Translations under genes and position numbers: made by a program
NCBI RefSeq assembly: GCF_007671685.1
Contig: NZ_VCNL01000001.1
Coordinates: 186,001-250,000, forward strand
DNA: 64,000 nucleotides
DNA from: Halorubrum salsamenti
GTDB lineage: Archaea; Halobacteriota; Halobacteria; Halobacteriales; Haloferacaceae
Direction: 5' to 3'
Part shown: positions 1 through 64,000 of the stretch, in pieces
Position numbering within the stretch: position 1 is the first letter of the stretch
How the letters are laid out: every line of letters starts with the position of its first letter
The notes under the pieces: generated by a model
Seen by the model: only the letters and a program-made list of their open reading frames with translations
Told to the model about the DNA's origin: nothing
Database searches by the model: none

Positions 1-1346
1 GCCGCCTCGATCGCCGTCGGACCGTCAGCGAACTCGACGCTCGCGGCCGCACCGGGCAGAACTTCGACGAGCCGGCCGTGGCGGGCCCGGAGCGGCTCGT
101 CGAGCAGATCGTCGCCGTCCGCGTGGAGGCAGTCGAACGCGTGAAGCCGGAGCCCGACCTCGTCGCGCATCCGTTCCACGTCGTGTTTCCGCCGGAAGCG
201 CCGTAACACCTCCTGGAACGGGAGCGGGTCGCCGTCGTCGTCGATCGCGACGACTTCCCCGTCGAGGATGACCGGGTCGGAGACGTGTCCCTCCACGTAC
301 TCGACGATCTCCGGGAGCGCGTCGGTTACGTCGTCCATGTTTCGCGAGTAAACTCGCGGACCGAGGCCGCCGTTTCCGGTGTGATCGGCGCCGGAACCGT
401 TGTCGACGGCATCCTCTGGCACGTAATGGATCTGCACGCGCGCCCCGTCGAACTTGGTTTCGACGGCGACCTCGCCGAACGCCTCGACCGCGTCGGTCGC
501 GGTTCCCGCCTGCGCGAGCATCGCCTGCACCGGTCGACCGACCGCCAGCCCCTCGGCGCGCAGGCCGGTGAGCCCTTCGTCGCGGGCGAGGACCGCGACG
601 CGACCGTAGTCGTTGGTCACCTGGAGCGCGCGCTCGACCGCCGCGACCGCCTCGGTATCGGCGCGAAGGGTCGGACCGTCGCCGTCGTCGCTGTCGTCGC
701 CGTCGACCGTCTCACTGCCGCCTTCCCTGTCCGCGAGAAACGCCTCCGCGATCGCGTCGCGGACGGCCCCCTCTCCGACGCCGAGCCGCATCTCGCCGAG
801 GACGAGCCGGGCGAGCACCTTCGCCTCGGCGGGCTCGCACCGGTTGAACAGCCCGAACAGCGCGTCGCGCTTGCGGGACTCGCTGCCGTCGCCGGCGGCG
901 GCCGCCAGCCCGCGCAGCTCCGCGTCGACCGCAGCGACGGTGAGCCGGTCGCGTCCCTCGCCGAAGGCGTCGAGCCCGCGCTGGCCGCCGAACTCGAAGC
1001 CGGCGGCGACCGCGCCGATCTCGCCCGCCTCGGCCAGCCGCTCCTCCACGTCGGCGGCGGTCACGTTCGGGCCGGCGGCGCGGGCGATCGCCTCGCGACA
1101 GCGGGCCGGTCCCACGTCGAGCGTCCGGGTGTCGTGCGCCGGGAAGACGCGACCGAGCAGGAACCGAGTGACCGTCGCGAGATCGTCGTCCCCGGGGCCT
1201 CCGTCGTCGGTCCCGCCGTCGCCGTCGTCGCTTCCGTCGGTCCCCTCGGCGACCGCGAGCAGGTCGGCAACGAGTCGGGTCGTCTCGATGTCGGCGGGCT
1301 CGGCCGCCAGCCGCTCCGCCCGGTCGGCGAACGCTGCGAACTCCAT
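1..1346 (-). CDS. lig: ATP-dependent DNA ligase, 3' end cut by window edge
   Basis: Seals nicks between Okazaki fragments and during repair, using ATP to adenylate its active-site lysine. The reading frame is open from an ATG at 1346 to base 1, giving the first 448 residues; the C-terminus lies outside the window. The adenylation motif TKFDGARVQ is near residue 298, followed by VYSRN and by ILDGEVVAIDDDG (motif III region). The preceding ~240 residues match the helical N-terminal DNA-binding domain of archaeal/eukaryotic-type ligases and contain acidic linkers, as is usual in halophiles. It is transcribed divergently from the GCS2-like gene at 1527, with 180 bases between them. Nothing suggests damage. 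Confidence 0.93.
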   Translation of the reverse strand, partial: MEFAAFADRAERLAAEPADIETTRLVADLLAVAEGTDGSDDGDGGTDDGGPGDDDLATVTRFLLGRVFPAHDTRTLDVGPARCREAIARAAGPNVTAADVEERLAEAGEIGAVAAGFEFGGQRGLDAFGEGRDRLTVAAVDAELRGLAAAAGDGSESRKRDALFGLFNRCEPAEAKVLARLVLGEMRLGVGEGAVRDAIAEAFLADREGGSETVDGDDSDDGDGPTLRADTEAVAAVERALQVTNDYGRVAVLARDEGLTGLRAEGLAVGRPVQAMLAQAGTATDAVEAFGEVAVETKFDGARVQIHYVPEDAVDNGSGADHTGNGGLGPRVYSRNMDDVTDALPEIVEYVEGHVSDPVILDGEVVAIDDDGDPLPFQEVLRRFRRKHDVERMRDEVGLRLHAFDCLHADGDDLLDEPLRARHGRLVEVLPGAAASVEFADGPTAIEA

Positions 1347-1526
1347 GCGCGGAGTCGGCGATCGCTCGGCAAAAGCGCCCCGATACGGGCAGCGCCACGG
1401 TGTCGGTCGGTCTCGACGGGACAACATCTCCGAGCGCCCGCGCGGGCCTCCAGGCCGCGTGTCGACCGGTCCCACGCAGCCGATCGGGCGTAGGCCTTTT
1501 TAGTTGGCGGGGTCGTCGACCGTCCC

Positions 1527-3086
1527 ATGAGCACCGAGTCCGCGCTCGCCGATGGGGTCCGTGAGGCGCTCGCGGTCGACCCGGAGGAATTCGATGCCCG
1601 CGCCGAGGAGGAGGCGGAGGTCGTCAAGCAGGCGCTCCGCGACGGCGCCTTCGACAACCACCAGTCGATCGTCGGCTTCGAGTACGAGTTCTACGCGGTC
1701 GCCGACGGGCGGTGGAGCGAGGAGTCGCGTGCGGGCGAGTACGCCCTGATGCGGGTCCCTCGTCGACTGCTGGAGCTGATGGGGTTCGAGAAGGAACTCG
1801 GGCTCCACAACGCCGAGATGTCGACGAGTCCGCAGCCGCTCTCCGACCACGGGCTCCGGGCGCAGCTCGCGGAGGTCAGGGCGCGGCTGGAGGCCGCAGA
1901 GAACACCGCGGGCGTCGAGGGGATGCGGCTCGTCTCGGACGGCCTCTGGACCATCCCGCCGGCGGGGGAGACGGCCCGCGGGTACCTCACCGACAGCGTC
2001 GACGTCGACGGAGTCACCGTCGCGGTCAACATGAGCGACGCGGTCCGGTACCACGCGATGGCGAACACGGGCGACGACGGGCAGCGCGGGACGGTCATCG
2101 AGGCGCCCGGAGTGTCGCTCGCGGCGGACACGGTGATGCCTGAGAGCCTCATCACCTCGATCCAACCGCACTACCAGGTCGCGCAGGCCGAGACCCTGCC
2201 GCGGCACTTCCGGTACGCGCTCCGGATCGCCGGCCCCTTGCTCGCGCTCGGAGTCAACTCCCCCTTCTTCCCGCCGGACCTGTACGACGACGACTGGGGC
2301 GGCGAGCGCGTCCTCGCGGAGGGCGCGACGGAGAACCGGATCCACGTGTTCGAGTCGGTGCTCAACGCGCGCACCGACGAGGGCAAGGTACGGTTCCCGC
2401 GAGACGTTCACGACGTCGAGACCGCGGTCGACCGGATCGCCGCAGACGAGACGCTGATCCCGATGCCGGAGCCCGACGGTACCGACCGGTTCGACGACGA
2501 GTTCGCGACGTTCCGGACGAAACACGGCAGCTACTGGCGATGGGTCCGCCCCGTCTTCGAGGGCGCGAGCCGGTCGAGCGCCAACGCCCGGATCGAGTTC
2601 CGACCGATTCCGGGCCAGCCGACCGTCCGCGACTCGATCGCCTTCCAGGGGGCGTTCGCCGGGCTGATGCAGGCGCTCCCGCAGCGCGAACACCCCGTCA
2701 TCGGGCTCGACTGGGAGACCGCGCGCGACAACTTCTACGCCGCGGTCGCCGACGGCCTCGACGCGGAGATCGAGTGGATCGGACTCGACGGGGAGCGAAC
2801 CACCGACGTCGACGCGCTGTACGCGGACCTCCTCGACCACGCCGAGGCGGGGCTCCGGACCGCGGGCTGCCCCGAGGAAGAGGCGGCCGCGTGGCTCGCT
2901 CCGCTCCGGTGGCGGGTGGCGAACCGGACGACGCCGGCGAGCTGGAAGCGAGACCGGGTTCGCGAGCGCCTCGACGCCGGCGACGACTTCGAGACGGCGG
3001 TCCACGACACCCAACGCGAGTACATCGACCGACAGGCCGAGACGCTGATCGAGGGCGGCTTCTCCGCGTGGACGAACGGTGACTGA
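1527..3086 (+). CDS. GCS2-like carboxylate-amine ligase family protein
   Basis: 519 residues. The segment FEYEFYAV near residue 51 resembles the acidic ATP/metal-binding start of the glutamate-cysteine ligase type 2 fold, and the central part (HNAEMSTSPQPLS, VNMSDAVRYHAMANT, RIEFRPIPGQP) reads like that superfamily. Haloarchaea make gamma-glutamylcysteine as their main thiol, but the usual GshA is shorter (about 350-420 residues, from memory), so the substrate here is uncertain. A TTTTTAG box at 1497-1503 lies about 27 bases upstream of the ATG, fitting a leaderless transcript. Function is inferred from the fold only. Confidence 0.6.
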   Translation: MSTESALADGVREALAVDPEEFDARAEEEAEVVKQALRDGAFDNHQSIVGFEYEFYAVADGRWSEESRAGEYALMRVPRRLLELMGFEKELGLHNAEMSTSPQPLSDHGLRAQLAEVRARLEAAENTAGVEGMRLVSDGLWTIPPAGETARGYLTDSVDVDGVTVAVNMSDAVRYHAMANTGDDGQRGTVIEAPGVSLAADTVMPESLITSIQPHYQVAQAETLPRHFRYALRIAGPLLALGVNSPFFPPDLYDDDWGGERVLAEGATENRIHVFESVLNARTDEGKVRFPRDVHDVETAVDRIAADETLIPMPEPDGTDRFDDEFATFRTKHGSYWRWVRPVFEGASRSSANARIEFRPIPGQPTVRDSIAFQGAFAGLMQALPQREHPVIGLDWETARDNFYAAVADGLDAEIEWIGLDGERTTDVDALYADLLDHAEAGLRTAGCPEEEAAAWLAPLRWRVANRTTPASWKRDRVRERLDAGDDFETAVHDTQREYIDRQAETLIEGGFSAWTNGD

Positions 3087-3250
3087 GGCGCCGAATCGGC
3101 GTCGACCCGAATAAACCGGCAATCGGTTCCGGATTCGGGAACGGCGGCTTTGACCGATCTCGACGACCGAGTTGCAGTTCGATCGCGTATGAGGCGGACA
3201 GAGCCTTCGAAGCGGCAGATTAGCCCCTGTGTCTGTTTCTCACGTGCCAG

Positions 3251-3259
3251 TATTTATAA
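3251..3259 (+). promoter_or_regulatory. TATA box of the ABC importer operon
   Basis: TATTTATAA lies in a locally AT-rich patch of otherwise GC-rich DNA. It would place the transcript start near 3280 and give a leader of about 55-60 bases before the substrate-binding protein gene. The remaining bases of the 3087-3338 gap show no convincing gene. Confidence 0.5.
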
Positions 3260-3338
3260 CTACAAGGCATCATAGGTGCGGTTGAATATTCTCGATAGCC
3301 ATATTACCTTATGAGTGGGGCCGGTACGAGAGGGTACG

Positions 3339-4322
3339 ATGGAGCGAAGACAGTTCCTCAGCGGAACCGGCGCGGCGATCGGCGGCTCGCTGCTCGCCGG
3401 CTGCGTTGGCGGGAGCGACTCTCGGACGGTGACGGTCGATTACGCCTACTACAACCCGGTCAGCCTCGTGTTACGCGAGAAGGGGTGGATGGCGGAGGCG
3501 TTCGCCGACACCGACGTGGAGATCGAGTGGGTGCTGAGCCTCGGCAGCAACCAGGCCAACGAGTACTCCCAGAGCGGCGAGGCCGAGGTCGCCTCCACCG
3601 CCGGGATCGCGGCGCTGATGGCCCGGTCGAACGGGGTCCCGATCACGACGCCGTACATCTACTCCGAGCCCGAGTGGACCGCGCTCGTCACCTTCGAGGA
3701 GAGCGGCATCGAGTCGGTCGCCGACCTGGAGGGTAAACGGATCGCCGCGACCCGAGGCACCGACCCGTACTTCTTCCTCCTGCAGGCGCTCGACGACGCG
3801 GGGCTGAGCGAGGACGACGTGGAGGTCGTCCACCTCCAGCATCCCGAGGGGCAGTCCTCGCTGGTGCAGGGCAACGTGGACGCGTGGGCGGGGCTCGACC
3901 CCCACATGGCCGAGTTGGAGCTGGAACACGACGGCGCGGAGCTGTTCTTCCGCGAGCCCGCGTACAACACCTACGGGTTCCTGAACTTCCTCGACGGGTT
4001 CCTCGCGGACCACCCGGAGGACGCCCGGCGCGTGATCGACGCCTACGAGCGCGGCCGCGAGTGGGCGATCGACAACCCCGAGGAGACCGCGTCGATCCTC
4101 GCGAGCGAGTCGGACATGTCCCAACCGGTCGCAGAGCGGGTTTTCACACAGCGGAACGACCTCTCGGAACCGGTTCCGGGCGACGCCCACCGCGACCTGT
4201 TGTCGGACCTCGCGCCGATCCTCGAAGCGGAGGGACTCGTCAACGACGACGCCGACCCTCGGGGGAGCATCGACGACCTGCTCGACTCCGAGTTCGCGGC
4301 CGACGCCGCGGGAGGCGAGTGA
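3339..4322 (+). CDS. Tat-exported lipoprotein, sulfonate/nitrate-type ABC substrate-binding protein
   Basis: Binds a small solute outside the cell and hands it to the permease. The N-terminus has a twin-arginine motif (RRQFLSG), a short hydrophobic stretch and a lipobox (LLAGC, Cys near residue 22), so it should be exported folded and lipid-anchored. The body fits the SsuA/TauA/NMT1-like type 2 periplasmic fold (VDYAYYNPVSLVLREKGWM, VADLEGKRIAATRGTDPYFFL). The start at 3339 is preferred over an in-frame GTG at 3315 because it puts RR at positions 3-4. The permease begins 2 bases after the stop. The substrate could be a sulfonate, taurine, nitrate or thiamine precursor; the sequence does not decide. 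Confidence 0.85.
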   Translation: MERRQFLSGTGAAIGGSLLAGCVGGSDSRTVTVDYAYYNPVSLVLREKGWMAEAFADTDVEIEWVLSLGSNQANEYSQSGEAEVASTAGIAALMARSNGVPITTPYIYSEPEWTALVTFEESGIESVADLEGKRIAATRGTDPYFFLLQALDDAGLSEDDVEVVHLQHPEGQSSLVQGNVDAWAGLDPHMAELELEHDGAELFFREPAYNTYGFLNFLDGFLADHPEDARRVIDAYERGREWAIDNPEETASILASESDMSQPVAERVFTQRNDLSEPVPGDAHRDLLSDLAPILEAEGLVNDDADPRGSIDDLLDSEFAADAAGGE

Positions 4323-4323
4323 G

Positions 4324-5133
4324 ATGGCGACCACGCGGGAGACCGAGAGCGGCGACGTTGGGGCGGAACTCGTGGGTGCGCTTCCGGACGCCGACCGGTT
4401 CCAGTGGCTGCTCGGGCTGGTCGTGCCCGCGGCGCTCGTCGTCGTCTGGCATCTGCTGGTTACGACGGGGGTGTTCGCGGCCCATCAGCTCCCCCAGCCG
4501 CTCCGCGTCGTCGAGACGCTCTACGGGATGGCGGCCACGGGCGAGCTGTGGGGCCACATCGCCATTACGCTCCAGCGCGTGTTCTTTGGGACGCTCCTCG
4601 GCGTGAGCGTCGGGGTCGGTTTCGGAACGATTACCGGTCTGTACGGGCTCGCGCACGACCTGCTCGACCCGCTCTTACAGAGCCTCAAGAACATCCCCTC
4701 GCTGGCGTGGGTGCCGCTGTTCCTGCTGTGGTTCGGCATCGGCGAGGGCGCGAAGGTTCTCCTTATCGCCGTCGGGGCCTTTTTCCCCGTCTACCTCAAC
4801 CTCTCGACCGGTATCAGTAACGTGAGCGAGGACCTGATCGAGGTGGCCGAGGTGTACGACCTCGGTCGGTTCGAATCGCTCCGGCGGGTCGTGTTCCCGG
4901 CCGCGGTGCCGAGCCTGCTCGTCGGGATCCGCGGCGGCGTCGGGTTGGCGTGGATGTTCGTCGTCGCCGCGGAGCTGATCGCGGCGAGCCAGGGGATCGG
5001 GTTCCTGCTGAGCGACGGGCGGGTGCTCGCCCGACCGGACATCATCGTGGGATCGATCCTGCTGTTCGCCTTCTTCGGGAACCTCTCGGATCTCGCTGTC
5101 AAGGAGGTGGAAAAGCGTGCCGTCGACTGGTGA
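4324..5133 (+). CDS. ABC transporter permease, SsuC/TauC type
   Basis: 269-residue membrane subunit with about six predicted helices and the cytoplasmic EAA loop (YDLGRFESLRRVVFPAAVPSLLVGIRGGVGLAWMF is the region; key residues are the conserved G and the following P). It forms the solute channel for the importer whose binding protein precedes it and whose ATPase overlaps its 3' end by 17 bases. Length and loop position match nitrate/sulfonate/taurine permeases of the BPD_transp_1 family. Confidence 0.88.
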   Translation: MATTRETESGDVGAELVGALPDADRFQWLLGLVVPAALVVVWHLLVTTGVFAAHQLPQPLRVVETLYGMAATGELWGHIAITLQRVFFGTLLGVSVGVGFGTITGLYGLAHDLLDPLLQSLKNIPSLAWVPLFLLWFGIGEGAKVLLIAVGAFFPVYLNLSTGISNVSEDLIEVAEVYDLGRFESLRRVVFPAAVPSLLVGIRGGVGLAWMFVVAAELIAASQGIGFLLSDGRVLARPDIIVGSILLFAFFGNLSDLAVKEVEKRAVDW

Positions 5134-5932
5134 GGAAGTGGACGAGGCGGACGACCCGCCGGAGCGGACGGGCGACTCGACGGCGCCGACGGACGGTCCG
5201 GCCCTCGCCGTCCGCGGGCTCACGAAGCGCTACGGCGACACCGTCGCGCTCGACGAGGTCGACCTCGCGGTCGACGACGGGGAGTTCGTGGCGGTCGTCG
5301 GCCCCTCGGGCTGCGGGAAGTCGACGCTGCTGCGCGTACTCACGGGGTTAGAAGAGCGGTTCGAGGGGCGCGCGGCGGTCGACGGGGTCGACGTGCGCGA
5401 CGGCGGCAGCGACGCGGTCGGCATGGTGTTCCAGGAGCCGCGTCTGCTCGCGTGGGCGGACGTGCGTGAGAACGTCGCAGTCGGGCTCCCGGCCGACGTC
5501 GATCCCGGCGATCCCGCTGCGCGCGACCGCGTCGACGGGCTGATCGAGACGGTCGGCCTCGACGGGTTCGCCGAGAGCCGCCCCGGCGAGCTCTCGGGCG
5601 GGATGGCCCAGCGCGTCTCGCTGGCGCGCGGGCTCGCCTACGAGCCCGAGGTGCTGTTGCTCGACGAGCCGTTCTCCGCGCTCGACCAGCTGACGAAGTA
5701 CGAGCAGCAGGACAACCTGCTCGACGTGTGGCGCGAGCGCGGGGCGACGGTCGCGCTCGTCACCCACGACGTGGAGGAGGCGGCGTACCTCGCGGACCGC
5801 GTCGTCGTGCTCGGCGGCCAGCCCGGCACCGTCGAGACCGTCGTCGACGTCGAGGCGGACCGACCGCGCGAGCGGACCGACGAGGCGCTGCTCACGGCCC
5901 GCCGCGAGATCACGGACGCGCTCGGGGTCTGA
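5117..5932 (+). CDS. ABC transporter ATP-binding protein, SsuB/TauB type
   Basis: 271 residues, GTG start inside the 3' end of the permease gene, so probably translationally coupled. It has Walker A (GPSGCGKST), the Q-loop (VFQEPRLLAW), the signature LSGGMAQR, Walker B (VLLLDEPFSALD) and the switch His (VTHDVEEA). The first ~35 residues are an acidic extension before the nucleotide-binding domain. FQEPRLL and the HDVEEAAYLADRVVVL segment are typical of the nitrate/sulfonate/taurine subfamily. It powers uptake through the two genes upstream. Confidence 0.9.
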   Translation: MPSTGEEVDEADDPPERTGDSTAPTDGPALAVRGLTKRYGDTVALDEVDLAVDDGEFVAVVGPSGCGKSTLLRVLTGLEERFEGRAAVDGVDVRDGGSDAVGMVFQEPRLLAWADVRENVAVGLPADVDPGDPAARDRVDGLIETVGLDGFAESRPGELSGGMAQRVSLARGLAYEPEVLLLDEPFSALDQLTKYEQQDNLLDVWRERGATVALVTHDVEEAAYLADRVVVLGGQPGTVETVVDVEADRPRERTDEALLTARREITDALGV

Positions 5933-6252
5933 GCGGCGTTCGATCGCCTCGGCGCCCGATCGCATCGCGCCTGTGACCGGGGTCGGCGGCGCGTGCCGCC
6001 ATCCGCTTCGGGACCACCGACCGCGCGCCGACCGCACACGGAACGAAACGAACGTCGATTCGGCTTATTAATCGGGTTCCGAAACCACAGTACCCCGATC
6101 GTCTCGATGTGTGTATAATGTGTATAAGGACATGCGATCACGTTGATGTCGTGTGATTTTCGGGATCGTCGTTCGAACCCCGGGGGCTCTCAGATGAGCC
6201 GTTTTTGCAACCGGCACAAGTGTTAAGTTCTCGACCGTGCTTTCGTCAGTCG
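5933..6252 (+). other. intergenic region upstream of leuA
   Basis: 320 bases with no convincing gene. It contains a tandem 9-base repeat TGTGTATAA TGTGTATAA (6110-6118, 6119-6127), an ATCGGG...CCCGAT inverted pair (about 6071-6098) and a TTAAG box near 6223-6227. That last box sits about 28 bases before the ATG at 6253, as expected for a leaderless leuA transcript. Confidence 0.5.
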
Positions 6253-7474
6253 ATGACAGACATCACGGAGGCTTCGTCGGACACCCCGGCGGATCGAGTT
6301 CTTCCAGGGCACGATAGCTTCTAACATCGATATCGGTCCTGTACGGATCTTCGACACGACGTTACGAGACGGTGAACAGTCACCACGGACGTCGTTCAGC
6401 TACGACGAGAAACGCCGCATAGCGGCGACGCTGGACGACATGAACACCCACGTCATCGAGGCTGGGTTCCCGGTGAACTCGGACGCGGAGTTCGAGGCCG
6501 TGAGCGATATCGCCGCCGCGACGGACACCACCGTCTGCGGGCTGGCGCGGGTCGTCGAGGGCGACATCGAGGCCGCCATCGACTCCGGCGTCGAGATGGT
6601 CCACGTGTTCGTCTCCACCAGCGACGTACAGCTGGAGGATTCGATGCACGCGACCCGGCAGGAGGCGAAACAGCGCGCGATCGACGCCGTCGAGCAGGTG
6701 AAAGACGCCGGCGTCGAGTGCATGTTCTCGCCGATGGACGCGACGCGGACCGACCCCGACTACCTGCGGGAGATCGTCGAGGCGGTCAGCGACGCGGGCA
6801 CCGACTGGATCAACATCCCGGACACGTGCGGCGTGGCGATGCCGACCAGCTTCGGGAAGACCGTGAAGGCGGTCGTCGAGGCGACCGACGCCCGCGTCGA
6901 CGTACACACCCACGACGACTTCGGGATGGCCGCGGCGAACGCGGTCACCGGCTTCGAGAACGGCGCGGAGCAGGCGCAGGTGTCGGTCAACGGGATCGGC
7001 GAGCGCGCCGGCAACGCCGCCTACGAGGAGGTCGTGATGGCGGTCGAATCCGTGTACGGCGTCGACACCGGCATCGACACGACCCAGATCACCAAGCTGG
7101 CCCGGATCGTCGAGGAGGCCTCGGACATCCCGGTGCCGGCGAACAAACCCGTCACCGGGCGGAACGCGTTCGCCCACGAGTCGGGCATCCACGCCGCGGG
7201 CGTCATCGAGAACGCCGACACGTTCGAGACCGGCGTGATGACCCCGGAGATGGTCGGTGCCGAACGCGAGTTCGTGCTCGGGAAACACACCGGCACCCAC
7301 AGCGTGCGCAAGCACCTGGTGGAGGCCGGCTTCGACCCGAGCGACAGCGAGGTCCGGCGCATCACCAAGCGCGTCAAGGAGTACGGCTCCGGCAAGCGCC
7401 AGGTGACCGCCGGCGACGTCGAGCGGTTCGCCGAGGAGGCGGACGTCGACCGCGAGGAGGAGGTCCGGGTCTGA
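6253..7474 (+). CDS. leuA: 2-isopropylmalate synthase, with apparent N-terminal frameshift
   Basis: First step of leucine synthesis: condenses acetyl-CoA with 2-oxoisovalerate. The HMGL-like barrel is clear: IFDTTLRDGEQSP (catalytic D and R), HVIEAGFPVNSDAEF, HTHDDFG (metal His) and NGIGERAGNAAYEE. The frame carrying these motifs has no ATG, GTG or TTG between its last stop (6254-6256) and DTTLRDGEQ; its first ATG is 6440, which would delete the catalytic motif. An ATG at 6253 with good promoter spacing opens a frame reading MTDITEASSDTP and then stops at 6324. The downstream frame reads RIEFFQGT, like haloarchaeal LeuA N-termini as remembered. One base less (for instance in the C run 6284-6287) joins the two. 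The protein would be about 405 residues and lacks the C-terminal LeuA regulatory domain, so feedback control may be absent. Confidence 0.85.
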
Positions 7475-7596
7475 TGGCCGCCTCCCTGCACGGGGAGCCT
7501 GCCGATCGACCGCCGTGCGGTCTCGCTGGCGGGGGCGATCACCCGATCCGATCCGCCCCCCGGAATCGGTCCGCCGGTTCCGTTTCCCGACAGGGA

Positions 7597-7602
7597 TTTA
7601 TA
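7597..7602 (+). promoter_or_regulatory. TATA box of the ilv leader
   Basis: TTTATA centred about 28 bases upstream of the ATG at 7628. This spacing predicts transcription starting at or within a few bases of that ATG, giving a leaderless small ORF ahead of ilvB. Confidence 0.5.
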
Positions 7603-7627
7603 CCCCGGACGTGTTGGTGGAATCGAG

Positions 7628-7702
7628 ATGCGACGGCACACCGTGACCCCGACGACCGCCGACGTCGCCGGAGCCGTCGCGCCGATCATTGTAGGGGTAT
7701 AA
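7628..7702 (+). CDS. putative 24-residue leader peptide upstream of ilvB
   Basis: A small ORF from ATG 7628 to TAA 7700-7702. The peptide begins MRRHTVTP and ends APIIVGV. The last codons are ATC ATT GTA GGG GTA; ATT and GTA are unusual in this GC-rich genome, and they call for isoleucine and valine, the products of the pathway downstream. The stop codon falls in the loop of an 8-bp perfect hairpin (7690-7697 with 7704-7711). It sits 139 bases before the acetolactate synthase gene. By analogy with bacterial ilv leader peptides, ribosome progress through these codons could sense charged tRNA. That role is inference; the ORF, its promoter spacing and the hairpin are directly visible. It could also be a chance ORF. 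Confidence 0.5.
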   Translation: MRRHTVTPTTADVAGAVAPIIVGV

Positions 7703-7789
7703 TCCCCTACACCACACCTTCCTCACCGACGCCACGCATCGACGAACGCCGACGGGCGAGCCCGTTCTCGTCCGGCGACCCGGCGTTCG
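7664..7789 (+). promoter_or_regulatory. structured leader ahead of ilvB with competing stems
   Basis: Three perfect pairings can be drawn: TGTAGGGG 7690-7697 with CCCCTACA 7704-7711; CGAACGCCG 7743-7751 with CGGCGTTCG 7781-7789, enclosing an ACGGG/CCCGT hairpin; and GTCGCCGGA 7664-7672 (inside the small ORF) with TCCGGCGAC 7771-7779. The last crosses the second, so the two cannot both form as simple helices. There is no T-run, so an archaeal intrinsic terminator is not evident; control of translation or of a downstream terminator would have to be tested. Confidence 0.45.
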
Positions 7790-7841
7790 GATCGACCGAC
7801 TCTCACACCCGCGAGATGCACCACCGAACATCACCACGACA

Positions 7842-9650
7842 ATGAGCGACACAGCAGCACAGCCACGAGACGACGACGCGGAGGGCGCGGCCGAGTCCGC
7901 CGACGCCGACGCCGACGATCCGAGCGACGCGGACGGTCCCACCGCGGGACCGGTGTCGACCGGCGCCGAGTCGGTCGTCGCCGCGCTGGAGGCCGCCGGC
8001 GCGGAGACCGCCTTCGGCGTGCAGGGCGGCGCGATCATGCCCGTCTACGACGCGCTGTACGACTCCTCGATCCGCCACGTGACGATGGCCCACGAGCAGG
8101 GTGCGTCCCACGCCGCCGACGCCTACGGCGTCGTGGCCGGCGAGCCCGGCCTCTGTCTGGCGACCTCGGGACCGGGCGCGACCAACCTCGTTACCGGCAT
8201 CGCCGACGCCGACATGGACTCCGACGCCATGTTAGCGTTGACCGGGCAGGTGCCCACCGAGTTCGTCGGCAACGACGCGTTCCAGGAGACCGACACGGTC
8301 GGCGTCACCCGCCCGATCACGAAGCACAACTACTTCGCGCACGGCGCGGACACCGTCGGCGACACCGTCGGCGAGGCGTTCGAGTTGTCGCGCGCTGGAC
8401 GGCCCGGCCCGACGCTCGTCGACCTGCCGAAGGACGTGACGCAGGGCGAGACGGACGAGACGCCCGGGCCGGCGACGCCGCCGGCCGGAACCGACCCCGA
8501 CCCGAACGCCGACGCCGACGCGGTCGAGGAGGCCGCTCGCGCGATTGAGGCGGCCGAACGACCCGTGTGCCTGTTCGGCGGCGGCGTGATCAAAGCCGAC
8601 GCGAGCGACGCCGCGCGCACCTTCGCGCGGACGTACGGGATCCCGGTGACGACGACGATGCCCGGCATCGGCTCGTTCCCCGAGGACGACGACCTCTGTC
8701 TCTCGTGGGCGGGGATGCACGGTACCGGCTACGCCAACATGGCGATCACCCACACCGACTGCCTGATCGCGGTCGGTACCCGGTTCGACGACCGGTTGAC
8801 CGGCGGGATCGACACGTTCGCGCCGGAGGCCGAGGTCGTCCACGTCGACATCGACCCGGCCGAGATCTCGAAGAACGTCCACGCCGACTACCCGCTGATC
8901 GGCGACGCCGAGCGCGTCCTCGACCAGTTGACCGCGGCGGTCCGCGAGGCGCCCGACGCCGAGGCGTGGCGCGAGCGCTGCGCGGAGTGGAGGGAGACGT
9001 ACCCGCTCACGTACGCGACGCCCGAGGACGAGCCGCTGAAGCCGCAGTTCGTCGTCGAGGCGTTCGACGAGGCCACCGACGACGACACGATCGTGACGAC
9101 CGGCGTCGGCCAACACCAGATGTGGGCCTCCCAGTTCTGGACGTACACGGAGCCCCGGACGTGGGTCTCCTCGCACGGCCTGGGGACGATGGGGTACGGC
9201 GTGCCCGCCGCGGTCGGCGCGCGCGTCGCGGCCGACGCGATGGGCGAGCCCGACCGCGACGTGGTGTGTTTCGACGGCGACGGCTCCTTCCTGATGACGA
9301 TGCAGGAGCTGTCTGTGGCCGTCCGCGAGGACCTCGACGTCACGATCGCCGTGCTGAACAACGAGTACATCGGAATGGTGCGTCAGTGGCAGGACGCCTT
9401 CTACGAGGGCCGCCACATGGCCTCGGACTACACGTGGATGCCCGAGTTCGACAAGCTCGCCGAGGCGTTCGGCGCCCTCGGGCTCCGCGTCGACGACTAC
9501 GACGAGGTCGCGCCCGCGGTCGAGGAGGCCCTCGACTACGACGGGCCGGCCGTGATCGACTTCCACGTCGATCCGGAGGAGAACGTCCTGCCGATGGTGC
9601 CGAGCGGCGGTGCGAACGGGAAGTTCGCCACCGCGGAGGACCAGCTATGA
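7842..9650 (+). CDS. ilvB: acetolactate synthase large subunit
   Basis: Thiamine-diphosphate enzyme that joins pyruvate with pyruvate or 2-oxobutyrate, the first common step of valine/leucine/isoleucine synthesis. 602 residues, with a ~45-residue acidic N-terminal extension. AFGVQGGAIMPVYDAL and AHEQGASHAADAYG carry the ThDP-activating Glu; the C-terminal ThDP/Mg motif runs from GDGSFLMTMQEL to NNEYIGMVRQWQ. FAD-domain segments (GTRFDDRLTGG) are present. The stop overlaps the ATG of ilvN (ATGA), so the two subunits are coupled. Confidence 0.96.
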   Translation: MSDTAAQPRDDDAEGAAESADADADDPSDADGPTAGPVSTGAESVVAALEAAGAETAFGVQGGAIMPVYDALYDSSIRHVTMAHEQGASHAADAYGVVAGEPGLCLATSGPGATNLVTGIADADMDSDAMLALTGQVPTEFVGNDAFQETDTVGVTRPITKHNYFAHGADTVGDTVGEAFELSRAGRPGPTLVDLPKDVTQGETDETPGPATPPAGTDPDPNADADAVEEAARAIEAAERPVCLFGGGVIKADASDAARTFARTYGIPVTTTMPGIGSFPEDDDLCLSWAGMHGTGYANMAITHTDCLIAVGTRFDDRLTGGIDTFAPEAEVVHVDIDPAEISKNVHADYPLIGDAERVLDQLTAAVREAPDAEAWRERCAEWRETYPLTYATPEDEPLKPQFVVEAFDEATDDDTIVTTGVGQHQMWASQFWTYTEPRTWVSSHGLGTMGYGVPAAVGARVAADAMGEPDRDVVCFDGDGSFLMTMQELSVAVREDLDVTIAVLNNEYIGMVRQWQDAFYEGRHMASDYTWMPEFDKLAEAFGALGLRVDDYDEVAPAVEEALDYDGPAVIDFHVDPEENVLPMVPSGGANGKFATAEDQL

Positions 9651-10366
9651 GCGGTGACTCGAACGACTCTCGGCCCGCGACCGACGGCGGCTCCGCGTCC
9701 GACGCCGGCGCTCCCGAGGCCGACTCTCGGCCCGCACCGAGCGAACAGCCCGCGCCGGAGGAGCGCGACCACCCCGAGGGGCGCCGGAACCTCGAAGGGA
9801 TCCGCATCGACCCCGTCGTCGAGGCGGAACACGAGTCGCGCCGCGCCGTCATCTCGGCGCTGGTGGAGGACGAGCCGGGCGTGCTCGCGCGCGTCTCCGG
9901 GCTCGTCTCCCGCCGCCAGTTCAACATCGAGAGCCTCACCGTCGGTCCGACGACCGTGGACGGCCACTCGCGGATCACCATGGTCGTCGAGGAGACCGAC
10001 CCGGGCATCGACCAGATCGAAAAGCAGATGGCGAAGCTGAAGCCGGTCATCTCGGTCGGCGAGGTCGCCGGCGACGCCGTCACCTCCGAACTCGTCCTGT
10101 TGAAGGTGCAGGCGGACGACCCCGCCGCGGTCCACGCGGTCTCCGAGATGTACGACGGCCGGACGGTCGACGCCGGCCCGGAGACGATCACCGTCGAACT
10201 CACGGGCGACAACGCCAGCATCGACAACGCGATCGGCGCCTTCGAGCGGTTCGGCATCGTCGAGATCGCGCGGACGGGGCCAACCGCCCTCGCGCGGGGG
10301 AACACGCCGACGGCGCCCGGAGAGAAACCCGGAACGGCCGGCGAACCGACGACGCACGACGACTGA
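9647..10366 (+). CDS. ilvN: acetolactate synthase small (regulatory) subunit
   Basis: 239 residues. The ATG at 9647 overlaps the ilvB stop by four bases. The first ~60 residues are a Pro/Glu/Asp-rich extension; an ACT domain follows ([31 protein letters not shown]), then the C-terminal ALS_ss domain ([30 protein letters not shown]). In the family this subunit binds valine, inhibits the catalytic subunit and stimulates its activity. Longer than bacterial IlvH (~160 residues) because of acidic tails at both ends, a common haloarchaeal feature. Confidence 0.95.
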
Positions 10367-10388
10367 CACGCGAACTCACACGATACAC

Positions 10389-11444
10389 ATGACCGAAGAC
10401 GACACGCAGACGTTCGATTCGACTGTATACTACGACGAAGACGCCGACGAGGAGGCGATCGCCCATAAGACCGTGGCCGTGCTGGGCTACGGCTCGCAGG
10501 GCCACGCGCACGCGCAGAACCTCTCCGAGAGCGGGGTCGACGTGATCGTCGGCCTCCGCGAGGACAGCTCCTCCCGGAGCGCAGCCGAGAGCGACGGGCT
10601 CCGCGTGGAGACCCCCGCCGACGCGGCCGCCGAGGCCGACATCGTGAGCGTGCTCGTGCCCGACACGGTCCAGCCGGACGTGTACGAGAACGCCGTCGAG
10701 CCGAACCTGGACGCGGGCGACACGCTCCAGTTCGCGCACGGGTTCAACATCCACTACAACCAGATCCAGCCGCCCGAGGACGTCGACGTGACGATGGTCG
10801 CGCCGAAGTCGCCGGGCCACCTCGTGCGCCGCAACTACGAGAACGACGAGGGGACGCCCGGTCTGCTTGCTGTCTACCAGGACGCGACCGGCGACGCCCA
10901 CGACGAGGGGCTCGCGTACGCGGCCGCGATCGGCTGTACCCGCGCCGGCGTCGTCGAGACCTCGTTCCGCGAGGAGACCGAGACCGACCTGTTCGGCGAG
11001 CAGGCCGTCCTCTGTGGCGGCGTCACCTCGCTCGTGAAGCAGGGGTACGAGACGCTGGTCGACGCCGGCTACTCCCCGGAGATGGCGTACTTCGAGTGCC
11101 TCAACGAGCTGAAACTCATCGTCGATCTGATGTACGAGGACGGGCTCGGCGGCATGTGGGACTCCGTCTCCGACACCGCGGAGTACGGCGGGCTCACGCA
11201 GGGCGACGTGGTCGTCGACGAACACGCCCGCGAGAACATGGAAGAGGTCTTAGAGAAGGTCCAGAACGGCGAGTTCGCCCGCGAGTGGATCGCGGAGAAC
11301 CAGGCGGGTCGACCCTCCTACACCCAGCTCCGGACCGCCGAGAAGAACCACGAGATCGAGGCCGTCGGCGAGGAGCTGCGCGGCCTGTTCGCGTGGCAGG
11401 AGGAGCAAGAAGACGAGGAGGACTCCGCCGAGGTGACCGCCTGA
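10389..11444 (+). CDS. ilvC: ketol-acid reductoisomerase
   Basis: Rearranges and reduces acetolactate or acetohydroxybutyrate with NAD(P)H and Mg. 351 residues, the short class I form. The Rossmann motif [13 protein letters not shown] is near residue 34, followed by [11 protein letters not shown] and the [12 protein letters not shown] segment; the C-terminal knotted domain has the metal-binding acidic residues ([27 protein letters not shown]). It lies 22 bases after ilvN. Its stop shares a base with the ATG of a 24-residue ORF. Confidence 0.96.
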
Positions 11445-11518
11445 TGGGCGTACGCGGCGACGCGAACCGGGCCTGTGAGACCACGCGGACCACGCGCCAC
11501 GCGGGTGAGTCCCGATGA
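11444..11518 (+). CDS. 24-residue micro-ORF bridging ilvC and leuC
   Basis: ATG at 11444 overlaps the ilvC stop (TGATG), and its TGA (11516-11518) overlaps the leuC ATG (ATGA). The peptide begins MGVRGDAN and is Arg/Thr-rich, unlike the acidic proteins around it. No family is recognised. It may exist only to carry ribosomes from ilvC to leuC, because without it there is a 70-base gap in an otherwise overlapping operon. Translation is inferred from the double overlap only. Confidence 0.35.
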
Positions 11519-12936
11519 GCGAGGGGACCCTGTACGACAAGGTGTGGGACCGCCACAAGGTGACGGCGCTGCCCACCGGACAGGACCAGCTGTTCGTCGG
11601 GCTCCACCTCGTCCACGAGGTAACCAGTCCGCAGGCGTTCGGCATGCTGAGAGAGCGCGACCAGGAGGTCGCGTTCCCGAAGCGCACGCACGCGACCGTC
11701 GATCACATCGTGCCCACCGGCAACCGCGATCGGCCCTACCGCGACGAGGCCGCCGAGAACATGATGGCGGAGCTGGAGGAGAACGTCCGCGGCTCCGGTA
11801 TCGACTTCTCCGACCCGGACTCCGGCGATCAGGGGATCGTCCACGTCATCGGGCCGGAGCAGGGGCTCACCCAGCCGGGGATGACGATCGTCTGCGGGGA
11901 CTCGCACACGTCGACGCACGGCGCGTTTGGCGCGCTGGCGTTCGGCATCGGCACGTCGCAGATCCGCGACGTGCTGGCGACGGGCTGTATCGCCATGGAG
12001 AAGCAGAAGGTCCGCAAGATCGAGGTCACGGGCGAGCTCGGTGAGGGCGTCACCGCGAAGGACGTCATCCTCACGATCATCGGGAAGCTCGGGACCGACG
12101 GCGGCGTCGGCTACGTGTACGAGTACGCCGGCGAGGCTATCGAGGACCTCGGGATGGAGGGGCGGATGTCCATCTGCAACATGTCGATCGAGGGCGGCGC
12201 CCGCGCGGGGTACGTCAATCCCGACGAGACCACCTACGAGTGGCTGGCGGAGACGGACGCCTTCGCCGACGACCCGGAGGAGTTCGAGCGGCTGAAACCC
12301 TACTGGGAGTCGATCCGGACCGACGACGACGCCGAGTACGACGACGTGGTCACCATCGACGGATCGGCCATCGAGCCGACCGTGACGTGGGGGACCACGC
12401 CGGGCCAGACCGCGGGCATCACCGAGCCGATCCCGGACCCCGACGACCTCCCCGAAGAGGACCGCGACACGGCGCGGCGCGCGCAGAAGCACATGCGCGT
12501 CGATCCCGGCGACACGATGGAGGGGTACGACATCGACGTGGCGTTCCTCGGCTCGTGTACCAACGCGCGGCTGAAGGACCTCCGCGAGGCCGCGGCGTTC
12601 GTCGAGGGCCGCGAGGTCGACGACGACGTGCGCGCGATGGTCGTCCCCGGTAGCCAGCGGGTCCGCGACGCCGCCGAGGCTGAGGGGCTCGACGAGATCT
12701 TCAAGCAGGCGGGCTTCGACTGGCGCGAGCCCGGCTGTTCGATGTGTCTCGGTATGAACGACGACCAGCTGGTTGGCGACGAGGCGAGCGCCTCCTCGTC
12801 GAACCGGAACTTCGTCGGCCGGCAGGGCTCGAAGGACGGGCGCACCGTGCTGATGAGTCCGATCATGGTCGCGGCCGCGGCGGTGACCGGCGAGGTCACC
12901 GACGTCCGCGAGATGGAGGAGGTGGCGACCGTATGA
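11515..12936 (+). CDS. leuC: 3-isopropylmalate dehydratase large subunit
   Basis: Aconitase-like subunit that, with LeuD, isomerises 2- to 3-isopropylmalate. 473 residues. Recognisable segments: [39 protein letters not shown] and the three 4Fe-4S ligand cysteines ([10 protein letters not shown], then CSMCLGMN). Length and motifs match the bacterial-type LeuC rather than the shorter archaeal HacA-like form. The stop overlaps the leuD start (ATGA). Confidence 0.96.
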
Positions 12937-13589
12937 GCTCGCCCGAGTTCAGCGCCGGCGAGGCACCGGCGGAGAAGGTCACCGAGGTCACCGGCACCGG
13001 GATCCCGGTCCGGGGCAACGACATCGACACCGATCAGATCATCCCGGCGCGGTTCATGAAGGTCGTCACCTTCGACGGGCTGGGCCAGTTCTCCTTCTTC
13101 GACCAGCGGTTCGACGACGACGACAACGAGAAGGACCACCCGTTCAACGAGGAGCAGTACCAGGGCGCGAACGTCCTGGTCGTCAACGCCAACTTCGGCT
13201 GCGGCTCGTCGCGAGAGCACGCTCCGCAGGCGCTGATGCGCTGGGGGATCGACGCCGTCGTCGGCGAGTCCTTCGCGGAGATCTTCGCGGGCAACTGCCT
13301 CGCGCTCGGTATCCCGACCGTCACGGCGGATCAGGAGGAGATCGAGGCGCTGCAGGACTACGTCGAGGCCAACCCCGACGCCGAGGTCGACATCGACGTG
13401 GCCGCGGAGACGATCACCTACGGCGACACCGTGGTCGACGCGACGGTCCACGACGCCCAGCGGAAGGCGCTCGTCGAGGGCGTCTGGGACACCACGGCGC
13501 TGATGGGCGCGAACGAGAGCGCAGTCCGCGAGACCGCACGGTCGCTCCCGTACGTACCGGCCGAGCACATCCCGGAGGACGAGGCGTGA
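12933..13589 (+). CDS. leuD: 3-isopropylmalate dehydratase small subunit
   Basis: 218 residues; swivel-domain partner of Leu[17 protein letters not shown] and [16 protein letters not shown] are the diagnostic motifs. The start at 12933 is set by the four-base overlap with leuC; about 15 acidic residues precede the conserved region. The stop overlaps the GTG of leuB. Confidence 0.95.
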
Positions 13590-14584
13590 GCCACGAGGTC
13601 GTCGTCATCGAGGGCGACGGGATCGGCCGTGAGGTCGTTCCGGCCGCCGTCGACGTGCTGGAGGCGCTCCCGGTCGACTTCGAGTTCGTTCAGGGCGACG
13701 CGGGTGACGCGGTGAAAGAGCGGACCGGCGATGCGCTCCCGGCGGAGACGTACGAGCTCGCGGCCGACGCGGACGCGACGCTGTTCGGCGCGGCCGGCGA
13801 GACCGCCGCCGACGTCATCCTCCCGCTGCGCAAGGCGGTCGACTCGTTCGTCAACGTCCGGCCCGCCAAGGCGTACCCCGGCGTCGACGCGGTCCGGCCG
13901 GAGACGGACGTGGTCTTCCTCCGCGAGAACACCGAGGGCGTCTACTCGGGCCACGAGGACCGCCTGAGCGACGACCTCTCGACGCTGACGCGGGTCGTCA
14001 CCTCGTCGGCCTCCCGCGAGCTGGCGGAGTTCGCCTGCGAGTTCGTCGAAGACGAGCGAGGCCCCGCCGGCGACCCCGACGAGGGGTTCACGGTCGCGCA
14101 CAAGGCGAACGTGATGCGCGAGACGGACGGCCGGTTCCGCGAGGAGGTGCTCGCGGTCGCCGAGGAGCGCGGCGTCGACGCCGACGAGGAGCTGATGGAC
14201 GCGTTCGCGACGAAGCTCCCGCTCGACCCGACCCAGTACGGCGTGGTCGTCTGTCCGAACCTCGCCGGCGACGTGCTCTCCGATCTGGCCGCCGGGCTCG
14301 TCGGCGGGCTCGGTCTGCTTCCCTCGGCCAACGTGGGCCACGACAACGCGCTGTTCGAGCCGGTCCACGGCACCGCGCCCGACATCGCGGGCGAGGGGAT
14401 CGCGAACCCGACCGCGGCGATTCTCTCGGCCGCCATGCTGCTTGAGTACCTCGGCCACGTCGAGGAGGGCCAGCGGGTGCGCGACGCCGTGGAGGGCGTG
14501 CTCTCCGACGGCCCGCGCACCGGAGACCTCGGCGGCGACGCGACGACCGACGAGGTCACCGCGGCGATCGTCGACCGACTGTAG
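13586..14584 (+). CDS. leuB: 3-isopropylmalate dehydrogenase
   Basis: Oxidises and decarboxylates 3-isopropylmalate using NAD. 332 residues with a GTG start overlapping the leuD stop (GTGA). The motifs [37 protein letters not shown] and [21 protein letters not shown] are those of the isocitrate/isopropylmalate dehydrogenase family. Last gene of the leu/ilv block; 93 bases separate it from the next gene. Confidence 0.94.
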
Positions 14585-14677
14585 GCCGCGACTGCCGCAA
14601 CCCTTCTCCGTGCGATCGAGACCCGTGACCGCGGGCGAACCACAAGAAAGGAAACCCTGCGGCCCGTCGGCTCGCGT

Positions 14678-15058
14678 ATGAGCAACTACGAAGTCGCGAT
14701 GGAAGCCGCCTGGTTGGTCCGTGACGTCGAGGAGACCGACGACGCCATCGGCGTCGCGGTCAGCGAAGCCGGCAAGCGACTCAACGAGACGGACAAGCAG
14801 TACGTCGAGGTCGAGCCCGGCGTCACCGGCTGTCCGGTCTGCGGGGAGCCGTTCGACGCCGCGTTCCTCGCCGCGAACACCGCCCTCGTCGGACTCCTCC
14901 TGGAGATCGACATCTTCAACGCCGACAGCGAGGAGCACGCCGAGCGGATCGCGAAAAGCGAGGTCGGCGGCGCGCTCCGCGACGTTCCCCTCGAGGTCAT
15001 CGAGGTCATCGAGACCGAGGGCGACGAGGAGGACGCCGACGTCGACGCCGGGCAGTGA
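14678..15058 (+). CDS. DUF555 / UPF0212 family protein
   Basis: 126 residues, conserved in haloarchaea and methanogens, function unknown. MSNYEVAMEAAWLVRDVE at the start, a CPVCGEPFDAAF segment with a CxxC pair that could bind a metal, and a C-terminal EVIEVIE tail before an acidic end. Recognised as the DUF555 pattern from memory. Confidence 0.8.
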   Translation: MSNYEVAMEAAWLVRDVEETDDAIGVAVSEAGKRLNETDKQYVEVEPGVTGCPVCGEPFDAAFLAANTALVGLLLEIDIFNADSEEHAERIAKSEVGGALRDVPLEVIEVIETEGDEEDADVDAGQ

Positions 15059-15185
15059 ACGCTCTGACGGCTGATCGCTAGGAGGGCTGGCCGCGGGCGC
15101 GTCGTACCGACGCCGGCGCGTCGCTACCGGCGTTATCGACACGGCGAGGGCGCCCGCGATATCGGTCGTTGCCGAAACCTTTTCT

Positions 15186-15202
15186 AATAACCCCTAGTTA
15201 TT
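15186..15202 (+). promoter_or_regulatory. inverted repeat over the start region of the HTH-CBS gene
   Basis: AATAAC (15186-15191) and GTTATT (15197-15202) form a perfect 6-bp inverted repeat around CCCTA, ending 6 bases before the ATG at 15209. It covers the expected transcription start, so binding there would block expression. The adjacent gene encodes a helix-turn-helix protein, which suggests autoregulation. Confidence 0.5.
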
Positions 15203-15208
15203 CAGCGT

Positions 15209-15748
15209 ATGGAACTCCCGACGCCACAGGACCTCCGCGAGCGGCGGACGACGCTGGAGCTGACCCAGAGCGAGCTCGCCGACGCCGCGGACGTCTCGCA
15301 GCCGCTCATCGCGCGGATCGAAGGCGGCGATGTCGACCCTCGGCTCTCGACGCTCCGACGTATCGTCAACGCGCTCCACGAAGCGGAGGGGAAGGTCGTT
15401 CGCGCGAGCGACCTGATGAACGAGACGGTGATAAGCGTTGCTCCCGACGACGCGGTTCGCGAGGCGGTCGAGCTGATGGAAGAGGAGGCGTACTCGCAGT
15501 TACCGGTGCTCCAGAACGGCGTCCCGGTCGGCTCGATCAGTCAGGGAGACGTGATCCACGCCGGCGAGAACGTCGGCGATCACCCGGTCAGCGATGTGAT
15601 GAGCGAATCGTTCCCCACGGTCGCGCCCGGCGCGACCGTCGACGAGGTCCGGAACCTCCTTGACCACTACAAGGCGGTGATGGTGACCGACGGCGGCGAG
15701 ACGGTCGGCATCATCACCGAGGCCGACATCGCCGCGCACCTGTCGTAG
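15209..15748 (+). CDS. HTH (Xre-type) regulator with two CBS domains
   Basis: 179 residues. Residues ~8-55 are an Xre-like helix-turn-helix (RRTTLELTQSELADAADVSQPLIARIEGG). Residues ~66-115 and ~125-178 are CBS domains (SDLMNETVISVAPDDAVREAV; VSDVMSESFPTVAPGATVDEV; ending VGIITEADIAAHLS). CBS pairs bind adenine nucleotides, so DNA binding may respond to energy state; this is known of the family, not shown here. A palindrome overlies its promoter. The target genes are not visible. Confidence 0.85.
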   Translation: MELPTPQDLRERRTTLELTQSELADAADVSQPLIARIEGGDVDPRLSTLRRIVNALHEAEGKVVRASDLMNETVISVAPDDAVREAVELMEEEAYSQLPVLQNGVPVGSISQGDVIHAGENVGDHPVSDVMSESFPTVAPGATVDEVRNLLDHYKAVMVTDGGETVGIITEADIAAHLS

Positions 15749-15805
15749 GGCGATCCGCGTCGCACGCGACGTTCACCCGAGACGGTCGAGCCGTCCCGCG
15801 CGTCC

Positions 15806-16000
15806 TCACCCCTCCCGTCGCTCCGAGAGCCGCTCCCAGATCTCCGTACAGCCGGCGCCGTCCTCGATGTCGTCGAGGTGGTCCGTGCCGTCGTCGGGGT
15901 CGGCGTCCGCCTCTCTCTCTGGGTCTACCTCCCCTCGCTGGTCGCTTTCGGCCGCTTCTCGGTCGTCGTCGGTCGTTTGTCGATCGCCTCGCTGCGTCAT
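15806..16000 (-). CDS. small acidic haloarchaeal protein
   Basis: 64 residues, very rich in Asp, Glu, Arg and Gln, ending with an LDDIEDGAGCTEIWERLSERRE tail in which the CTEIWE core looks like a conserved haloarchaeal tail as remembered. Its ATG overlaps the stop of another small ORF (15997-16125) by four bases, so the pair is probably co-translated. Function unknown. Confidence 0.55.
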   Translation of the reverse strand: MTQRGDRQTTDDDREAAESDQRGEVDPEREADADPDDGTDHLDDIEDGAGCTEIWERLSERREG

Positions 16001-16125
16001 CGTCCCTCCGGGGTATCGCCGAAGAGTTCGGGCGCTACGTCCGCGGACGCGTGCTGTCTATACTCGCGGTCGTCGACCGGGCCAGCGAGTGGATCGTCGG
16101 TGGCCTCGGGGACCGAATCGGTCAT
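15997..16125 (-). CDS. 42-residue upstream ORF, coupled to the next small gene
   Basis: ATG at 16125, TGA overlapping the ATG of the 64-residue gene. The peptide runs from MTDSVPEATDDPL to APELFGDTPEGR and is acidic like its neighbours. A CTTATGG box on the minus strand near 16151-16158 is about 29 bases upstream, fitting a leaderless start. The two ORFs could instead be one protein split by a frame change, since they overlap in different frames. Confidence 0.45.
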   Translation of the reverse strand: MTDSVPEATDDPLAGPVDDREYRQHASADVAPELFGDTPEGR

Positions 16126-16342
16126 CACACCACCGTAAGCGCGTACGAGCCATAAGTATCGCCACACATGTAAATCAGACCAGTACTCTCGGATACCGGA
16201 GTTCGTGTCCGGTAGTCAGGAAGCTAATTTTACGGTCGATCGCCTTGCAGTCCGTCGGTTTTCCCGATCCTGCGGCGTCATCGAAACGGTCGCCGATTGC
16301 GACCACCGTCACGCATTGGGTCGTTGCGGGCGAACTGGGGGT

Positions 16343-16648
16343 GTGACCACTCGTCTGCGCGTCCTCGACGACGGGGCGTGGATCTCCGTCAACGACGGCC
16401 GGGAAGTGCGTGTCAGCGAACTGTGGCGCCTCGACGCACCGGAACTGTGCGAGTGCGCGCTCACCGACCTGGTCGTCGAGAACTTCCAGTCGGTCGGCGT
16501 CGACGGCTCGACCGTGGAGGTCCGGGCCTACGGTCAGTGTATCGCCTGCGGGGCGACGGGAACCACCGGCTGGATCCCCGTCGGCCGGGTACGTGGTGGT
16601 GAGTTCACCGAACTCGACCGTTCCGCGGTCCGCCGGGTGCGACGCTGA
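16343..16648 (+). CDS. haloarchaeal protein with four-cysteine metal-site pattern
   Basis: 101 residues from a GTG at 16343 (VTTRLRVLDDGAWIS...). Cysteines occur as ELCECAL and QCIACGATG, a CxC plus CxxC arrangement suitable for zinc. The frame stays open upstream to a GTG at 16205, but the extra residues are basic and atypical, so the short start is preferred. No family is recognised. Confidence 0.5.
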   Translation: MTTRLRVLDDGAWISVNDGREVRVSELWRLDAPELCECALTDLVVENFQSVGVDGSTVEVRAYGQCIACGATGTTGWIPVGRVRGGEFTELDRSAVRRVRR

Positions 16649-16740
16649 GGGTAGCGGAAACATATGCCACATCGGTGCAGCACCGGGGAAGGTTGACTCG
16701 ACGCGGTCGCCTATGTGGTCGTCGGCTGTACACCGGATCG

Positions 16741-18522
16741 ATGCCAACAGACGTCGAGAACTGGAAATCGGAGGTGTACGGCAACGAGATCCGCGACCGC
16801 CTGTTCGAGTTCGCCGAGGAGGGGTTCGACTCGATCCCGGACGACGAGCGGGACGCGTGGTTCGAGCGCTTCAAGTGGTGGGGCCTGTACCACCAGCGGA
16901 ACGGACAGGAGGGGTACTTCATGATGCGGATCGGGACCCCGAACGGCGTGCTCGAGCCGGGACAGCTCCGAACCGTCGGCGAGATCGCCGACGAGTACGC
17001 TCGCGGCCCCGGGGTGAACCCGATCTTCGGCGGCGCGTACGCCGACTTCACCACCCGACAGTCGATCCAGCTCCACTGGATCGAGCTGTCGGACGTGCCG
17101 GCCATTTTCGAGAAGCTGGAGGAAAACGGGCTCTCGACCCAACAGGCCTGCGGCGACTCGTGGCGGAACATCGTCGGGAACCCCGTCGCGGGCAAGGACG
17201 GACAGGAGGTGATCGACGCGTGGCCCGTAATCTCCGAGCTCAACGAGACGTTCAAGGGGAACGACGACCACGCGAACCTCCCTCGGAAGTGGAAGGTGTC
17301 GGTGACCGGCTCCGCCGACGGCTCCGGGCAGGGCGACATCAACGACCTCGCGTTCGAGCCCGCGTACAAGGCGGTCGGCGGAGGCAGCGGCGGAGACGGA
17401 GCCGGCGGCGAGACCGAGGACACCGTCGGATTCAACGTCAGAGTCGGTGGCGGGCTCGCCCGCAACGAGCCGCGGTTCGCTCGCGACATCGACGTGTGGG
17501 TCCCCCCGGATCGGGTGCCGGACGTGGCCGGCGGGCTCTCCGCGCTGTTCCGCGACTACGGCGACCGCGAGGACCGGTACAACGCGCGGGTGAAGTTCCT
17601 CGTCGACGAGTGGGGCGCGGACGAGGTCCGCGAGACGCTACAGGAGGAGTACGTCGACTTCGAGCTGGAGACCGCCGGCCGGGACGTTCGCGAGGAGTAC
17701 ACCTACAACGCCGGCGAGGGCGAGCGCAACGACCTGATCGGCGTCCACGACCAGAAAAACGGAGAGAACTTCGTCGGGCTGAACGTGCTCGTCGGGCGGA
17801 TGGGCGCCGACGACGTGCTCGAGCTGGCCGACCTGGCCGAGGAGTACGGCTCCGGCGAGGTCCGGCTCTCGCAGCGCCAGAACGTCGTCGTCACCGACGT
17901 GCCGGACGACGCGCTCGACGAGTTCCTCGACGAGCCGCTGCTCGACCACTACTCGCCTTCCCCCTCGCCGTTCATGCGCGGCTCGGTCGCGTGTACCGGC
18001 ACGGAGTTCTGCTCGCTGTCGATCGTGGAGACGAAGAACCGACAGGTCCGATTCGCTCGCTGGCTGAAGGCCAACGTCGACCTCCCCGACGACGTCGACG
18101 AGTTCCACATTCACCTCTCCGGGTGTACGGCCTCGTGCGCCCAGCCGCAGATCGCCGACGTGAGCCTGCGCGGGATGAAGACCCGCAAGGACGGGGACCC
18201 CGTGGAGGCGCTCGACGTGGGGCTCGGCGGCGGGCTCGGCGAGGATCCGCAGTTCGCCCGGTGGGTCACCCAGCGCGTGCCCGTCGACGAGGTGCCGGGC
18301 GCGCTCGCGAATCTCGTGGAGAGCTTCGCCGCCGAGCGCGACGAGGGCGAGTCGTTCCGAGCGTTCGTCGCCCGCTACGACGACGACGAGCTCGACGCCC
18401 TCGTGGAGCCCGAGGAGACCGATTACGAGGACCCGATGATGCACAACACGAAGCGCACTTGGTACCCGTACGCCGAGGACGACGCGATGGAGGACGCGCC
18501 GCCGACGCCGGCGGACGACTGA
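16741..18522 (+). CDS. siroheme nitrite/sulfite reductase (ferredoxin-type)
   Basis: 593 residues. Six-electron reductase for nitrite to ammonia or sulfite to sulfide. Two ferrodoxin-like half domains are visible (FMMRIGTPNGVLEPGQLR; FVGLNVLVGRMGADDVLELA), and the siroheme/4Fe-4S ligands are the cysteines of SVACTGTEFCSL and HLSGCTASCAQP. There is a Gly/Glu-rich insert near residues 215-235. No nitrate reductase or transporter genes are adjacent, so assimilatory sulfite reduction is as likely as nitrite reduction. It is followed by a small gene that seems to travel with it. Confidence 0.88.
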   Translation: MPTDVENWKSEVYGNEIRDRLFEFAEEGFDSIPDDERDAWFERFKWWGLYHQRNGQEGYFMMRIGTPNGVLEPGQLRTVGEIADEYARGPGVNPIFGGAYADFTTRQSIQLHWIELSDVPAIFEKLEENGLSTQQACGDSWRNIVGNPVAGKDGQEVIDAWPVISELNETFKGNDDHANLPRKWKVSVTGSADGSGQGDINDLAFEPAYKAVGGGSGGDGAGGETEDTVGFNVRVGGGLARNEPRFARDIDVWVPPDRVPDVAGGLSALFRDYGDREDRYNARVKFLVDEWGADEVRETLQEEYVDFELETAGRDVREEYTYNAGEGERNDLIGVHDQKNGENFVGLNVLVGRMGADDVLELADLAEEYGSGEVRLSQRQNVVVTDVPDDALDEFLDEPLLDHYSPSPSPFMRGSVACTGTEFCSLSIVETKNRQVRFARWLKANVDLPDDVDEFHIHLSGCTASCAQPQIADVSLRGMKTRKDGDPVEALDVGLGGGLGEDPQFARWVTQRVPVDEVPGALANLVESFAAERDEGESFRAFVARYDDDELDALVEPEETDYEDPMMHNTKRTWYPYAEDDAMEDAPPTPADD

Positions 18523-18553
18523 CGATGCGCTCGACGGACCCGGAGGCGAACCG

Positions 18554-18850
18554 ATGAGCGATCGACTGCTCCGCGTGAACGCCTACACGACGCTCGATCT
18601 CGTGGAGGGGCGCGCCCGCGGCCACGAGTTCGAGAGCGAGGCCCCCGGCGTCGTGAACGTCACCGCGCCTCGGGAGGACCCAGAGCACGTCACGTTGCAA
18701 GTCGAACTCGACGACACGGCGATCGACGACCTCACCGCCCACGCCGACGAGATCGACCTCTCCACCGCGCAGGCGCGGACACTCGCCGAGACGCTGGAGT
18801 CGACGGCGGACAGGGTCGACGCCGCGCGAGACGGCGACGACTGCTTATAA
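18554..18850 (+). CDS. DUF6360-like small protein downstream of the siroheme reductase
   Basis: 98 residues, MSDRLLRVNAYTTLDLVEGRA..., ending at a TAA that is also part of the TTATAA box of the repeat element at 18845. Resembles a haloarchaeal small family (DUF6360, from memory) often found next to nitrite/sulfite reductase; function unknown. A 10-codon ORF (18525-18557) links the reductase stop to this start by an ATGA overlap, so it is probably in the same operon. Confidence 0.7.
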   Translation: MSDRLLRVNAYTTLDLVEGRARGHEFESEAPGVVNVTAPREDPEHVTLQVELDDTAIDDLTAHADEIDLSTAQARTLAETLESTADRVDAARDGDDCL

Positions 18851-19412
18851 ACAAGCGCAGCGGTGCGGTGGCGCGCGCCTCCGAGCGCCCGTTGGGCGCT
18901 CGGAGCGCGTGCGAGGGACGCGGCGACCGAAGGGAGCCGCGAGGCTGGGGAGGTGTGAGGCTGCGGTTGCGGTGTGGGTGGGATTCAAAGGGGTAGCCGC
19001 GAGGACGGCACAGGCGTTCACGAGAGCAAAGCTCTCGTGAGCCAGTCAGAACGCGAAGCGTTCTGATGACGACGTAAGCACCGCAACGAGGGAGCGAAGG
19101 AAGTGAGCGACCGAGTGAGGAGCGTGGTTCGAGAGAGCTACGCTCTCTCGTCATCACGAGACGCCTTTGGCGTCTCGAACGACAGCGAGCGTGTGCCGTC
19201 CTCGCGGCTGGGGCTTTGGAGGTATGCTCCACCGGTTCGTGATCAACGATTTATAAATGAGCGGCTGAGGCTCTGGAAGTGTCCGCCGTCGAGCCGAAGT
19301 TACGGATTTATAAGCGATCATCTGAAAATCGGAAGCGGTCCACCGCGCGAGTAACCGTTTATCAGCGAACACTTAGAACTCCGTCAGAAACGGTCCTCAC
19401 GCTAGCGTCCAT
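18845..19412 (+). repeat. dispersed structured element, copy 1, with tandem ~55-bp tail units
   Basis: Starts with TTATAA (18845-18850), then GGTGGCGCGCGCC (18867-18879), a 12-bp perfect hairpin (18879-18890 with 18894-18905), CGCGGC/GCCGCG (18919-18924/18936-18941), the block GAGGCTGGGGAGGTGTGAGG ending 18960, GTGGGATTCAAAGGGG (18978-18993), and a 17-bp perfect long-range stem (18995-19011 with 19193-19209). Four further hairpins lie inside it (19018-19040, 19046-19066, 19130-19150, 19157-19177). It then ends in GGCTGGGGCTTTGGAG. From about 19228 to 19412 there are four degenerate ~55-base units, three containing TTATAA. Matches copies at 49043 and 50051-50355. No coding gene is evident. Confidence 0.85.
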
Positions 19413-20438
19413 TTATAACTCTAGTCCGCGGATCGCGACGCTTCCCTCCTCGCCACCGTCCCCGTCTTCCACCCGTCCGATCACGCGTCCGTCGGTCTCG
19501 GCGGCCAGCGACTCGGCCGCGTCGGGGTCGAGCGCCGCGACGAAGCCGGTCCCCATGTTGAACGTCCGGTGCATCTCCTCGTCGGAGACGCCCCCCACCG
19601 ACTGCACGAACTCGAAAACCGGCTGGGGGTCGAACGCGTCGTCGACGACGTACCGGTTCGCGCCGAGCCGCGTCAGGTTGGTCCAGCCGCCGCCGGTGAC
19701 GTGGGCCGCGCCGCGTACGCCGTGGTCGCGCATCGGGTCGAGGAGGTCGGTGTAGATCCGGGTCGGCTCTAAGAGGGCCTCGCCGACCGTCTCGTACCCC
19801 TCGAACGGACACGGGTCGGTGTACGCGTGCTCGCGAGTCGCGGCCTCGCGCGCGAGCGTGAGCCCGTTCGAGTGGATCCCCGACGACTCCCAGCCGACCA
19901 GCGCGTCTCCCGGCCGCGCCGCACCGTCGAAGACGGCCTCTTTCGCGGCGAGCCCGGCGCAGGTCCCCGCCAGATCGAGGCCTTTGATCACGTCGGGCAT
20001 CACCGCCGTCTCGCCGCCGACGAGTTCCATGTCGGCGAGGTCGGCGCCGCGCGCGAGCCCCTCGCCGACCTGCTCGGCGAACCGCTCGTCGGGCTCGTCG
20101 ACCGCGAGGTAGTCGACGAACGCGACGGGGCGGACGCCGGCGGCGACGAGGTCGTTGACGTTCATCGCGATGCAGTCGATCCCGACCGTCGAGTAGTCGC
20201 CGAGCGCCTCGGCGACGAGGAGCTTCGTCCCGACCCCGTCGGTCGCCAGCGCGAGGTAGCGGTCGCCGATGTCGAGCAGACCGGCGTAGTCGCCCTCTCC
20301 CTCGCCGACCGCGCCGATCAGCGCGGCGGTCGCCGCCTCGCTGGCGTCGATGTCGACGCCCGCGTCCGCGTAGGTGAGTTCGTCGTCGGCGTCGCCTCCG
20401 CTCGCGTTTCCGTCGTCTTCGCCGTCGCCCTCGGTCAT
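19413..20438 (-). CDS. purM: phosphoribosylformylglycinamidine cyclo-ligase
   Basis: Fifth step of purine synthesis; closes the imidazole ring with ATP to give AIR. 341 residues from ATG 20438, chosen over the long upstream extension of the frame because conserved sequence starts with LTYADAGVDIDA after an acidic leader of ~20 residues. Motifs: LATDGVGTKLLVAEAL, GIDCIAMNVNDLVAAGVRP, ELVGGETAVMP and HVTGGGWTNLTRLG. It is downstream of the M50 protease gene on the same strand. Confidence 0.95.
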   Translation of the reverse strand: MTEGDGEDDGNASGGDADDELTYADAGVDIDASEAATAALIGAVGEGEGDYAGLLDIGDRYLALATDGVGTKLLVAEALGDYSTVGIDCIAMNVNDLVAAGVRPVAFVDYLAVDEPDERFAEQVGEGLARGADLADMELVGGETAVMPDVIKGLDLAGTCAGLAAKEAVFDGAARPGDALVGWESSGIHSNGLTLAREAATREHAYTDPCPFEGYETVGEALLEPTRIYTDLLDPMRDHGVRGAAHVTGGGWTNLTRLGANRYVVDDAFDPQPVFEFVQSVGGVSDEEMHRTFNMGTGFVAALDPDAAESLAAETDGRVIGRVEDGDGGEEGSVAIRGLEL

Positions 20439-20521
20439 GTGTGTCGAGGGACGCCCGCGGAGCAAAAGCGCACCGTTCCCACCGAGCGACCGAGACGTCA
20501 GCGATGGATCCCCCGCCCGAC

Positions 20522-21190
20522 TCAGAACGGCCCGCCGAAGCCGAGCCCGAGAACGAACACGAGCCCGACCGTGAGCAGGACGGAGAGGGCGAAGAAGCCG
20601 GCCCACACCGGCTTGCTCCACCCGATCACGGTCTTCCCGTCGAGTGGGCCGTACGGGATCAGGTTGAAGGCCGCGAGGAAGACGTTGATCGCGATCCCGC
20701 GAGAGCCGATCAGCGTGACCACCGGGCTCCCGATGACCGGACCGAGCAGGAGCGCCGGCAGGAACACGAGCGTGAGCAGGAGGTTGACGACCGGTCCCGC
20801 CAGCGCGATGTGGCCGTGTTCCTCGGGCGTCAGTCGGCCTCTGTGGTGGACCGCGCCCGGCGCGGCGAAGATGAAGCCGAGGAGCGAGCTCATCACGGCC
20901 AGGAACAGCATGCTGTTGTCCGCGCGGAACTCGGCCACTTGGTCGTAGTGGACCGCGACGACCTTGTGAGCGATCTCGTGGAGGAGGAACGCGACGCCCG
21001 CGGTGAGCAGACCGACCAGCAGCGGCGGGACGACGCCCGCCGCGAGCAGCCGATCGAAGCCGGCGGTGCCGTTCACGAAGAAGAACGTGAACGCGACGCC
21101 GAGCGCGAGCCACGCGACCACCAGGTCGCGGATCTCGGTCCCGCTGAAGTAGAGGCCGGCGATCCGGCGGCCTTGAAGGGTTCCGCTCAT
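20522..21190 (-). CDS. M50 family (site-2) membrane metalloprotease
   Basis: 222 residues, about six membrane segments. The zinc-binding HEIAHK motif is at residue ~71 and the second motif NLIPYGPLDGK near residue 180, both as in site-2 proteases. Compact form without PDZ or CBS domains. Substrate unknown; the family cleaves membrane-anchored regulators or signal peptides. It lies 49 bases downstream of the TraB-family gene and upstream of purM. Confidence 0.9.
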   Translation of the reverse strand: MSGTLQGRRIAGLYFSGTEIRDLVVAWLALGVAFTFFFVNGTAGFDRLLAAGVVPPLLVGLLTAGVAFLLHEIAHKVVAVHYDQVAEFRADNSMLFLAVMSSLLGFIFAAPGAVHHRGRLTPEEHGHIALAGPVVNLLLTLVFLPALLLGPVIGSPVVTLIGSRGIAINVFLAAFNLIPYGPLDGKTVIGWSKPVWAGFFALSVLLTVGLVFVLGLGFGGPF

Positions 21191-21239
21191 GCGTTCACCT
21201 CACCGGCGCGTCGGGTTATGCCCACCGCAAGGCACCGAC

Positions 21240-23060
21240 TCATGCTCCACCCGTGACCGCGCTCCGGATCAGATCCGCGCCGGTCTGTGCCCCCTCGATC
21301 ATGAGCCGCCCCACCTCGTCGACGCCGCCAACGTCGCCGAACATCGCGGGGATGACGTACACCGCGAACAGGAAGCTCGCGACGATGCTGCCGATGTTCG
21401 TCATCGCGACCACGACGATGAGCTTGAACAGGGGCACGTCGAGCATCGCGGAGACCAGCTCCGAGGGCGACTGCGTCTCGTCGGAGAGCAGTTCGTTGAG
21501 CCGCCCGATGTCGCCGACGTTCACCGTCAGGCTCCGGAGTTCGACGTAGCCCGTGAACCAACCGGGAGCGAGCATCGGGTTGATCGAGGTCATCCACGCG
21601 ACGGCACCGCCGACCCCCGCCGAGGTCCAGCGCGCGCCGGCGAGCTTCGCGAACGCGAACGCGAACGCGCCGTTGATCAGGAACCACGCGCCGAACAGCC
21701 GGAACAGGAACGCGTTCTCCACGCCGGCGAGCGCGAGGAGGACGAAAAAGCCCACGAACCCGACGGTGATCGCGTAGCCGATCGCCTTCTTCCACGGGAG
21801 TCCCCGCCCGCGCTCCTTCCCGACGAGGTCCTCCATCGGCGGGAGCGACGCGGGATCGGAGAGATACCCCTCGATCCCCGCGCGGTGGCCCGCGCCGACG
21901 ACGGCGACCACGTCGTACCCGGCCTCGCGGAGGGCGACGAGCCGGTGGGAGATGAAGGCGTCGCGCTCGTCGATGAGCGCTTCCGCGCCGCCCGGAGAGA
22001 ACTGCCGGAACTCCTCCATCATCATCGTCACCACGTCGGTGTCGGTTAGGTCCTCCATCCCCAGCTCCTCGATCCCGCCGTGTTCGGGCTCGCCGGTGCC
22101 CCGCCCGACGACGGTCATCGCGAGAGACGCGAACACGCCGAGGGTCAGGCCGAGCGAGATTCCGAGCCCGAGACTCCCGACCGCCGTCACGGCGAAGCCG
22201 CCGAGGTACGTCTCGACGAGCCCGTCGAGCGCGCCGACCGCGGCGGCGGTGATTCCGGAGGAGACGCCCAGTATCGCCGCGGCGTAGAGGCGTCCGTCGG
22301 GCGAGAGCGCGACTTTCCCGACCTGATCGACGGCGATCGCGACCGCGACCGCGGCGAGGACGCCGCCGGTGACGCTCGTCAACAGCGCGTCGGTGACCCC
22401 GACGCTCCCGCCGAAGAGCCCGATCACGGGGCCGGCGATGATCCCGACGAACAGTCCGACCAACACCCCGACCACGCGGGAGTCGGTGACGCCGAACGCG
22501 AGCCCGCCCACCATGCGCAACTTCTCGGCGATCGACATCCGGGCCCAGAAGCGCTGGATCGTCGTCTGGATGTCCCGGTCGACTAGCGCCACGTCGATGC
22601 CGAGCCCCTCGGCGACGTCGATGGCGGCCCGCATGTCGGCGCCGGGCTCGATGTCGAAGCGGTCGCCGAGTTGCGTCTGGACGTACGACAGCATCCAGTA
22701 CGCGAGGAACTGGAAGACCGTGTTTCCCCGCAACAGGTCGCTCGCGTCGAGGTCGTCGGGACTCTCGCCGTTCATCTGGCGGTACCGGCCCTCGTCGAGC
22801 TCGACGGCGACCACGTCGGGCCGCTCGCGCTCGATCGTCTCTTCGACCTCGTCGACGGACTGCTCGGAGACGTGCGCGGTTCCGACCACCGTCACCGAGC
22901 CGTCTCCGTCGCCGCCGTCGGGAGGCGATCCGATCGCGCCGCTCGCAGGGGCACCCTCGCCGCCGGTCGACGCCGAGTCGATTTCCGTCGGCGCCGGGTC
23001 GCTCGCCGTCGGGGGCGGGGACGCGCCGTCGGATCCCCCTGGCGTCTCTGTCATTGCCAC
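21240..23060 (-). CDS. TraB/PrgY (GumN) family membrane protein
   Basis: 606 residues (an alternative start is the Met two codons on, 23054). After an acidic ~50-residue leader the TraB domain begins with VTVVGTAHVSEQSVDEVEETI, followed by VVAVELDEGRYRQM and VVGAGHRAGIEGYL. A mid-domain insert and the C-terminal ~200 residues carry several membrane helices, as in other archaeal members. The family is related to the Tiki/TraB metalloprotease-like fold; archaeal function is unknown. It is divergent from the winged-helix gene at 23163. Confidence 0.82.
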   Translation of the reverse strand: MAMTETPGGSDGASPPPTASDPAPTEIDSASTGGEGAPASGAIGSPPDGGDGDGSVTVVGTAHVSEQSVDEVEETIERERPDVVAVELDEGRYRQMNGESPDDLDASDLLRGNTVFQFLAYWMLSYVQTQLGDRFDIEPGADMRAAIDVAEGLGIDVALVDRDIQTTIQRFWARMSIAEKLRMVGGLAFGVTDSRVVGVLVGLFVGIIAGPVIGLFGGSVGVTDALLTSVTGGVLAAVAVAIAVDQVGKVALSPDGRLYAAAILGVSSGITAAAVGALDGLVETYLGGFAVTAVGSLGLGISLGLTLGVFASLAMTVVGRGTGEPEHGGIEELGMEDLTDTDVVTMMMEEFRQFSPGGAEALIDERDAFISHRLVALREAGYDVVAVVGAGHRAGIEGYLSDPASLPPMEDLVGKERGRGLPWKKAIGYAITVGFVGFFVLLALAGVENAFLFRLFGAWFLINGAFAFAFAKLAGARWTSAGVGGAVAWMTSINPMLAPGWFTGYVELRSLTVNVGDIGRLNELLSDETQSPSELVSAMLDVPLFKLIVVVAMTNIGSIVASFLFAVYVIPAMFGDVGGVDEVGRLMIEGAQTGADLIRSAVTGGA

Positions 23061-23127
23061 GACGTACTCCGTCGTCGCGTTTAGGGTTTGTGAGTCGGTG
23101 ACCCCGCGTCTCCCCCTCGAAGATCCA

Positions 23128-23137
23128 ACAAATTTGT
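23128..23137 (+). promoter_or_regulatory. 10-bp perfect palindrome in divergent promoter
   Basis: ACAAATTTGT centred about 30 bases upstream of the ATG at 23163, where a TATA box is expected, in the 102-base gap between the TraB-family and winged-helix genes. A possible operator for the winged-helix protein; it may equally be only the AT-rich promoter core. Confidence 0.4.
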
Positions 23138-23162
23138 ATCCTCACGGCGCGGAGGGGCCGGT

Positions 23163-23870
23163 ATGTCGCGGCTGTTGCCCTCCCTCCCCGACGCGACCCC
23201 CGAAGACAGAGAGCCCCGGGTGGTCGGCGTCGACGACGACGACGCGGACGAGCTCATCGCCGCGCTCGGCTCCGAGACGGCGCGCGAGATACTCACGCGC
23301 CTCCACGACGAGCCGGCGACCAAATCGGAGCTCGCCGACGCCGTCGACACCTCGCTCCAGAACGTCCAGTACCACCTCTCGAAGCTCGACGGCGCCGACC
23401 TCGTCGACGTCGTCGACACGACCTACTCCGAGAAGGGCCGAGAGATGGAGGTGTACGCGGCCGCGGACGAGCCGCTCGTGCTCTTCGCCGGCGGCTCGGA
23501 GGCGTCGCGCGGGATCAAGTCGGCGCTGATGCGGCTGCTCGGCGGCTACGGGATCATCGGGCTGGCGGCGGTCGCGGCCCAGCGGGTCCTCTCGGTGACC
23601 GGACCGACCGCCCGCGTGTCGAGGAGCACGGACGGGAGCGCCGGTAGCGACGGCGGCGACGTCGCGACCGAAGACGCCGCGGACGGGCCCACTATTGAGT
23701 CCTCCCCCGACGGCGGCGGAAGCGGAGAGATCGACGGCACCGTCGAGTACGTCGTCGATCCGCTGGCGGACTACGCCGTCTCGCTGCTCGAGCCCGGAGT
23801 CGTATTCTTCCTCGGCGCCGCGCTCGTGTTCACGATCGGCTGGGCGTACTGGTACTGGGGCGACCGCTGA
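23163..23870 (+). CDS. winged-helix (ArsR-like) regulator with C-terminal membrane segments
   Basis: 235 residues. Residues ~28-100 are a winged helix (ELIAALGSETAREILTRLHD, TKSELADAVDTSLQNVQYHLSKL, with the wing TYSEKGREMEVYAA). Two hydrophobic segments follow (MRLLGGYGIIGLAAVAA and VVFFLGAALVFTIGWAYWYW at the C-terminus), separated by an acidic loop. Membrane-anchored ArsR-like proteins are common in haloarchaea. Ligand and targets are unknown. Confidence 0.85.
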   Translation: MSRLLPSLPDATPEDREPRVVGVDDDDADELIAALGSETAREILTRLHDEPATKSELADAVDTSLQNVQYHLSKLDGADLVDVVDTTYSEKGREMEVYAAADEPLVLFAGGSEASRGIKSALMRLLGGYGIIGLAAVAAQRVLSVTGPTARVSRSTDGSAGSDGGDVATEDAADGPTIESSPDGGGSGEIDGTVEYVVDPLADYAVSLLEPGVVFFLGAALVFTIGWAYWYWGDR

Positions 23871-23957
23871 GGGGGTCCGCTACCCGAGCGAGGAGTCACC
23901 GGGGCTGCCAGCGATCGCGTGGGACAGCTATTCATGTCGCCGCCGCCACGATCCGGT

Positions 23958-24410
23958 ATGGAACACGAAGCCGAGGTCGTCGGGGTCGGAGCGGGCTCCG
24001 CACCCGGCGGCGACGTGCCGGCAGTCATCCTGTCCGCGCGCGACGAGTACGTCCCGATCTTCGTCAGCGCCGATCAGGCCCAGTCGATCGGGATGGCGCT
24101 CGAAGGCGAGCCGTTCGATCGGCCGCTGACGCACGATCTCCTCGTCGATATCCTCACCGAGTTCGGGGGAGCGATCGACCGCGTCCGGGTCGACGACCTC
24201 CGAGACGGTACCTTCTACGCGAAGGTTGACGCCGAGCGGTACGAGGACGGCGAGCCGGAACGGTTCGTCTTCGACGCGCGCCCCTCCGACGCGCTCGCGC
24301 TCGCCGTCCGGATCGACTGTCCGATCGTCGTCTCCGACGAGGTGATCGACGAGGCGGGACGCTCGCAGGACTCGGTCCGGTTCGACGACGGCCCTCAAGA
24401 GGGGGCCTGA
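23958..24410 (+). CDS. bifunctional nuclease (BFN/DUF151) family protein
   Basis: 150 residues. VILSARDEYVPIFVSADQAQSIGMALEG and RPSDALALAVRIDCPIVVSDEV match the BFN domain, reported in other organisms to have RNase/DNase activity. The start at 23958 is preferred to 23919 since the extension is not conserved-looking. Role in archaea unknown. Confidence 0.85.
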   Translation: MEHEAEVVGVGAGSAPGGDVPAVILSARDEYVPIFVSADQAQSIGMALEGEPFDRPLTHDLLVDILTEFGGAIDRVRVDDLRDGTFYAKVDAERYEDGEPERFVFDARPSDALALAVRIDCPIVVSDEVIDEAGRSQDSVRFDDGPQEGA

Positions 24411-24559
24411 CTTCCCGCGCCGCCCGCTGTCCGGCGCCGCTAGCCGCCCCTGTTCGGCGCCGCTAGCCGCCCGCCCCTGTACCGCCAGCCGCACCCCCGT
24501 ACCGCCAGCCGCCCGACGCCGGTCACCGGGTTGAAGTCGCCCGCCGTCCCACCGACGAC
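24411..24559 (+). repeat. short degenerate tandem repeats
   Basis: Two copies of GGCGCCGCTAGCCGCCC followed by two of GTACCGCCAGCCGC, forming a ladder of CCGC(T/C)AGCCGCCC-like units (about 24434-24511). C-rich on the plus strand; no gene is seen. Confidence 0.55.
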
Positions 24560-25042
24560 ATGGACGAGACGGCAACAGTCGCGGAGTCGTACACCGAGAT
24601 GACCGAACTGCTGTTGCCGAACGACACGAACAACCTCGGACGAGCACTCGGGGGCGCGGTCCTCCACTGGATGGACATCTGCGGCGCCATCGCCGGGATG
24701 CGCTTCTCGAACCGACAGGTCGTCACCGCCTCGATGGACCACGTCGACTTCATCTCCCCCATCGAGATGGGCGAAGTCGCTGTCATCGAGGGGTATGTGT
24801 TCAACGTGGGGACCACGAGCCTCGACGTGAAGGTCGACGTGCGCGCCGAGAACCCCCGTACCGACGAGGAGCGCCGCACGACGACCTCCTACTTCACGTT
24901 CGTCGCGCTCGACGACGAGGGGAACCCGGCGAGCGTCCCGGAGCTGACGACGCCGACGCCGGAGGAGGAGGCGCTGCGCGACGAGGCGATCGAGGGGCGT
25001 CGCGAACAGCTCACCGACATCGTCGAGCGGTACGACCTGTAG
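24560..25042 (+). CDS. hotdog-fold acyl-CoA thioesterase
   Basis: 160 residues. PNDTNNLGRALGGAVLHWMDICGAIAG is the hotdog helix with its catalytic-site Asp, then VTASMDHVDFISPIEMGEVAVIEGYV and the TTTSYFTFVALDDEGNP strand. Resembles the YciA/BACH group, which hydrolyses a range of acyl-CoAs. Stand-alone gene. Confidence 0.9.
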   Translation: MDETATVAESYTEMTELLLPNDTNNLGRALGGAVLHWMDICGAIAGMRFSNRQVVTASMDHVDFISPIEMGEVAVIEGYVFNVGTTSLDVKVDVRAENPRTDEERRTTTSYFTFVALDDEGNPASVPELTTPTPEEEALRDEAIEGRREQLTDIVERYDL

Positions 25043-25078
25043 GTTGGCAGTGTGGTCGGCTGGCGACCTCCAGACGGC

Positions 25079-25618
25079 TCACCGGGTCGTGCTCACGTCG
25101 TCGACGCCGCCGTCGACCGCCTCCGCCGATCCGGCGACCACGTCGACGAAGCCGTCCGTCTCCGCGACCGCGTCCTCGTGCGCCTCGCGGACCAGCGCGG
25201 TGGATTCGTCGACCGATCCCACGTTGCCGGCCGCGGCGAGGTGGCTCCCGCAGCCGCAGTCGGACGCGCCGAAGCCGCCGACCGGGCCCGCGGGGAGTCG
25301 GTCGGCGACCGCGCACTCCACGTCGGCGCCGACGCTCCGAACGACGCGGTCGATCCGGGCGTCGGGGCGGCCGAGCAGGTAGTCGACGTGCCAGTGGCGC
25401 ACGTCGTGTTCGCCCCGAGCGGTCCGACGGTGGCGGTCGACGCGGGAGAACCCGCTGGCGCCGAGCGCGCTGCCCGTGTAGGCGTAGACGCCGGATTCGA
25501 ACCGATGTTCCCCGAGGGCGCCGACCTCGATCGCCGCCGGCGACGCGAGTTCGACGAGGAGGGTGTAGGTGCCGCCGCCCGGGTCGTCAGAATCCGCTCC
25601 CGCTCTGCCCCCGCTCAC
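25079..25618 (-). CDS. DUF123 (GIY-YIG-like) protein
   Basis: 179 residues from a GTG at 25618 that overlaps the stop of the DCC-family gene (GTGA). GGTYTLLVELASPAAIEVGALGEH, GVYAYTGSALG and HVDYLLGRPDARI are the DUF123 core; the C-terminal half contains GGFGASDCGCGSHL, also usual for the family, then an acidic tail. Often fused to or near endonuclease III in other archaea; no nuclease gene is adjacent here. Catalysis unproven. Confidence 0.82.
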   Translation of the reverse strand: MSGGRAGADSDDPGGGTYTLLVELASPAAIEVGALGEHRFESGVYAYTGSALGASGFSRVDRHRRTARGEHDVRHWHVDYLLGRPDARIDRVVRSVGADVECAVADRLPAGPVGGFGASDCGCGSHLAAAGNVGSVDESTALVREAHEDAVAETDGFVDVVAGSAEAVDGGVDDVSTTR

Positions 25619-26049
25619 GACAGCGCCTCCGGCCGCTCGCTCGCCGCGGGACGGAGGTCGTCCACGAGCTCGCTCGCGGCCTCGGTCAGATCGTAGGTGT
25701 CGTGTACGTCGGCGGGGTCGCGACCCCGCCCAGACAGAGTTCCGACGACGCCGGCGATCCGGTCGTAGTTGTCGCGCACCAGCCCGCCGACGATCTCGGG
25801 GGTGCCCGCGCGCTCGGCCAGCTCCTCCGCCGCCGAGCGGCCGGCGTACACCCGCCTCTCGCCGGGGTCGACGAACACCATCGCGAACGGGCGCGAGCCG
25901 AACTGCGCGTCGAGGAACGGGCCGACGGGCTCGGCCTCCCACGGCACCGCGACGACGCCCTCCAGCCGCCGGAGCGCGACGGCCGCCACCGAGCAGTACG
26001 GGCAGTCGCCGTCGAAGATCAGCACCGGCGCGTCCGAGTCGGTATCCAT
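25615..26049 (-). CDS. DCC-family thiol-disulfide oxidoreductase
   Basis: 144 residues. Begins PVLIFDGDCPYCSVAAVALRRLEG; DGDC and the CxxC (CPYC) are the family signature, and a VYAGRSAAEELAER helix follows. Likely a cytoplasmic thioredoxin-like protein with unknown partner. Coupled to DUF123 downstream by a four-base overlap. Confidence 0.85.
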   Translation of the reverse strand: MDTDSDAPVLIFDGDCPYCSVAAVALRRLEGVVAVPWEAEPVGPFLDAQFGSRPFAMVFVDPGERRVYAGRSAAEELAERAGTPEIVGGLVRDNYDRIAGVVGTLSGRGRDPADVHDTYDLTEAASELVDDLRPAASERPEALS

Positions 26050-26124
26050 GTTTACACTACGCGTCCCGGCCGCTTAAGCGGTCGGCCGGAGCGACTGCAG
26101 TTTAAAAGGGATCGAGCGAACCGA

Positions 26125-26409
26125 TCAGTGCGAGTGGCCGAGCGCGTCCTCGAGCGACTGACCGAAGCGTTCCTCGAACAGCTCCGCGGCGGTGTCGTTC
26201 ATCTCCGCGATGTCGTCCGGGACCTCGCCCTCGCTGTGGTGAGCGATGACGTGGGCTTGCTGGGCCATCGCCTGCACCACGACGTCGCTGACGACGCGGG
26301 TCGGCTCCTCGCCCTGCTGGCTGAGCACGTCGACGAGGCCGGCGGGCAGTTCGAACGACTCCTCGTTGCCGTCGGGGTCGGTGACCGTGTAGGTCTCAGT
26401 ATCTCCCAT
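26125..26409 (-). CDS. small acidic haloarchaeal protein
   Basis: 94 residues from ATG 26409 (MGDTETYTVTDPDGNEESFELP). The middle has a helix VVSDVVVQAMAQQAHVIAHHSEGEVP and the C-terminus is LFEERFGQSLEDALGHSH. It looks like a conserved haloarchaeal family of unknown function (possibly DUF7545). Its His-rich end and position before the zinc importer may be coincidence. Confidence 0.75.
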   Translation of the reverse strand: MGDTETYTVTDPDGNEESFELPAGLVDVLSQQGEEPTRVVSDVVVQAMAQQAHVIAHHSEGEVPDDIAEMNDTAAELFEERFGQSLEDALGHSH

Positions 26410-26497
26410 ACCCGTCGGACGGGAGCCGTACATAAGGGTCTGTGGAAACCGGGCGCGGTCCGCTGACAGTCCCTTCCCGAGCGGTCTCGATCCGTCC

Positions 26498-27574
26498 TCA
26501 CCCGTGCGCCGAGATCGCCTTCACCGAGAAGCCGGAGCCGACGATGCTCGCGAGGTACAGCGCGATGGCCGTCACGACGATCGACCCTCCAGAGGGGAGC
26601 CCGAGGCCGATCGAGACGGCGAATCCGCCGATCACCGACAGCTGGCCGAAGATCACCGCGAGGTACATCGTCTCGCGGAAGCTCCGGGCGATCTGGGAGG
26701 CGGCCGCGACCGGGACGACGAGCATTGCGGCGACGAGGATGACGCCGAGCACCTGCATCGCGCCGACGACGACGACCGCGGTCATCACCACGAGCAGCGT
26801 GTTGTAGCCGGTGACGTTCAGCTGGGCGACGCGGGCCGCCTGCTCGTCGAAGGTGATGAACAGGAGCTGTTTGTACGTCAACGCGACCCCGGCGACGACG
26901 AGGATCGACAGCGCCCCCATCAGTCGCGCGCCCTCGGCCGTGACGACCGCGAGGTTCCCGAACAGGTACCCCTCGATGTTGATCGCCGTCAGCCCCCGAC
27001 CGTAGCTGACGATCAGCGTGCCGACAGCGAAGCTCCCGCTGAGCATGATCGCGATCGGCACGTCGCCGTAGGCGTCGGTGCGCTCGGTGAGCCACTGGAC
27101 CACGAGCGCACCGAGGATTCCGACGACCAAGGCGATCAGAAGCAGCGAGCCGTTCCAGCCCGTCGCGGCGTTGACGAGGATGCCGATCGCGACGCCCGCG
27201 AACGCGGTGTGCGCGAGCGTTTCGCCGATCAGCGCCATCTCGCGGTGGACGAGGAACGACCCGACGAGCGGCGCGACGACCCCGACGAGCACGCCGACCG
27301 CCATCGACTGCCACATGATCGGGTGCCGGAACACGTTCGTCCCGAAGGCGGCGTCCATCCCCCGCCCGAACGACCGGAACGCGGCGTATAGATCGCTCGC
27401 GACCGGGAGGTCCTGCGCCCAGTAGAGGAGGAGGAACCCGAGCATGCCGAGCGCGACGAACGCGGTGAGGCCGATGCCGGCGAGTTCGATCCGCCGCCGG
27501 AGCCCGCGGTCAGGCCTCGCGTTCGCGTTCGATTCGGTCTCCCCCTCGCCGTCCGGCGTCGCGGTCCCGCTCAT
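26498..27574 (-). CDS. znuB: zinc-type ABC transporter permease
   Basis: 358 residues with about eight or nine membrane helices. IMWQSMAVGVLVGVVAPLVGSFLVHREMALIGETLAHTAFAGVA is the typical ABC-3 family segment. The ~60-residue hydrophilic start is acidic. Its ATG shares one base with the stop of the ATPase gene. Zinc is inferred from the His/Asp-rich binding protein; manganese is an alternative. Confidence 0.87.
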   Translation of the reverse strand: MSGTATPDGEGETESNANARPDRGLRRRIELAGIGLTAFVALGMLGFLLLYWAQDLPVASDLYAAFRSFGRGMDAAFGTNVFRHPIMWQSMAVGVLVGVVAPLVGSFLVHREMALIGETLAHTAFAGVAIGILVNAATGWNGSLLLIALVVGILGALVVQWLTERTDAYGDVPIAIMLSGSFAVGTLIVSYGRGLTAINIEGYLFGNLAVVTAEGARLMGALSILVVAGVALTYKQLLFITFDEQAARVAQLNVTGYNTLLVVMTAVVVVGAMQVLGVILVAAMLVVPVAAASQIARSFRETMYLAVIFGQLSVIGGFAVSIGLGLPSGGSIVVTAIALYLASIVGSGFSVKAISAHG

Positions 27575-28314
27575 CAGTGGTGGTGGTGGACGACCTGTCC
27601 GGTGGTGCCGTACGCCTCCGCGAGGGCGTCGCTCTCGACGAACGACTCGGTGTCCCCGTGGTGGTACAGCTCGGTGTTGATACAGGCGATGCGGTTCGCG
27701 CGGTCGGTGACGACGCCGATGTCGTGTTCGATGAGGATGATGGTGATCCCCTCGTCGTTCAGCTCGTCGAGGAGGGCGTAGAAGGCGTCGCGCGACTCGG
27801 CGTCGACGCCGACCGTCGGCTCGTCGAGCGCGAGGAGGTCCGCGTCGCTCGCCAGGGCCCGAGCGATGTACGCCCGCTGCTTCTGCCCGCCGGACAGCTC
27901 CGAGACGAGCCGGTCGGCGAGGTCGTCGATGCCGACCGTCTCGATCGCGTCCGCGACGGCGACGCGGTCGGCCTCGGAGAGCCTCCCTCGGCCGGCGTGC
28001 GCGAACCGACCCATCGTAACGCACTCGCGGACGGTGACCGGCATCGCGCCGCCCCGGCTGGTCGCCTTCTGTGAGACGTAGCCGATCCGGCCGCCGTCGT
28101 CGAACTCCTCGACCGGTCGCCCGAACAGTTCCACAGAGCCCGCGTCGGGCTCGTGGAGTCCGAGCATGAGGTGGAGCAGGGTGGTCTTCCCGGAGCCGTT
28201 CGGCCCGACGAGCCCGAGGAAGTCGCCCTCCTCGACCGTCAGAGAGACGTCGCTCACGGCGACGGTGTCGCCGTAGGAGAACGTCACGCCGTCGAGGTCG
28301 ACGATTGCGGTCAC
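27574..28314 (-). CDS. znuC: zinc-type ABC transporter ATP-binding protein
   Basis: 246 residues. Walker A GPNGSGKTT, Q-loop YVSQKAT, signature LSGGQKQR, Walker B LLALDEPTVGVD and switch His (LIEHDIGVV). The C-terminus ends in four histidines (VVHHHH), which may hold metal. Sits between the binding-protein and permease genes on the same strand. Confidence 0.9.
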   Translation of the reverse strand: MTAIVDLDGVTFSYGDTVAVSDVSLTVEEGDFLGLVGPNGSGKTTLLHLMLGLHEPDAGSVELFGRPVEEFDDGGRIGYVSQKATSRGGAMPVTVRECVTMGRFAHAGRGRLSEADRVAVADAIETVGIDDLADRLVSELSGGQKQRAYIARALASDADLLALDEPTVGVDAESRDAFYALLDELNDEGITIILIEHDIGVVTDRANRIACINTELYHHGDTESFVESDALAEAYGTTGQVVHHHH

Positions 28315-28408
28315 TGCGTGTGTCCGATCTGGGTCGCCCGAACGTTTAGCTCTTTTAGTCCGTCGTCGCGCCGGCGGGTCGGCCGCGGCTCGTTCACCGA
28401 TTCCCTCA

Positions 28409-29440
28409 CTACGCGCCGAACGCCCGTTCGAACGCGGGGACGTTGACCTCGGTCATCTGTTCGAGGTAGCCGTAGCCGGCGTCGTTCCACTCCTCCGTCG
28501 TGCCGCCGGCCGGCGAGACCGCGGTCGTCTCCGTCGCGTCGCTGTTCTCGACTATCGTCTCGGCGAGCCTGGTCGACTCGAAGCGGTCGTAGAGGATCGT
28601 GTCGATTCCCTCGGCGTTCACCAGCTCGATGGTGTCGGCGATCTCGCTCTGGCTCGGCTCGTTCTGCGGCGAGACGCCGACCGGCGAGTGGAGCCGGAAC
28701 CCGTAGCGCGCCTCCAAGTACTGGAAGGAGTTGTGGCCCGCGATGACGGCCACGTCGCGGGCGGCGTCCTCGGCGATCGACTCGAACGCGGCGTCGACTC
28801 CGTCGAGCTCCTCGGCGTACGCGGCCGCGTTATCGGCGTAGACCTCGGCGTTGTCCGGATCGGCCTCGCCGAGCCCGGCCGCGATGGTGTCGACCATTTC
28901 GGCCGCGAAAACCGGATCGACCCAGACGTGGGGATCGTACTGGCGGTCGTTGTTGTCTCCTTCGCCGTCGTGGCCGTCCTCGTCCTCGTCGTGGGGCTCC
29001 CCGTCGTGTCCGTCTTCACCTTCCTCGTCCTCGTGCGAATGGTTCCAGTCGAGGAGATCGTCCTCGACGTCGGCGAGCGCGTCGATGACGGCGACGGAGT
29101 CGTAGTCGGCCTCCAGCGTCGCGGCGAGGTCCTGCGCCCACGAGAACTCGGGGCTATCGAGGTAGACGAACGCGTCGGTCGAAGCGATGTCGGCGGCGAG
29201 GTTGCCGTCAGGCGTCCACCCGTGGCCGAGACGGCCGACCTCGACGGGGCTCTCGAAGCTCGCGCGGTCGCCGGCGACCGCGTTCGCCCAGTCGTTGAGC
29301 GTAAAGAAGGCGGCGTACCCGCCGTCGAACCCGGCGGTGCCCTCGTCCGCGGCGCCAGAACAGCCGGCGAGAGCGGTCGCCGCGCCGGCGGCCAGCAGTC
29401 CCGCGCCGCGCTTCACCACCGATCGACGTGAGTGAGCCAT
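28409..29440 (-). CDS. znuA: Tat lipoprotein, zinc/manganese-binding ABC substrate-binding protein
   Basis: 343 residues. Twin-arginine start (SRRSVVKR), hydrophobic stretch and lipobox (ALAGC), so exported folded and anchored. TroA/ZnuA fold with a His/Asp/Glu-rich loop at ~128-160 (HSHEDEEGEDGHDGEPHDEDEDGHDGE is the region), then DPHVWVDPVFAAEM and VIAGHNSFQYLEARYG containing likely metal ligands. ATG 29440 is preferred over GTG 29449 because it keeps the signal compact. Transcribed with znuC and znuB downstream; a palindrome lies upstream. Confidence 0.9.
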   Translation of the reverse strand: MAHSRRSVVKRGAGLLAAGAATALAGCSGAADEGTAGFDGGYAAFFTLNDWANAVAGDRASFESPVEVGRLGHGWTPDGNLAADIASTDAFVYLDSPEFSWAQDLAATLEADYDSVAVIDALADVEDDLLDWNHSHEDEEGEDGHDGEPHDEDEDGHDGEGDNNDRQYDPHVWVDPVFAAEMVDTIAAGLGEADPDNAEVYADNAAAYAEELDGVDAAFESIAEDAARDVAVIAGHNSFQYLEARYGFRLHSPVGVSPQNEPSQSEIADTIELVNAEGIDTILYDRFESTRLAETIVENSDATETTAVSPAGGTTEEWNDAGYGYLEQMTEVNVPAFERAFGA

Positions 29441-29470
29441 ACCCGTCACTACCGCGTTTTAACAGAAAAG

Positions 29471-29488
29471 TATTGTTATTTCACAATA
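29471..29488 (-). promoter_or_regulatory. TATTGT-N6-ACAATA operator candidate upstream of znuA
   Basis: A perfect 6-bp inverted repeat spaced by six bases. On the minus strand a TTTATTAAAC box (29492-29502) lies just upstream, so the palindrome falls between TATA box and start site, where a bound repressor would block transcription. A metal-responsive DtxR/Zur-like protein is the obvious candidate; none is encoded nearby. Confidence 0.6.
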
Positions 29489-29568
29489 GAAGTTTAATAA
29501 ATCTCGGGCGCGAGAGCGGGTTCGATTAACAACGTGGGTTCCGCGGGCGAACCTGGCGGGCGATCCGT

Positions 29569-30063
29569 TTACCCCGTGAGATCGACAGTCGTCGCGTCAG
29601 CGAGATCCGCGAGCCGCTCGGGAGGGATCGCGAACACTGCGCTCGGCGTCCCCGCCGCACCGTAGACGGTGTCGTACCCCGCGAGCGTCGGGTCGAAGAC
29701 GGTCGGCAGCGCGGCGTCGTGACAGATCGGCGGCACGCCACCGATGCTCCAGCCGACGACCTCGCGTATCTCCTCCGGATTCGCCATCGCCGCCGAGGCC
29801 GCGCCGAACCGCTCCGCGACCGCGTCCAGATCGAGCCGATTCGCGCCGCTCGTGATAGCCGCGACGAGGGACTCCGGACCCGCCTCCCGCTCCGGCTCCG
29901 AGAGCGACACCACGATGGTGGAGGCGATCGCCGCGGTGTCACAGCCGACGGCGTCGGCGGCCGCGGCCGCCGTCTTCGTCCCCGCGTCGAACTCCAGCAC
30001 GTCGAGGTCGACGCCGTGTCGGTCTCGCGCTCGTTCCGCGAACTCAGTCGCGCGCTCGTGCAT
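29569..30063 (-). CDS. YbaK/ProX family aminoacyl-tRNA deacylase-like protein
   Basis: 164 residues from ATG 30063 (MHERATEFAERARDRHG). VLEFDAGTKTAAAAADAVGCDTAAIASTIVV and IGGVPPICHD (lysine/glycine pocket region) match the YbaK fold, which in bacteria removes mischarged amino acids from tRNA. Specificity cannot be read. The frame extends upstream to 30111 but the family usually starts with this His-rich Met segment. Confidence 0.83.
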   Translation of the reverse strand: MHERATEFAERARDRHGVDLDVLEFDAGTKTAAAAADAVGCDTAAIASTIVVSLSEPEREAGPESLVAAITSGANRLDLDAVAERFGAASAAMANPEEIREVVGWSIGGVPPICHDAALPTVFDPTLAGYDTVYGAAGTPSAVFAIPPERLADLADATTVDLTG

Positions 30064-30159
30064 GACGAGAAAGAGGTCCGCGGCCGGGTATGAAGCTCTC
30101 GGCCGCGGCACGTATGGCGATCGTTGAAACCGACCGCCGGGCGCGGCGCGGTCGACGCC

Positions 30160-30885
30160 TCACCGCGTCCGAAGCTCGTCTTTGTCCTTGATCACGCGGG
30201 CGTCGCCTTCCCCGGACGTGACCTCGTTGACGAGGTCGTACAGGTCGTTTTGAAGCCCGGCCGGAAAGGTGAGCACGCCCACCCACGAGCCGTCGTTCTG
30301 CCACTCCTCGCGTTCGAGGTCACCGAACTCGCGGATCTGGGCTTGCCCGGAGCCCGCGTAGTCGGCGGGGAGTTGGACCGCCATCGTCACCTCCTCGAAT
30401 CGGATCGGGATGACGGGGCGGAGCGCCTCGAGGGCGTCGTCGACCTGGTTCTCGACCGGCTCCATCGGGTCGACCTGAAAGCCCGCCTCTTCGAGGGCGC
30501 GCTCGATCCGCTCGGGCGGGTGCGGCGAGTCGTCCATCTGCGGGTTCACGGCGTTGCGCGTGATGGTGGTGACGAGCTGGTTGTGCTTGCGTTCCATCAT
30601 CTCCTCGCGCTGCTCGGCGGTGATCTGGATCTCCCCGCGCTCGACGACCTCGGGGATGACCTCGAGCGGATCGGTCGTGCCGAACACGGTCTCTAGGTCC
30701 TCCTCGGCCGGCCGATCCCCGCGCGACGCGTTCTCGAACACGTCCTCGGCGGCGATCACGTCCTCCAAGTCGCCCTCGAACTCCCCCCGTTTCATCGCGA
30801 GCGCGGCGTCGGGGTCGATCAGCACCTCGAACCGTTCACCGTGCGACTCCAGTCGCGCCGTCACGGCCTCGTCGAGCGATATCAT
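30160..30885 (-). CDS. SBDS-family ribosome maturation protein
   Basis: 241 residues. N-terminal FYSH domain (MISLDEAVTARLESHGERFEVLIDPDAALAM region), middle helical domain (EQREEMMERKHNQLVTTITRNAVNPQ; HPPERIERALEEAGFQVDP) and C-terminal ferredoxin-like domain (VIPIRFEEVTMAVQLP). Archaeal SBDS works with EF-2-like GTPases to release aIF6 from the 50S subunit; aIF6 itself is encoded at 52086. A TTTTTC box about 28 bases upstream fits a leaderless start. Confidence 0.93.
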   Translation of the reverse strand: MISLDEAVTARLESHGERFEVLIDPDAALAMKRGEFEGDLEDVIAAEDVFENASRGDRPAEEDLETVFGTTDPLEVIPEVVERGEIQITAEQREEMMERKHNQLVTTITRNAVNPQMDDSPHPPERIERALEEAGFQVDPMEPVENQVDDALEALRPVIPIRFEEVTMAVQLPADYAGSGQAQIREFGDLEREEWQNDGSWVGVLTFPAGLQNDLYDLVNEVTSGEGDARVIKDKDELRTR

Positions 30886-30968
30886 ACTGACCGATACCAC
30901 CCCCGTCGTGAAAAAGCCTCCCGCGCCGCGACATCGACTGTCCGGTTCGGATCGGTCCACCCCTCCGG

Positions 30969-31169
30969 TTAGCTCCCCACCGAGTGCCGCTCGTCCGTCC
31001 ATTCGCCGCGACAGGCCTCCGAGCAGAAGTTCCGGTGCACCGCGTCGTCGCCGTCGACCCACGTCACCGTCCGTCGGTCGGCTCCCAGCGCCGGCTCCCC
31101 GCAGGTCGCACAGCGCGGCGCGGACTCCTCGTCGACGTCCTCTTCGAGGTCGGAAGTCGGATCTACCAT
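30969..31169 (-). CDS. small zinc-ribbon protein
   Basis: 66 residues. PRCATCGEPAL and FCSEACRGEW supply four cysteines for zinc; between them is a TVTWVDGDDAVHRN strand pair. Similar to a small haloarchaeal family (possibly DUF7576, from memory). Likely DNA- or protein-binding, not known. Start 31169 chosen over the frame's upstream Met. Confidence 0.72.
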   Translation of the reverse strand: MVDPTSDLEEDVDEESAPRCATCGEPALGADRRTVTWVDGDDAVHRNFCSEACRGEWTDERHSVGS

Positions 31170-31235
31170 ACCCGTCCGTACACCTCCGGACACTTGAACC
31201 TGCGAAGGGCGGCAGTTCTGGCCGTGCGGATCGCC

Positions 31236-32732
31236 TTACCGACCGACGGGGTGGCCGCCGCTCCCTTCACTCCGCCTACCTCCGTCGTTTCGCCCGCGTC
31301 CCCGCCGCCTCCCGGTCGCCGCCGCGATCCGCGAGGGGTGTTCGACCGCGAGCTCCGCGTTTACCGGCGGGTCGGTGAGAGTCCGCTCGCGGCCGTCCGG
31401 CCACCGCACGTCCACTCGGACCGGGGTCGCCCCGCCGAGCCCGAAGTGCGCCACCGGTTCGGTCTGACAGAGACAACCGCCGCCGGCGTCGACGGTACGG
31501 CGTTGGACGCCGTCGGCCGTTTCGAGCCGGACAACGGCGCCCCGGGCCGGCGCCCCGTGCCGCGTGGTCGGACGAACGCGGACCCATCCGGCGGCCGCCG
31601 CAGTCGGGTCCTTATACACCGAGATCGGTTGGGCCGCGACCTCGCCGTGGACCACGATCAGTTCGAGGACGCCGTCGCCGTCGAGGTCGGCCGCGACCGC
31701 GCCGGTTCCGAACCCGTCCGGTTCGGCGGCCGGTCCCGGGTCGACGCGGCGCCAGCGCGCGTCGTCGCCCTCGGCGGTCTCGCCCGCCCCCTCGCTCGCT
31801 CTCTCGCCGCCGCGCGCGAAGAGCCGATTCGGCCCTCCCGAGGCGTTGAAGAACAGCTCTTCGCGGCCGTCGTTGTCGAAGTCCGCGGCGACGACGGTCC
31901 GGACGCGGCCGGTCTCACGGAGCGCGGGCGGCGCCGCGTCGACGAACCCGCCGTCGGGCGCTCTGCGGAGGAGGCGGTTCGGCCCGCTCTCGTTGCCGAC
32001 CGCGAACGCGAATCGACCGCCCTCGTCGACGAGGGCGGCCCCCCGCGTGTCGCCGGCCGGGTCCGAGAGCGCGGCGCCGCCGTCGGCGTTGTCGTAGTGG
32101 CCGCCGTCGTTCCGGAACAGCCGGTTCGGTCCCCGCTCGACGCCCGCGAACAGGTCGCCCTCGCCGGAGCAGTGTGGGACCGTGAGCAGCGACCGACACC
32201 CCCCGTCGACCTCTAGCCCGACCGCGTCGGCCATGTCCGTGATCTCGCCGTCGTCGCCGATCTCGTAGAAGGCGAGCGGGGCCGCGTACCCGGAGACGGC
32301 GACACCGTATCGGCCGGTCCCGAGGCGGTCGAGCGCCGCGACCGATCGACCGGCGCGCACGTCGAGCCGATCCGCGTTCACATCGAGCGCGAATAGGTCG
32401 GTCCAGCGGTATCGCTCGGACTCGAGCCGATTTAAGAGGAGGTCCGGGTCGCCGCCGCCGTCGACGCCCTTGGTGCAGTTGTGGACGTACACCTCCTCGC
32501 AGCCGTCGGCGTCAAGGTCCGCCGCGCACACGCCCATCCCGTGTCGGGTCCCGTCGGCGACGATGCCGCAGGCCGTGTCGACGAAGCGGTCCCCGTCGCG
32601 GGCGTACAGCCGGTTAGGCTCCCCGTATCCCGCGACGAAGACCAGCGGCCCCTCCCGGCCGGGTGTCACCGCGACGCCGTAGCCCCGAACTGGGTCGTCG
32701 TCCGCGACGAGGTCGGACCGCTCCGTGAACAT
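31236..32732 (-). CDS. FG-GAP/VCBS repeat protein with C-terminal UnbV/ASPIC domain
   Basis: 498 residues. Repeated units such as ADLDADGCEEVYVHN, ADFDNDGREELFFNASGGPNRLF and ADLDGDGVLELIVVHG are calcium-binding FG-GAP blades, suggesting a seven-bladed propeller. The C-terminal segment (GAVVRLETADGVQRRTVDAGGGCLCQTEP, VDVRWPDGRERTL) matches the ASPIC/UnbV domain of CRTAC1-like proteins. No obvious signal peptide, which is odd for a family often secreted. Role unknown. Confidence 0.85.
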   Translation of the reverse strand: MFTERSDLVADDDPVRGYGVAVTPGREGPLVFVAGYGEPNRLYARDGDRFVDTACGIVADGTRHGMGVCAADLDADGCEEVYVHNCTKGVDGGGDPDLLLNRLESERYRWTDLFALDVNADRLDVRAGRSVAALDRLGTGRYGVAVSGYAAPLAFYEIGDDGEITDMADAVGLEVDGGCRSLLTVPHCSGEGDLFAGVERGPNRLFRNDGGHYDNADGGAALSDPAGDTRGAALVDEGGRFAFAVGNESGPNRLLRRAPDGGFVDAAPPALRETGRVRTVVAADFDNDGREELFFNASGGPNRLFARGGERASEGAGETAEGDDARWRRVDPGPAAEPDGFGTGAVAADLDGDGVLELIVVHGEVAAQPISVYKDPTAAAAGWVRVRPTTRHGAPARGAVVRLETADGVQRRTVDAGGGCLCQTEPVAHFGLGGATPVRVDVRWPDGRERTLTDPPVNAELAVEHPSRIAAATGRRRGRGRNDGGRRSEGSGGHPVGR

Positions 32733-32809
32733 GACCGTCCGTCACCGCTCGGGGAATAAGAACTCACGGGTCCGTTCGGAGCGGTCTTTATAAACCCGTC
32801 CGCGCCGCG

Positions 32810-34600
32810 CTAGCCGAGCACGAACACGAACAGCGCCACCCCGGCGGCGAGCGTTAAGAAGAGGACGCTCCGCCCGATGCCGGTCCGGATCTCGACGTCG
32901 ACGCCGGCGCGTCCGAGCGCCTCCCGCGGGTGCATTCCGGTCCACTCGGCGGCCGCGATCGCGCTCATCACCGCGCGGTCGACGGCGGCCCACAGCTCGG
33001 TGACGCCCCAGATCGTGCCGCGAGCGAGGTAGAACGCGGCGGGGTACGTCACGGCGTCCACGTCACGCATGTGGTGGGCGAGCCACCCGAGCGGGCGCTT
33101 CAGCGCGAAGAAGCCGACGAAGCCGGTCCCCATCAGCCACGCCGACTCGGTCAGGTGGCTCATGCTGTAGGGCTTGAAGTAGACATCCTCGCTGAGGATA
33201 ATCTCCGTGAACGGCATCAGCTCGATCAGCTGGTAGTAGAACACCCCGAAGAAGACGCAGGCGCCGCCGGCGAGCACCATCCCGGCGGTCTGGAACGGGG
33301 TGGCGTCCTTCGGCGACAGCGTCGCGGAGCCGTGGAAGAACACGTAGTAGCCGAGCTTGATGAACGACATGAACGTCCCCACGCCGCCGAGGATCAGAAG
33401 CCACCAGAGGAGCCCGCTGTCCAACAGGAGCACGTAGTTGTGGACCTCGTGTGCGGAGTCGATCACCATCCCCTTCGAGATGAACCCGTTGAACCCCGGA
33501 ACGGCCGTAATCGAGGCCGCACCGACGACGTACAGCAGAAAGGCGACCGGCATCTCCCGCCACAGTCCGCCCATGTCCCTGATGTCCTCGACGCCGGTCC
33601 GGTAGATCACGACGCCGACCGCCATGAACAGCAGGCTCTTGTAGAGGACGTTGTTGAACAGGTGCGCGAACCCGCCGGTGACCGCGAACTCGCCGACGTA
33701 CGTCGCTAGTCCGAGCCCGGCGAGCATGTAGCCGACCTGCGCCTGGATGTGGTACGACAACAGCCGGCGCGGGTCGTACTGCAGCAGCGCGAAGAAGGCA
33801 CCGTAGACGGCCATGAACCCGCCGAGGTACGCGAGCCACATCCCGCCCTCCGGGAACGCGCGGTACATCACGTACACCGCGGTCTTCGTCGTGAACACCG
33901 AGAGGAACACCGACGCCGCGACGTGCGGGCGCGGGTAGGTGTCCGGCAGCCACGTGTGCAGGAAGATGAACCCGCAGTTGACGCCGATCCCGATCGCCGC
34001 GAGCAGCGTCGCGCTGGCGTGGATCCCGGTCGTCGACGAGAACAGGAAGATCTCGGCGGCCGGCACGCTGCCGAGCATCGACGCGCCGTGGACGACGACC
34101 GCGCCGAGCAGGAACGTCCCGCCGATCCCGTGGAACAGGGCGTAGCGGTAGCCGGCCCGGACCGCCGCGCCGCCGTACTGCCACACCAGCAAGGTGCTGG
34201 TGACGGCCATCAGCTCCCAGAAGAAGATCAGGGTGAGCCAGTCGCCGGCGTATATCGTCCCGACAGTCGAGGAGACGTAGATCAGCGCGAACGCGGTCAC
34301 CCACGTGGGCGCCTCCGTCCCGTACGCGTACAGCACCGCCGCGGTCGCGAGGAAGCCGACGACGACGCCCATCAGCAGCGAGAACTGGTCGACGTTGAAC
34401 CACACCACGTCGAAGCCGAGGAACTGCGTCGCGAGGTGCGCGCCCGTCCCGCCGTCGCCGAGCAGGACGGCCTGTGCGAACGTGAACGCCGTCGCCAGCG
34501 CGGCCGCCGCGTGGCCGAGCCGGCGCGGGAGCGCCAGCACGGCGAGCGCGGCGAACGCGAGCAGCACGTACGGCGGCACGGACGTGAGAATCGGGTTCAC
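32810..34600 (-). CDS. Mrp-type antiporter D-like subunit 3 (NuoL/MnhA-like)
   Basis: 596 residues, GTG start overlapping the previous gene (GTGA). About 15 membrane helices; typical proton-pumping subunit features are FFWELMAVTSTLLVWQYGG (Glu in TM5) and LPDTYPRPHVAASVFLSVFTTKTAVYVMYR (TM7 Lys), with YHIQAQVGYMLAGLG. It is the third and last of three tandem D-like subunits. It may replace the missing MnhA antiporter-like half. Confidence 0.82.
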   Translation of the reverse strand: MNPILTSVPPYVLLAFAALAVLALPRRLGHAAAALATAFTFAQAVLLGDGGTGAHLATQFLGFDVVWFNVDQFSLLMGVVVGFLATAAVLYAYGTEAPTWVTAFALIYVSSTVGTIYAGDWLTLIFFWELMAVTSTLLVWQYGGAAVRAGYRYALFHGIGGTFLLGAVVVHGASMLGSVPAAEIFLFSSTTGIHASATLLAAIGIGVNCGFIFLHTWLPDTYPRPHVAASVFLSVFTTKTAVYVMYRAFPEGGMWLAYLGGFMAVYGAFFALLQYDPRRLLSYHIQAQVGYMLAGLGLATYVGEFAVTGGFAHLFNNVLYKSLLFMAVGVVIYRTGVEDIRDMGGLWREMPVAFLLYVVGAASITAVPGFNGFISKGMVIDSAHEVHNYVLLLDSGLLWWLLILGGVGTFMSFIKLGYYVFFHGSATLSPKDATPFQTAGMVLAGGACVFFGVFYYQLIELMPFTEIILSEDVYFKPYSMSHLTESAWLMGTGFVGFFALKRPLGWLAHHMRDVDAVTYPAAFYLARGTIWGVTELWAAVDRAVMSAIAAAEWTGMHPREALGRAGVDVEIRTGIGRSVLFLTLAAGVALFVFVLG

Positions 34601-36705
34601 GGCCGCATCACCCCCTCGGGGAGCCGCGTGTCGACGATGAGCTCGATCAGCTCCAGGAAGCCCATCTCGTAGGGAATCACGCCGAGCAGCACCGCGAGGC
34701 TCATCGCGGTGAGGATCGGCCCGAGCGTGAACCACGTCGACTCGCGCCCGCGGAGGGCGTCGAGCCCGGCGACGCGTTCCCAGCCGCCTGCGGGCGGGCC
34801 GCCGGCGTGGCCGTGGCCGTCGTGGTCCGCGTGATCCGTGTGATCGTCACCGTGGTCGTCGTGACTCGTGTCGTCGCCATCGTCGGTGTCGTTCGGTTCG
34901 CTTCCGGCCGCCGCGGAGTCGTCGCCGCGCCCCACGCCGAACGGCACGTTGGCGTCCGAGGGTCGCGAGTCGACCGCGTAATCGCCGGTGTCGACGCGCT
35001 CGGCGGGCTCTGAGAAGTCCCGGTCGCTCGTGTCGAAGTCAGGACGGACAACTCCCTCCTCGTCGGTCGGGAGGTCGTCCATCTCCGCGTCGGGGATGTC
35101 GGAGTCGTCCGGGACCTCGGCGTCGTCGCCGATGGATTCGGTGTCCTCGTCGTCAACCGCCGAGTCGCCCTCGGCGCTCTCGACGACCTCGTCGATGTCG
35201 GCCTCGTCGTCTGCAGTACCGTCGCTATCGGCGTCATCGCCGGGATGACCCCCGTCGGTCGCCGGCAGCGTCGACCGCGACTCGCCGCCCATCCGGAAGT
35301 CGACGAGCGGCTTCGCGTCGTGGGCGTCCTCCGCCTCGAAGAAGGCGGTGTAGATCACCGGCCAGAAGTACGCGATGTTGAGCACCCCGGAGAGCAGCAG
35401 CGCCCCGACGAGGTAGTAGGCGATCGGAGTGAACCGGGCGCCCATCCGTATCCCGCCGATCAGCATGTAGTACTTGCTCACGAACCCGGCGAGCAGCGGG
35501 ATCCCCGCCATCCCGAGCGAGGCGACGGTAAAGGCCCCCATGGTCAGGGGCATCCGCTTGCCGATCCCCGCCATCTCGGAGATGTAGTCGGTGTGCGTCG
35601 AGACGTGGAGGTTCCCCGCGCAGAAGAACAGGGTGAGCTTCATGAACGCGTGCGCCGGGATGTGCAGCAGCGCGCCGACGAGCCCGTACCACCCGAACAG
35701 CCCGAGCCCGAGGATGATGTAGCTCAGCTGGCTCACCGTCGAGTAGGCGAGCCGCTGTTTCAGGTGGTCCTTCCGCAGCGCGATGATGGAGGCCGCGGTC
35801 AGCGTGATCGCTCCGATTGTCGAGAGGACGAGCCCGGCCGAGAAGCCGAAGGGGAGCGAGAGGTCGAAGACGAGCTCCGGCCCGAACACGTCGAGGACGA
35901 CCCGGGAGACGCCGAACGCGCCCGACTTGACGACCGCGACCGCGTGGAGCAGCCCGGAGACGGGCGTCGGCGCGACCATCGCCTCGGGGAGCCACTGGTG
36001 GAGCGGCATGATCCCGGCCTTCACGCCGAACCCGATCGCGAGGAGGAAGAAGGCGAGCATCGCGAGGCCGGGGTCGGCGTTCGCCAGCTCCTCGATGCCG
36101 CCGGCCGTGAACGAGACGTTGCCGGCGATCAGGTAGACGAGGGCGGTCCCCGCGAGCACGAGAACGCCCCCGCCGAACATCGTGTACGCGAGGTACTTCC
36201 GACCCGCCGCCCGGGCCTCGTCGGTCTCGTCGTGGGCGACGAGCGGGTACGTCGCGATCGAGAGGATCTCGTAGAACACGAAGATCGTCACGAGGTTGCC
36301 CGCGAACGCGATCCCCATCGTCGCCGACAGCGACACCGCGAAGGCGGCGAAGTACCGGGTCTGATTGGTCTCGTCGTTCCCGCGCATGTAGCCGATGCTG
36401 TAGAAGGAGGTGACGATCCACAGCCCGCTCGCGAGGAACGCGAACAGCATCCCCAGCGCGTCGGCGCGCAGGACGAACTCGATGCCGCCGGGCAGGAACG
36501 CGCCGAGCGACCACTCGAAGACGGCGCCGTCGAGGACCGCCGGCAGCATCGAGGCGACGATCGCGAACTTCGCGACCGCCGCCGCGATCGTCCACCCCTC
36601 GCGGACGTTCGGCGAGCGGTGCGACGCGACGATGAAGAACGCCGCGACGAACGAGACGAGGACCGCCAGTAGGGGACGTAGGTCTGTGATTGGAACGTCG
36701 GTCAT
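34597..36705 (-). CDS. Mrp-type antiporter D-like subunit 2 with large acidic/His-rich loop
   Basis: 702 residues. The first ~480 are a normal NuoM/MnhD-like core (YEILSIATYPLVAHDE; HQWLPEAMVAPTPVSGLLHAVAVVKSGAFG; KQRLAYSTVSQLSYIILG). Then comes a ~170-residue hydrophilic insert of Asp/Glu and, at its end, repeated Asp-His (DDHGDDHTDHADHDGHGHAGG region) before two final helices. Overlaps neighbours by four bases at both ends. The insert should lie outside the membrane; its role is unknown. Confidence 0.82.
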   Translation of the reverse strand: MTDVPITDLRPLLAVLVSFVAAFFIVASHRSPNVREGWTIAAAVAKFAIVASMLPAVLDGAVFEWSLGAFLPGGIEFVLRADALGMLFAFLASGLWIVTSFYSIGYMRGNDETNQTRYFAAFAVSLSATMGIAFAGNLVTIFVFYEILSIATYPLVAHDETDEARAAGRKYLAYTMFGGGVLVLAGTALVYLIAGNVSFTAGGIEELANADPGLAMLAFFLLAIGFGVKAGIMPLHQWLPEAMVAPTPVSGLLHAVAVVKSGAFGVSRVVLDVFGPELVFDLSLPFGFSAGLVLSTIGAITLTAASIIALRKDHLKQRLAYSTVSQLSYIILGLGLFGWYGLVGALLHIPAHAFMKLTLFFCAGNLHVSTHTDYISEMAGIGKRMPLTMGAFTVASLGMAGIPLLAGFVSKYYMLIGGIRMGARFTPIAYYLVGALLLSGVLNIAYFWPVIYTAFFEAEDAHDAKPLVDFRMGGESRSTLPATDGGHPGDDADSDGTADDEADIDEVVESAEGDSAVDDEDTESIGDDAEVPDDSDIPDAEMDDLPTDEEGVVRPDFDTSDRDFSEPAERVDTGDYAVDSRPSDANVPFGVGRGDDSAAAGSEPNDTDDGDDTSHDDHGDDHTDHADHDGHGHAGGPPAGGWERVAGLDALRGRESTWFTLGPILTAMSLAVLLGVIPYEMGFLELIELIVDTRLPEGVMRP

Positions 36706-38339
36706 GCGAACACCTCCGTGAGGAACGGATCGAACCACTCGAACAGCGCGTAGCCGCCGAAGCCGAGCGCGACCGTCGTCAGCGCCGCGAGGATCAGGAT
36801 CGCGAGCGGGGTCGAGGGCACGCGGTCCGGAACGAACCGCGACCGGGGCGCCCCCTCGGCGGGCGTGAGGGGGCCGTCGTCGCCGGTCGCCGACTCGCGA
36901 CCGCCGTCGGCCGCGACGCCGTGGTCGGAGCCGCCGTCGTCGTGACCGGCGTCGACGCGCTCGTCACCGTGGTCGCCTTCGCCGTGGCCGTCGGTGAGCC
37001 CGGCGCCGGCGAAGTAGAACCGCTCGATCACCCGCGCGACGTACGACAGCGTGAACAGCGTGCTGAGGAAGATCACGACCGCGATCGCGATCCCGGCGGA
37101 CCCGCCGCCGCTCATGCTCGCCTCCGCCGCGCCGACGCCGATGTACCACTTCCCGAGGAAGCCGATCGACGGCGGGATCCCGACGAGACCGAGCCCCAGC
37201 AGGGCGACCGCACCGGTCGTGTACGGCGCGGACCGGGCCGCGCTCGCGAGGTCGTCGAGTTCGCGGGCGCCGTAGCCGAGCGCTAACAGCCCGACTCCGA
37301 GGAACAGCCCGAACTTCAGCAGACCGTGGCCGATGAGGTGGACGATCCCGCCGAGCAGCGCGGTCTCGTTCGCGAGCGCGACCGCGGCGACGATCATCCC
37401 GAACTGGGCGACCGAGGAGTACGCGAACATCCGCTTGAGGTCGGACTGCATCGCCGCGAGCGCGGAGCCGGCGAGGATCGACGCGCCGGCGACGATCAGC
37501 ATGACCGTCGTGATCGCGTCGTTGGCCGCGAGGAAGTCGACCGTGAAGACGGTGTACGACACCCGGATCAGCGCGTACGCGCTCGCGGTCGACACGAGCG
37601 CCGCGACGATCGTCGTCACCGAGTCCGGCGCGCGCTGGTAGGCGTCCGGCTGCCACGCGTGGATCGGGAACACGGCGACCTTCAGCCCGAGCCCCGCGAC
37701 GATCAGCGCGTAGCTCGCGCGGATCAGCGGGTCGGCGTAGCTCGCCTGCTCGACGATCTGCACCTGCATGTCGAGCATGTTCAGGGTCCCCGTCGCGAGG
37801 AAGGCGTAGCCGACGCCCAGCAGGTACAGCGAGGCGCCGACCGTCCCCACCACGAGGTACTTCAGTGAGGCGTACGCGCTCGCCCCGGACCGGTCGGCCG
37901 CGATGAGCGCGTACGTCGAGATCCCGACGATCTCTAGGAACACGAACATGTTGAACAGGTCGCCCGTGAGCACGAGCCCGGTGAGTCCTCCGACCAGCAG
38001 CAGGTACCCGCTGTAAAACGAGTTGCCGCGCGGGCCGGCCACCCGAGCGAACGCGAGCGTCGCCAGCGAGACGGCGGCGACCAGAGCGAGCACCGCGACC
38101 GACAGCTCGTCGGCCACCAGCTCGATCCCGATCGGCGGCTCGTACGTTCCGAGCGCGTGCGAGAGCGCTCCGCCGCGGGCCACCTCGATCCCGATCGCGG
38201 CCGCGAGCCCGGCGAGGACCGTCGTCGCGACCGCCGCTATCGGCCACCCCGCGCTCTCGTACTTCAGCCCGAGCCCGAGCGGGAGCGTCGCAGCCACGAT
38301 CGGCACGGCGATGGCGACCGGGAGGAGCACGTCACTCAT
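36702..38339 (-). CDS. mnhD: Mrp-type antiporter subunit D
   Basis: 545 residues, about 14 helices. NMFVFLEIVGISTYALIAADRSG (TM5 Glu) and FPIHAWQPDAYQRAPDSVTTIVAALVSTASAYALIR (TM7 region Lys/His) are the conserved segments, plus MFAYSSVAQFGMIVAAV. A ~70-residue Asp/His/Gly-rich loop precedes the last helix (GHGEGDHGDERVDAGHDDGG). The start at 38339 overlaps the mnhC 3' end by eight bases. Confidence 0.85.
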   Translation of the reverse strand: MSDVLLPVAIAVPIVAATLPLGLGLKYESAGWPIAAVATTVLAGLAAAIGIEVARGGALSHALGTYEPPIGIELVADELSVAVLALVAAVSLATLAFARVAGPRGNSFYSGYLLLVGGLTGLVLTGDLFNMFVFLEIVGISTYALIAADRSGASAYASLKYLVVGTVGASLYLLGVGYAFLATGTLNMLDMQVQIVEQASYADPLIRASYALIVAGLGLKVAVFPIHAWQPDAYQRAPDSVTTIVAALVSTASAYALIRVSYTVFTVDFLAANDAITTVMLIVAGASILAGSALAAMQSDLKRMFAYSSVAQFGMIVAAVALANETALLGGIVHLIGHGLLKFGLFLGVGLLALGYGARELDDLASAARSAPYTTGAVALLGLGLVGIPPSIGFLGKWYIGVGAAEASMSGGGSAGIAIAVVIFLSTLFTLSYVARVIERFYFAGAGLTDGHGEGDHGDERVDAGHDDGGSDHGVAADGGRESATGDDGPLTPAEGAPRSRFVPDRVPSTPLAILILAALTTVALGFGGYALFEWFDPFLTEVFA

Positions 38340-38895
38340 CGGTCTCACCCCCGTCGGCGACCGCGGACTCGTCGGTCGGAGCGCCGTCGACTCCGGAACG
38401 GCCGTCGACACGGGCCCCGCCGACCGCCGGTCGCTCCGGGAGCGACCCCTCGTCGCGCAGGAGGTCTCGGAGCACGTCGGTTCGGAGCGTCCCGTACTCG
38501 TCGTAGATGCGGATACAGAGCGCGAGCCCCACCGCGGTGAGGCTCACGCCGACGACGATGGCGGTGAGCACGATCACGTGCGGGAGCGGGCTGACGAACG
38601 TCTCCGTCTCTGCCGCACCTTCGGGGACGATCGGAATCGCGCCGCCCTCGACGTACGCCGATGTGATGAACAGCAGGAATATCGCCGTCTGGAACAGGTT
38701 GAGGCCGATTATCTTCTTCACGAGGTTGGGGTTGGCGATCATCATGTAGAGTCCGATACACAACAGCAGCGCGAACGCGACGTAGGCGTGTCTCGTCGTC
38801 AGTACGTCGAGCGCCGAGGCGGTCGCGGTCCCGGACGCGAGAACCGAAGCGAGACCGGAAACGGAACCGGCCGCGGCGTCGAGGGCGACCGTCAT
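38332..38895 (-). CDS. mnhC: Mrp-type antiporter subunit C
   Basis: 187 residues; three helices of the NuoK/MnhC fold (YVAFALLLCIGLYMMIANPNLVKKIIGLNLFQTAIFLLFI; PHVIVLTAIVVGVSLTAVGLALCIRIY). The C-terminal ~45 residues are an acidic tail absent from short bacterial homologues. Stop and start overlap adjoining genes. Confidence 0.87.
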   Translation of the reverse strand: MTVALDAAAGSVSGLASVLASGTATASALDVLTTRHAYVAFALLLCIGLYMMIANPNLVKKIIGLNLFQTAIFLLFITSAYVEGGAIPIVPEGAAETETFVSPLPHVIVLTAIVVGVSLTAVGLALCIRIYDEYGTLRTDVLRDLLRDEGSLPERPAVGGARVDGRSGVDGAPTDESAVADGGETDE

Positions 38896-39617
38896 CGGTC
38901 ACCTCCGGCGTCGGCGGCGTCCTCCTCGAGGGAACTCCCCTCGTCGATCGGTTCGCTCTCGTCGATCGACCCGTCCTCGTCGAGGGAGCCGCTTCCGAAT
39001 CCACTTCCATCGGAGTCGAACCCGCTCGCGAGCAGGAAGAACAGCCCCATGAGCACGCCGCTTACGATGGGGGCGATCCCGACGATCTCCACGCCCTCCA
39101 TCCCGTACTTGACGGGGTCGAGGATCGGGATCGGGAGGAGGTCGTACTGGAGGAACGCCCCGCCGAGCGCGACCGGGACGAGTCCGATGCCGGCGAACGC
39201 GAGCGCACCGCCGACCGCGAGCGCGACGACGACGGTGTTCGCGAGCCAGTCGCGCGTCGACTCGATGCCGAACGCGAACGCGATCATGAACACCACGGCG
39301 GCCATGATCGCGCCGCCCTGGAACCCGCCTCCCGGCGATCCGCTCCCGTGGAAGGTGATGAACAGACCGTAGGTGAACGCGAACGGCGTGACCACCTTCA
39401 CGGTCGGCATGATCACCTGACTCTCGGTGTAGGGCGTTCCCTGCCGTTCCTCGGAGTCGAGCCGCCTCGACCGAGACACGGCGCGATGCGGCGGGAGGTC
39501 GGACTCGGTATCGCCCTGGTCGTCCGACGAGGCACCTCCCGAGGCGTCGGACGGGTCGTCGGGGCGCGTGTCGGTGGCTGTGTCGGCCATGTCGGTGTCG
39601 TCGACGGCGTCGCTCAT
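38892..39617 (-). CDS. mnhB: Mrp-type antiporter subunit B
   Basis: 241 residues. An acidic ~70-residue N-terminus precedes the MnhB domain (PTVKVVTPFAFTYGLFITFHGSGSPGGGFQGGAIMAAVVF), with Gly-rich SPGGGFQGG as the hallmark, then helices ending in GVLMGLFFLLASGFDSD and an acidic tail. ATGA overlap with the MbhD-like gene upstream. Confidence 0.86.
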   Translation of the reverse strand: MSDAVDDTDMADTATDTRPDDPSDASGGASSDDQGDTESDLPPHRAVSRSRRLDSEERQGTPYTESQVIMPTVKVVTPFAFTYGLFITFHGSGSPGGGFQGGAIMAAVVFMIAFAFGIESTRDWLANTVVVALAVGGALAFAGIGLVPVALGGAFLQYDLLPIPILDPVKYGMEGVEIVGIAPIVSGVLMGLFFLLASGFDSDGSGFGSGSLDEDGSIDESEPIDEGSSLEEDAADAGGDR

Positions 39618-40189
39618 GCGAACACCTCCCGGTGGAGCACGATCAGCGCCGCGATCCCGCCGGCGAAGACGACGACCGCCTCGCCGAACGTGTCGAACCC
39701 CCGGAACGCTGCCAGCACGGCCATCACGGTGTTCTCGACGTGGGTCTGTGCGTACGACTCCGAGAGATACCACTGGCTCACGTCCGGGTTCGACCAGACC
39801 GGGGCGTCCGGCGATCCGATCGCCGGAATGTCCCCCATAGTGAGCAGTAGACCGGCGAACAGGAGACCGGCGGCGCCCGCGGCGGGGAGGTTCACCGACT
39901 CGAAGACCGCGTCGTGGTCGAGCCGGGTCGTCTTCGCCAGCGTCAACAGCAGCAGGACGGTCGTCACACCGGCGGAGATGGCGGCCTCCGTCAGAGCCAC
40001 GTCGGGCGCGCGGTAGAACGTGTACAGCGCGGCCATTCCGAGGCTGTACGCCCCGAAGACGATGACCGCCGCGAGCACGTCCCTGGCGAACGCGGTCGCG
40101 AGCGCCGTGAGCACGACGAACGCGAGCAGGCTCGCCTCGATCGCGGTGACCTGCGCGACGACCGGAGAGGCAAAGCCGGGAACCGTCAT
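39614..40189 (-). CDS. MbhD/DUF4040-like subunit (MnhA C-terminal domain as a separate gene)
   Basis: 191 residues. LLAFVVLTALATAFARDVLAAVIVFGAYSLGMAALYTFYRAPDVALTEAAISAGVTTVLLL is the MbhD core (conserved PDVALTEA), with two more helices at the C-terminus (VVVFAGGIAALIVLHREVF) as in MbhE/MnhB-N. In bacterial MnhA these domains are fused to the NuoL-like half. Overlaps both neighbours by four bases. Confidence 0.8.
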   Translation of the reverse strand: MTVPGFASPVVAQVTAIEASLLAFVVLTALATAFARDVLAAVIVFGAYSLGMAALYTFYRAPDVALTEAAISAGVTTVLLLLTLAKTTRLDHDAVFESVNLPAAGAAGLLFAGLLLTMGDIPAIGSPDAPVWSNPDVSQWYLSESYAQTHVENTVMAVLAAFRGFDTFGEAVVVFAGGIAALIVLHREVFA

Positions 40190-40515
40190 CGGCGCTCGTC
40201 CCCCTCGGTCCACGGCACGGTCCCCTCCTCGAAGGCGGCCCGGGCGATCGCGTGGGCCGCCGTCGGGTTCGTCACGAAGATGAAGAACAGCAGGAGCACG
40301 CTCTTGACTCCAGCGGCCTCCCAGCCGATCGCGAGCGCGACCGCGGCCAGCCCGAAGCCGGCGCCGAGCGTGTCCGCCTGCGACGCGGTGTGCGCCCGTG
40401 AGTACACGTCGGGGAGCCGGAGGACGCCCGTCATCGAGACGAACGTGAAGAACAGCCCGAGCAGCGTGAAGGCGACGACGAGCGCCACGCGAGCGGTTCC
40501 GAGCGCGTCCATCAC
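40186..40515 (-). CDS. mnhG: Mrp-type antiporter subunit G
   Basis: 109 residues, three helices. GVLRLPDVYSRAHTASQADTLGAG is the MnhG signature. A GTG at 40515 (giving GTGA overlap) or the ATG three bases later could start it. Confidence 0.86.
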   Translation of the reverse strand: MMDALGTARVALVVAFTLLGLFFTFVSMTGVLRLPDVYSRAHTASQADTLGAGFGLAAVALAIGWEAAGVKSVLLLFFIFVTNPTAAHAIARAAFEEGTVPWTEGDERR

Positions 40516-40817
40516 AGCACACCACCCCGCTCGACGGTGAACTTCGAGATGGCGATGGCCATCAGGAAGTTCAACAGCGCGTACACCAACGCGATGTCGA
40601 GGAACGTCGGCTCGGAGAGCGCGGCGCTCAGGATGGCGAGGATGACGACGGTGTTCGTCCCGAGGACGTTCACCGCGAGCACCCGGTCCTGCATCGTCGG
40701 GCCCTTCACGGCCCGATAGAGCATCCCGATCGCGAGCACGGTGAAGCCCGCGGCCGCGAGGAGCAGGAAGTCGCCGACCGTGTAGCCAGCGGCGAGCGCG
40801 GCGTCGACGACACTCAC
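40512..40817 (-). CDS. mnhF: Mrp-type antiporter subunit F
   Basis: 101 residues, three helices; AVKGPTMQDRVLAVNVLGTNTVVILAIL and DIALVYALLNFLMAIAISKF are diagnostic for MnhF. Starts inside the end of mnhE and ends inside mnhG. Confidence 0.87.
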   Translation of the reverse strand: MSVVDAALAAGYTVGDFLLLAAAGFTVLAIGMLYRAVKGPTMQDRVLAVNVLGTNTVVILAILSAALSEPTFLDIALVYALLNFLMAIAISKFTVERGGVL

Positions 40818-42112
40818 GCGTCGGTCACCTCCGCCGCCTCCTGGTCCTCGTGGTCCTCGTCGTCGGGTTCGACCGCCGAGTCGTCTCCCTCGTCGTCAGC
40901 TGGCGACTCTCCGCCGTCGGCGGCGGCGATCGGCAGCTCCTCGGTCGCGTCCGGGCCCTGCAAGATCGCGCAGTCGTCGCGCTCGCGGGGCGTCGGGAGC
41001 CGGGCTGACGCCCGCCCGTAGTAGACGAACCGCGTCCAGCGCTCCAGGGAGCCGTCGAAGAGCCCGTCGCGGGCCGACGGGATGAGCGAGTGGACGTACA
41101 GGTCGCTGTCGCGGGCCCGGACCGTCAGCGTCCCCGGCGTCAGCGTGATCGAGTTCGCGATCGTCATCAGCGGGAGCCCGCTGCCGACGATCACGCGGAC
41201 GCGGTTCATCGTCGGTTCGATCGGGAGCCGCGGGTCCAGTATCACCCGCGCGACCTCGACGTTGGCCTTGACGATCTCGAAGAGGAGGACGGGGACGTAG
41301 ATCACGCCGCGGAGCACCCGCATCGGCGTCCGCGGGACCGCGGGCTCGACGTCGATGCTCACCCGCGAGAGGGTGATCGAGACGATCGCGGCGGTCGCGA
41401 TCCCCGTCACCCAGTCGAACCAGTAGAGCGGGTCGCCGAGCAGGAGGTAGAACGCGAGCGAGAACCCGAACATCGCGACGAACCGCTTCCCGGTCGCCTC
41501 GCTCCGGAGCCGCTCGCGCCGGGTCGGCCGCGTCACCGGCGCCGTCTCGACGGTCAGCGAGGTGTTCGACAGCGCGAACTCCAGCGGCTGGAGCAGGGTC
41601 GTGTTGCCGACGGGCGTGTACTCCGGGTCGAGCAGCACGGCGTCGGCCCCGTGTTCCTCGGCGTAGGCGGCGAGCACCCGGACGTAGTCGTCCGGCCCGA
41701 ACAGGTACTCGTCGGCGCCGATGAGCTCCGTCGCGACGGTCACCGCCGGGCGCTCCCCGTCGATGTCGTCGCTATCGTCGAGATCGGAGTTCGCCCACGC
41801 CTCGGCGCGTTCGAGGACGCGCTCGGCCGCTGACGCTCGGTCGTCGGAACCGGGGTCGCCGTCGCGCCACGACGCGATCTCTACGAGGTGGATCGTCGAG
41901 AAGCCGTCGTCAATAGCCGCCTCGACCGCGTACGCGATCGTCGCGCGCAGGGTCGGCGTCGGTTCGACGGGCACGACGAGCCCCCCGGTCGGAGCGGACG
42001 GGGATCCGCGTTCCGCACCGTCGCTGGGGTCATCGCGGTCGCCAGCTTTGTCACCGGTGGCCTCGCCATCGGTGGCGTCGCTACCGGCGTCGGTGTCAGC
42101 CACCCACCACAC
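40814..42112 (-). CDS. mnhE: Mrp-type antiporter subunit E fused to a UspA-like domain
   Basis: 432 residues with a GTG start. Residues ~40-190 resemble a universal-stress-protein/adenine nucleotide alpha hydrolase fold (PVEPTPTLRATIAYAVEAAIDDGFSTIHLVE; YAEEHGADAVLLDPEYTPVG). The C-terminal half is MnhE (VPVLLFEIVKANVEVARVILDPRLPIEP; GTLTVRARDSDLYVHSLIP), then an acidic tail. First gene of the antiporter operon. A second GTG nine bases on is an alternative start. Confidence 0.83.
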   Translation of the reverse strand: MWWVADTDAGSDATDGEATGDKAGDRDDPSDGAERGSPSAPTGGLVVPVEPTPTLRATIAYAVEAAIDDGFSTIHLVEIASWRDGDPGSDDRASAAERVLERAEAWANSDLDDSDDIDGERPAVTVATELIGADEYLFGPDDYVRVLAAYAEEHGADAVLLDPEYTPVGNTTLLQPLEFALSNTSLTVETAPVTRPTRRERLRSEATGKRFVAMFGFSLAFYLLLGDPLYWFDWVTGIATAAIVSITLSRVSIDVEPAVPRTPMRVLRGVIYVPVLLFEIVKANVEVARVILDPRLPIEPTMNRVRVIVGSGLPLMTIANSITLTPGTLTVRARDSDLYVHSLIPSARDGLFDGSLERWTRFVYYGRASARLPTPRERDDCAILQGPDATEELPIAAADGGESPADDEGDDSAVEPDDEDHEDQEAAEVTDA

Positions 42113-42257
42113 CTCCGACGGAACCGAGTTTCGCCGTCTCTGTGCACATGGGTATCTCTGTCTCGATCCTTTCTCTACCGACTCAAAACAGTTTGTATCC
42201 GCGATGGTTTCGGGGTGGTGAGGGGTGAGACGCCGTCTACGCGGATCAGGTCGGTCG

Positions 42258-43427
42258 TCACGCCGATCGGCCGAGCTCCGCGGCCAGTCTGTCGGCGATC
42301 CGGCCCGCGACGGCGTCCTTCGAGCCGACCGCCTCCTCGGGCTCGGTCCCCGCCTCGCCGACGAGGAGGACGCGGGTCTCGTCGTCGCCCATCACGCTCG
42401 CGTCGTTGGCGACGACGAACGCGAGCCCGACCCGGCCGCGGATCCGCTCTGCCTCCGCGACCATCGCGTCGTCGTCGCCGGAGGTCTCGGCCTTGAACCC
42501 GACGATCGGGAGGTCCGGGTACGCCTCCCGCACCGAGTCGATCAGCTTCGGTGTCGGCTCCAGATCGACCGACAGCGGCGAGCCCGACCGGATCTTCTCG
42601 TCGACCGCGTCGGCGGTGAAATCGGAGATGGCCGCCGCGGAGATCAGCGCGTCCGCGGTGGCCGCGGTCCGACGGCACGCCTCCATCATCTCCGATGCGG
42701 TCTCGACAGCGACCACGTCGGCGTAGGGGACCTCGGGACCGTCCTGCACCAGCGTCACGGTCGCGCCCCGGACGTACAGCGCCCGGGCGACCGCGCGGCC
42801 GGTCTTCCCCGACGCCCGGTTCGTCAGGATCCGGATCGGGTCGATCCGCTCTTTGGTCGCGCCCGCGGTGACGACGACGTGGGTCCCCGAGAGCGACTGC
42901 GGAGTTGTCGCGCGAGCGACCTGCGTCACGATGTCGTCCTCCGCGGCGATCTTCGCCTTCCCCTCCTCGATCCGGGGGGCCGCGAACCGCACGCCCCACG
43001 CCTCCAGCCGGTCGAGCGCCTCCAGCACTCCCGGGTGGTCGTACATCGGCTCGTGCATCGCCGGCGCCATCACCACCGGCACGTCGGCCCCGAGCGCGGT
43101 CGTCGCGCAGGTGGTGACCGGGGTGTCGTCGATCGCGGCGGCGACCTTCCCCGCGGTGTTCGCGGTCGCCGGCGCGAGCAGGAGCACGTCGGCCCACCCG
43201 TCGCGACCGCAGAGTTCAACGTGTTCCACGTCGCCGGTGATCTCGGTGACGACGGGCTCGTCGGTCGCGAAGTCGACCGCCCACGGGTGGACGATGTTCG
43301 TCGCCGCCGGGGACATGACGGCGCGCACGCTCGCGCCGCGGCGGCGCAGCTCGTGGGCGAGTTCGACGACCTTCACCGCCGCGATGCTCCCCGAGACGCC
43401 GAGCGCGACGTTGACCCCCTGTAGCAT
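42258..43427 (-). CDS. coaBC: bifunctional phosphopantothenoylcysteine decarboxylase/synthetase
   Basis: Two consecutive steps of coenzyme A synthesis. 389 residues. N-terminal flavin-dependent decarboxylase (VNVALGVSGSIAAVKVVELAHELR; APATANTAGKVAAAIDDT; APAMHEPMY), C-terminal CTP-dependent synthetase (VTAGATKERIDPIRILTNRASGKTG; LISAAAISDF; VGFKAET). A TTATAAGCC box near 43453-43460 lies about 30 bases upstream of the start. Confidence 0.93.
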   Translation of the reverse strand: MLQGVNVALGVSGSIAAVKVVELAHELRRRGASVRAVMSPAATNIVHPWAVDFATDEPVVTEITGDVEHVELCGRDGWADVLLLAPATANTAGKVAAAIDDTPVTTCATTALGADVPVVMAPAMHEPMYDHPGVLEALDRLEAWGVRFAAPRIEEGKAKIAAEDDIVTQVARATTPQSLSGTHVVVTAGATKERIDPIRILTNRASGKTGRAVARALYVRGATVTLVQDGPEVPYADVVAVETASEMMEACRRTAATADALISAAAISDFTADAVDEKIRSGSPLSVDLEPTPKLIDSVREAYPDLPIVGFKAETSGDDDAMVAEAERIRGRVGLAFVVANDASVMGDDETRVLLVGEAGTEPEEAVGSKDAVAGRIADRLAAELGRSA

Positions 43428-43526
43428 TACCGAGACGGTTCCCGCCCCTCCGGCTTATAACGTGTCGTTGCGGAACGCCATCGCGGTCGCCGCGCCGCCG
43501 GGACGGACGTCGGCTTCGGCGACGGG

Positions 43527-44033
43527 CTACTCCGCGATCTCGACGGTGATCTCGTCGCGTTCGACGGCCAGTTTGAATGTCGGCACGGTTCGGTACACCA
43601 CCTCGACGACGTTCTTGCGCTCGAGGCTCCGGAGCGCGCGCCGCACCTCGTCCACGTCGGGGTCGAGGTCGAACGCCTCGCGGACCGCGTTGAGCACGGC
43701 CACGACCGACTGCGAGCGCCCGTCGGGGTCCGCCACGACCTCGAACACTCGGGCCTCCAGCTCGGGAACGCGGATCGTCTCCGGCGCGCCCCCTTTCGCG
43801 ACGGCGTCGGCCTCGATCCCGGGCTCGACGTCGACGAGGTCGTTCGCCTCGGCGGTCGACCGGATCAGGCTGTCGTCGTCGCGGTAGTAGTACTCCTCGA
43901 GGTGGTTTTCCAAGTACTGGTGGACCTCGCTGCCCCCCTCAAGCCCCCACGCGTCCTGCAGCTCGCCGTTCTTCGTCGGCTGGAGCCGGACGATGTCGGC
44001 GAGCCGGCTCCGCTCCTCGTCGGTCAGCGTCAT
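43527..44033 (-). CDS. DUF5797 family protein
   Basis: 168 residues from ATG 44033 (MTLTDEERSRLADIVRLQPTKNGELQDAWGLEGGSEVHQYLE region). The N-terminus looks like a helical DNA-binding-type domain and the C-terminus (DEVRRALRSLERKNVVEVVYRTVPTFKLA) like a winged helix, so a regulator is possible. Family name from memory; function unknown. Confidence 0.75.
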   Translation of the reverse strand: MTLTDEERSRLADIVRLQPTKNGELQDAWGLEGGSEVHQYLENHLEEYYYRDDDSLIRSTAEANDLVDVEPGIEADAVAKGGAPETIRVPELEARVFEVVADPDGRSQSVVAVLNAVREAFDLDPDVDEVRRALRSLERKNVVEVVYRTVPTFKLAVERDEITVEIAE

Positions 44034-44083
44034 ACCTCCCCGTTCACCGGGGCGGGTATGGACGTTCCGGATCGCGATCAGCG

Positions 44084-44833
44084 TCAGGAGCCCGTCGACT
44101 CGTCGTCCGCTCCGCCGTCGGCCGCGTCCCCGGGTTCGTCGTCGACGCCCCACCGCTCCTCGATCGAGTGACCCTGCGAGCCGGCCGCGTCGATCTCGGT
44201 GGCCCCGTCCGCGCACTCGTCGGACTCACCGGCGGTCGCCGCGGAAGGCTCCGACTCCGACCCCGGCTCGCCCGCGCCCGCATCCGGGTCTGCGTCGTCG
44301 GCTCCCCCCGCCGATTCGGACCCCGAAACGCGGTCGGCGACCAGTTCCGAGAGCGGGTCGACGGTCACGGTCAGCCGCGCCACGACGAAGACGAGCGGGA
44401 CGAGCGACGCCAGCAGGAACGCGGCGTCGTACGCCCACGCGAACCCGTCGAGCAGGGGGACGACCGCGCCCGCGAGCCCGCTGTGGGCGACCAGCACGGC
44501 CGCGAGCACGACGAGCCAGTACGCCATCGCGCCGCCGTTCTCGGCGATGCGCTCCACGTGGTCCGCGGCGTCGGTCCGGTGGAGGGCGGCGCGCGTCAGC
44601 GAGGCGACCTTCGGCGCGGCGTACGCGAGGAGGGCGACGACCGCGACCGTCACCACCGCGCTGGCGACCGCGGCGAAGGTGATCGGCGTCAGGGGGACCA
44701 GGCGGTCGACGCCCGGCAGCAGCGTGAACAGGTACAACACGCCCACCAGCGCGAGCGCCGCGATGGCGATCCGACTGGCGGAGCGAACGGAGTCGCGATC
44801 GAACGCGTCCGTCGTCGATTCGGTTTCGGTCAT
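44084..44833 (-). CDS. haloarchaeal four- to five-helix membrane protein
   Basis: 249 residues. Hydrophobic segments IAIAALALVGVLYLFTLLP, FAAVASAVVTVAVVALLAYAA, AYWLVVLAAVLVAHSGLAGAVVPLL and AAFLLASLVPLVFVVARLTVTV, then a ~90-residue acidic tail ending in a Ser/Gly-rich stretch. No family is recognised. Start 44833 chosen as the first Met after an upstream extension lacking acidic character. Confidence 0.7.
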   Translation of the reverse strand: MTETESTTDAFDRDSVRSASRIAIAALALVGVLYLFTLLPGVDRLVPLTPITFAAVASAVVTVAVVALLAYAAPKVASLTRAALHRTDAADHVERIAENGGAMAYWLVVLAAVLVAHSGLAGAVVPLLDGFAWAYDAAFLLASLVPLVFVVARLTVTVDPLSELVADRVSGSESAGGADDADPDAGAGEPGSESEPSAATAGESDECADGATEIDAAGSQGHSIEERWGVDDEPGDAADGGADDESTGS

Positions 44834-44923
44834 GATGCGCTCGGGACGAGGGGTGCGAGGCACATAACCGGCCGAGACGCTCAACGCGGTTTTACGCGGA
44901 TTAAGAACGAGCGGAAGCGGCCC

Positions 44924-46231
44924 TCAGCTGGCGTCTTCGACCGCGCTCGCGGCGCGGACGATCGTCTCCTCGCCGAACTTCGGGCCGACGAGCTGAAGCC
45001 CGACCGGGAGCCCGTCGGCCTCGCCCGCGGGCACCGAAATCGCGGGGAGGTTCGCGAGGTTCACCGGGGTCGTGTTCGCGTCCGCGAGGTACATTCTGAG
45101 GGGGTCGTCGAGGCTCTCGCCGAGCTCGAACGGGAGCACCGGCATCGTCGGCGACGCGATCACGTCGACGTCGGCGAAGGCGTCCTCGAAGTCCTGACGG
45201 ACCCACGCGCGGGCGTCCTGCGCCTTCTCGTAGTACTTGTCGTGGTAGCCCGCCGAGAGCGCGTACGTGCCCAGCAGGATCCGGCGTTTGACCTCCGCGC
45301 CGAACCCCTCGTCGCGCGTCTCAGCGAACGACTCGTTCCAGTTGCCGTCGGACTCGGCGCGGTTCCCGTACCGCACGCCGTCGAAGCGCGCGAGGTTCGA
45401 GGACGCCTCCGCCATCGCGATGACGTAGTACGCCTGCACCGCGTGCTCGACCGACGGCAGCGAGATCTCGATGGTCTCCGCGCCCTGCGCCTCAAGGTCC
45501 GCGATCGCGGCTTCGACCGTCTCGACGACGCGCTCGTCGGCGCCGTCGAACAGTTCGGTGGGGACCCCGACCGTGAGACCGTCGGCGTCGCCGTCGGCGG
45601 CCGCGGCGTAGCTCGCGTCGGGATCTGCGCCCTCCACGTCGGCGAGGTCGCGCGTGGTCCCGTCGTGCGGGTCCGGGCCCGCGATCACGTCGAGCGCGGC
45701 GGCCGCCTCCTCGACGGTGCCCGCGATCGGCCCGATCTGTTCGAGGGAGTTCGCGTACGCGACGAGCCCGTACCGCGAGACGAGCCCGTAGGTGGGCTTG
45801 ATACCGACGACGCCGCAGAACGCGGCCGGACAGCGCACCGACCCGCCCGTGTCGGATCCGAGCGCCACGTCGGTCTCGCCCGCGGCGACCGCCGCCGCCG
45901 ACCCGCCGGAGGAGCCGCCGGGGACGCGCTCCGGGTCGGCCGGGTTCTTCGTGGGGCCGAACGCGGAGGTCTCCGTGGTCGTCCCCATCCCGAACTCGTC
46001 CATGTTCGTCTTGCCGACGATCGTCGCGCCCGCGTCGGTCAGCCGGTCGACGACCGTCGCGGAGTAGGGCGGGACGTAGTCGGCCAGCATCTCGGAGCCG
46101 CAGGTCGTCCGGATCCCCTCGGTGGAGATGTTGTCCTTGACGGCGACCGTCGTTCCCGCGAGCGGGCCCTCGGCGTCGTCGTCGCCCTCGATCGCCTCCT
46201 CTGTGATGAAGGCGTTGTGGTCGGCCGCCAT
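44924..46231 (-). CDS. gatA: Glu-tRNA(Gln)/Asp-tRNA(Asn) amidotransferase subunit A
   Basis: 435 residues. Amidase-signature enzyme that releases ammonia from glutamine. Catalytic Lys in TTVAVKDNIST, then the Ser-cis-Ser-Lys triad in PGGSSGGSAAAVAAGETDVALGSDTGGSVRCPAAFCG. The ATG shares its first base with the gatC stop. GatB is not in this window. Confidence 0.94.
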   Translation of the reverse strand: MAADHNAFITEEAIEGDDDAEGPLAGTTVAVKDNISTEGIRTTCGSEMLADYVPPYSATVVDRLTDAGATIVGKTNMDEFGMGTTTETSAFGPTKNPADPERVPGGSSGGSAAAVAAGETDVALGSDTGGSVRCPAAFCGVVGIKPTYGLVSRYGLVAYANSLEQIGPIAGTVEEAAAALDVIAGPDPHDGTTRDLADVEGADPDASYAAAADGDADGLTVGVPTELFDGADERVVETVEAAIADLEAQGAETIEISLPSVEHAVQAYYVIAMAEASSNLARFDGVRYGNRAESDGNWNESFAETRDEGFGAEVKRRILLGTYALSAGYHDKYYEKAQDARAWVRQDFEDAFADVDVIASPTMPVLPFELGESLDDPLRMYLADANTTPVNLANLPAISVPAGEADGLPVGLQLVGPKFGEETIVRAASAVEDAS

Positions 46232-46581
46232 TACGACACCTTCGGCCCGACGAAGAAGCCGTCTTCCGTCTCCTCGGCGTTCGACAGCGCTTCTCCTTGG
46301 GTGAGGCCGTCCTCGACCTGGTCGGGGCGCATCACGTTGACGAGTTCCTCCTCGCGGTCGGTCTCGGGCACCTCGTCGAGCGCCTCGAAGTAGTCGAGGA
46401 TGTCGCCGAACTGGTCGGCGAACTCCGCGACTTCGTCGTCGTCGAGCCGCACGCGGGCCAGATCCGCGACGTGCCGGACTTCCTCGGCGTCGACGGCGGA
46501 CGCGTCGGAACCGGCGGACGAGTCGGCGTCGTCCACCACGTCCCTCTCCGCGTCGCCCGTCGACTCGGACGTATCGCTCAT
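46231..46581 (-). CDS. gatC: Glu-tRNA(Gln)/Asp-tRNA(Asn) amidotransferase subunit C
   Basis: 116 residues. An acidic ~32-residue leader, then VDAEEVRHVADLARVRLDDDEVAEFADQFGDILDYFEALDEV, the GatC helix pair that wraps GatA. A TTACTC box about 27 bases upstream suggests a leaderless start and an operon with gatA. Confidence 0.9.
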   Translation of the reverse strand: MSDTSESTGDAERDVVDDADSSAGSDASAVDAEEVRHVADLARVRLDDDEVAEFADQFGDILDYFEALDEVPETDREEELVNVMRPDQVEDGLTQGEALSNAEETEDGFFVGPKVS

Positions 46582-46644
46582 ACGTCGAGGTGTCCCGGAC
46601 CGGGAGTAAGGGTTTCGGAACGTCGCATCCGCGGCGCCCGATTT

Positions 46645-46650
46645 AAAAAA
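46645..46650 (-). terminator. T-run downstream of the usp gene
   Basis: On the minus strand six T's follow the stop of the universal stress protein gene within about 15 bases (CGCGAACTTTTTTAAATC). Poly-T after a stop is the usual archaeal intrinsic terminator. Confidence 0.4.
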
Positions 46651-46660
46651 GTTCGCGGCG

Positions 46661-47176
46661 TCACTCGCCCTCGTCGGCTCGGACCGTCACCACCGGCGGA
46701 TCGGAGAGCCGAACCACCTTCTCCGTGACGCTGCCGAGCAGGTAGCGCTCGACGCCGGTTCGACCATGCGTCCCCATCACCACGAGATCGATGTCGTTCT
46801 CGTCGGCGTATCGGAGGATCTCCGAGTGGGGCGTCCCTATCTCGACGGCGGTTGTCAGGTCGATTCCGTCGAGCGACCCGGCCGAGGTCTCGACGAGCTC
46901 CTCCGCCTGGGCGGTGAGCTCGTCCTCGATCTCGTCCGTGTCGGGGCCGTCCTCGTGCCTACCGATGTACCCCTCGTCGGGCGACCGCCCGCTCATCGCC
47001 TGGTTCTCCTCGTCGAGGAACGCCCCGCTCAGGCCGAGCCCGCCCCCGCGAATGTCGATGACGTGCAGGACGTGGACGGTCGCGTCGAACGCCGACGCGA
47101 GTTCCGCCACGTGCGCTGCCGCCGCTTCCGATCCGGTGCTCCCGTCCGTCGGGTACAGTATCTGATCGTACATCAT
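46661..47176 (-). CDS. universal stress protein (UspA family)
   Basis: 171 residues. Starts YDQILYPTDGSTGSEAAAAHVAELA; the ATP-binding motif is VVMGTHGRTGVERYLLGSVTEKVVRLSDPPVVTVR. A ~45-residue insert after the second strand (GGGLGLSGAFLDEENQAMSGRSPDEG) is longer than usual. A Met one codon later is an alternative start. A TTTTTTATC box lies about 32 bases upstream. Confidence 0.9.
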   Translation of the reverse strand: MMYDQILYPTDGSTGSEAAAAHVAELASAFDATVHVLHVIDIRGGGLGLSGAFLDEENQAMSGRSPDEGYIGRHEDGPDTDEIEDELTAQAEELVETSAGSLDGIDLTTAVEIGTPHSEILRYADENDIDLVVMGTHGRTGVERYLLGSVTEKVVRLSDPPVVTVRADEGE

Positions 47177-47351
47177 ACCACCGAGTTGAAACTTTGAGGA
47201 ACGGAGATAAAAAACGCACCGCAGATTCCCGCTATCGGCCGATCCGCTCTCTCGTCCGGAGAAGGACCGTCGATCGGGAGCTGGGCCATCAGAACGACCC
47301 GAAGGTCGGACTGAAGATCGAGACGAAAAACGGACGCGAAACCGCCCGCGT

Positions 47352-48506
47352 TTATAAGAGGTCGTTCGAGACGAGGCGGTCGACGGCCTCGCGCAGGCGC
47401 TCCTCGCTCGCGGCGTAGGAGATCCGGGCGTGGCCGGGCGCGTTGAACGCGCTGCCCGGCACGCACGCGACGGACGCCTCCTCGATGGCGGCCTCGCACC
47501 ACGCCTGGTCGTCGTCGTCGACGGGGATCATCATGTAGAAGGCGCCGTCGCCGACGTCGACGTCGATCCCGTGCTCGTCGAACAGGTCGACGAGGAGGTC
47601 GCGGCGGTCGGCGAACGCCCGCCGCATCTCCTCGACGGACTCGTCGGTGTTCTCCAGCGCCTCCACGCCCGCGTGCTGGACGAAGTTGACCGCGCAGGAG
47701 ACGGAGTGCGAGTGGAGCTTCCCGGCCTGCCCGACGAACTCCTCGGTCGCGTGGAGGTAGCCGAGCCGCCAGCCGGTCATCGAGAACGCCTTCGAGAAGC
47801 CGTTGATCGTGACCGTGCGGTCGGCCATCCCGTCGAGGCTCGCGAGCGAGACGTGCTCGGCGTCGTAGACGATGCGCTCGTAGATCTCGTCGGAGATGAC
47901 GGCGACGTCGTGCTCGACCGCGAGGTCGCGGACGCCCTCCAGCGCGGTCTCGGAGAAGACCGCGCCCGTCGGGTTCGAGGGGGAGTTGACGACGAGCAGC
48001 TCGGTGTCGTCCGAGACCGTCTCGGCGAGGTCGTCGAGGGCGGGCTCCAGCTGGAACCCGTGGGGCGACAGGTCGACGCGGGAGAGGTCAGCGCCGGCCA
48101 GCTTCGCCATCGCCTCGTAGGAGACCCACGCCGGATCGAGGAGGACGACCTCGTCGCCCTCGCCGATCAGCGTCTGGAACGTCTCGTACAGCGCCTGCTT
48201 GCCGCCGGGGGTGACGATCACCTCGTCGGCGTCGGCGTCGACGCCCGTGCCGCGGAGCTTCGCCGCGATGGCCTCCTTCAGCTCGGGGATCCCGTTCGAG
48301 GAGGTGTACCCCGTGTGCCCCGCGTCGAGGGCGTCCTTGCCGGCCTCGACGATGTTCTCGGGGGTGTCGAAGTCGGGCTCACCGACCGAGAGGTCGACGA
48401 TGTCGGCGCCCTCGGCCTCCTTCTCCGCCGCGAGGTTCGATATCGCCAGCGTGGCGCTGGGCTCTACGCGTCCGATCCGCTCTGAGAAGTCGTATGCGTC
48501 GCTCAT
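47352..48506 (-). CDS. class I pyridoxal-phosphate aminotransferase (aspartate type)
   Basis: 384 residues. SVGEPDFDTPENIVEAG, VVNSPSNPTGAVFS, AVISDEIYERIVYD and the PLP lysine in NGFSKAFSMTGWRLGYLHA are clear; the C-terminus has GSAFNAPGHARISYA. Probably an aspartate or aromatic aminotransferase; donor and acceptor cannot be told. The Shiff-base Lys is near residue 236. ribH is 35 bases upstream in the transcript order and may share the operon. Confidence 0.91.
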   Translation of the reverse strand: MSDAYDFSERIGRVEPSATLAISNLAAEKEAEGADIVDLSVGEPDFDTPENIVEAGKDALDAGHTGYTSSNGIPELKEAIAAKLRGTGVDADADEVIVTPGGKQALYETFQTLIGEGDEVVLLDPAWVSYEAMAKLAGADLSRVDLSPHGFQLEPALDDLAETVSDDTELLVVNSPSNPTGAVFSETALEGVRDLAVEHDVAVISDEIYERIVYDAEHVSLASLDGMADRTVTINGFSKAFSMTGWRLGYLHATEEFVGQAGKLHSHSVSCAVNFVQHAGVEALENTDESVEEMRRAFADRRDLLVDLFDEHGIDVDVGDGAFYMMIPVDDDDQAWCEAAIEEASVACVPGSAFNAPGHARISYAASEERLREAVDRLVSNDLL

Positions 48507-48540
48507 TGTGGTGTCCTCTGTTCGGGGGGGTCTCCGCCGG

Positions 48541-48945
48541 TCATTCGAACTCCTCCGCGAGGTCGATCGCCGCCTCGGCGGCGTCTGCGCCCTTATCGAT
48601 GCGCTCGCGCGCCTCCGCGCCGGACATCCCCGGCCCGCTCACGCCGAACGTGACGGGGGTGTCGCGGTCGAGGCTCACCCGCGTGAGCTTGTCGGCGGTC
48701 GCGCTCGCGATCACGTGGTCGTGGTCGGTGTCGCCGGTGACGATGGCGCCGACCACCGCGACGGCGTCGACGTCGTCTCGGCGTGCGAGCCGGTCGGCGG
48801 CCAGCGGGCTGTCGTACGCTCCCGGCACGCTCACTTCGTCGACGATGACGGCGTCGCGGTCGGCGGCCGCCTCGCGAGCGGCTTCGGCCATCGGCTCCGT
48901 GACGGAGTCGTTGAACCGCGCCACCACCAGTCCCAGCGAGACCAT
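48541..48945 (-). CDS. ribH: 6,7-dimethyl-8-ribityllumazine synthase
   Basis: Penultimate step of riboflavin synthesis. 134 residues, the compact archaeal form. LGLVVARFNDSVTEPM, VPGAYDSPLAADRLARRDDVDAVAVVGAIVTGDTDHDHVI (His of the active site) and the C-terminal ERIDKGADAAEAAIDLAE are conserved. TTATAA of the repeat element lies about 95 bases upstream and could serve it in the other direction. Confidence 0.92.
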   Translation of the reverse strand: MVSLGLVVARFNDSVTEPMAEAAREAAADRDAVIVDEVSVPGAYDSPLAADRLARRDDVDAVAVVGAIVTGDTDHDHVIASATADKLTRVSLDRDTPVTFGVSGPGMSGAEARERIDKGADAAEAAIDLAEEFE

Positions 48946-49042
48946 ACGCCCGCTCGCACCGGCGGCGGCAAAGGTCTACCGTTCCGGCGGAGGGTTGCCG
49001 GACGAACGGGATCGGAACGGGTGGTGAAGTCGAGATAACGGC

Positions 49043-49430
49043 TTATAAACGGTCGAGGCGGTGGCGCGCCCCGGTGAGCGGCCCGCAGGGCCGCGAGCCG
49101 ACGGTGCGAGGGACGCGGTGAGCGCTCGCAGAGCGCGAACCGCGAGGCTGGGGAGGCGTGAGGTGTGGGGCGGTCGCGGTCGGGTGGACTCAAAGGGGCG
49201 GCCGCGAGGCCGAAGCACACCGACGTAAGCACCGCAGCGAAGGAGCGGTAGCGACTGAGCGAGGAGCGCAACGAGGTGCGCGAGCCGTCGCGGCTGGGGC
49301 TTTGGGGTGTTCACCGCCGAGTCATCGATCACGTATCGCCGAGCGGCCGGGGCTTTGGAGGTAGTCGCTGTCGCTCTGTTGGTTAGTTATGCACGAGCGA
49401 CCGGTGGTCGAGAAGAAGTTACAGCGACCC
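49043..49430 (+). repeat. dispersed structured element, copy 2, with two tail units
   Basis: TTATAA 49043-49048, GGTGGCGCGCC 49060-49070, hairpin GCGGCCC/GGGCCGC (49078-49084 with 49088-49094), CGCGGT/ACCGCG (49114-49119/49139-49144), GAGGCTGGGGAGG, ATTCAAAGGGG-like GACTCAAAGGGG, a partly mismatched long-range stem around CCGCGA/TCGCGG (49203-49208 with 49288-49293), and GACGTAAGCACCGCAGCGAAGGAGCG, ending GGCTGGGGCTTTGG. Two ~55-base units follow, each starting TTCACCG-like. Same order and orientation as copy 1. No gene is evident between ribH and msrA. Confidence 0.82.
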
Positions 49431-49437
49431 AGACGGC

Positions 49438-49974
49438 TTACTTCGCGACCTTCGCCTCGAACTTCTCGCGGACCTTCTCCATCTTCGGTTTCGCGTGGAA
49501 GGTGCAGTAGGCGTCGTCGGGGTTCTTCGCGAAGTAGTCCTGATGGCGCTCCTCGGCGCGGTAGAACGTCTCCAGCGGCTCGATCTCGGTCACCACGTCG
49601 TCGTCGTACTCCTCGTCGAGCGCCTCGACGTACGCCTCCGCGACCTCACGCTGTTCCTCGTCATGCGTGAGGACGATCGAACGGTACTGGGACCCAACGT
49701 CCGGTCCCTGTCGGTTGAGCTGGGTCGGATCGTGGATCTCGAAGAAGGCCTCCAGCACCTCGTCGTAGGCGATCACGTCGGGATCGAACTCCACCTGGAC
49801 GACCTCGGCGTGGCCGGTGTTCCCGGAGCAGACCCCTTTGTACGTCGGGTCGTCGACGTGGCCGCCCGCGTAGCCGGAGGTGACCGACTCGACGCCGGCG
49901 AGCTGTTCGAGCGCCGCCTCGGTACACCAGAAGCACCCGCCGCCGAGCGTCGCGGTTTCGAGCTGATCGGACAT
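49438..49974 (-). CDS. msrA: peptide-methionine (S)-S-oxide reductase
   Basis: 178 residues. ATLGGGCFWCTEAALEQLAGV holds the catalytic Cys (GCFWC), and GYAGGHVDDPTYKGVCSGNTGHAEVVQVEFDP is the second conserved block. Reduces the S-epimer of methionine sulfoxide. Minus-strand TTAATA near 50000-50006 lies about 29 bases upstream, consistent with leaderless expression. Lies between two copies of the dispersed element. Confidence 0.95.
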   Translation of the reverse strand: MSDQLETATLGGGCFWCTEAALEQLAGVESVTSGYAGGHVDDPTYKGVCSGNTGHAEVVQVEFDPDVIAYDEVLEAFFEIHDPTQLNRQGPDVGSQYRSIVLTHDEEQREVAEAYVEALDEEYDDDVVTEIEPLETFYRAEERHQDYFAKNPDDAYCTFHAKPKMEKVREKFEAKVAK

Positions 49975-50050
49975 ATGCGTGACGAGGGCTCGGAGACGTA
50001 TTAATCACGCGCGCTTACGAGTGGGGAGGTGGTCTACTCAGTAGGCTCGC

Positions 50051-50355
50051 ATTTATAAGTCGATGACTATGGATCGACAGTGAAGACTTCCAAAGCCCCA
50101 GCCGGCGAGGCGGACGCACGCTCGCTGCGCTCCTCAGTCGCTCACGTTGTTCGCTCCCTGCGGTGCTTGCGTCGCCTGCGTCCGCCTCGCCGGCTGCCCC
50201 TTTGAATCCCACCCGCCCGCTCAGCACCGCAGCCTCACACCTCCCCAGCCTCGTCGGCCACTCTCCGCTTTGCTCCGAGTGGCCGACTCCCTCGCGCGGC
50301 GCTGTTCGCGCCCTTCGGGCGCTCACAGGCGCGCGCCACCGCGATCGGCTTATAA
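50051..50355 (-). repeat. dispersed structured element, copy 3, inverted
   Basis: Read on the minus strand: TTATAA (50355-50350), GGTGGCGCGCGCC (about 50341-50329), a GCGCCC/GGGCGC hairpin, an 11-bp perfect stem (50253-50263 with 50277-50287), GAGGCTGGGGAGGTGTGAGG, GTGGGATTCAAAGGGG, a 20-bp perfect long-range stem (50099-50118 with 50177-50196), GCAAGCACCGCAGGGAGCG, GGCTGGGGCTTTGGAAG and a tail containing TTATAA (50058-50053). The copy is flanked by TTATAA at both ends. No gene is evident between msrA and the M20 peptidase. Confidence 0.85.
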
Positions 50356-50405
50356 ATGACATCCGCACACTCAGTTTTTAAGCGGCTGAGCGTCGACCCG
50401 ACCGT

Positions 50406-51524
50406 ATGAACGAACTCTCGGACCTGACCGAGACGCTGGTCGCGATCCCGTCGCACGAGGACGAGACCGCCGCCGGCGACGCGATCGAGGAGTGGCTCCG
50501 CGCGGAGACCGACGCGCGCGTCGAACGCGACGCGGTCGGCAACGTGCTCGCCTATAAAGGCGCGATCGACGATCCCGACGCCGACACGCTCGCGCTCGTC
50601 GGTCACCACGACGTGGTCCCGCCGGCCGACCGGCAGACGACCGGCGAGGGGAACGCGGGAGAGTACGTCGTCGAGCGCCGCGACGGCCGGATCTTCGGCC
50701 GTGGCGCAGCGGACATGAAGGGCGCGGTGGCGGCCTGCATGCTCGCGTTCCGGGACGCCGAGCCGCCGATCGGCCGCGGGCTCGCGTTCGCCTCGTTCGT
50801 CGGCGAGGAGGTCGGCGGGACCGGCGCGCGTCACGCGATCGAGGAGGGGTTCGTCCCCGACCGCGCGGTCGTCGCCGAGGGGTCGACGGACTACTCGAAG
50901 CCGGGAGTCACCGACGTCGTCGTCGCGCACAAGGGCCGGCGCGCCTCGACGCTCGTCGCGAGCGGGACCGCGGCGCACGCCTCCGAGCCCGAGGCCGGCG
51001 AGAACGCGGTCTATCGGGCGAGCGACGCGATCGACGTCGTCCGCGGGCTCGACGCCCCGGAGGCGACCGTCTTCGGTGAGCCCGTCACCGGGTCGCTCGC
51101 GGTGACGATGGTCCACGGCGGCGAGACGTGGAACGTGATCCCGGAGCGCTGCGAGGTGACGATCGACGAGCGCACGGTCCCCGGCGACCGCACCGACATC
51201 GGCCGCGCCGCGGAGACGGTCGACGGCGTCGCGTGGGAGGTCGATCAGGACCTCCCGCCGATGGCCTGCGGTGACGACGACTTCGCCGACGCCGCGCTCG
51301 ACGCGGCCCGCGAGGTCCACGACGATCTGGGCCTCGACGCGCCCGAACGCGTCGTCAAGCCCCACGCGACCGACGCGGGCTGGCTCGCCGAGGCCGGCAC
51401 CGACCCCCTCGTCTGCGGGGCCTCCGAACCCGGTGAGGCGCACACCGAGACCGAGAGCGTCAGGGTTGACGTGCTGGAGCGCTGCTACCGGATCTACAGG
51501 ACTCTCGGCGAGCGGACGTTCTGA
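50406..51524 (+). CDS. M20-family metallopeptidase (DapE/ArgE-like)
   Basis: 372 residues. [12 protein letters not shown] (first metal His/Asp), [18 protein letters not shown] (bridging Asp), [16 protein letters not shown] (catalytic and metal Glu), the lid domain with [23 protein letters not shown], and [12 protein letters not shown] near the end. Similar to succinyl-diaminopimelate desuccinylase; no lysine-synthesis genes are nearby, so the amide substrate is open. Confidence 0.85.
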
Positions 51525-51652
51525 CCCGCCGAGACGCGGCGTGTCTCGGGGCCCGGGCGCCGAGAGCGAGTCGCCGACCCTGGACGTTCGACGCCGCCGA
51601 GCGACGCGGTATGGAAGGGGTTTTATGCGCCCCGCGGAAAGTGTGCGCCACT

Positions 51653-51805
51653 ATGGGAGACAAGTCGAAGGCCCAAAAGAAGCGTCTGGCGAAGGCGGAA
51701 CGCCAGAACACCCGCGTCCCCGCGTGGGTCATGATGAAGACGGACATGAACGTCACGCGAAACCCCAAGCGGCGCAACTGGCGCCGGAACGACCTGGACG
51801 AGTAA
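51653..51805 (+). CDS. rpl39e: 50S ribosomal protein L39e
   Basis: 50 residues, short and basic ([18 protein letters not shown]... [15 protein letters not shown]). A TTTTAT box at 51620-51625 is about 30 bases upstream. It ends one base before the L31e start, beginning a translation-related operon. Confidence 0.95.
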
Positions 51806-52084
51806 ATGTCGACGAGTGATTTCGAGGAGCGCGTCGTCACCGTCCCGCTCCGCGACGCCAACGACAAGCCGGTCCAGGAGCGTGCCGACTTCGCGATGAA
51901 GATCGTCCGCGAACACCTCGCGCAACACTTCTCCGTCGACGAGGAGGAAGTCGTCCTCGACACCTCGGTCAACGAGGTCGTCTGGGCGAACGGACGCCAG
52001 AACCCGCCGAGCAAGGTCCGCGTCCGCGCGGCCCGGTTCGTCGAGGACGGCGAGCCCGTCGTCGAAGCCGAACACGCCGAGTAA
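51806..52084 (+). CDS. rpl31e: 50S ribosomal protein L31e
   Basis: 92 residues. [35 protein letters not shown] with the [17 protein letters not shown] segment identifies L31e, a component near the exit tunnel. Directly abuts L39e; aIF6 begins two bases after its stop. Confidence 0.95.
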
Positions 52085-52085
52085 C

Positions 52086-52751
52086 GTGTTACGGGCGACT
52101 TTCACCGGCTCGTCGTACGTGGGCGTCTTCGCCCGCGCGATCGACGACTTCCTGTTGGTCCGGCCGGACGTCGACGAGGAGCTCGCCGACGCGCTCGGCG
52201 AGGAGCTGGGCGCCGAGCCCCTCCTCACGACGGTCGGCGGCGCCAACACCGTCGGCTCCCTCGCGACGGGCAACGAGAACGGCGTGCTCGTCTCCGCGAG
52301 GGCGACCGAACGGGAGCAGTCGCGGATCGCCGAGGCCGCCGACCGCGAGGTGGGCGAACTCCCCGGCGAGATCAACGCGGCCGGGAACGTCGTCCTCGCG
52401 AACGACTACGGCGCCTACGTCCACCCGGACCTCCCCCGCGAGTCGATCGTGACGATCAGAGAGACCCTCGACGTCCCCGTGGTCCGCGGCGACCTCGGCG
52501 ACGTGCGGACGGTCGGCACCGCCGCGGTCGCCAACAACACGGGCGTGCTCTGTCACCCCAAATCGGCCGAGTCGGAGCTTCAAGCCGTCGAGGAGGCGCT
52601 CGACGTGCGCGCCGACCTCGGGACGATCAACTACGGCGCGCCGCTCGTCGGCTCCGGGCTCGTCGCCACCGACGAAGGGTACGTCGTCGGTGAGGACACC
52701 ACCGGTCCCGAACTGGGTCGGATCGAGGAGACGCTCGGCTTCATCGACTAA
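52086..52751 (+). CDS. tif6: translation initiation factor 6 (aIF6)
   Basis: 221 residues, GTG start. Pentein-fold repeats such as [23 protein letters not shown] and [25 protein letters not shown] mark aIF6, an anti-association factor bound to the 50S subunit. The SBDS homologue at 30160 is its expected release partner. Confidence 0.95.
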
Positions 52752-53068
52752 GCCCGAAGCACGCTCCGCGTCTCGATCGGCCGATCCGTGTTCAGTCCGG
52801 CGATTCCGTCCTTTCTTTTAAGCCACAACACCACCGGCGCGGCCGTTCTGCTCGCGGCGACCGCCGGGCTCGTACTCCTCGCGGTTCTCCGGTTCCGCCG
52901 GGTCGACCTCGCCGGCTGACTGCGCTTCCGGAGGAAATAGATCGCCACTCGATGAGTCGATCTCCGGGCCGAGTGGGTCTCTCAGTGGCGTTCCGTCGCC
53001 GTGGGCCGCCATCGATCGCGTCTCGCTTTTTAGGAAGATACTTCCCTGTCCCTGCCGGATCGGTGAAC
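52752..53068 (+). other. unassigned stretch with competing small ORFs on both strands
   Basis: 317 bases. The minus strand has a 64-residue acidic ORF (53012 to 52818, MAAHGDGTPLRDPLG... RAGGVVA). The plus strand has a 43-residue ORF from GTG 52788 to TGA 52919 with a hydrophobic helix (GAAVLLAATAGLVLLAVL) and a basic tail, like a single-pass membrane peptide. They overlap, so at most one is likely real. A TTTTTAGG box at 53027-53034 serves the LX gene downstream. Confidence 0.3.
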
Positions 53069-53245
53069 ATGAGTACCTACACGGTGAGTGGACGGTTCCA
53101 GAGTCGAGACGGCTTCCAGCCGTTCACCAAGGACGTCGAGGCGGAGAACGAGGACCTCGCCCGCGAGCGCATCTACACCACGGTCGGGAGCCAGCACAAC
53201 CGGAAGCGCACCCAGATCGAGATCGAGGAGGTGTCCGCGGCATGA
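53069..53245 (+). CDS. rplX: 50S ribosomal protein LX (L18a/L20A)
   Basis: 58 residues (STYTVSGRFQSRDGFQPFTKDVEAENEDLARE...). Matches the archaeal LX domain. ATG 53069; its TGA overlaps the prefoldin start by three bases (ATGATG). Confidence 0.93.
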   Translation: MSTYTVSGRFQSRDGFQPFTKDVEAENEDLARERIYTTVGSQHNRKRTQIEIEEVSAA

Positions 53246-53700
53246 TGGGCGGCGGGCAACAGCAGCTCCAGCAGCTCTCCCAAGAGCTGCAGGCGCTCGA
53301 CGAGGAGATCGAGGCGCTCGAAGCCGAGATCGCCGACTACCAGCAGGAGCAGTCCGACATCGACGACGCGATCGAGGCCATCGAGACCCTCGACACGGGC
53401 TCGACGGTGCAGGTCCCGCTCGGCGGCGGCGCCTACGTGCGCGCCGAGGTCCAGGACATCGACGAGATCATCGTCTCGCTCGGCGGCAACTACTCCGCCG
53501 AGCAGAGCGAGGACGACGCGATCGACGTGCTCCGACGCAAGCAGGAGGCGCTCGACGAGCGCATCGAGGAGACGCAGGAGGAGGTCGACGAGCTCGAAGA
53601 CGAGAGCCAAGAGCTCGAACAGCAGGCCCAGCAGATGCAACAGCAGATGCAGCAACAGCAGATGCAGCAGATGCAGCAGGGTCAGGGCGACGAGGAGTAA
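53242..53700 (+). CDS. pfdA: prefoldin alpha subunit
   Basis: 152 residues. Two long coiled-coil helices flank the beta hairpin TVQVPLGGGAYVRAEVQDIDEIIVSLGGNYSAEQS. The C-terminus is a Gln/Met run (QQMQQQMQQQQMQQMQQGQ), longer than in non-halophiles. Holds unfolded proteins for the thermosome together with prefoldin beta. Confidence 0.94.
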   Translation: MMGGGQQQLQQLSQELQALDEEIEALEAEIADYQQEQSDIDDAIEAIETLDTGSTVQVPLGGGAYVRAEVQDIDEIIVSLGGNYSAEQSEDDAIDVLRRKQEALDERIEETQEEVDELEDESQELEQQAQQMQQQMQQQQMQQMQQGQGDEE

Positions 53701-53709
53701 CGACCGACC

Positions 53710-54825
53710 GTGTTCGACGGACTGAAAGACAAGCTCTCCGGGTTCCGAGAGGACGTCGAGGAGAACGCCGAGGTAGAGGAGCCCGAGGAGCAGGACGAGT
53801 CAGCGGAGGCCGAGAGCCCTGTCTCCGAGTCCTCCGACGGTGACCAGATCGCGGAGAGCGACGCTGACGCCGCTGGACCGCCGATTGAAGACGCGGTGCG
53901 TGACGACGGCGATGACGACTCGGAGGACGACAACGAGCCCAGCACCTTCCAGCGCGCGAAGGCGTTCGCGACCGGACGGATCATCATCGAGGAAGAGGAC
54001 TTAGAGCAGCCGCTGTGGGACCTCGAGATGGCCCTGCTCGAAAGCGACGTGGAGATGAGCGTCGCCGAGCGCATCCTCGACACCGTCCGCGAGAAGATGC
54101 TCGGCGAGTCGCGTAAGCAGGTCGAGACGACCGGCGAGCTCGTCGAGTCGGCGCTTCACGACGCCCTCCTCGACGTGATCGCCGTCGGACAGTTCGACTT
54201 CGAAGATCGGATCGCGGAGGCCGAAAAGCCGGTCACCATCGTCTTCACCGGCGTCAACGGCGTCGGCAAGACGACGAGCATCGCGAAGCTCTCGGAGTGG
54301 CTCGCCGACCGCGGCTACTCCTCGGTGATGGCGAACGGCGACACCTACCGGGCGGGCGCCAACGAGCAGATTCAGGAGCACGCCGACAGACTCGATCGGG
54401 AACTCATCTCCCACGACCAAGGCGGTGACCCCGCGGCCGTCATCTACGACGGCGTCGAGTACGCCGAAGCGAACGACATCGACGTGGTCCTCGGCGACAC
54501 CGCGGGCCGGCTCCACACGAGCGACGACCTGATGGCCCAGCTCGAGAAGATCGACCGCGTCGTCGACCCGGACATGACCCTGTTCGTCGACGAGGCGGTC
54601 GCGGGGCAGGACGCGGTGAACCGCGCGAAGGAGTTCAACGACGCCGCCGAGATCGACGGCGCCATCCTGACGAAGGCCGACGCCGACTCCTCCGGCGGCG
54701 CCGCCATCTCCGTCGCGTACGTCACCGGGAAGCCGATCCTCTTCCTCGGCACCGGGCAGGGGTACGACGACATCACCCTGTTCGAGCCCGAGGAACTCGT
54801 CGAGAGCCTGCTCGGCGAGGAGTGA
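53710..54825 (+). CDS. ftsY: signal recognition particle receptor FtsY
   Basis: 371 residues, GTG start nine bases after prefoldin. An acidic A domain of ~100 residues, then the NG GTPase: GVNGVGKTTSIAKLSEWL (G1), VLGDTAGRLHTSDDLM (G3) and LTKADADSSGGAAISVAY (G4/G5). Docks SRP-ribosome complexes at the membrane. Confidence 0.95.
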   Translation: MFDGLKDKLSGFREDVEENAEVEEPEEQDESAEAESPVSESSDGDQIAESDADAAGPPIEDAVRDDGDDDSEDDNEPSTFQRAKAFATGRIIIEEEDLEQPLWDLEMALLESDVEMSVAERILDTVREKMLGESRKQVETTGELVESALHDALLDVIAVGQFDFEDRIAEAEKPVTIVFTGVNGVGKTTSIAKLSEWLADRGYSSVMANGDTYRAGANEQIQEHADRLDRELISHDQGGDPAAVIYDGVEYAEANDIDVVLGDTAGRLHTSDDLMAQLEKIDRVVDPDMTLFVDEAVAGQDAVNRAKEFNDAAEIDGAILTKADADSSGGAAISVAYVTGKPILFLGTGQGYDDITLFEPEELVESLLGEE

Positions 54826-54855
54826 GGCGGGCGGTCACGCCGCTGATTTTTCAAC

Positions 54856-56472
54856 TCACCCTTCTCCGACCATCCGGTCTTCCTCGTCCCACTCGCGCTC
54901 GCGCAGCTCGTACTTCTGTATCTTCCCGGTCGCCGTCGTCGGGAGATCGGCGACGAACTCCACCTCGCCGGGAGTCTTGTAGTCGGCGACGCGCTCGCGG
55001 ACGAACGCCTTGAGCTCCTCGTGCGTCGCGCCCGGAGCGTCGGGGTCGCCGCTTTCCGGGACGACAAACGCCTTCGGCGTCTCGCCCCACCGCTCGTCGG
55101 GCGCGGGGATGACGGCAACGTCGGAGACGACCTCGTGTTCGAAGAGGGTGTCCTCTAACTCGATCGAGGAGATGTTCTCCCCGCCGGAGATGATGATGTC
55201 CTTCTTCCGGTCTTGGATCGAGACGAAGCCGTCCTCGTCGACGACCGCCAGATCGCCCATGTGGTAGTACCCCTCTAGCCGCTCAGAGAACGCCTCCTCG
55301 GTGGCCTCGGGCTTGTTCCAGTACCGGTCCATCACCTGGTTGCCGCGGACGACGATCTCGCCGATGGTCTCGCCGTCGGCGGCCACGTCTTCGCCGTTCT
55401 CGTCCACGACGCGCACGTCGGTGCCGAGGTAGCCGATCCCCTGCGTCTTCTTGACCGCGAACCGGTCGTCGGAGTCGGCGTCGTAGTGGCGCTTGGCGTC
55501 CGACGTCGTCACGAGCGGCCCCGTCTCGGTCGCTCCGTACACGTGTTTGAGGTCCCAGCCGAACTCCTCCTCGACGGTGCGGATCGTCGCCTCCGGCGGC
55601 GCCGCGCCCGCGGTGGCGACCCGCACGTCGTTGTCGCCGGTCGTTGCGCCGCCGTGCTCGGCGTAGTGATCGCCGAGCATGTTGAGCACGGTCGGCGCCG
55701 CACAGAAGTACGACACGTCCTCGGTGCGGACCCGGTCGAAGACGGACTCGACGTCGACGCCCCGGGTACAGACGTGGCGGGCGCCCATCCCCGTGATCGC
55801 GTAGATGTGTCCCCACCCGTTGACGTGGAACATCGGGAGCGTCCAGAGGTAGACGTCGTCGTCGGTGATCTCCTGGTGGATCGCGATCAGGTAGGCGTGG
55901 AGCGTCTCGGCGCGGTGGGTGCGGCAGACGCCCTTGGGGTCGCCCGTGGTCCCGGAGGTGTAGTTGATCGTGATCACGTCGTCTTCGTCCATCTCCGGGC
56001 GCTCGTAGCTGCCGGGATCCGCGTCGGCGAGCGCTTCGTCGAACGACTCCCAGTCGCCTTCGACCGCCTCGGGGTCGTTCGTGAGGAACGTCTCGGTCGG
56101 CACCTCGTCGCGGACCGCCTCGACGTTCGCGGCGTACTCGGCGTCGGCGTAGATCGCGTCGACGCCGGCGTCGGAAAGCATGTACGAGAAGTCGTCGGGC
56201 GTGAGCCGGTAGTTCAGCGGCGTGTGGATCGCGCCGAGCTGCATCGCGCCGTAGGCGGCCTCGAGGTGATAGTGGGTGTTCGGGTCCAACACCGCGACGC
56301 GGTCCCCCTTCTCGATCCCGCGTTCTCGGAGGGCTGCGGAGAACCGGTCCGCGCGCTCGCCCAACTCGGCGTAGGTGTACCGCGTCCCGTCCGTGGCGAG
56401 GACGGCCTCCTCGTCGGCGTAATGGCGCCGCGCCCGGTCCAAGAAGTCCGTCGTCAGTAGCGGTTTTCGCAT
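54856..56472 (-). CDS. acyl-CoA synthetase (AMP-forming, long/medium chain type)
   Basis: 538 residues from ATG 56472, chosen over 56520 because the shorter form starts at the conserved PLLTTDFLDRARRHYADEEAVL segment. AMP-binding motifs: ITINYTSGTTGDPKGV, VYGATETGPLV, GDLAVVDEDGFVSIQDRKKDIIISGGENIS and the C-terminal lysine in TATGKIQKYEL. Substrate chain length cannot be assigned. Confidence 0.91.
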   Translation of the reverse strand: MRKPLLTTDFLDRARRHYADEEAVLATDGTRYTYAELGERADRFSAALRERGIEKGDRVAVLDPNTHYHLEAAYGAMQLGAIHTPLNYRLTPDDFSYMLSDAGVDAIYADAEYAANVEAVRDEVPTETFLTNDPEAVEGDWESFDEALADADPGSYERPEMDEDDVITINYTSGTTGDPKGVCRTHRAETLHAYLIAIHQEITDDDVYLWTLPMFHVNGWGHIYAITGMGARHVCTRGVDVESVFDRVRTEDVSYFCAAPTVLNMLGDHYAEHGGATTGDNDVRVATAGAAPPEATIRTVEEEFGWDLKHVYGATETGPLVTTSDAKRHYDADSDDRFAVKKTQGIGYLGTDVRVVDENGEDVAADGETIGEIVVRGNQVMDRYWNKPEATEEAFSERLEGYYHMGDLAVVDEDGFVSIQDRKKDIIISGGENISSIELEDTLFEHEVVSDVAVIPAPDERWGETPKAFVVPESGDPDAPGATHEELKAFVRERVADYKTPGEVEFVADLPTTATGKIQKYELREREWDEEDRMVGEG

Positions 56473-56628
56473 CAGTTTATCACTATCTATGATGCATGAA
56501 AGCGTTTGCGGCCGATGCAAGGCAGACGCCGCGATCGTTTCGGCCGCAAGCGGCCCGATCGCTCCGACGGCGATCGTCTCGGCCGTGTCCGCCTCGGGTT
56601 TTTAACCCGTCTCCCCGAAACTACCCGC

Positions 56629-56877
56629 ATGAGCGATGAACCCGACCGAGCGCCGTTCACCGACGGCTACGTGGTCCCGATCGCCGGGCTGATGGCGCTG
56701 CTTTTCGCCTTGATGGCGGGGTTGACCGCCGGCCGAGCGCTCTCCGGCGACCCCGCGGACGCCGCGTTACCGGTCGGGTTCGTGATCGGCGCGCTCGCCG
56801 CGCTCCGGATTCGGCAGCGGTACGCGGGGGCAACCGACGGCTCGGAGGGGAACGCACGCGACGACGAGACCGCCTGA
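56629..56877 (+). CDS. small two-helix membrane protein
   Basis: 82 residues from ATG 56629 (MSDEPDRAPFTDGYVVP). Hydrophobic segments VVPIAGLMALLFALMAGLTAG and VGFVIGALAALRI, ending acidic. A TTTTTAAC box at 56599-56606 is about 27 bases upstream. Unknown function. Confidence 0.65.
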   Translation: MSDEPDRAPFTDGYVVPIAGLMALLFALMAGLTAGRALSGDPADAALPVGFVIGALAALRIRQRYAGATDGSEGNARDDETA

Positions 56878-56983
56878 GGACCGATAGCGACCGCCCCGAT
56901 CGATATATAAATGGTTCGTGGACGAATCGCATACGGGCGACGGGATCAGAACCCTTAACACTCGCACGCGGTTTTGATACGAT

Positions 56984-57058
56984 AGCGGGATGGGATAGCC
57001 AGGAGATTCCGCCGGGCTCATAACCCGGAGATCGGTAGTTCAAATCTACCTCCCGCTA
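56984..57058 (+). tRNA. initiator tRNA-Met (CAU)
   Basis: 75 bases with no intron and no encoded CCA. Acceptor AGCGGGA (56984-56990) pairs with TCCCGCT (57051-57057); A1-U72 is the archaeal initiator hallmark. The anticodon stem CCGGG-CTCATAA-CCCGG has three consecutive G:C pairs next to the loop with CAT, as required for initiators. D stem GGGAT/ATTCC and T arm GGTAG-TTCAAAT-CTACC complete the cloverleaf. A CCCTTAACA box near 56952 fits its promoter. Confidence 0.93.
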
Positions 57059-57140
57059 CTGTTCGATTGCGGCCGCGGTCTCCTGGACGTTTTTGATGAC
57101 TCTGAAGCGGTGAGTTCGTCGGCCTTACTTATGTGAAACC

Positions 57141-57371
57141 GTGCGATCAGGACTGCCTGTCGCACGTGGTCGAGACGGGTCTGTCTGCTTTGTCGCCGAC
57201 TACGAGGGCGATCTCTACATCTCCCCGCGGTACGAACAACTCGTCGAGGCCATCCTCGGCATGTGGCTCCTCAAAGGCGTTTCCTTCGCCTACCCCGATG
57301 ACGACCACGAAGAGGAGCGGATTCGGGTGGCGCTGGTACCCGACGCACACAAAATTGAGATCGCAGTTTAA
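57141..57371 (+). CDS. short unassigned protein after the tRNA
   Basis: 76 residues from a GTG at 57141. The segment VCFVADYEGDLYISPRYEQLVEAILGMWLLKGVSFAYPDDDHEEERIRVAL looks like a real acidic protein, while the alternative frame at 57133 gives a Ser/Thr/Pro-rich translation typical of a shadow. No family is recognised. Confidence 0.5.
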   Translation: MRSGLPVARGRDGSVCFVADYEGDLYISPRYEQLVEAILGMWLLKGVSFAYPDDDHEEERIRVALVPDAHKIEIAV

Positions 57372-57424
57372 AATCAGTTGATCTCTTATTATCTGAAAGT
57401 GACTTAGAGTGGATATATTAGTGA

Positions 57425-57976
57425 TTAGCTCGGCTCTGCATGGATCTCGAAGTCATCATCGCCATCAAAGAGTTGGCCTTCATTATTCTTGCCCAACCCT
57501 AGCGTACTGACGTAGACTCCAAGATCCACAGCATCTCCACTACTAAGAGTGACACTATTGCCAGAGCCCACTACCGAACTTCGACCTGATCCGGCCCCTT
57601 GGTAGAACCCAATCCTGCTCGAATCTTTCTCAAACCATACATCTAGTTCTTCTGCTGACGTATTAACGACACGGAAGGCGTCGTCGAACCAATTCTCAGC
57701 GTCAGGATTTAGCCCTTCGCCACCACTAACGTAGTCACCAGCCTGGTCATTCTCACCGAAATTAAGATTGACTTCACCACCATTGTTATACTCCACAATA
57801 AAGCCGTGTGTGGCACTTCCTGCGGCATTAATCTTGAGGTAGGCTTCGTTGTCTGCAACAATCTCTCCTGAAATGTTACGCTCTGCACGGATCTGAGAGA
57901 GTGCACCAGTACCCATTGCAGCCGCCCCACCGGCGGCGAGCGATCCCATTCCGACCACGAATTTGCGTCGTTCCAT
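57425..57976 (-). CDS. secreted DUF1102-like protein
   Basis: 183 residues. N-terminus MERRKFVVGMGSLAAGGAAAMGTGALS is a Tat/SipW-type signal, with the mature part starting around residue 28. DUF1102 proteins in haloarchaea share this beginning. Several segments (VVNTSAEELDVWFEKD) are beta-strand-like. The DNA is less GC-rich than its surroundings, with codons such as AAT, ATT and CTT, hinting at acquisition. No signal peptidase gene is next to it. Confidence 0.75.
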   Translation of the reverse strand: MERRKFVVGMGSLAAGGAAAMGTGALSQIRAERNISGEIVADNEAYLKINAAGSATHGFIVEYNNGGEVNLNFGENDQAGDYVSGGEGLNPDAENWFDDAFRVVNTSAEELDVWFEKDSSRIGFYQGAGSGRSSVVGSGNSVTLSSGDAVDLGVYVSTLGLGKNNEGQLFDGDDDFEIHAEPS

Positions 57977-58441
57977 TGGGTTTCAATCCTCGTTGTCACG
58001 CGCCCGTTCACGAACGCCGACGACTATCCAACGCCGATCCATCGTCGCCGTCCGCGGCGCGTATTCCACTAACGAAGCGGCACCCACTTTGGAATATACC
58101 GCCAGCGAAACCGGGAGAGAGTGTCTGTAAATCCGGAATAGGCTCTATGATGAGCGGACAAGGATACTTTGTCGAGCCGCCTGAGTCGCTTTCTCTAAGC
58201 TTAATGATCGTGCGCCAATCGGGAAAACACTGTAACTGATGTCTGACACTATTTTCTACATAGTTAATTCAGGGGAGAAGCCGTTTTCCGATGACAGATA
58301 CGGAACCGTTCGAATGATTAGTCAGATCGAATATCTATATTTGGACCGGCGGTAGAGGGGCTTTGTCATCGTTTCGGCTATCTATACTAAAGTGATACTC
58401 AATTGACTCTACCGACGAGATGTGTGTAGGGGGGAGGGAGC
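57977..58441 (+). other. AT-richer spacer between divergent genes
   Basis: 465 bases with no convincing gene. It holds TATA-like boxes for the minus-strand DUF1102-like gene (GGTATATTCC, about 58091-58100 on that strand) and for the plus-strand gene (TCTATACTAAAG 58381-58392), and a strong polypurine ribosome-binding site GGGGGGAGGGAG ending just before ATG 58442. The latter implies a transcript with a leader, unlike most genes here. Confidence 0.45.
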
Positions 58442-59056
58442 ATGGCTGAGGCACAGACGGAGGTGAGTAACGCAGTTGACAGCGACGCGGAGGTGTCGTC
58501 GGAACAAGAGTCAGACTTTACCAGAGACGACGTCTTCGAGGTGCTTAGTAACCAGCGTCGCCGCTACGCGATCCACTACCTCAAGCGACGGAGCGGTGAG
58601 TCCGTCACGGTCTCGGAACTCACGGACTGGGTCGCGAGCTGGGAGAACGGGAAGGAGATCGACGCGCTCAATCACCGCGAGCGAAAGCGCGTGCGAAACG
58701 CCCTCCGACAGTTCCACCTGCCGAAGATGGCCGAGTACGGGTTCGTCGAGTACGACTCCCGGCGCGGCGTCATCGAACTCACGGAGGCGGCCTCGGACGC
58801 CAACTTCTACGTCGACTCGCTGACCGGCCGGGATATCCCGTGGGGCGTCTATTACCTCGGGCTCTCCGCGGTGAGCGCCGTCTGTCTGCTCGGAGTCTGG
58901 AGCGGCGCGTATCCGTTCTCGCTGCTGTCGCCGCTCCTCTTCGGCGTCTTCTTCGTGACGGCGCTGTCCGTGTCGTCGGTAGGGCACTTCTACGACAACT
59001 ACTGCCGAATGCGACTCGGCGCGAGAGACAGACCGCCGGAGGTCGATGAGGAATGA
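58442..59056 (+). CDS. HTH protein (DUF7344-like) with membrane segments
   Basis: 204 residues. DDVFEVLSNQRRRYAIHYLKR is the start of a winged helix found in many haloarchaeal DUF7344 proteins; the domain runs to ~130. Helices WGVYYLGLSAVSAVCLLGVWSGAYPF and LLSPLLFGVFFVTALSVSSV form a membrane anchor. The ATGA overlap puts it in an operon with the secreted protein at 59053. May sense something at the membrane; unproven. Confidence 0.78.
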   Translation: MAEAQTEVSNAVDSDAEVSSEQESDFTRDDVFEVLSNQRRRYAIHYLKRRSGESVTVSELTDWVASWENGKEIDALNHRERKRVRNALRQFHLPKMAEYGFVEYDSRRGVIELTEAASDANFYVDSLTGRDIPWGVYYLGLSAVSAVCLLGVWSGAYPFSLLSPLLFGVFFVTALSVSSVGHFYDNYCRMRLGARDRPPEVDEE

Positions 59057-59607
59057 GTCGACTGCGACACGTACTGTTCGTCATCATGCTCTTCACCGCG
59101 ACGGTAGCGGTGGCGAGCAGCGGCGCGTTCAGTGCGACGGCGGTCGAGCGGGGCGTCTCCATCGAAACCGCCGAGGACCCGAACGCGTACCTGGGGTTCG
59201 AACAGACGCAGTACAGCAACGACGAAAACGTGACAACGAACCTGACGCAGCGCGACGACGGAAACGAAACGACGAACGTGACACAGAGCACCAACGGAAC
59301 CAGCACGGGGGAAGTAAACGAGACGCAAGGTACTGACGGAAACGAGACGGCCAGCGTGACGCAGCACACCATCGAAGACGGGACAGCGAACGTGGACGTG
59401 ACGGTGACCAACCAGTTCCCGGCGAGAACGGAGCTCACGACGGTCGAGATCACCGCCAACAACACCTCAGTCGATCTCGTCCCGCTCGCCTCCGGCGAGC
59501 GCGCGACGCACAATTTTCCGTCCGTTCCCTGCGGGGACTCGATCGGAATCGCGGCGTCCGGAGACGGCGTGACCGTGCATCTAGAGCGAACGGTGACATG
59601 TAGTTAA
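59053..59607 (+). CDS. secreted Asn/Thr-rich protein with many N-glycosylation sequons
   Basis: 184 residues. A signal-peptide-like start (HVLFVIMLFTATVAVASSGAFSATA). From ~52 to ~112 it has repeated NxT/S sites (NVT, NLT, NET, NGT) in short related units (VTTNLTQRDDGNET, TNVTQSTNGTS, ASVTQHT). The C-terminal half resembles the strand pattern of surface proteins related to DUF1102. Probably glycosylated at the cell surface. Partner of the regulator upstream. Confidence 0.7.
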   Translation: MSRLRHVLFVIMLFTATVAVASSGAFSATAVERGVSIETAEDPNAYLGFEQTQYSNDENVTTNLTQRDDGNETTNVTQSTNGTSTGEVNETQGTDGNETASVTQHTIEDGTANVDVTVTNQFPARTELTTVEITANNTSVDLVPLASGERATHNFPSVPCGDSIGIAASGDGVTVHLERTVTCS

Positions 59608-59770
59608 TCGGAGCCCCGAACGCGAGTGAGAATCAGTCTGCCTTCGTCTCCCGTCCGAATGGCGGTCTCTATACCCGGTAATGTAGAATAGTTAATATGT
59701 TCTTAAGGCCGTATCGCACCGAATATCTAACCGCACGAACTGCTAACGTGTCACTCGATGCGGTGACACG

Positions 59771-59947
59771 ATGACCGACTCGAACGACCGCTTTCGAATC
59801 CTCCGCGTTCCGGCTGAGGCACTCCGATCGCTTTCGCGGTACCTCCCTGGCACGGCGCTGAACGCCCCGAAGCGGAACACGCTGGTCATTCTCGTGTACG
59901 CTTTCGCGTTCCTTCTTCTCGTCGGAATTCTCTCTGTGTACCTTTAA
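59771..59947 (+). CDS. 58-residue single-pass membrane protein
   Basis: ATG 59771 to TAA 59947. A basic/hydrophilic N-terminus (RFRILRVPAEALRSL) and one helix at the C-terminus (TLVILVYAFAFLLLVGILSVYL). It may belong with the surface genes upstream. No family is recognised; composition and hydrophobic profile make it plausible. Confidence 0.5.
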   Translation: MTDSNDRFRILRVPAEALRSLSRYLPGTALNAPKRNTLVILVYAFAFLLLVGILSVYL

Positions 59948-60044
59948 ATCCGGACTGACGTCCACCGACGTACACTGACGCACGCTGACTCGCACCCCTC
60001 TCGAACCCGGAAGCGATTTCCGTCGGCCCACCGTCCCGTCAGGT

Positions 60045-60656
60045 ATGGACTACGAATCGAGCCTCGACCGCGCGATGGAGGAGGTCCCGGACCTCGGCGG
60101 CTCCGACGAGCGGCTGTCGGTCCCGGACCCGGAGGCGCAGAAGGACGGCGCGTTCACCCGGTTAACGAACCTCTCCGAGATCGCCGACGCGTTGAGCCGC
60201 GACCCCGAACACGTCCACTCGAAGATCCAACAGGAGCTCGGTACCGCCGGCCAGTACGAGGACGGTCGGGCCCGCTACAGCGGGAACTTCCGCGAGCGCG
60301 ACTTCCAGGCCGCGATCGACTCGTACATCGAGTCGTTCGTCACCTGTTCGGAGTGCGGTCTGCCGGACACTCGGCTGGAGACGGAGAACCGCACGCCCAT
60401 GCTCCGCTGTGAGGCCTGCGGGGCGTTCCGACCCGTCGCCAAGCAGAACACCTCGAACACCCAGCGCCAGGAGGAGGCGATCGAGTCGGGCAACACGTAC
60501 GAGCTCGAGATCGTCGGCACCGGCCGCAAGGGCGACGGCGTCGCCGAGCGCGGCGAGTACACCGTCTTCGTCCCCGGCGCACAGGAGGGCGAGACGGTCA
60601 AAGCCTACATCAAGAACGTCTCCGGAAACCTCGCGTTCGCCCGCCGGGAGAACTGA
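60045..60656 (+). CDS. aIF2-beta-like protein with C-terminal TRAM domain
   Basis: 203 residues. N-terminal aIF2-beta domain (YESSLDRAMEEVPD; EIADALSRDPEHVHSKIQQELGTAGQYEDGRARYSGNFRERDF), the zinc ribbon (VTCSECGLPDTRLETENRTPMLRCEACGAF with four Cys), then a TRAM domain (GNTYELEIVGTGRKGDGVAERGEYTVFVPGA). Haloarchaea have a TRAM-fused paralogue; it may be the canonical aIF2 beta or that paralogue. Confidence 0.88.
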   Translation: MDYESSLDRAMEEVPDLGGSDERLSVPDPEAQKDGAFTRLTNLSEIADALSRDPEHVHSKIQQELGTAGQYEDGRARYSGNFRERDFQAAIDSYIESFVTCSECGLPDTRLETENRTPMLRCEACGAFRPVAKQNTSNTQRQEEAIESGNTYELEIVGTGRKGDGVAERGEYTVFVPGAQEGETVKAYIKNVSGNLAFARREN

Positions 60657-60771
60657 CCAGCGGACGAGGGACGAGTCCGGTTTTCCGGCGGCACACCGTT
60701 CCGTCACCCGACGTTTATTCGCTTGATTCCGGACCGCGAGCCGCGGCGACGCGACTCGCCGACACGCCCGC

Positions 60772-60900
60772 ATGGCACCGGGACGGGTGTACACTATCGA
60801 GTCCGGTCCCTACACCGACGAGCGCGGCTACCGCCGCTCCGACACGGTGGCGATCTCCGAATTAGGACCCGAGCGGCTCCATCTCCGAATCGGGAGCTAA
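60772..60900 (+). CDS. 42-residue hypothetical ORF
   Basis: MAPGRVYTIESGPYTDERGY... ending HLRIGS. Its composition is balanced and less acidic than neighbours. A TTTATTC box near 60713-60719 is 55 bases upstream, too far for a leaderless start. No family. Offered at low confidence. Confidence 0.35.
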   Translation: MAPGRVYTIESGPYTDERGYRRSDTVAISELGPERLHLRIGS

Positions 60901-60947
60901 GCGGCTCACGAACTTCCCGCGCGACGCCGACTCGAACGCGGTGTGAG

Positions 60948-61100
60948 CTACCGAACCCGACTGAAGACGATCCGGTGACCGGTCTCTTCTGCGTGTTCCC
61001 TCTCCAGATCAGCGGCGTCGGCGCTGGTATCGAACAGCTGCTCGACCGGACACTCCCGGCAGACGACGTGGTACTTCGGCTTCTGCGTTACGGAACTCAT
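60948..61100 (-). CDS. 50-residue Cys-pair protein
   Basis: ATG 61100 (MSSVTQKPKYHVVCRECPVEQLF) to TAG 60948. CRECP supplies a CxxC, and the helix SADAADLEREHAEETGHRIVFSRVR follows, giving a zinc-finger-like C-C...H-H pattern (His at HAEETGH). It looks like a haloarchaeal small zinc-finger family; the function is not known. Confidence 0.65.
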   Translation of the reverse strand: MSSVTQKPKYHVVCRECPVEQLFDTSADAADLEREHAEETGHRIVFSRVR

Positions 61101-61161
61101 GAGTGCGGCTACAGCCGGTTACGTCCTAGTTAGACGCATCATATCGAAGTTAAAGGAGGCG

Positions 61162-63531
61162 TTATTCGCCGCCGGCGCGCCGCTCGAACCGATCGAGCGC
61201 GAGCCCGAGCATGTCCGGGCTCACCGGCTGGTACTCCTCGCGCTCGTGGTCCGGGAGGTACTCACGGACGCTGTTCCACGACTCGCGGGCGTACCGGGCG
61301 TCGAGCAGGACGCGGACCCCGCGCTCGTTCGGCCCGCGGATGACCCGACCGACGGCCTGCCGGGCCTTCCGGACCGCCGGCACGGTGAGCGCGGTCTCGA
61401 ATCCCGACTCGAAGCGCCTGTCGTAGGCGGTGATCACCGCCCGCGTCCGGGGTCGCGCCGTGTTGATGATCGGGACGCCACACACCACGGCGGCCGACAG
61501 ACGGTCGCCGCGGTAGTCGACGCCCTCGGTGAGCGTCCCCCGAAGGCTCGTCACGAGCACTTTCCCATCCCCGGAGAAGAAGTCGTCCTTCAGCGACTCC
61601 GTGGCACGGTCGCCCGACGACTCGTCGAGCAGCACCGGCTTGTCGAGCCGCTCCGAGAGCGACTCGGCCATCCATGTCGCCTCCGCGTAGCTCGGCGTCC
61701 CGACGAGGACGTTCCCCTCGCGGCCCGCCACCGCCGCGGTCGCGTCGAGGTGCGCGAGACGCGTGTCGTTCTCCTCGCCGGGCGCGCCGCGGTTCTGGTG
61801 GGTGAACTTGGGCGCGTCGACCGCGAAGCTCGCGCGGTTCGCCTCGGGGAACGACAGACCGTACGTCCGCTCGACGACCGGTCGACCCCGGTCTTCGAGG
61901 TGATCGAGCCCGGTGACTTCGCGGAACACGTCCATCGGTTCCAGCGTCGCGCTCATGAGGACTCCCCCGCCGAACTCCGCGAGTCGGTCGCCGATCGGCT
62001 CGCTCGGCAGGCAGTTGTACAGCGCGAGGCTCGCGTTGTACGCGCGCCGCCACGAGTCCGGCGGCGCCGTCTCGTCCCACGTCCGCTCCAAGTCGATGGC
62101 GCGGAAGAACTCCTCGTGGTCCTCCCGATACCACGCGTTGAGGGTGCGGCCGACCCCCGGCGCGGCGCGCTTCTTATCCTCTTCTTCCAGCGAGTCGAGA
62201 ACGCGCTTGACGACCGCGCCGACCTGCTCCGCGCGGGCCCAGACGCGGTCGCCGTATCCCTCCCGCTTCGCCCACGTCGTGATCTCGTCTTCGGCCGGCT
62301 CCTCCGGGTCGCGGAGGGCGACCTCGTCGTCGTCGAGCTCTCGCATCGACGCCCGCCAGTCGGGCCGCTCGTGGTCCAACCGCTCGGTCACCCGCCTGTC
62401 GAGTTCGCCGCGGAGGTCGGCGTAGAACTCCCGGACGGACTCGATCTCCTCGACGCTCACGTCGGCGTCCTCCAGCTCGCCGCGCACGAGTTCGGCGTCG
62501 TCCGACTCCGCGCCCGCCGTCTCGAAGGAGAGCGGCTGGACGACGCGCGTGAGCTCGTTCTCCGCGTCGCGGAGGCTGGCGTCGGCGACCCGGTCGCTCA
62601 CGAGGTCGCGCACGCGGGGTTCGAGCATGTGGGCCTCGTCGCAGACGACGAACGTCGAGTCGTCCAGCAGCGCGCCCGTGAACGTCCCGGTCGTCACGGG
62701 GTCGAACGCGTGGTAGTAGTTGCCGATGACGACCTCGACCTCGGGGACGAGCGCGCCCATGATGGAGTGCGGACAGGTGCCGTGACCGGCGGCCAGTCGG
62801 ACCAGTTCCGTCGGGCCGACGTGGCCCAGTTCGGTCACGTCGAACGGGACCGCCTCCGCGGGGTCGCCGTCTTCCGGGAGGTCGTCGAGGAACCCGGCGT
62901 AAAAGGGGCAGAACTCGGTACCGTCGTACTCCTCCGTGTCCGGTCGATACGGAGTCGGTTCGCCGTCGACGCTGAGGTAGTCGGCGGCGGGCGGGTCACT
63001 GCCGCTCGCACCGGCGTTCCCCGCGGACCCCGAGTCCATCAGCCCGACCTGCTGGCTCTGCGCCTCGCTCACGAGGTTCGAGGCCGTGGTCGCGCCGCCG
63101 TCGCCGACGAGGTTGCGGGTGCGCTCGCGGAGCCCCTCGCAGCGCTCGTACACGTTCTCGCGGTCGATCCCGCCGCGGTTCTCGCGGGCGTACGGACACA
63201 CGTCGGCCTTCCCGACCAAGGTGAGTCCGGACACCGGGTCGTACCCCTCGGGGAGGTCCCCGTTGATCGTCTCCAGATCCGTCTCGAACTGGCGGAGCTG
63301 CTGTTTGACGCTCGTGAGGACGAACACGCGCTCGAACTCGGAGTCCGGATCGCGGACGCGGTCGAGCCCGGCGGTGAGCGCGAGCATCGTCTTGCCCGTC
63401 CCGCACGCGCCCTCCAAGGCGAGGAAGCCGCCGTCCTCGGCGGCGTCGATCGCGGCGTCGATCCCGTCGGCCTGCTCGGGGTACGGCTCTGCGTGGCCGA
63501 AGATGTCGGTCCACGGCGGGGCGTCTGTCAC
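61162..63531 (-). CDS. XPD/Rad3-family DNA helicase
   Basis: 789 residues. Superfamily 2 motifs: Walker A LEGACGTGKTMLALT, the 4Fe-4S cysteines (DVCPYARE; YERCEGLR; EFCPFYAG; GTCPHSIM), Walker B VVCDEAHMLEPR, SATLEPMDVF and the C-terminal VRKARQAVGRVIRGPNERGV. A 5'-3' helicase of the XPD/DinG group, used in repair. The loop after the second Cys is an acidic insert. The large ORF on the opposite strand is its shadow. Confidence 0.92.
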   Translation of the reverse strand: MTDAPPWTDIFGHAEPYPEQADGIDAAIDAAEDGGFLALEGACGTGKTMLALTAGLDRVRDPDSEFERVFVLTSVKQQLRQFETDLETINGDLPEGYDPVSGLTLVGKADVCPYARENRGGIDRENVYERCEGLRERTRNLVGDGGATTASNLVSEAQSQQVGLMDSGSAGNAGASGSDPPAADYLSVDGEPTPYRPDTEEYDGTEFCPFYAGFLDDLPEDGDPAEAVPFDVTELGHVGPTELVRLAAGHGTCPHSIMGALVPEVEVVIGNYYHAFDPVTTGTFTGALLDDSTFVVCDEAHMLEPRVRDLVSDRVADASLRDAENELTRVVQPLSFETAGAESDDAELVRGELEDADVSVEEIESVREFYADLRGELDRRVTERLDHERPDWRASMRELDDDEVALRDPEEPAEDEITTWAKREGYGDRVWARAEQVGAVVKRVLDSLEEEDKKRAAPGVGRTLNAWYREDHEEFFRAIDLERTWDETAPPDSWRRAYNASLALYNCLPSEPIGDRLAEFGGGVLMSATLEPMDVFREVTGLDHLEDRGRPVVERTYGLSFPEANRASFAVDAPKFTHQNRGAPGEENDTRLAHLDATAAVAGREGNVLVGTPSYAEATWMAESLSERLDKPVLLDESSGDRATESLKDDFFSGDGKVLVTSLRGTLTEGVDYRGDRLSAAVVCGVPIINTARPRTRAVITAYDRRFESGFETALTVPAVRKARQAVGRVIRGPNERGVRVLLDARYARESWNSVREYLPDHEREEYQPVSPDMLGLALDRFERRAGGE

Positions 63532-63618
63532 TGTGGCGGCGTAGCTCCCGATCGGAGTTAAACCTTGAGAGAGCGGTATCCGCCGGAGGAATTTCCGGGT
63601 CGTAACCGGCGGTAACGA

Positions 63619-64000
63619 CTATCCGACGATGTCGTGGAGGTCCGAGAGCCGTTCGATCTCCCAGGTCGGCCAGACGTTCAGCTCCCAGTCGCGGCGGTGG
63701 GGCCGCCGGATGAACGCGGAGTCGATGCCGGCGTTCTCGGCGGCCCGCACGTCGGACTCGTTGTCGCCGACGAACAGCGCGTTGCCGGCGTCGAGGTCGC
63801 CGAGCGCCTGCTCGATGTAGTGGGGGTTCGGCTTGCGGAGCTGGAGCGAGTGGATCGTCGGCTCCCGGCCGTAGGCGGCGCCGAACCGCTCGAAGCCGTC
63901 GAAGTGATCGACGAGGAAGTCGACGGTGGCCTGCTGGTTCGAGGAGACGATTCCCATCTCCACCTCGAGGCTCTGCAGCTCGTCGAGGTCGTCGTAGGGT
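63619..64000 (-). CDS. HAD-superfamily hydrolase, 5' end cut by window edge
   Basis: Open from base 64000 on the minus strand to a stop at 63619. The visible ~127 residues contain VEMGIVSSNQQATVDFLVDHF (motif II Ser), LRKPNPHYIEQALGDL (motif III Lys) and ALFVGDNESDVRAAENAGIDSAF (motif IV). The motif I DxD lies outside the window. Similar to phosphoglycolate phosphatase; substrate unknown. Confidence 0.85.
   Translation of the reverse strand, partial: PYDDLDELQSLEVEMGIVSSNQQATVDFLVDHFDGFERFGAAYGREPTIHSLQLRKPNPHYIEQALGDLDAGNALFVGDNESDVRAAENAGIDSAFIRRPHRRDWELNVWPTWEIERLSDLHDIVG

Follow-up and report, generated by a model that had tools for sequence, protein, structure and literature searches.

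A candidate leader-peptide attenuator upstream of the ilvB operon in haloarchaea

Ribosome-based attenuation by leader peptides has long been known in bacteria. In the trp, his, and ilv attenuators of Escherichia coli, the leader peptide is rich in the product of the pathway, and the control codons lie beside an RNA structure. The nearest relatives in design of the leader described here are the actinobacterial ilvB(N)C leaders (Corynebacterium, Mycobacterium, and Streptomyces; PMC1262725, PMC11857589), in which a short Ile/Val/Leu ORF likewise overlaps a hairpin upstream of ilvB. Searches of open-licence papers returned no report of ribosome-mediated or leader-peptide attenuation in Archaea, and a start-site study of Haloferax judged control by structured leaders not to be typical of haloarchaea (PMC4983044).

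The locus analysed here lies in a 64-kb stretch of DNA (hereafter the window). Comparison with other haloarchaea suggests, with a probability of roughly 0.6, that its ilvB operon is controlled by a haloarchaeal leader-peptide attenuator. An initial annotation had read the region upstream of ilvB as a leaderless Ile/Val leader peptide with competing stems; the leaderless-type leader and an attenuator-like role are retained in our reading, but the competing-stem mechanism is not.

Organization of the ilvB leader and operon

In the window, ilvB is followed by ilvN, ilvC, leuC, leuD, and leuB, and leuA is located upstream of ilvB. The ilvB, ilvN, ilvC, and leuC genes gave profile matches above the curated cut-offs; the best match of the leuB-like isopropylmalate dehydrogenase gene was below the cut-off, as was that of leuA, which was assigned by homology. 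The features identified are as follows.

7597–7602, + strand: TATA element TTTATA, seen in the sequence, predicted to set the transcription start on or beside the uORF1 ATG
7628–7702, + strand: uORF1, predicted leader peptide MRRHTVTPTTADVAGAVAPIIVGV followed by a stop codon (ORF translation); same ORF in 79/79 loci and, genus-wide, in 73/80 plus three variants
7685–7699, + strand: control codons ATC ATT GTA GGG GTA (I I V G V), from the codon comparison of 92 loci
7690–7711, + strand: small hairpin of 8 bp (arms 7690–7697 and 7704–7711) with a 6-nt loop containing the stop codon (7700–7702)
7708–7727, + strand: pyrimidine-rich tract TACACCACACCTTCCTCACC, 3' of the hairpin, 15 nt G-free
7743–7789, + strand: 9-bp stem (7743–7751/7781–7789), a Halorubrum-level feature only, with 91.7% of its pairs retained across 20 Halorubrum leaders and little covariation
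7816–7845, + strand: uORF2, MHHRTSPRQ and a TGA overlapping the ilvB ATG (ATGA); an ATG ORF with such an overlap in 70/92 loci
7842–9650, + strand: ilvB, acetolactate synthase large subunit (TIGR00118, 694.8 bits against a cut-off of 538)

Several of these elements had been described in the initial annotation and were found exactly as given there, i.e. the TATA box before the ATG (7628–7630), the 24-codon ORF ending in PIIVGV, and the perfect 8-bp repeat, one arm of which is formed by the last codons of uORF1. The ATT and GTA codons, which it had called unusual for this genome, are indeed rare, accounting for 2 of the 73 Ile codons and 5 of the 212 Val codons, respectively, in the neighbouring genes of the window.

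Promoter position was compared in 92 non-redundant loci, no two of which agree at >70% of the 120 positions surrounding the site. A unique A/T peak (mean A+T, 0.84) is present at −32 to −27 from the uORF1 ATG, and no promoter-like A/T peak precedes ilvB or uORF2 in these loci. Since this peak has the usual archaeal spacing, uORF1 is predicted to be leaderless and to lie at the transcript 5' end, so that its 24 codons would form the predicted 5' end of an ilvBNC-leuCDB transcript. Among Haloferax protein-coding transcripts whose start has been mapped, 72% are leaderless (PMC4983044).

Conservation of the leader ORF, hairpin, and pyrimidine tract

Of 391 genomes sampled from the class, 390 contain ilvB. 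A search for ilvB gave 80 haloarchaeal loci, 79 of them with upstream DNA, and in all 79 an ATG ORF ending in IVG(V/A) or a close equivalent (VVVGAV in one locus) stands at the same place. A second set contained 80 upstream regions from approximately 80 genera and 11 families; uORF1 with an in-frame GTAGGGG was identified in 73 of them, or in 76 when three variants are counted. The shared motif, found at the same place in the 79/79 and 73/80 regions, is a hydrophobic residue (nearly always Ile) followed by Val-Gly. These sites were located by the string GTAGGGG, but its near invariance is not a search artefact, because 79/79 and 73/80 regions were recovered in this way and those failing it were inspected by eye. 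Conservation of the ORF ending in relatives, which the initial annotation had named as a check, thus extends well beyond what could be known from the window.

Among the seven regions lacking an in-frame GTAGGGG, three keep the leader design in altered form. The L110 leader has a GTG start, ends in GIVRAR, and has re-paired arms (CGGGCC/GGCCCG); that of L128 ends in SIRVRAAMAH with arms re-paired as GGGCC/GGCCC; and that of L136, a second ilvB copy, ends in SIIGASY with arms GGGGCT/AGCCCC, GTA being replaced by ATT (Val to Ile). Codon replacements at the site are mostly other branched-chain amino acid (BCAA) codons, namely this ATT, CTC in L140, and GTA in L052 and L147. The leader is absent from 4 of the 80 regions, L130 (genus g17) and L143–L145. 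The latter three come from f5 and f11, the families that diverge most, and in them another coding region appears to reach ilvB. As a separate observation, a leuA-type leader ORF, MPHIEGTSVVPADRVLPRAA and a stop codon, stands in place of the ilvB leader in L130.

In the 92 loci, the residue preceding the conserved Val is Ile in 88, Val in 2, Phe in 1, and Leu in 1. The Val is encoded by GTA in 92/92 loci, and the Ile by ATT in 62 and ATC in 26. The proportion of branched-chain residues climbs from 8% at position −12 to 99–100% at the hairpin. The Ile and Val-GTA codons adjoin the left arm of the hairpin, and uORF1 is conserved at this end only. One tRNA normally reads both ATT and ATC; the free exchange of these codons beside an invariant GTA would therefore fit sensing of the minor Val tRNA at the codon level, although the invariant GTA could instead be a nucleotide motif.

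A hairpin of at least five pairs built on GGGG/CCCC is present in 92/92 loci, and the stop codon is located within its loop or right arm in 88 of them. With a single exception, the loci have a GGGG–CCCC gap of 5–9 nt, mostly 8 nt. At the first inner position, C-G is found in 76 loci, T-A in 6, T-G in 4, and G-C in 1, and 5 loci are unpaired there. Unconstrained folding gave a mean probability of 0.96 for local pairing of GGGG, and 95% of the hairpin pairs are kept in the 20 Halorubrum leaders. All 92 loci were collected with the GGGG/CCCC motif, which is invariant among them, so that covariation can be seen only at a few pairs and in L110, L128, and L136. The pattern GTAGGGG-N3-9-CCCC occurs at this site alone in the window (one reading per strand; 0.14 expected from shuffles); elsewhere in the genome it is not enriched, with 10 matches against 20 for a reversed-pattern control. 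The 214-nt leader as a whole is more stable in folding than 200/200 shuffles (z = −2.95).

The hairpin is followed by a tract with a G content of ≤15%, mostly 0–5%, at +2 to +17 and a T content of 52–64% at +12 to +14. The median G-free run in the 92 loci is 15 nt, whereas that of a control stretch is 2 nt. The tract does not amount to a strong T stretch, with longest T runs of 1–2 in 66/92 loci and 3–5 in 26/92. Outside Halorubrum, the conserved module stops ~17 nt after the hairpin. Termination sites in Haloferax consist of a T stretch followed by C; 503 of them have a hairpin ≤10 nt upstream, and one such hairpin gave 59% termination when tested in vivo (PMC7237163). The G-free tract with its T peak agrees with these sites, but its T content is below that of a T5C terminator; a predicted terminator function of the hairpin and tract is plausible. 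The archaeal factor FttA, which is thought to cause polarity (PMC12548453), might aid termination at the leader.

The leaders of Haloferax, Natrinema, and related genera (e.g. L071) also carry a CGCA[CT]CGTTTTC sequence at about +28 to +37, which resembles the Haloferax T-stretch-C termination motif. It was found in 37/92 loci, mostly at these positions, against ~7 in shuffles. As it is clade-limited and missing from the leader in the window, it was left out of the model.

Proposed mechanism and alternative explanations

The leader combines a short ORF at the predicted 5' end of a biosynthetic operon transcript, pathway-product codons clustered at the regulatory structure (BCAA share, 67% in the last five codons of uORF1 vs 16% in its body; 92 loci), and an RNA structure overlapping the control codons, as is expected of an attenuator. 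The comparison shows that the ORF, its control codons, the hairpin, the tract, and the position of the promoter are conserved; from these we infer that uORF1 is translated, that ribosomes stall on it, that transcription terminates, and in which direction control works, as follows. Transcription would begin at the uORF1 ATG, so that the mRNA would be leaderless and its 5' end would receive the first ribosome. Given ample Ile-tRNA and Val-tRNA(UAC), this ribosome would reach the stop codon within the hairpin and depart; the hairpin could then form and, together with the G-free tract, cause pausing or premature termination, either intrinsically or with the help of FttA/aCPSF1. Under Ile or Val shortage, the ribosome would stall at the rare ATT and GTA codons and block the left arm, no hairpin would form, and RNA polymerase would proceed into ilvB.

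The initial annotation had proposed a classical trp-type attenuator, in which a stem between uORF1 and the downstream leader (7664–7672/7771–7779) competes with the 9-bp stem 7743–7751/7781–7789. Both 9-bp inverted repeats are perfect in this sequence, but only 68% of the crossing-stem pairs are kept in the 20 Halorubrum leaders, compared with 92% for the other stem; several are mostly broken, and one is present in just 7 of the 20. Outside Halorubrum, no counterpart of the crossing stem was seen, and sequence conservation between families is absent beyond ~+17. The pairing check set out in the annotation was therefore borne out for the small hairpin (92/92 loci) and failed for the crossing stem; a search for conserved, mutually exclusive antiterminator and terminator stems in Halorubrum and across families found none. 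The crossing-stem switch was rejected as not conserved even within Halorubrum, and a trp-type arrangement is very improbable. Ribosome position on uORF1 might instead shift long-range pairing at the uORF2/ilvB start and thereby control reinitiation from uORF2. The overlap of the uORF2 TGA with the ilvB start (70/92 loci vs 8/92 in a control frame) suggests that ilvB is translated by termination–reinitiation, a process reported as established in Haloferax (Huber et al., as cited in PMC12548453), and an SD-like sequence is present in 66/92 loci. Against such translational attenuation, a stalled ribosome, mimicked by keeping the RNA unpaired as far as 13 nt beyond where the Val codon begins, shifted the accessibility predicted for the ilvB start by only 0.014 (sd 0.099) in 90 loci, and the families share no conserved sequence from the tract to uORF2. 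This explanation is unlikely, and translational sequestration of the ilvB start was rejected because constrained folding gave no consistent effect. It is more likely that the stalled ribosome itself masks the small hairpin than that a long-range rearrangement takes place, since the crossing stem is unconserved and masking leaves the predicted accessibility of the ilvB start unchanged.

Two further explanations would dispense with attenuation. If TGTAGGGG-N-CCCCTACA were bound by a DNA-binding regulator as its operator, or by an RNA-binding protein, the ORF would be incidental; GTAGGGG is nearly invariant beyond coding needs, and the site is an inverted repeat. An operator would have fixed half-site spacing and no dependence on frame, but the gap varies over 5–9 nt, the frame is maintained across leaders with 12–50 codons before the Val and retained at 153/153 upstream sites collected, and replacements are mostly other BCAA codons with arms that re-pair. 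We consider a protein-binding site rather improbable. It is still harder to regard uORF1 as a functional microprotein, a highly improbable reading: the ORF is conserved throughout the class, but as protein only in its last 3–4 residues, and the body varies greatly in length and lacks a codon-position signal. In Halorubrum leaders, heterozygosity in the body is 0.36, 0.33, and 0.29 at codon positions 1–3, respectively, which indicates no protein-level constraint, and GC3 is 0.75, compared with 0.93 in genes. An unconserved body is what leader peptides have, and leader-peptide attenuation remains our preferred reading.

Two side observations concern the same region. An 8-bp pairing absent from the initial annotation (7630–7637/7673–7680) joins the first codons of uORF1 to the middle of the ORF; 98% of its pairs are kept in the 20 Halorubrum leaders, and it might influence leaderless initiation. 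The uORF2 start codon has been lost in the Halorubrum aquaticum/halodurans group.

Other haloarchaeal leaders and comparison with known systems

A second candidate leader peptide, an independent parallel to that of ilvB, was identified upstream of pheS (phenylalanyl-tRNA synthetase alpha). In the same genome as the window, the ORF MALERAGSGIASGVDGDAFGFFFA, followed by a stop codon, is located at L181:736–810 (G000, contig C19), and a Phe run just before the stop of such an ORF was found there and in most of 15 other genomes tested, the relatives' leaders ending in GFGFFF(A/AR/LTA), e.g. GFGFFFAR. A 26-aa uORF is listed for the Haloferax pheS 5'-UTR, with no attenuator reading attached (Babski 2016, PMC4983044). 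No leaders with cognate residues were found before hisG and ileS, and trpS gave no consistent cognate leader, with one weak hit in 16 loci.

The leuA frame in the window (6257–7474) has no usable start of its own. An ATG ORF at 6253–6324, MTDITEASSDTPADRVLPGHDSF and a stop codon, overlaps it one frame back, and a +1 shift is needed to enter leuA. Such an overlapping ATG ORF, with conserved codons CGA GTT CTT, is present in 148/148 haloarchaeal loci, and an ATG in the leuA frame in only 14 of them. The conserved Leu codon CTT is located at 6301–6303, and a +1 shift at this codon, when hungry, is a candidate route into leuA. The start problem and leucine-dependent slippage have already been raised for HVO_1510 (leuA2; PMC8305020).

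These leaders could belong to a general haloarchaeal layer of charged-tRNA sensing by leader ORFs of leaderless transcripts (Ile-Val for ilvB, GFGFFF for pheS, and the conserved Leu-CTT at the +1 frame change for leuA), acting through archaeal termination and recoding and independent in origin of bacterial attenuation, a proposal that we regard as evenly poised. If it holds, Archaea would gain their first known case of ribosome-mediated attenuation. A leader common to ~80 genera would demonstrate amino-acid control by coupling of early transcription to translation in a domain whose RNA polymerase is eukaryote-like. Close relatives of Haloferax volcanii carry the leader, which makes it directly testable, and it offers a natural assay of transcription–translation coupling and of FttA/aCPSF1 action.

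No Rfam cis-regulatory family (T-box, riboswitch, or bacterial leader) matched the leader at 7597–7841, three sub-threshold hits (E = 1.8–2) lying elsewhere. The short leader ORFs with mapped start sites in long Haloferax 5'-UTRs (Babski 2016, PMC4983044, Table 2, including pheS and a tryptophan--tRNA ligase) are similar, but ilvB is absent from that table and no leader-peptide or attenuation interpretation is given. Haloferax leuA2 (PMC8305020) shares the pathway, leuA being adjacent to ilvB in the window, and its out-of-frame ATG led to the speculation that it is translated only without leucine; it differs in having a frameshift or atypical start within the gene and no separate leader with a hairpin. 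As in the E. coli trp, his, and ilv type, the ilvB leader has a product-rich peptide and control codons adjoining an RNA structure, and judged from its sequence it would work like leader-peptide attenuation, but it has one conserved hairpin, and the conserved antiterminator/terminator pair that was looked for was not found. For the actinobacterial ilvB leaders, a point against our reading comes from Streptomyces coelicolor, in which, as stated in PMC1262725, changing the candidate codons of a similar leader was without effect; this cautions that leaders of such a layout may work in another way. The actinobacterial leaders have poly-U runs 3' of their hairpins, as in bacterial terminators, whereas the haloarchaeal leader has a C/U tract free of G, belongs to a transcript predicted to be leaderless, and shows a fixed Ile-Val(GTA)-Gly motif and a stop codon within the hairpin.

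Follow-up and report, generated by a model that had tools for sequence, protein, structure and literature searches.

Upstream of the metal importer operon znuABC of Halorubrum salsamenti lies a TATTGT-N6-ACAATA dyad that is probably the operator of znuABC in Halorubrum, where it would be bound by a homodimeric and probably metal-responsive repressor. It was found in the window, by which we mean the whole 64-kb stretch of DNA that was analysed, among the following features, with negative positions counted from the znuA ATG.

26498..27574, - strand: znuB, metal ABC transporter permease (NCBIfam models)
27574..28314, - strand: znuC, metal ABC transporter ATPase (NCBIfam models)
28409..29440, - strand: znuA, metal ABC transporter substrate-binding lipoprotein with a His/Asp-rich loop (AztC/AdcA/MntC models, all under cut-offs)
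29459..29465, - strand: CTGTTAA, -25..-19, nearly invariant, in the Halorubrum group only
29465..29470, - strand: CTTTTC, -30..-25, adjoins the dyad's right arm; candidate TATA box for leaderless transcription (TTWT count)
29471..29488, - strand: 18-bp dyad TATTGTGAAATAACAATA, proposed operator, -48..-31 (column information in 30 Halorubrum-group promoters)
29483-29488, znuA strand: left arm of the dyad
29494..29500, - strand: TTATTAA box, -60..-54, in TTTATTAAAC; upstream half-element or alternative TATA box (1.83 bits/column)
29527..29533, - strand: GTTGTTA heptamer, -93..-87; a further half-site of the GTTRTTA/TAAYAAC type, upstream of the dyad
29569..30111, - strand as znuA: upstream neighbour, YbaK-like Cys-tRNA(Pro) deacylase (match under cut-off)

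The palindrome reported upstream of znuA in the initial annotation is present as described: the + strand at 29471-29488 reads TATTGTTATTTCACAATA, which is TATTGTGAAATAACAATA on the znuA strand, both 6-bp arms are perfect, and across the whole genome (3.67 Mb) it is the sole match at one mismatch or fewer. It was also the sole match in the window at up to two mismatches, a tolerance at which shuffled windows gave a mean of 0.04 matches and 4 of 100 shuffles gave one, so that the dyad exceeds chance expectation. It lies 31-48 bp before the znuA start at 29440, in an operon with the gene order znuA, znuC, znuB. The same annotation took zinc to be implied by the binding protein, which is plausible for a His-rich ZnuA with AztC and AdcA as its best NCBIfam matches, but the scores stay under the cut-offs. 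The nearest NCBIfam families for the three proteins are zinc importers (AztABC, AdcA) and manganese importers, and the best scores fall short of the equivalog cut-offs (AztC 109.7 against 350, AztA 184.5 against 220, AztB 133.4 against 280); with all scores below the curated cut-offs, zinc is the likely rather than the proven substrate.

Directly upstream of the dyad, at 29492-29501 on the - strand, is TTTATTAAAC, and the earlier placement of the dyad just downstream of this sequence on the znuA strand was correct. The further description of the dyad as sitting between TATA box and start assumed that TTTATTAAAC is the TATA box, and this part may be wrong: CTTTT at 29466-29470, 30 bp before the ATG, is at least as good a candidate, and the more likely one, and the dyad overlaps its BRE position. 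Both boxes are conserved among znuA promoters. If TTTATTAAAC were the TATA box, the dyad would cover the start site and the mRNA would have a leader of about 31 nt, an arrangement compatible with an operator and favoured by the high conservation and fixed spacing of TTATTAA. We consider this reading possible but doubtful, as nearly all znuA promoters, across families, have a better-placed second TTWT within CTTTT or CTTAT 28-31 bp before the ATG; among 51 znuA promoters 98% have TTWT at -30..-27, where the TATA box of a leaderless mRNA would be expected, as against 2.9% of the 275 upstream regions used as controls. Also against it, a Haloferax volcanii study reports that 72% of transcripts are leaderless, with a TATA consensus of TTWT (PMC4983044).

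This geometry suggests how the proposed operator might work. With the right arm lying over the BRE position that immediately precedes the CTTTT box, a bound repressor would exclude TFB/TBP, and a repressor overlapping the BRE of the zinc-import promoter is the likely mechanism. When zinc is sufficient, a homodimeric, probably metal-responsive repressor would bind GTTRT-N6-AYAAC and keep TFB/TBP off the znuA promoter. The sequence comparisons show the site, its conservation, its spacing and its recurrence at znuA and znuC promoters, and from them we infer protein binding, repression and zinc as the signal.

Conservation of the site was examined by fetching 57 znuA relatives, 50 of which had a start codon that could serve as anchor. 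Together with the window's own, these gave 51 promoters, of which 30 belong to the main Halorubrum group (one of them from a MAG that does not bear the name Halorubrum) and the remaining 21 lie outside it. Seven of the 57 (L037, L045, L048, L050, L052, L056 and L064) are outside the promoter alignment, their starts being unplaceable or off the contig, and alignment A1 excludes L013, which has an inverted site, and includes L030 shifted by one base. Every one of the 30 Halorubrum-group promoters has a variant of the site, with consensus GTTGTGAAATAACAAC, whose distance to the znuA start is constant; it takes the RTTRTGAAATAAYAAY form at this fixed place, in some promoters with one or two letters different. 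Within the group, column information averages 1.41 bits over the dyad (-48..-31) and 1.59 bits in the left-arm core (-46..-41), and is 0.28 bits in the gap just upstream and 0.37-0.56 bits further out. In Halorubrum yunnanense the dyad core is inverted in place (GTTGTTATTTCATAATA, L013:2953-2970), agreeing with the group consensus at 14 of 18 letters as its reverse complement and at 10 of 18 forward; a swap of orientation with the arms kept is expected if a symmetric protein reads the site. Two relatives placed close to Halorubrum (of the L060 and L061 type) have no left arm, and the same is true of almost every other family.

A profile (R1) built from the sequences of 29 sites matched 37 of 39 Halorubrum genomes at E values up to 5, a figure to be read with six matches at E 0.7-5 that are at chance level, among them the sole match of one genome (G142, E 4.7). 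The best 30 R1 matches with loci all adjoin znuA. With about one match per genome and all those checked lying at znuA, the site looks like a dedicated Halorubrum operator rather than a regulon box. The exact 18-mer is narrower still: an exact search found no copy in 29 further genomes of the genus, and elsewhere in the family 7 of 147 other genomes contain it, at 8 places in all, around which a tblastn search with the three Znu proteins and two of their neighbours revealed none of the corresponding genes. As the dyad has no second copy in its own genome and its 8 places elsewhere all lie away from znu genes, there is no dyad regulon, and the exact dyad was rejected as a regulon marker. Judged by these comparisons, the exact letters are private to Halorubrum salsamenti within the genus and the site itself is shared. 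The initial annotation had regarded an absence of copies near metal genes as evidence against its proposal; this absence holds for the exact 18-mer, but the underlying element recurs at metal-gene promoters. At one locus with a one-mismatch copy of TTRTGAAATAAYAA (L078), no metal gene was found in view.

The wider element can be seen in the 21 promoters outside the group, mostly from other genera or families, which keep the right arm and the sequence downstream as ATAATAAC-n-CTTTTA (TAAYAAY-n-CTTTTA), along with a TTATTAA or TTAATAA box. From the start of this box to the start of the right arm (TAAYAA) the spacing is 22 bp in 42 of the 51 znuA promoters. The heptamer TAAYAAC/GTTRTTA, which occurs in both orientations, is present in 48 of the 51. 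Its means of 2.03 and 1.29 copies per 120 bp compare with about 0.05 copies per promoter when the znuA promoters are shuffled by dinucleotide. The window promoter has one exact heptamer (29527-29533), from which the arms of the dyad differ by one base. Among the 275 control upstream regions five have the heptamer, a contrast that is partly one of composition since the controls are mostly GC-rich: the rate is 5 of 24 in controls above 45% AT, four of these five being zinc-locus promoters and the fifth within a znu locus. The five control matches comprise two znuC promoters with the element, two cases of the znuA promoter on the opposite strand, and one match in a znu locus (L064). The element is further seen at znuC genes with a promoter of their own and at a gene for a His-rich lipoprotein next to znuA, and a shorter form of it stands at some zinc-type P-ATPase promoters of other species.

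Together, the TTATTAA box, the 22-bp spacing and TAAYAAC suggest ancestral paired half-sites, and the ancestral haloarchaeal site may have consisted of two half-sites, separated by two helical turns, that were compacted to a palindrome in Halorubrum. The genus-wide conservation in a fixed position, the in-place inversion, and the recurrence of the right arm with the upstream box before zinc-import genes in other families give good support to the original suggestion of a regulator site, and we regard it as a genuine and conserved cis-regulatory site, probably a zinc-responsive operator.

Of 34 genomes, 16 contain TAAYAAYNCTTTTA, in a single copy each, against 3 for the backward control, and the 16 matches fall at znuA (11), at a His-rich lipoprotein gene beside znuA (3), at an NRAMP gene (1) and elsewhere (1). 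In some haloarchaea a lipoprotein gene with His/Asp-rich repeats lies directly upstream of znuA and shares the promoter element (L124, L126, L136). NRAMP promoters (upstream regions L167-L178) share a TCTYAACAAGG-like stretch, unlike the znuA element. In 52 genomes the pattern GTTATTA-N3-30-TAAYAAC has 31 places, of which 22 are at znuA (most assigned by a position shared with R1 matches, G271 by gene and three by sequence alone) and 9 elsewhere versus 17 control counts. TTATTAA-N10-30-TAAYAA was found at 20 places in 12 genomes, 10 at znuA and 10 elsewhere versus 14 in the backward control. A paired-heptamer regulon was rejected, as the counts away from znuA are at chance level (10 versus 14; 9 versus 17). 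In three genomes including Halorubrum salsamenti, perfect inverted heptamers, GTTATTA-N11-TAATAAC, span a GGAGG stretch before the start of a gene that reads as cobN-like (L269, L259 and L272, near position 1501). In one genome, paired heptamers stand where a NikR-like gene and a NicO/RcnA-like gene diverge (L257:1501-1534; both named by eye), the latter encoding a protein without a Pfam match.

If the site is an operator, the question of its regulator arises, and a narrower form of our explanation would assign it to a DtxR-family protein of the SirR, MntR or 'ZntR' kind, which we hold as a tentative, minority reading. The genome encodes several such proteins (10 PF01325 matches, 7 over the cut-off; domain architecture was read for three). 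Work on Halobacterium describes SirR control of zurM-zurA-ycdH (PMC1779511, PMC3600143), a Mn-type operon that is likewise a haloarchaeal metal ABC importer under a metal-responsive repressor. The Halobacterium plasmid operon that we equate with it (L199, taken as ycdH by operon and plasmid, not locus tag) differs from znuABC in that its substrate-binding protein is about 27% identical to ZnuA and its promoter has another repeat, TCTAAATTTAGATTTAGA, in place of GTTRTTA/TAAYAAC, so that this published SirR target does not share the dyad element. The TCTAAATTTAGATTTAGA repeat upstream of 1360 in L199 is a candidate SirR site. Also against the DtxR reading, no heptamers were found at six DtxR genes within their 3-kb loci.

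Zinc-type DtxR (ZntR) regulons were reportedly predicted in archaea by comparison, by Leyn and Rodionov in 2015, and are said to have palindromic sites at TroA-type zinc uptake operons, as is the case here; their prediction may already include sites like the znuA dyad. A zinc-responsive transcription regulator of haloarchaea was not found in the literature searched, a scope outside which the key DtxR papers fall. Neighbour clustering of 57 loci with 3-kb flanks, read by eye, revealed no conserved regulator gene beside znuABC, and a linked regulator was rejected. Nothing in the data places the dyad with either of the regulator families first proposed, DtxR/SirR or Zur.

A different explanation is that ATAAYAAC serves the CTTTT TATA box as its BRE, possibly in a variant form read by an alternative TFB, with the palindrome incidental. 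Since the right arm coincides with the BRE position, part of the conservation could indeed be core promoter; distant families keep the right arm with CTTTTA, and position and spacing fit the BRE-TATA arrangement of a leaderless mRNA as described in the Haloferax study (PMC4983044). We nevertheless consider this unlikely as the whole explanation. In Halorubrum the left arm is equally conserved (1.59 bits at -46..-41) and lies outside any BRE, the heptamers are found in both orientations, and TAAYAAYNCTTTTA is not a general promoter element, since none of 34 genomes has more than one copy.

The Zur (Fur-family) operator of the initial annotation, for which the function of the operon and an AT-rich palindrome could be cited, is very improbable and close to refuted for this assembly (99.96% complete), in which the FUR model PF01475 has two weak matches (22 bits, model positions 10-72), the scanned one scoring higher as HTH_20 and ArsR, and these were rejected as winged-helix proteins beside flavoprotein reductases (mercuric-reductase type by eye) rather than Fur. 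Two ArsR-like regulators, at L197 and L198 (G000 C20 and C5), have a C-terminal KPCEYC-HY motif and stand beside flavoprotein disulfide reductases. The bacterial Zur box is GTTAT-N3-ATAAC. Bacterial Zur boxes at znuA are likewise palindromic, AT-rich operators overlapping a zinc-importer promoter, but their half-sites are N3 apart versus N6 in the Halorubrum GTTRT-N6-AYAAC, and Zur systems have a Fur-family protein, of which there is no clear example in the Halorubrum salsamenti genome.

Returning to the proposed repressor, a link of the paired element to zinc export is a lead. Six of the 10 TTATTAA-N10-30-TAAYAA places away from znuA lie upstream of zinc/cadmium-type P-ATPases (5 promoters, 5 genomes). 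In one zntA group of 18 loci, TAATAAC stands 30 bp before the start in 10 of 10 alignable promoters, a count that leaves aside 8 loci with unplaced starts; in six of these a 'GLIT/ELIT' run was read that fits TAATAAC, L239 has TAATAAC itself and L238 TAATAAT. Among the zntA paralogues L245-L256 no heptamer was found in the stretches read (the start being unplaced for some), and several of L246-L256 carry TTGGAATATTCCAA in its place. In one group of zinc-type P-ATPase genes a TTGGAATATTCCAA-type palindrome, different from the znuA dyad, immediately precedes a CTTAT box. The chromosomal zntA of Halorubrum salsamenti has TTGGAATACTCCAA, which is TTGGAATATTCCAA with one change, and lacks the znuA element; at L288 (G000:C12, - strand) TTGGAATACTCCAA is just upstream of a zntA-like gene. 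The zntA copy on C20 has no exact heptamer. We keep the export link as a lead because the counts are not above control, a second zntA group is without the heptamer, and the chromosomal zntA palindrome differs.

Control of zinc import in haloarchaea has also been described at the RNA level: the s479 sRNA study (PMC8155600) concerns the znu operon of Haloferax volcanii, a haloarchaeon with the same transporter type, where control is post-transcriptional, unlike that by the proposed operator, and the main text of the study nowhere uses the word 'promoter'. A broader and rather improbable scenario is that a non-Zur zinc regulator of haloarchaea reads paired TAAYAAC half-sites, represses znuA, znuC and the His-rich lipoprotein gene by overlapping the BRE, and acts on export by P1B-2 ATPases; if true, such a regulator would be a dual import/export type of metalloregulator. 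For Halorubrum itself, a highly conserved site with one target per genome and a related element elsewhere could serve as bait for finding the regulator and as a guide for mutation.
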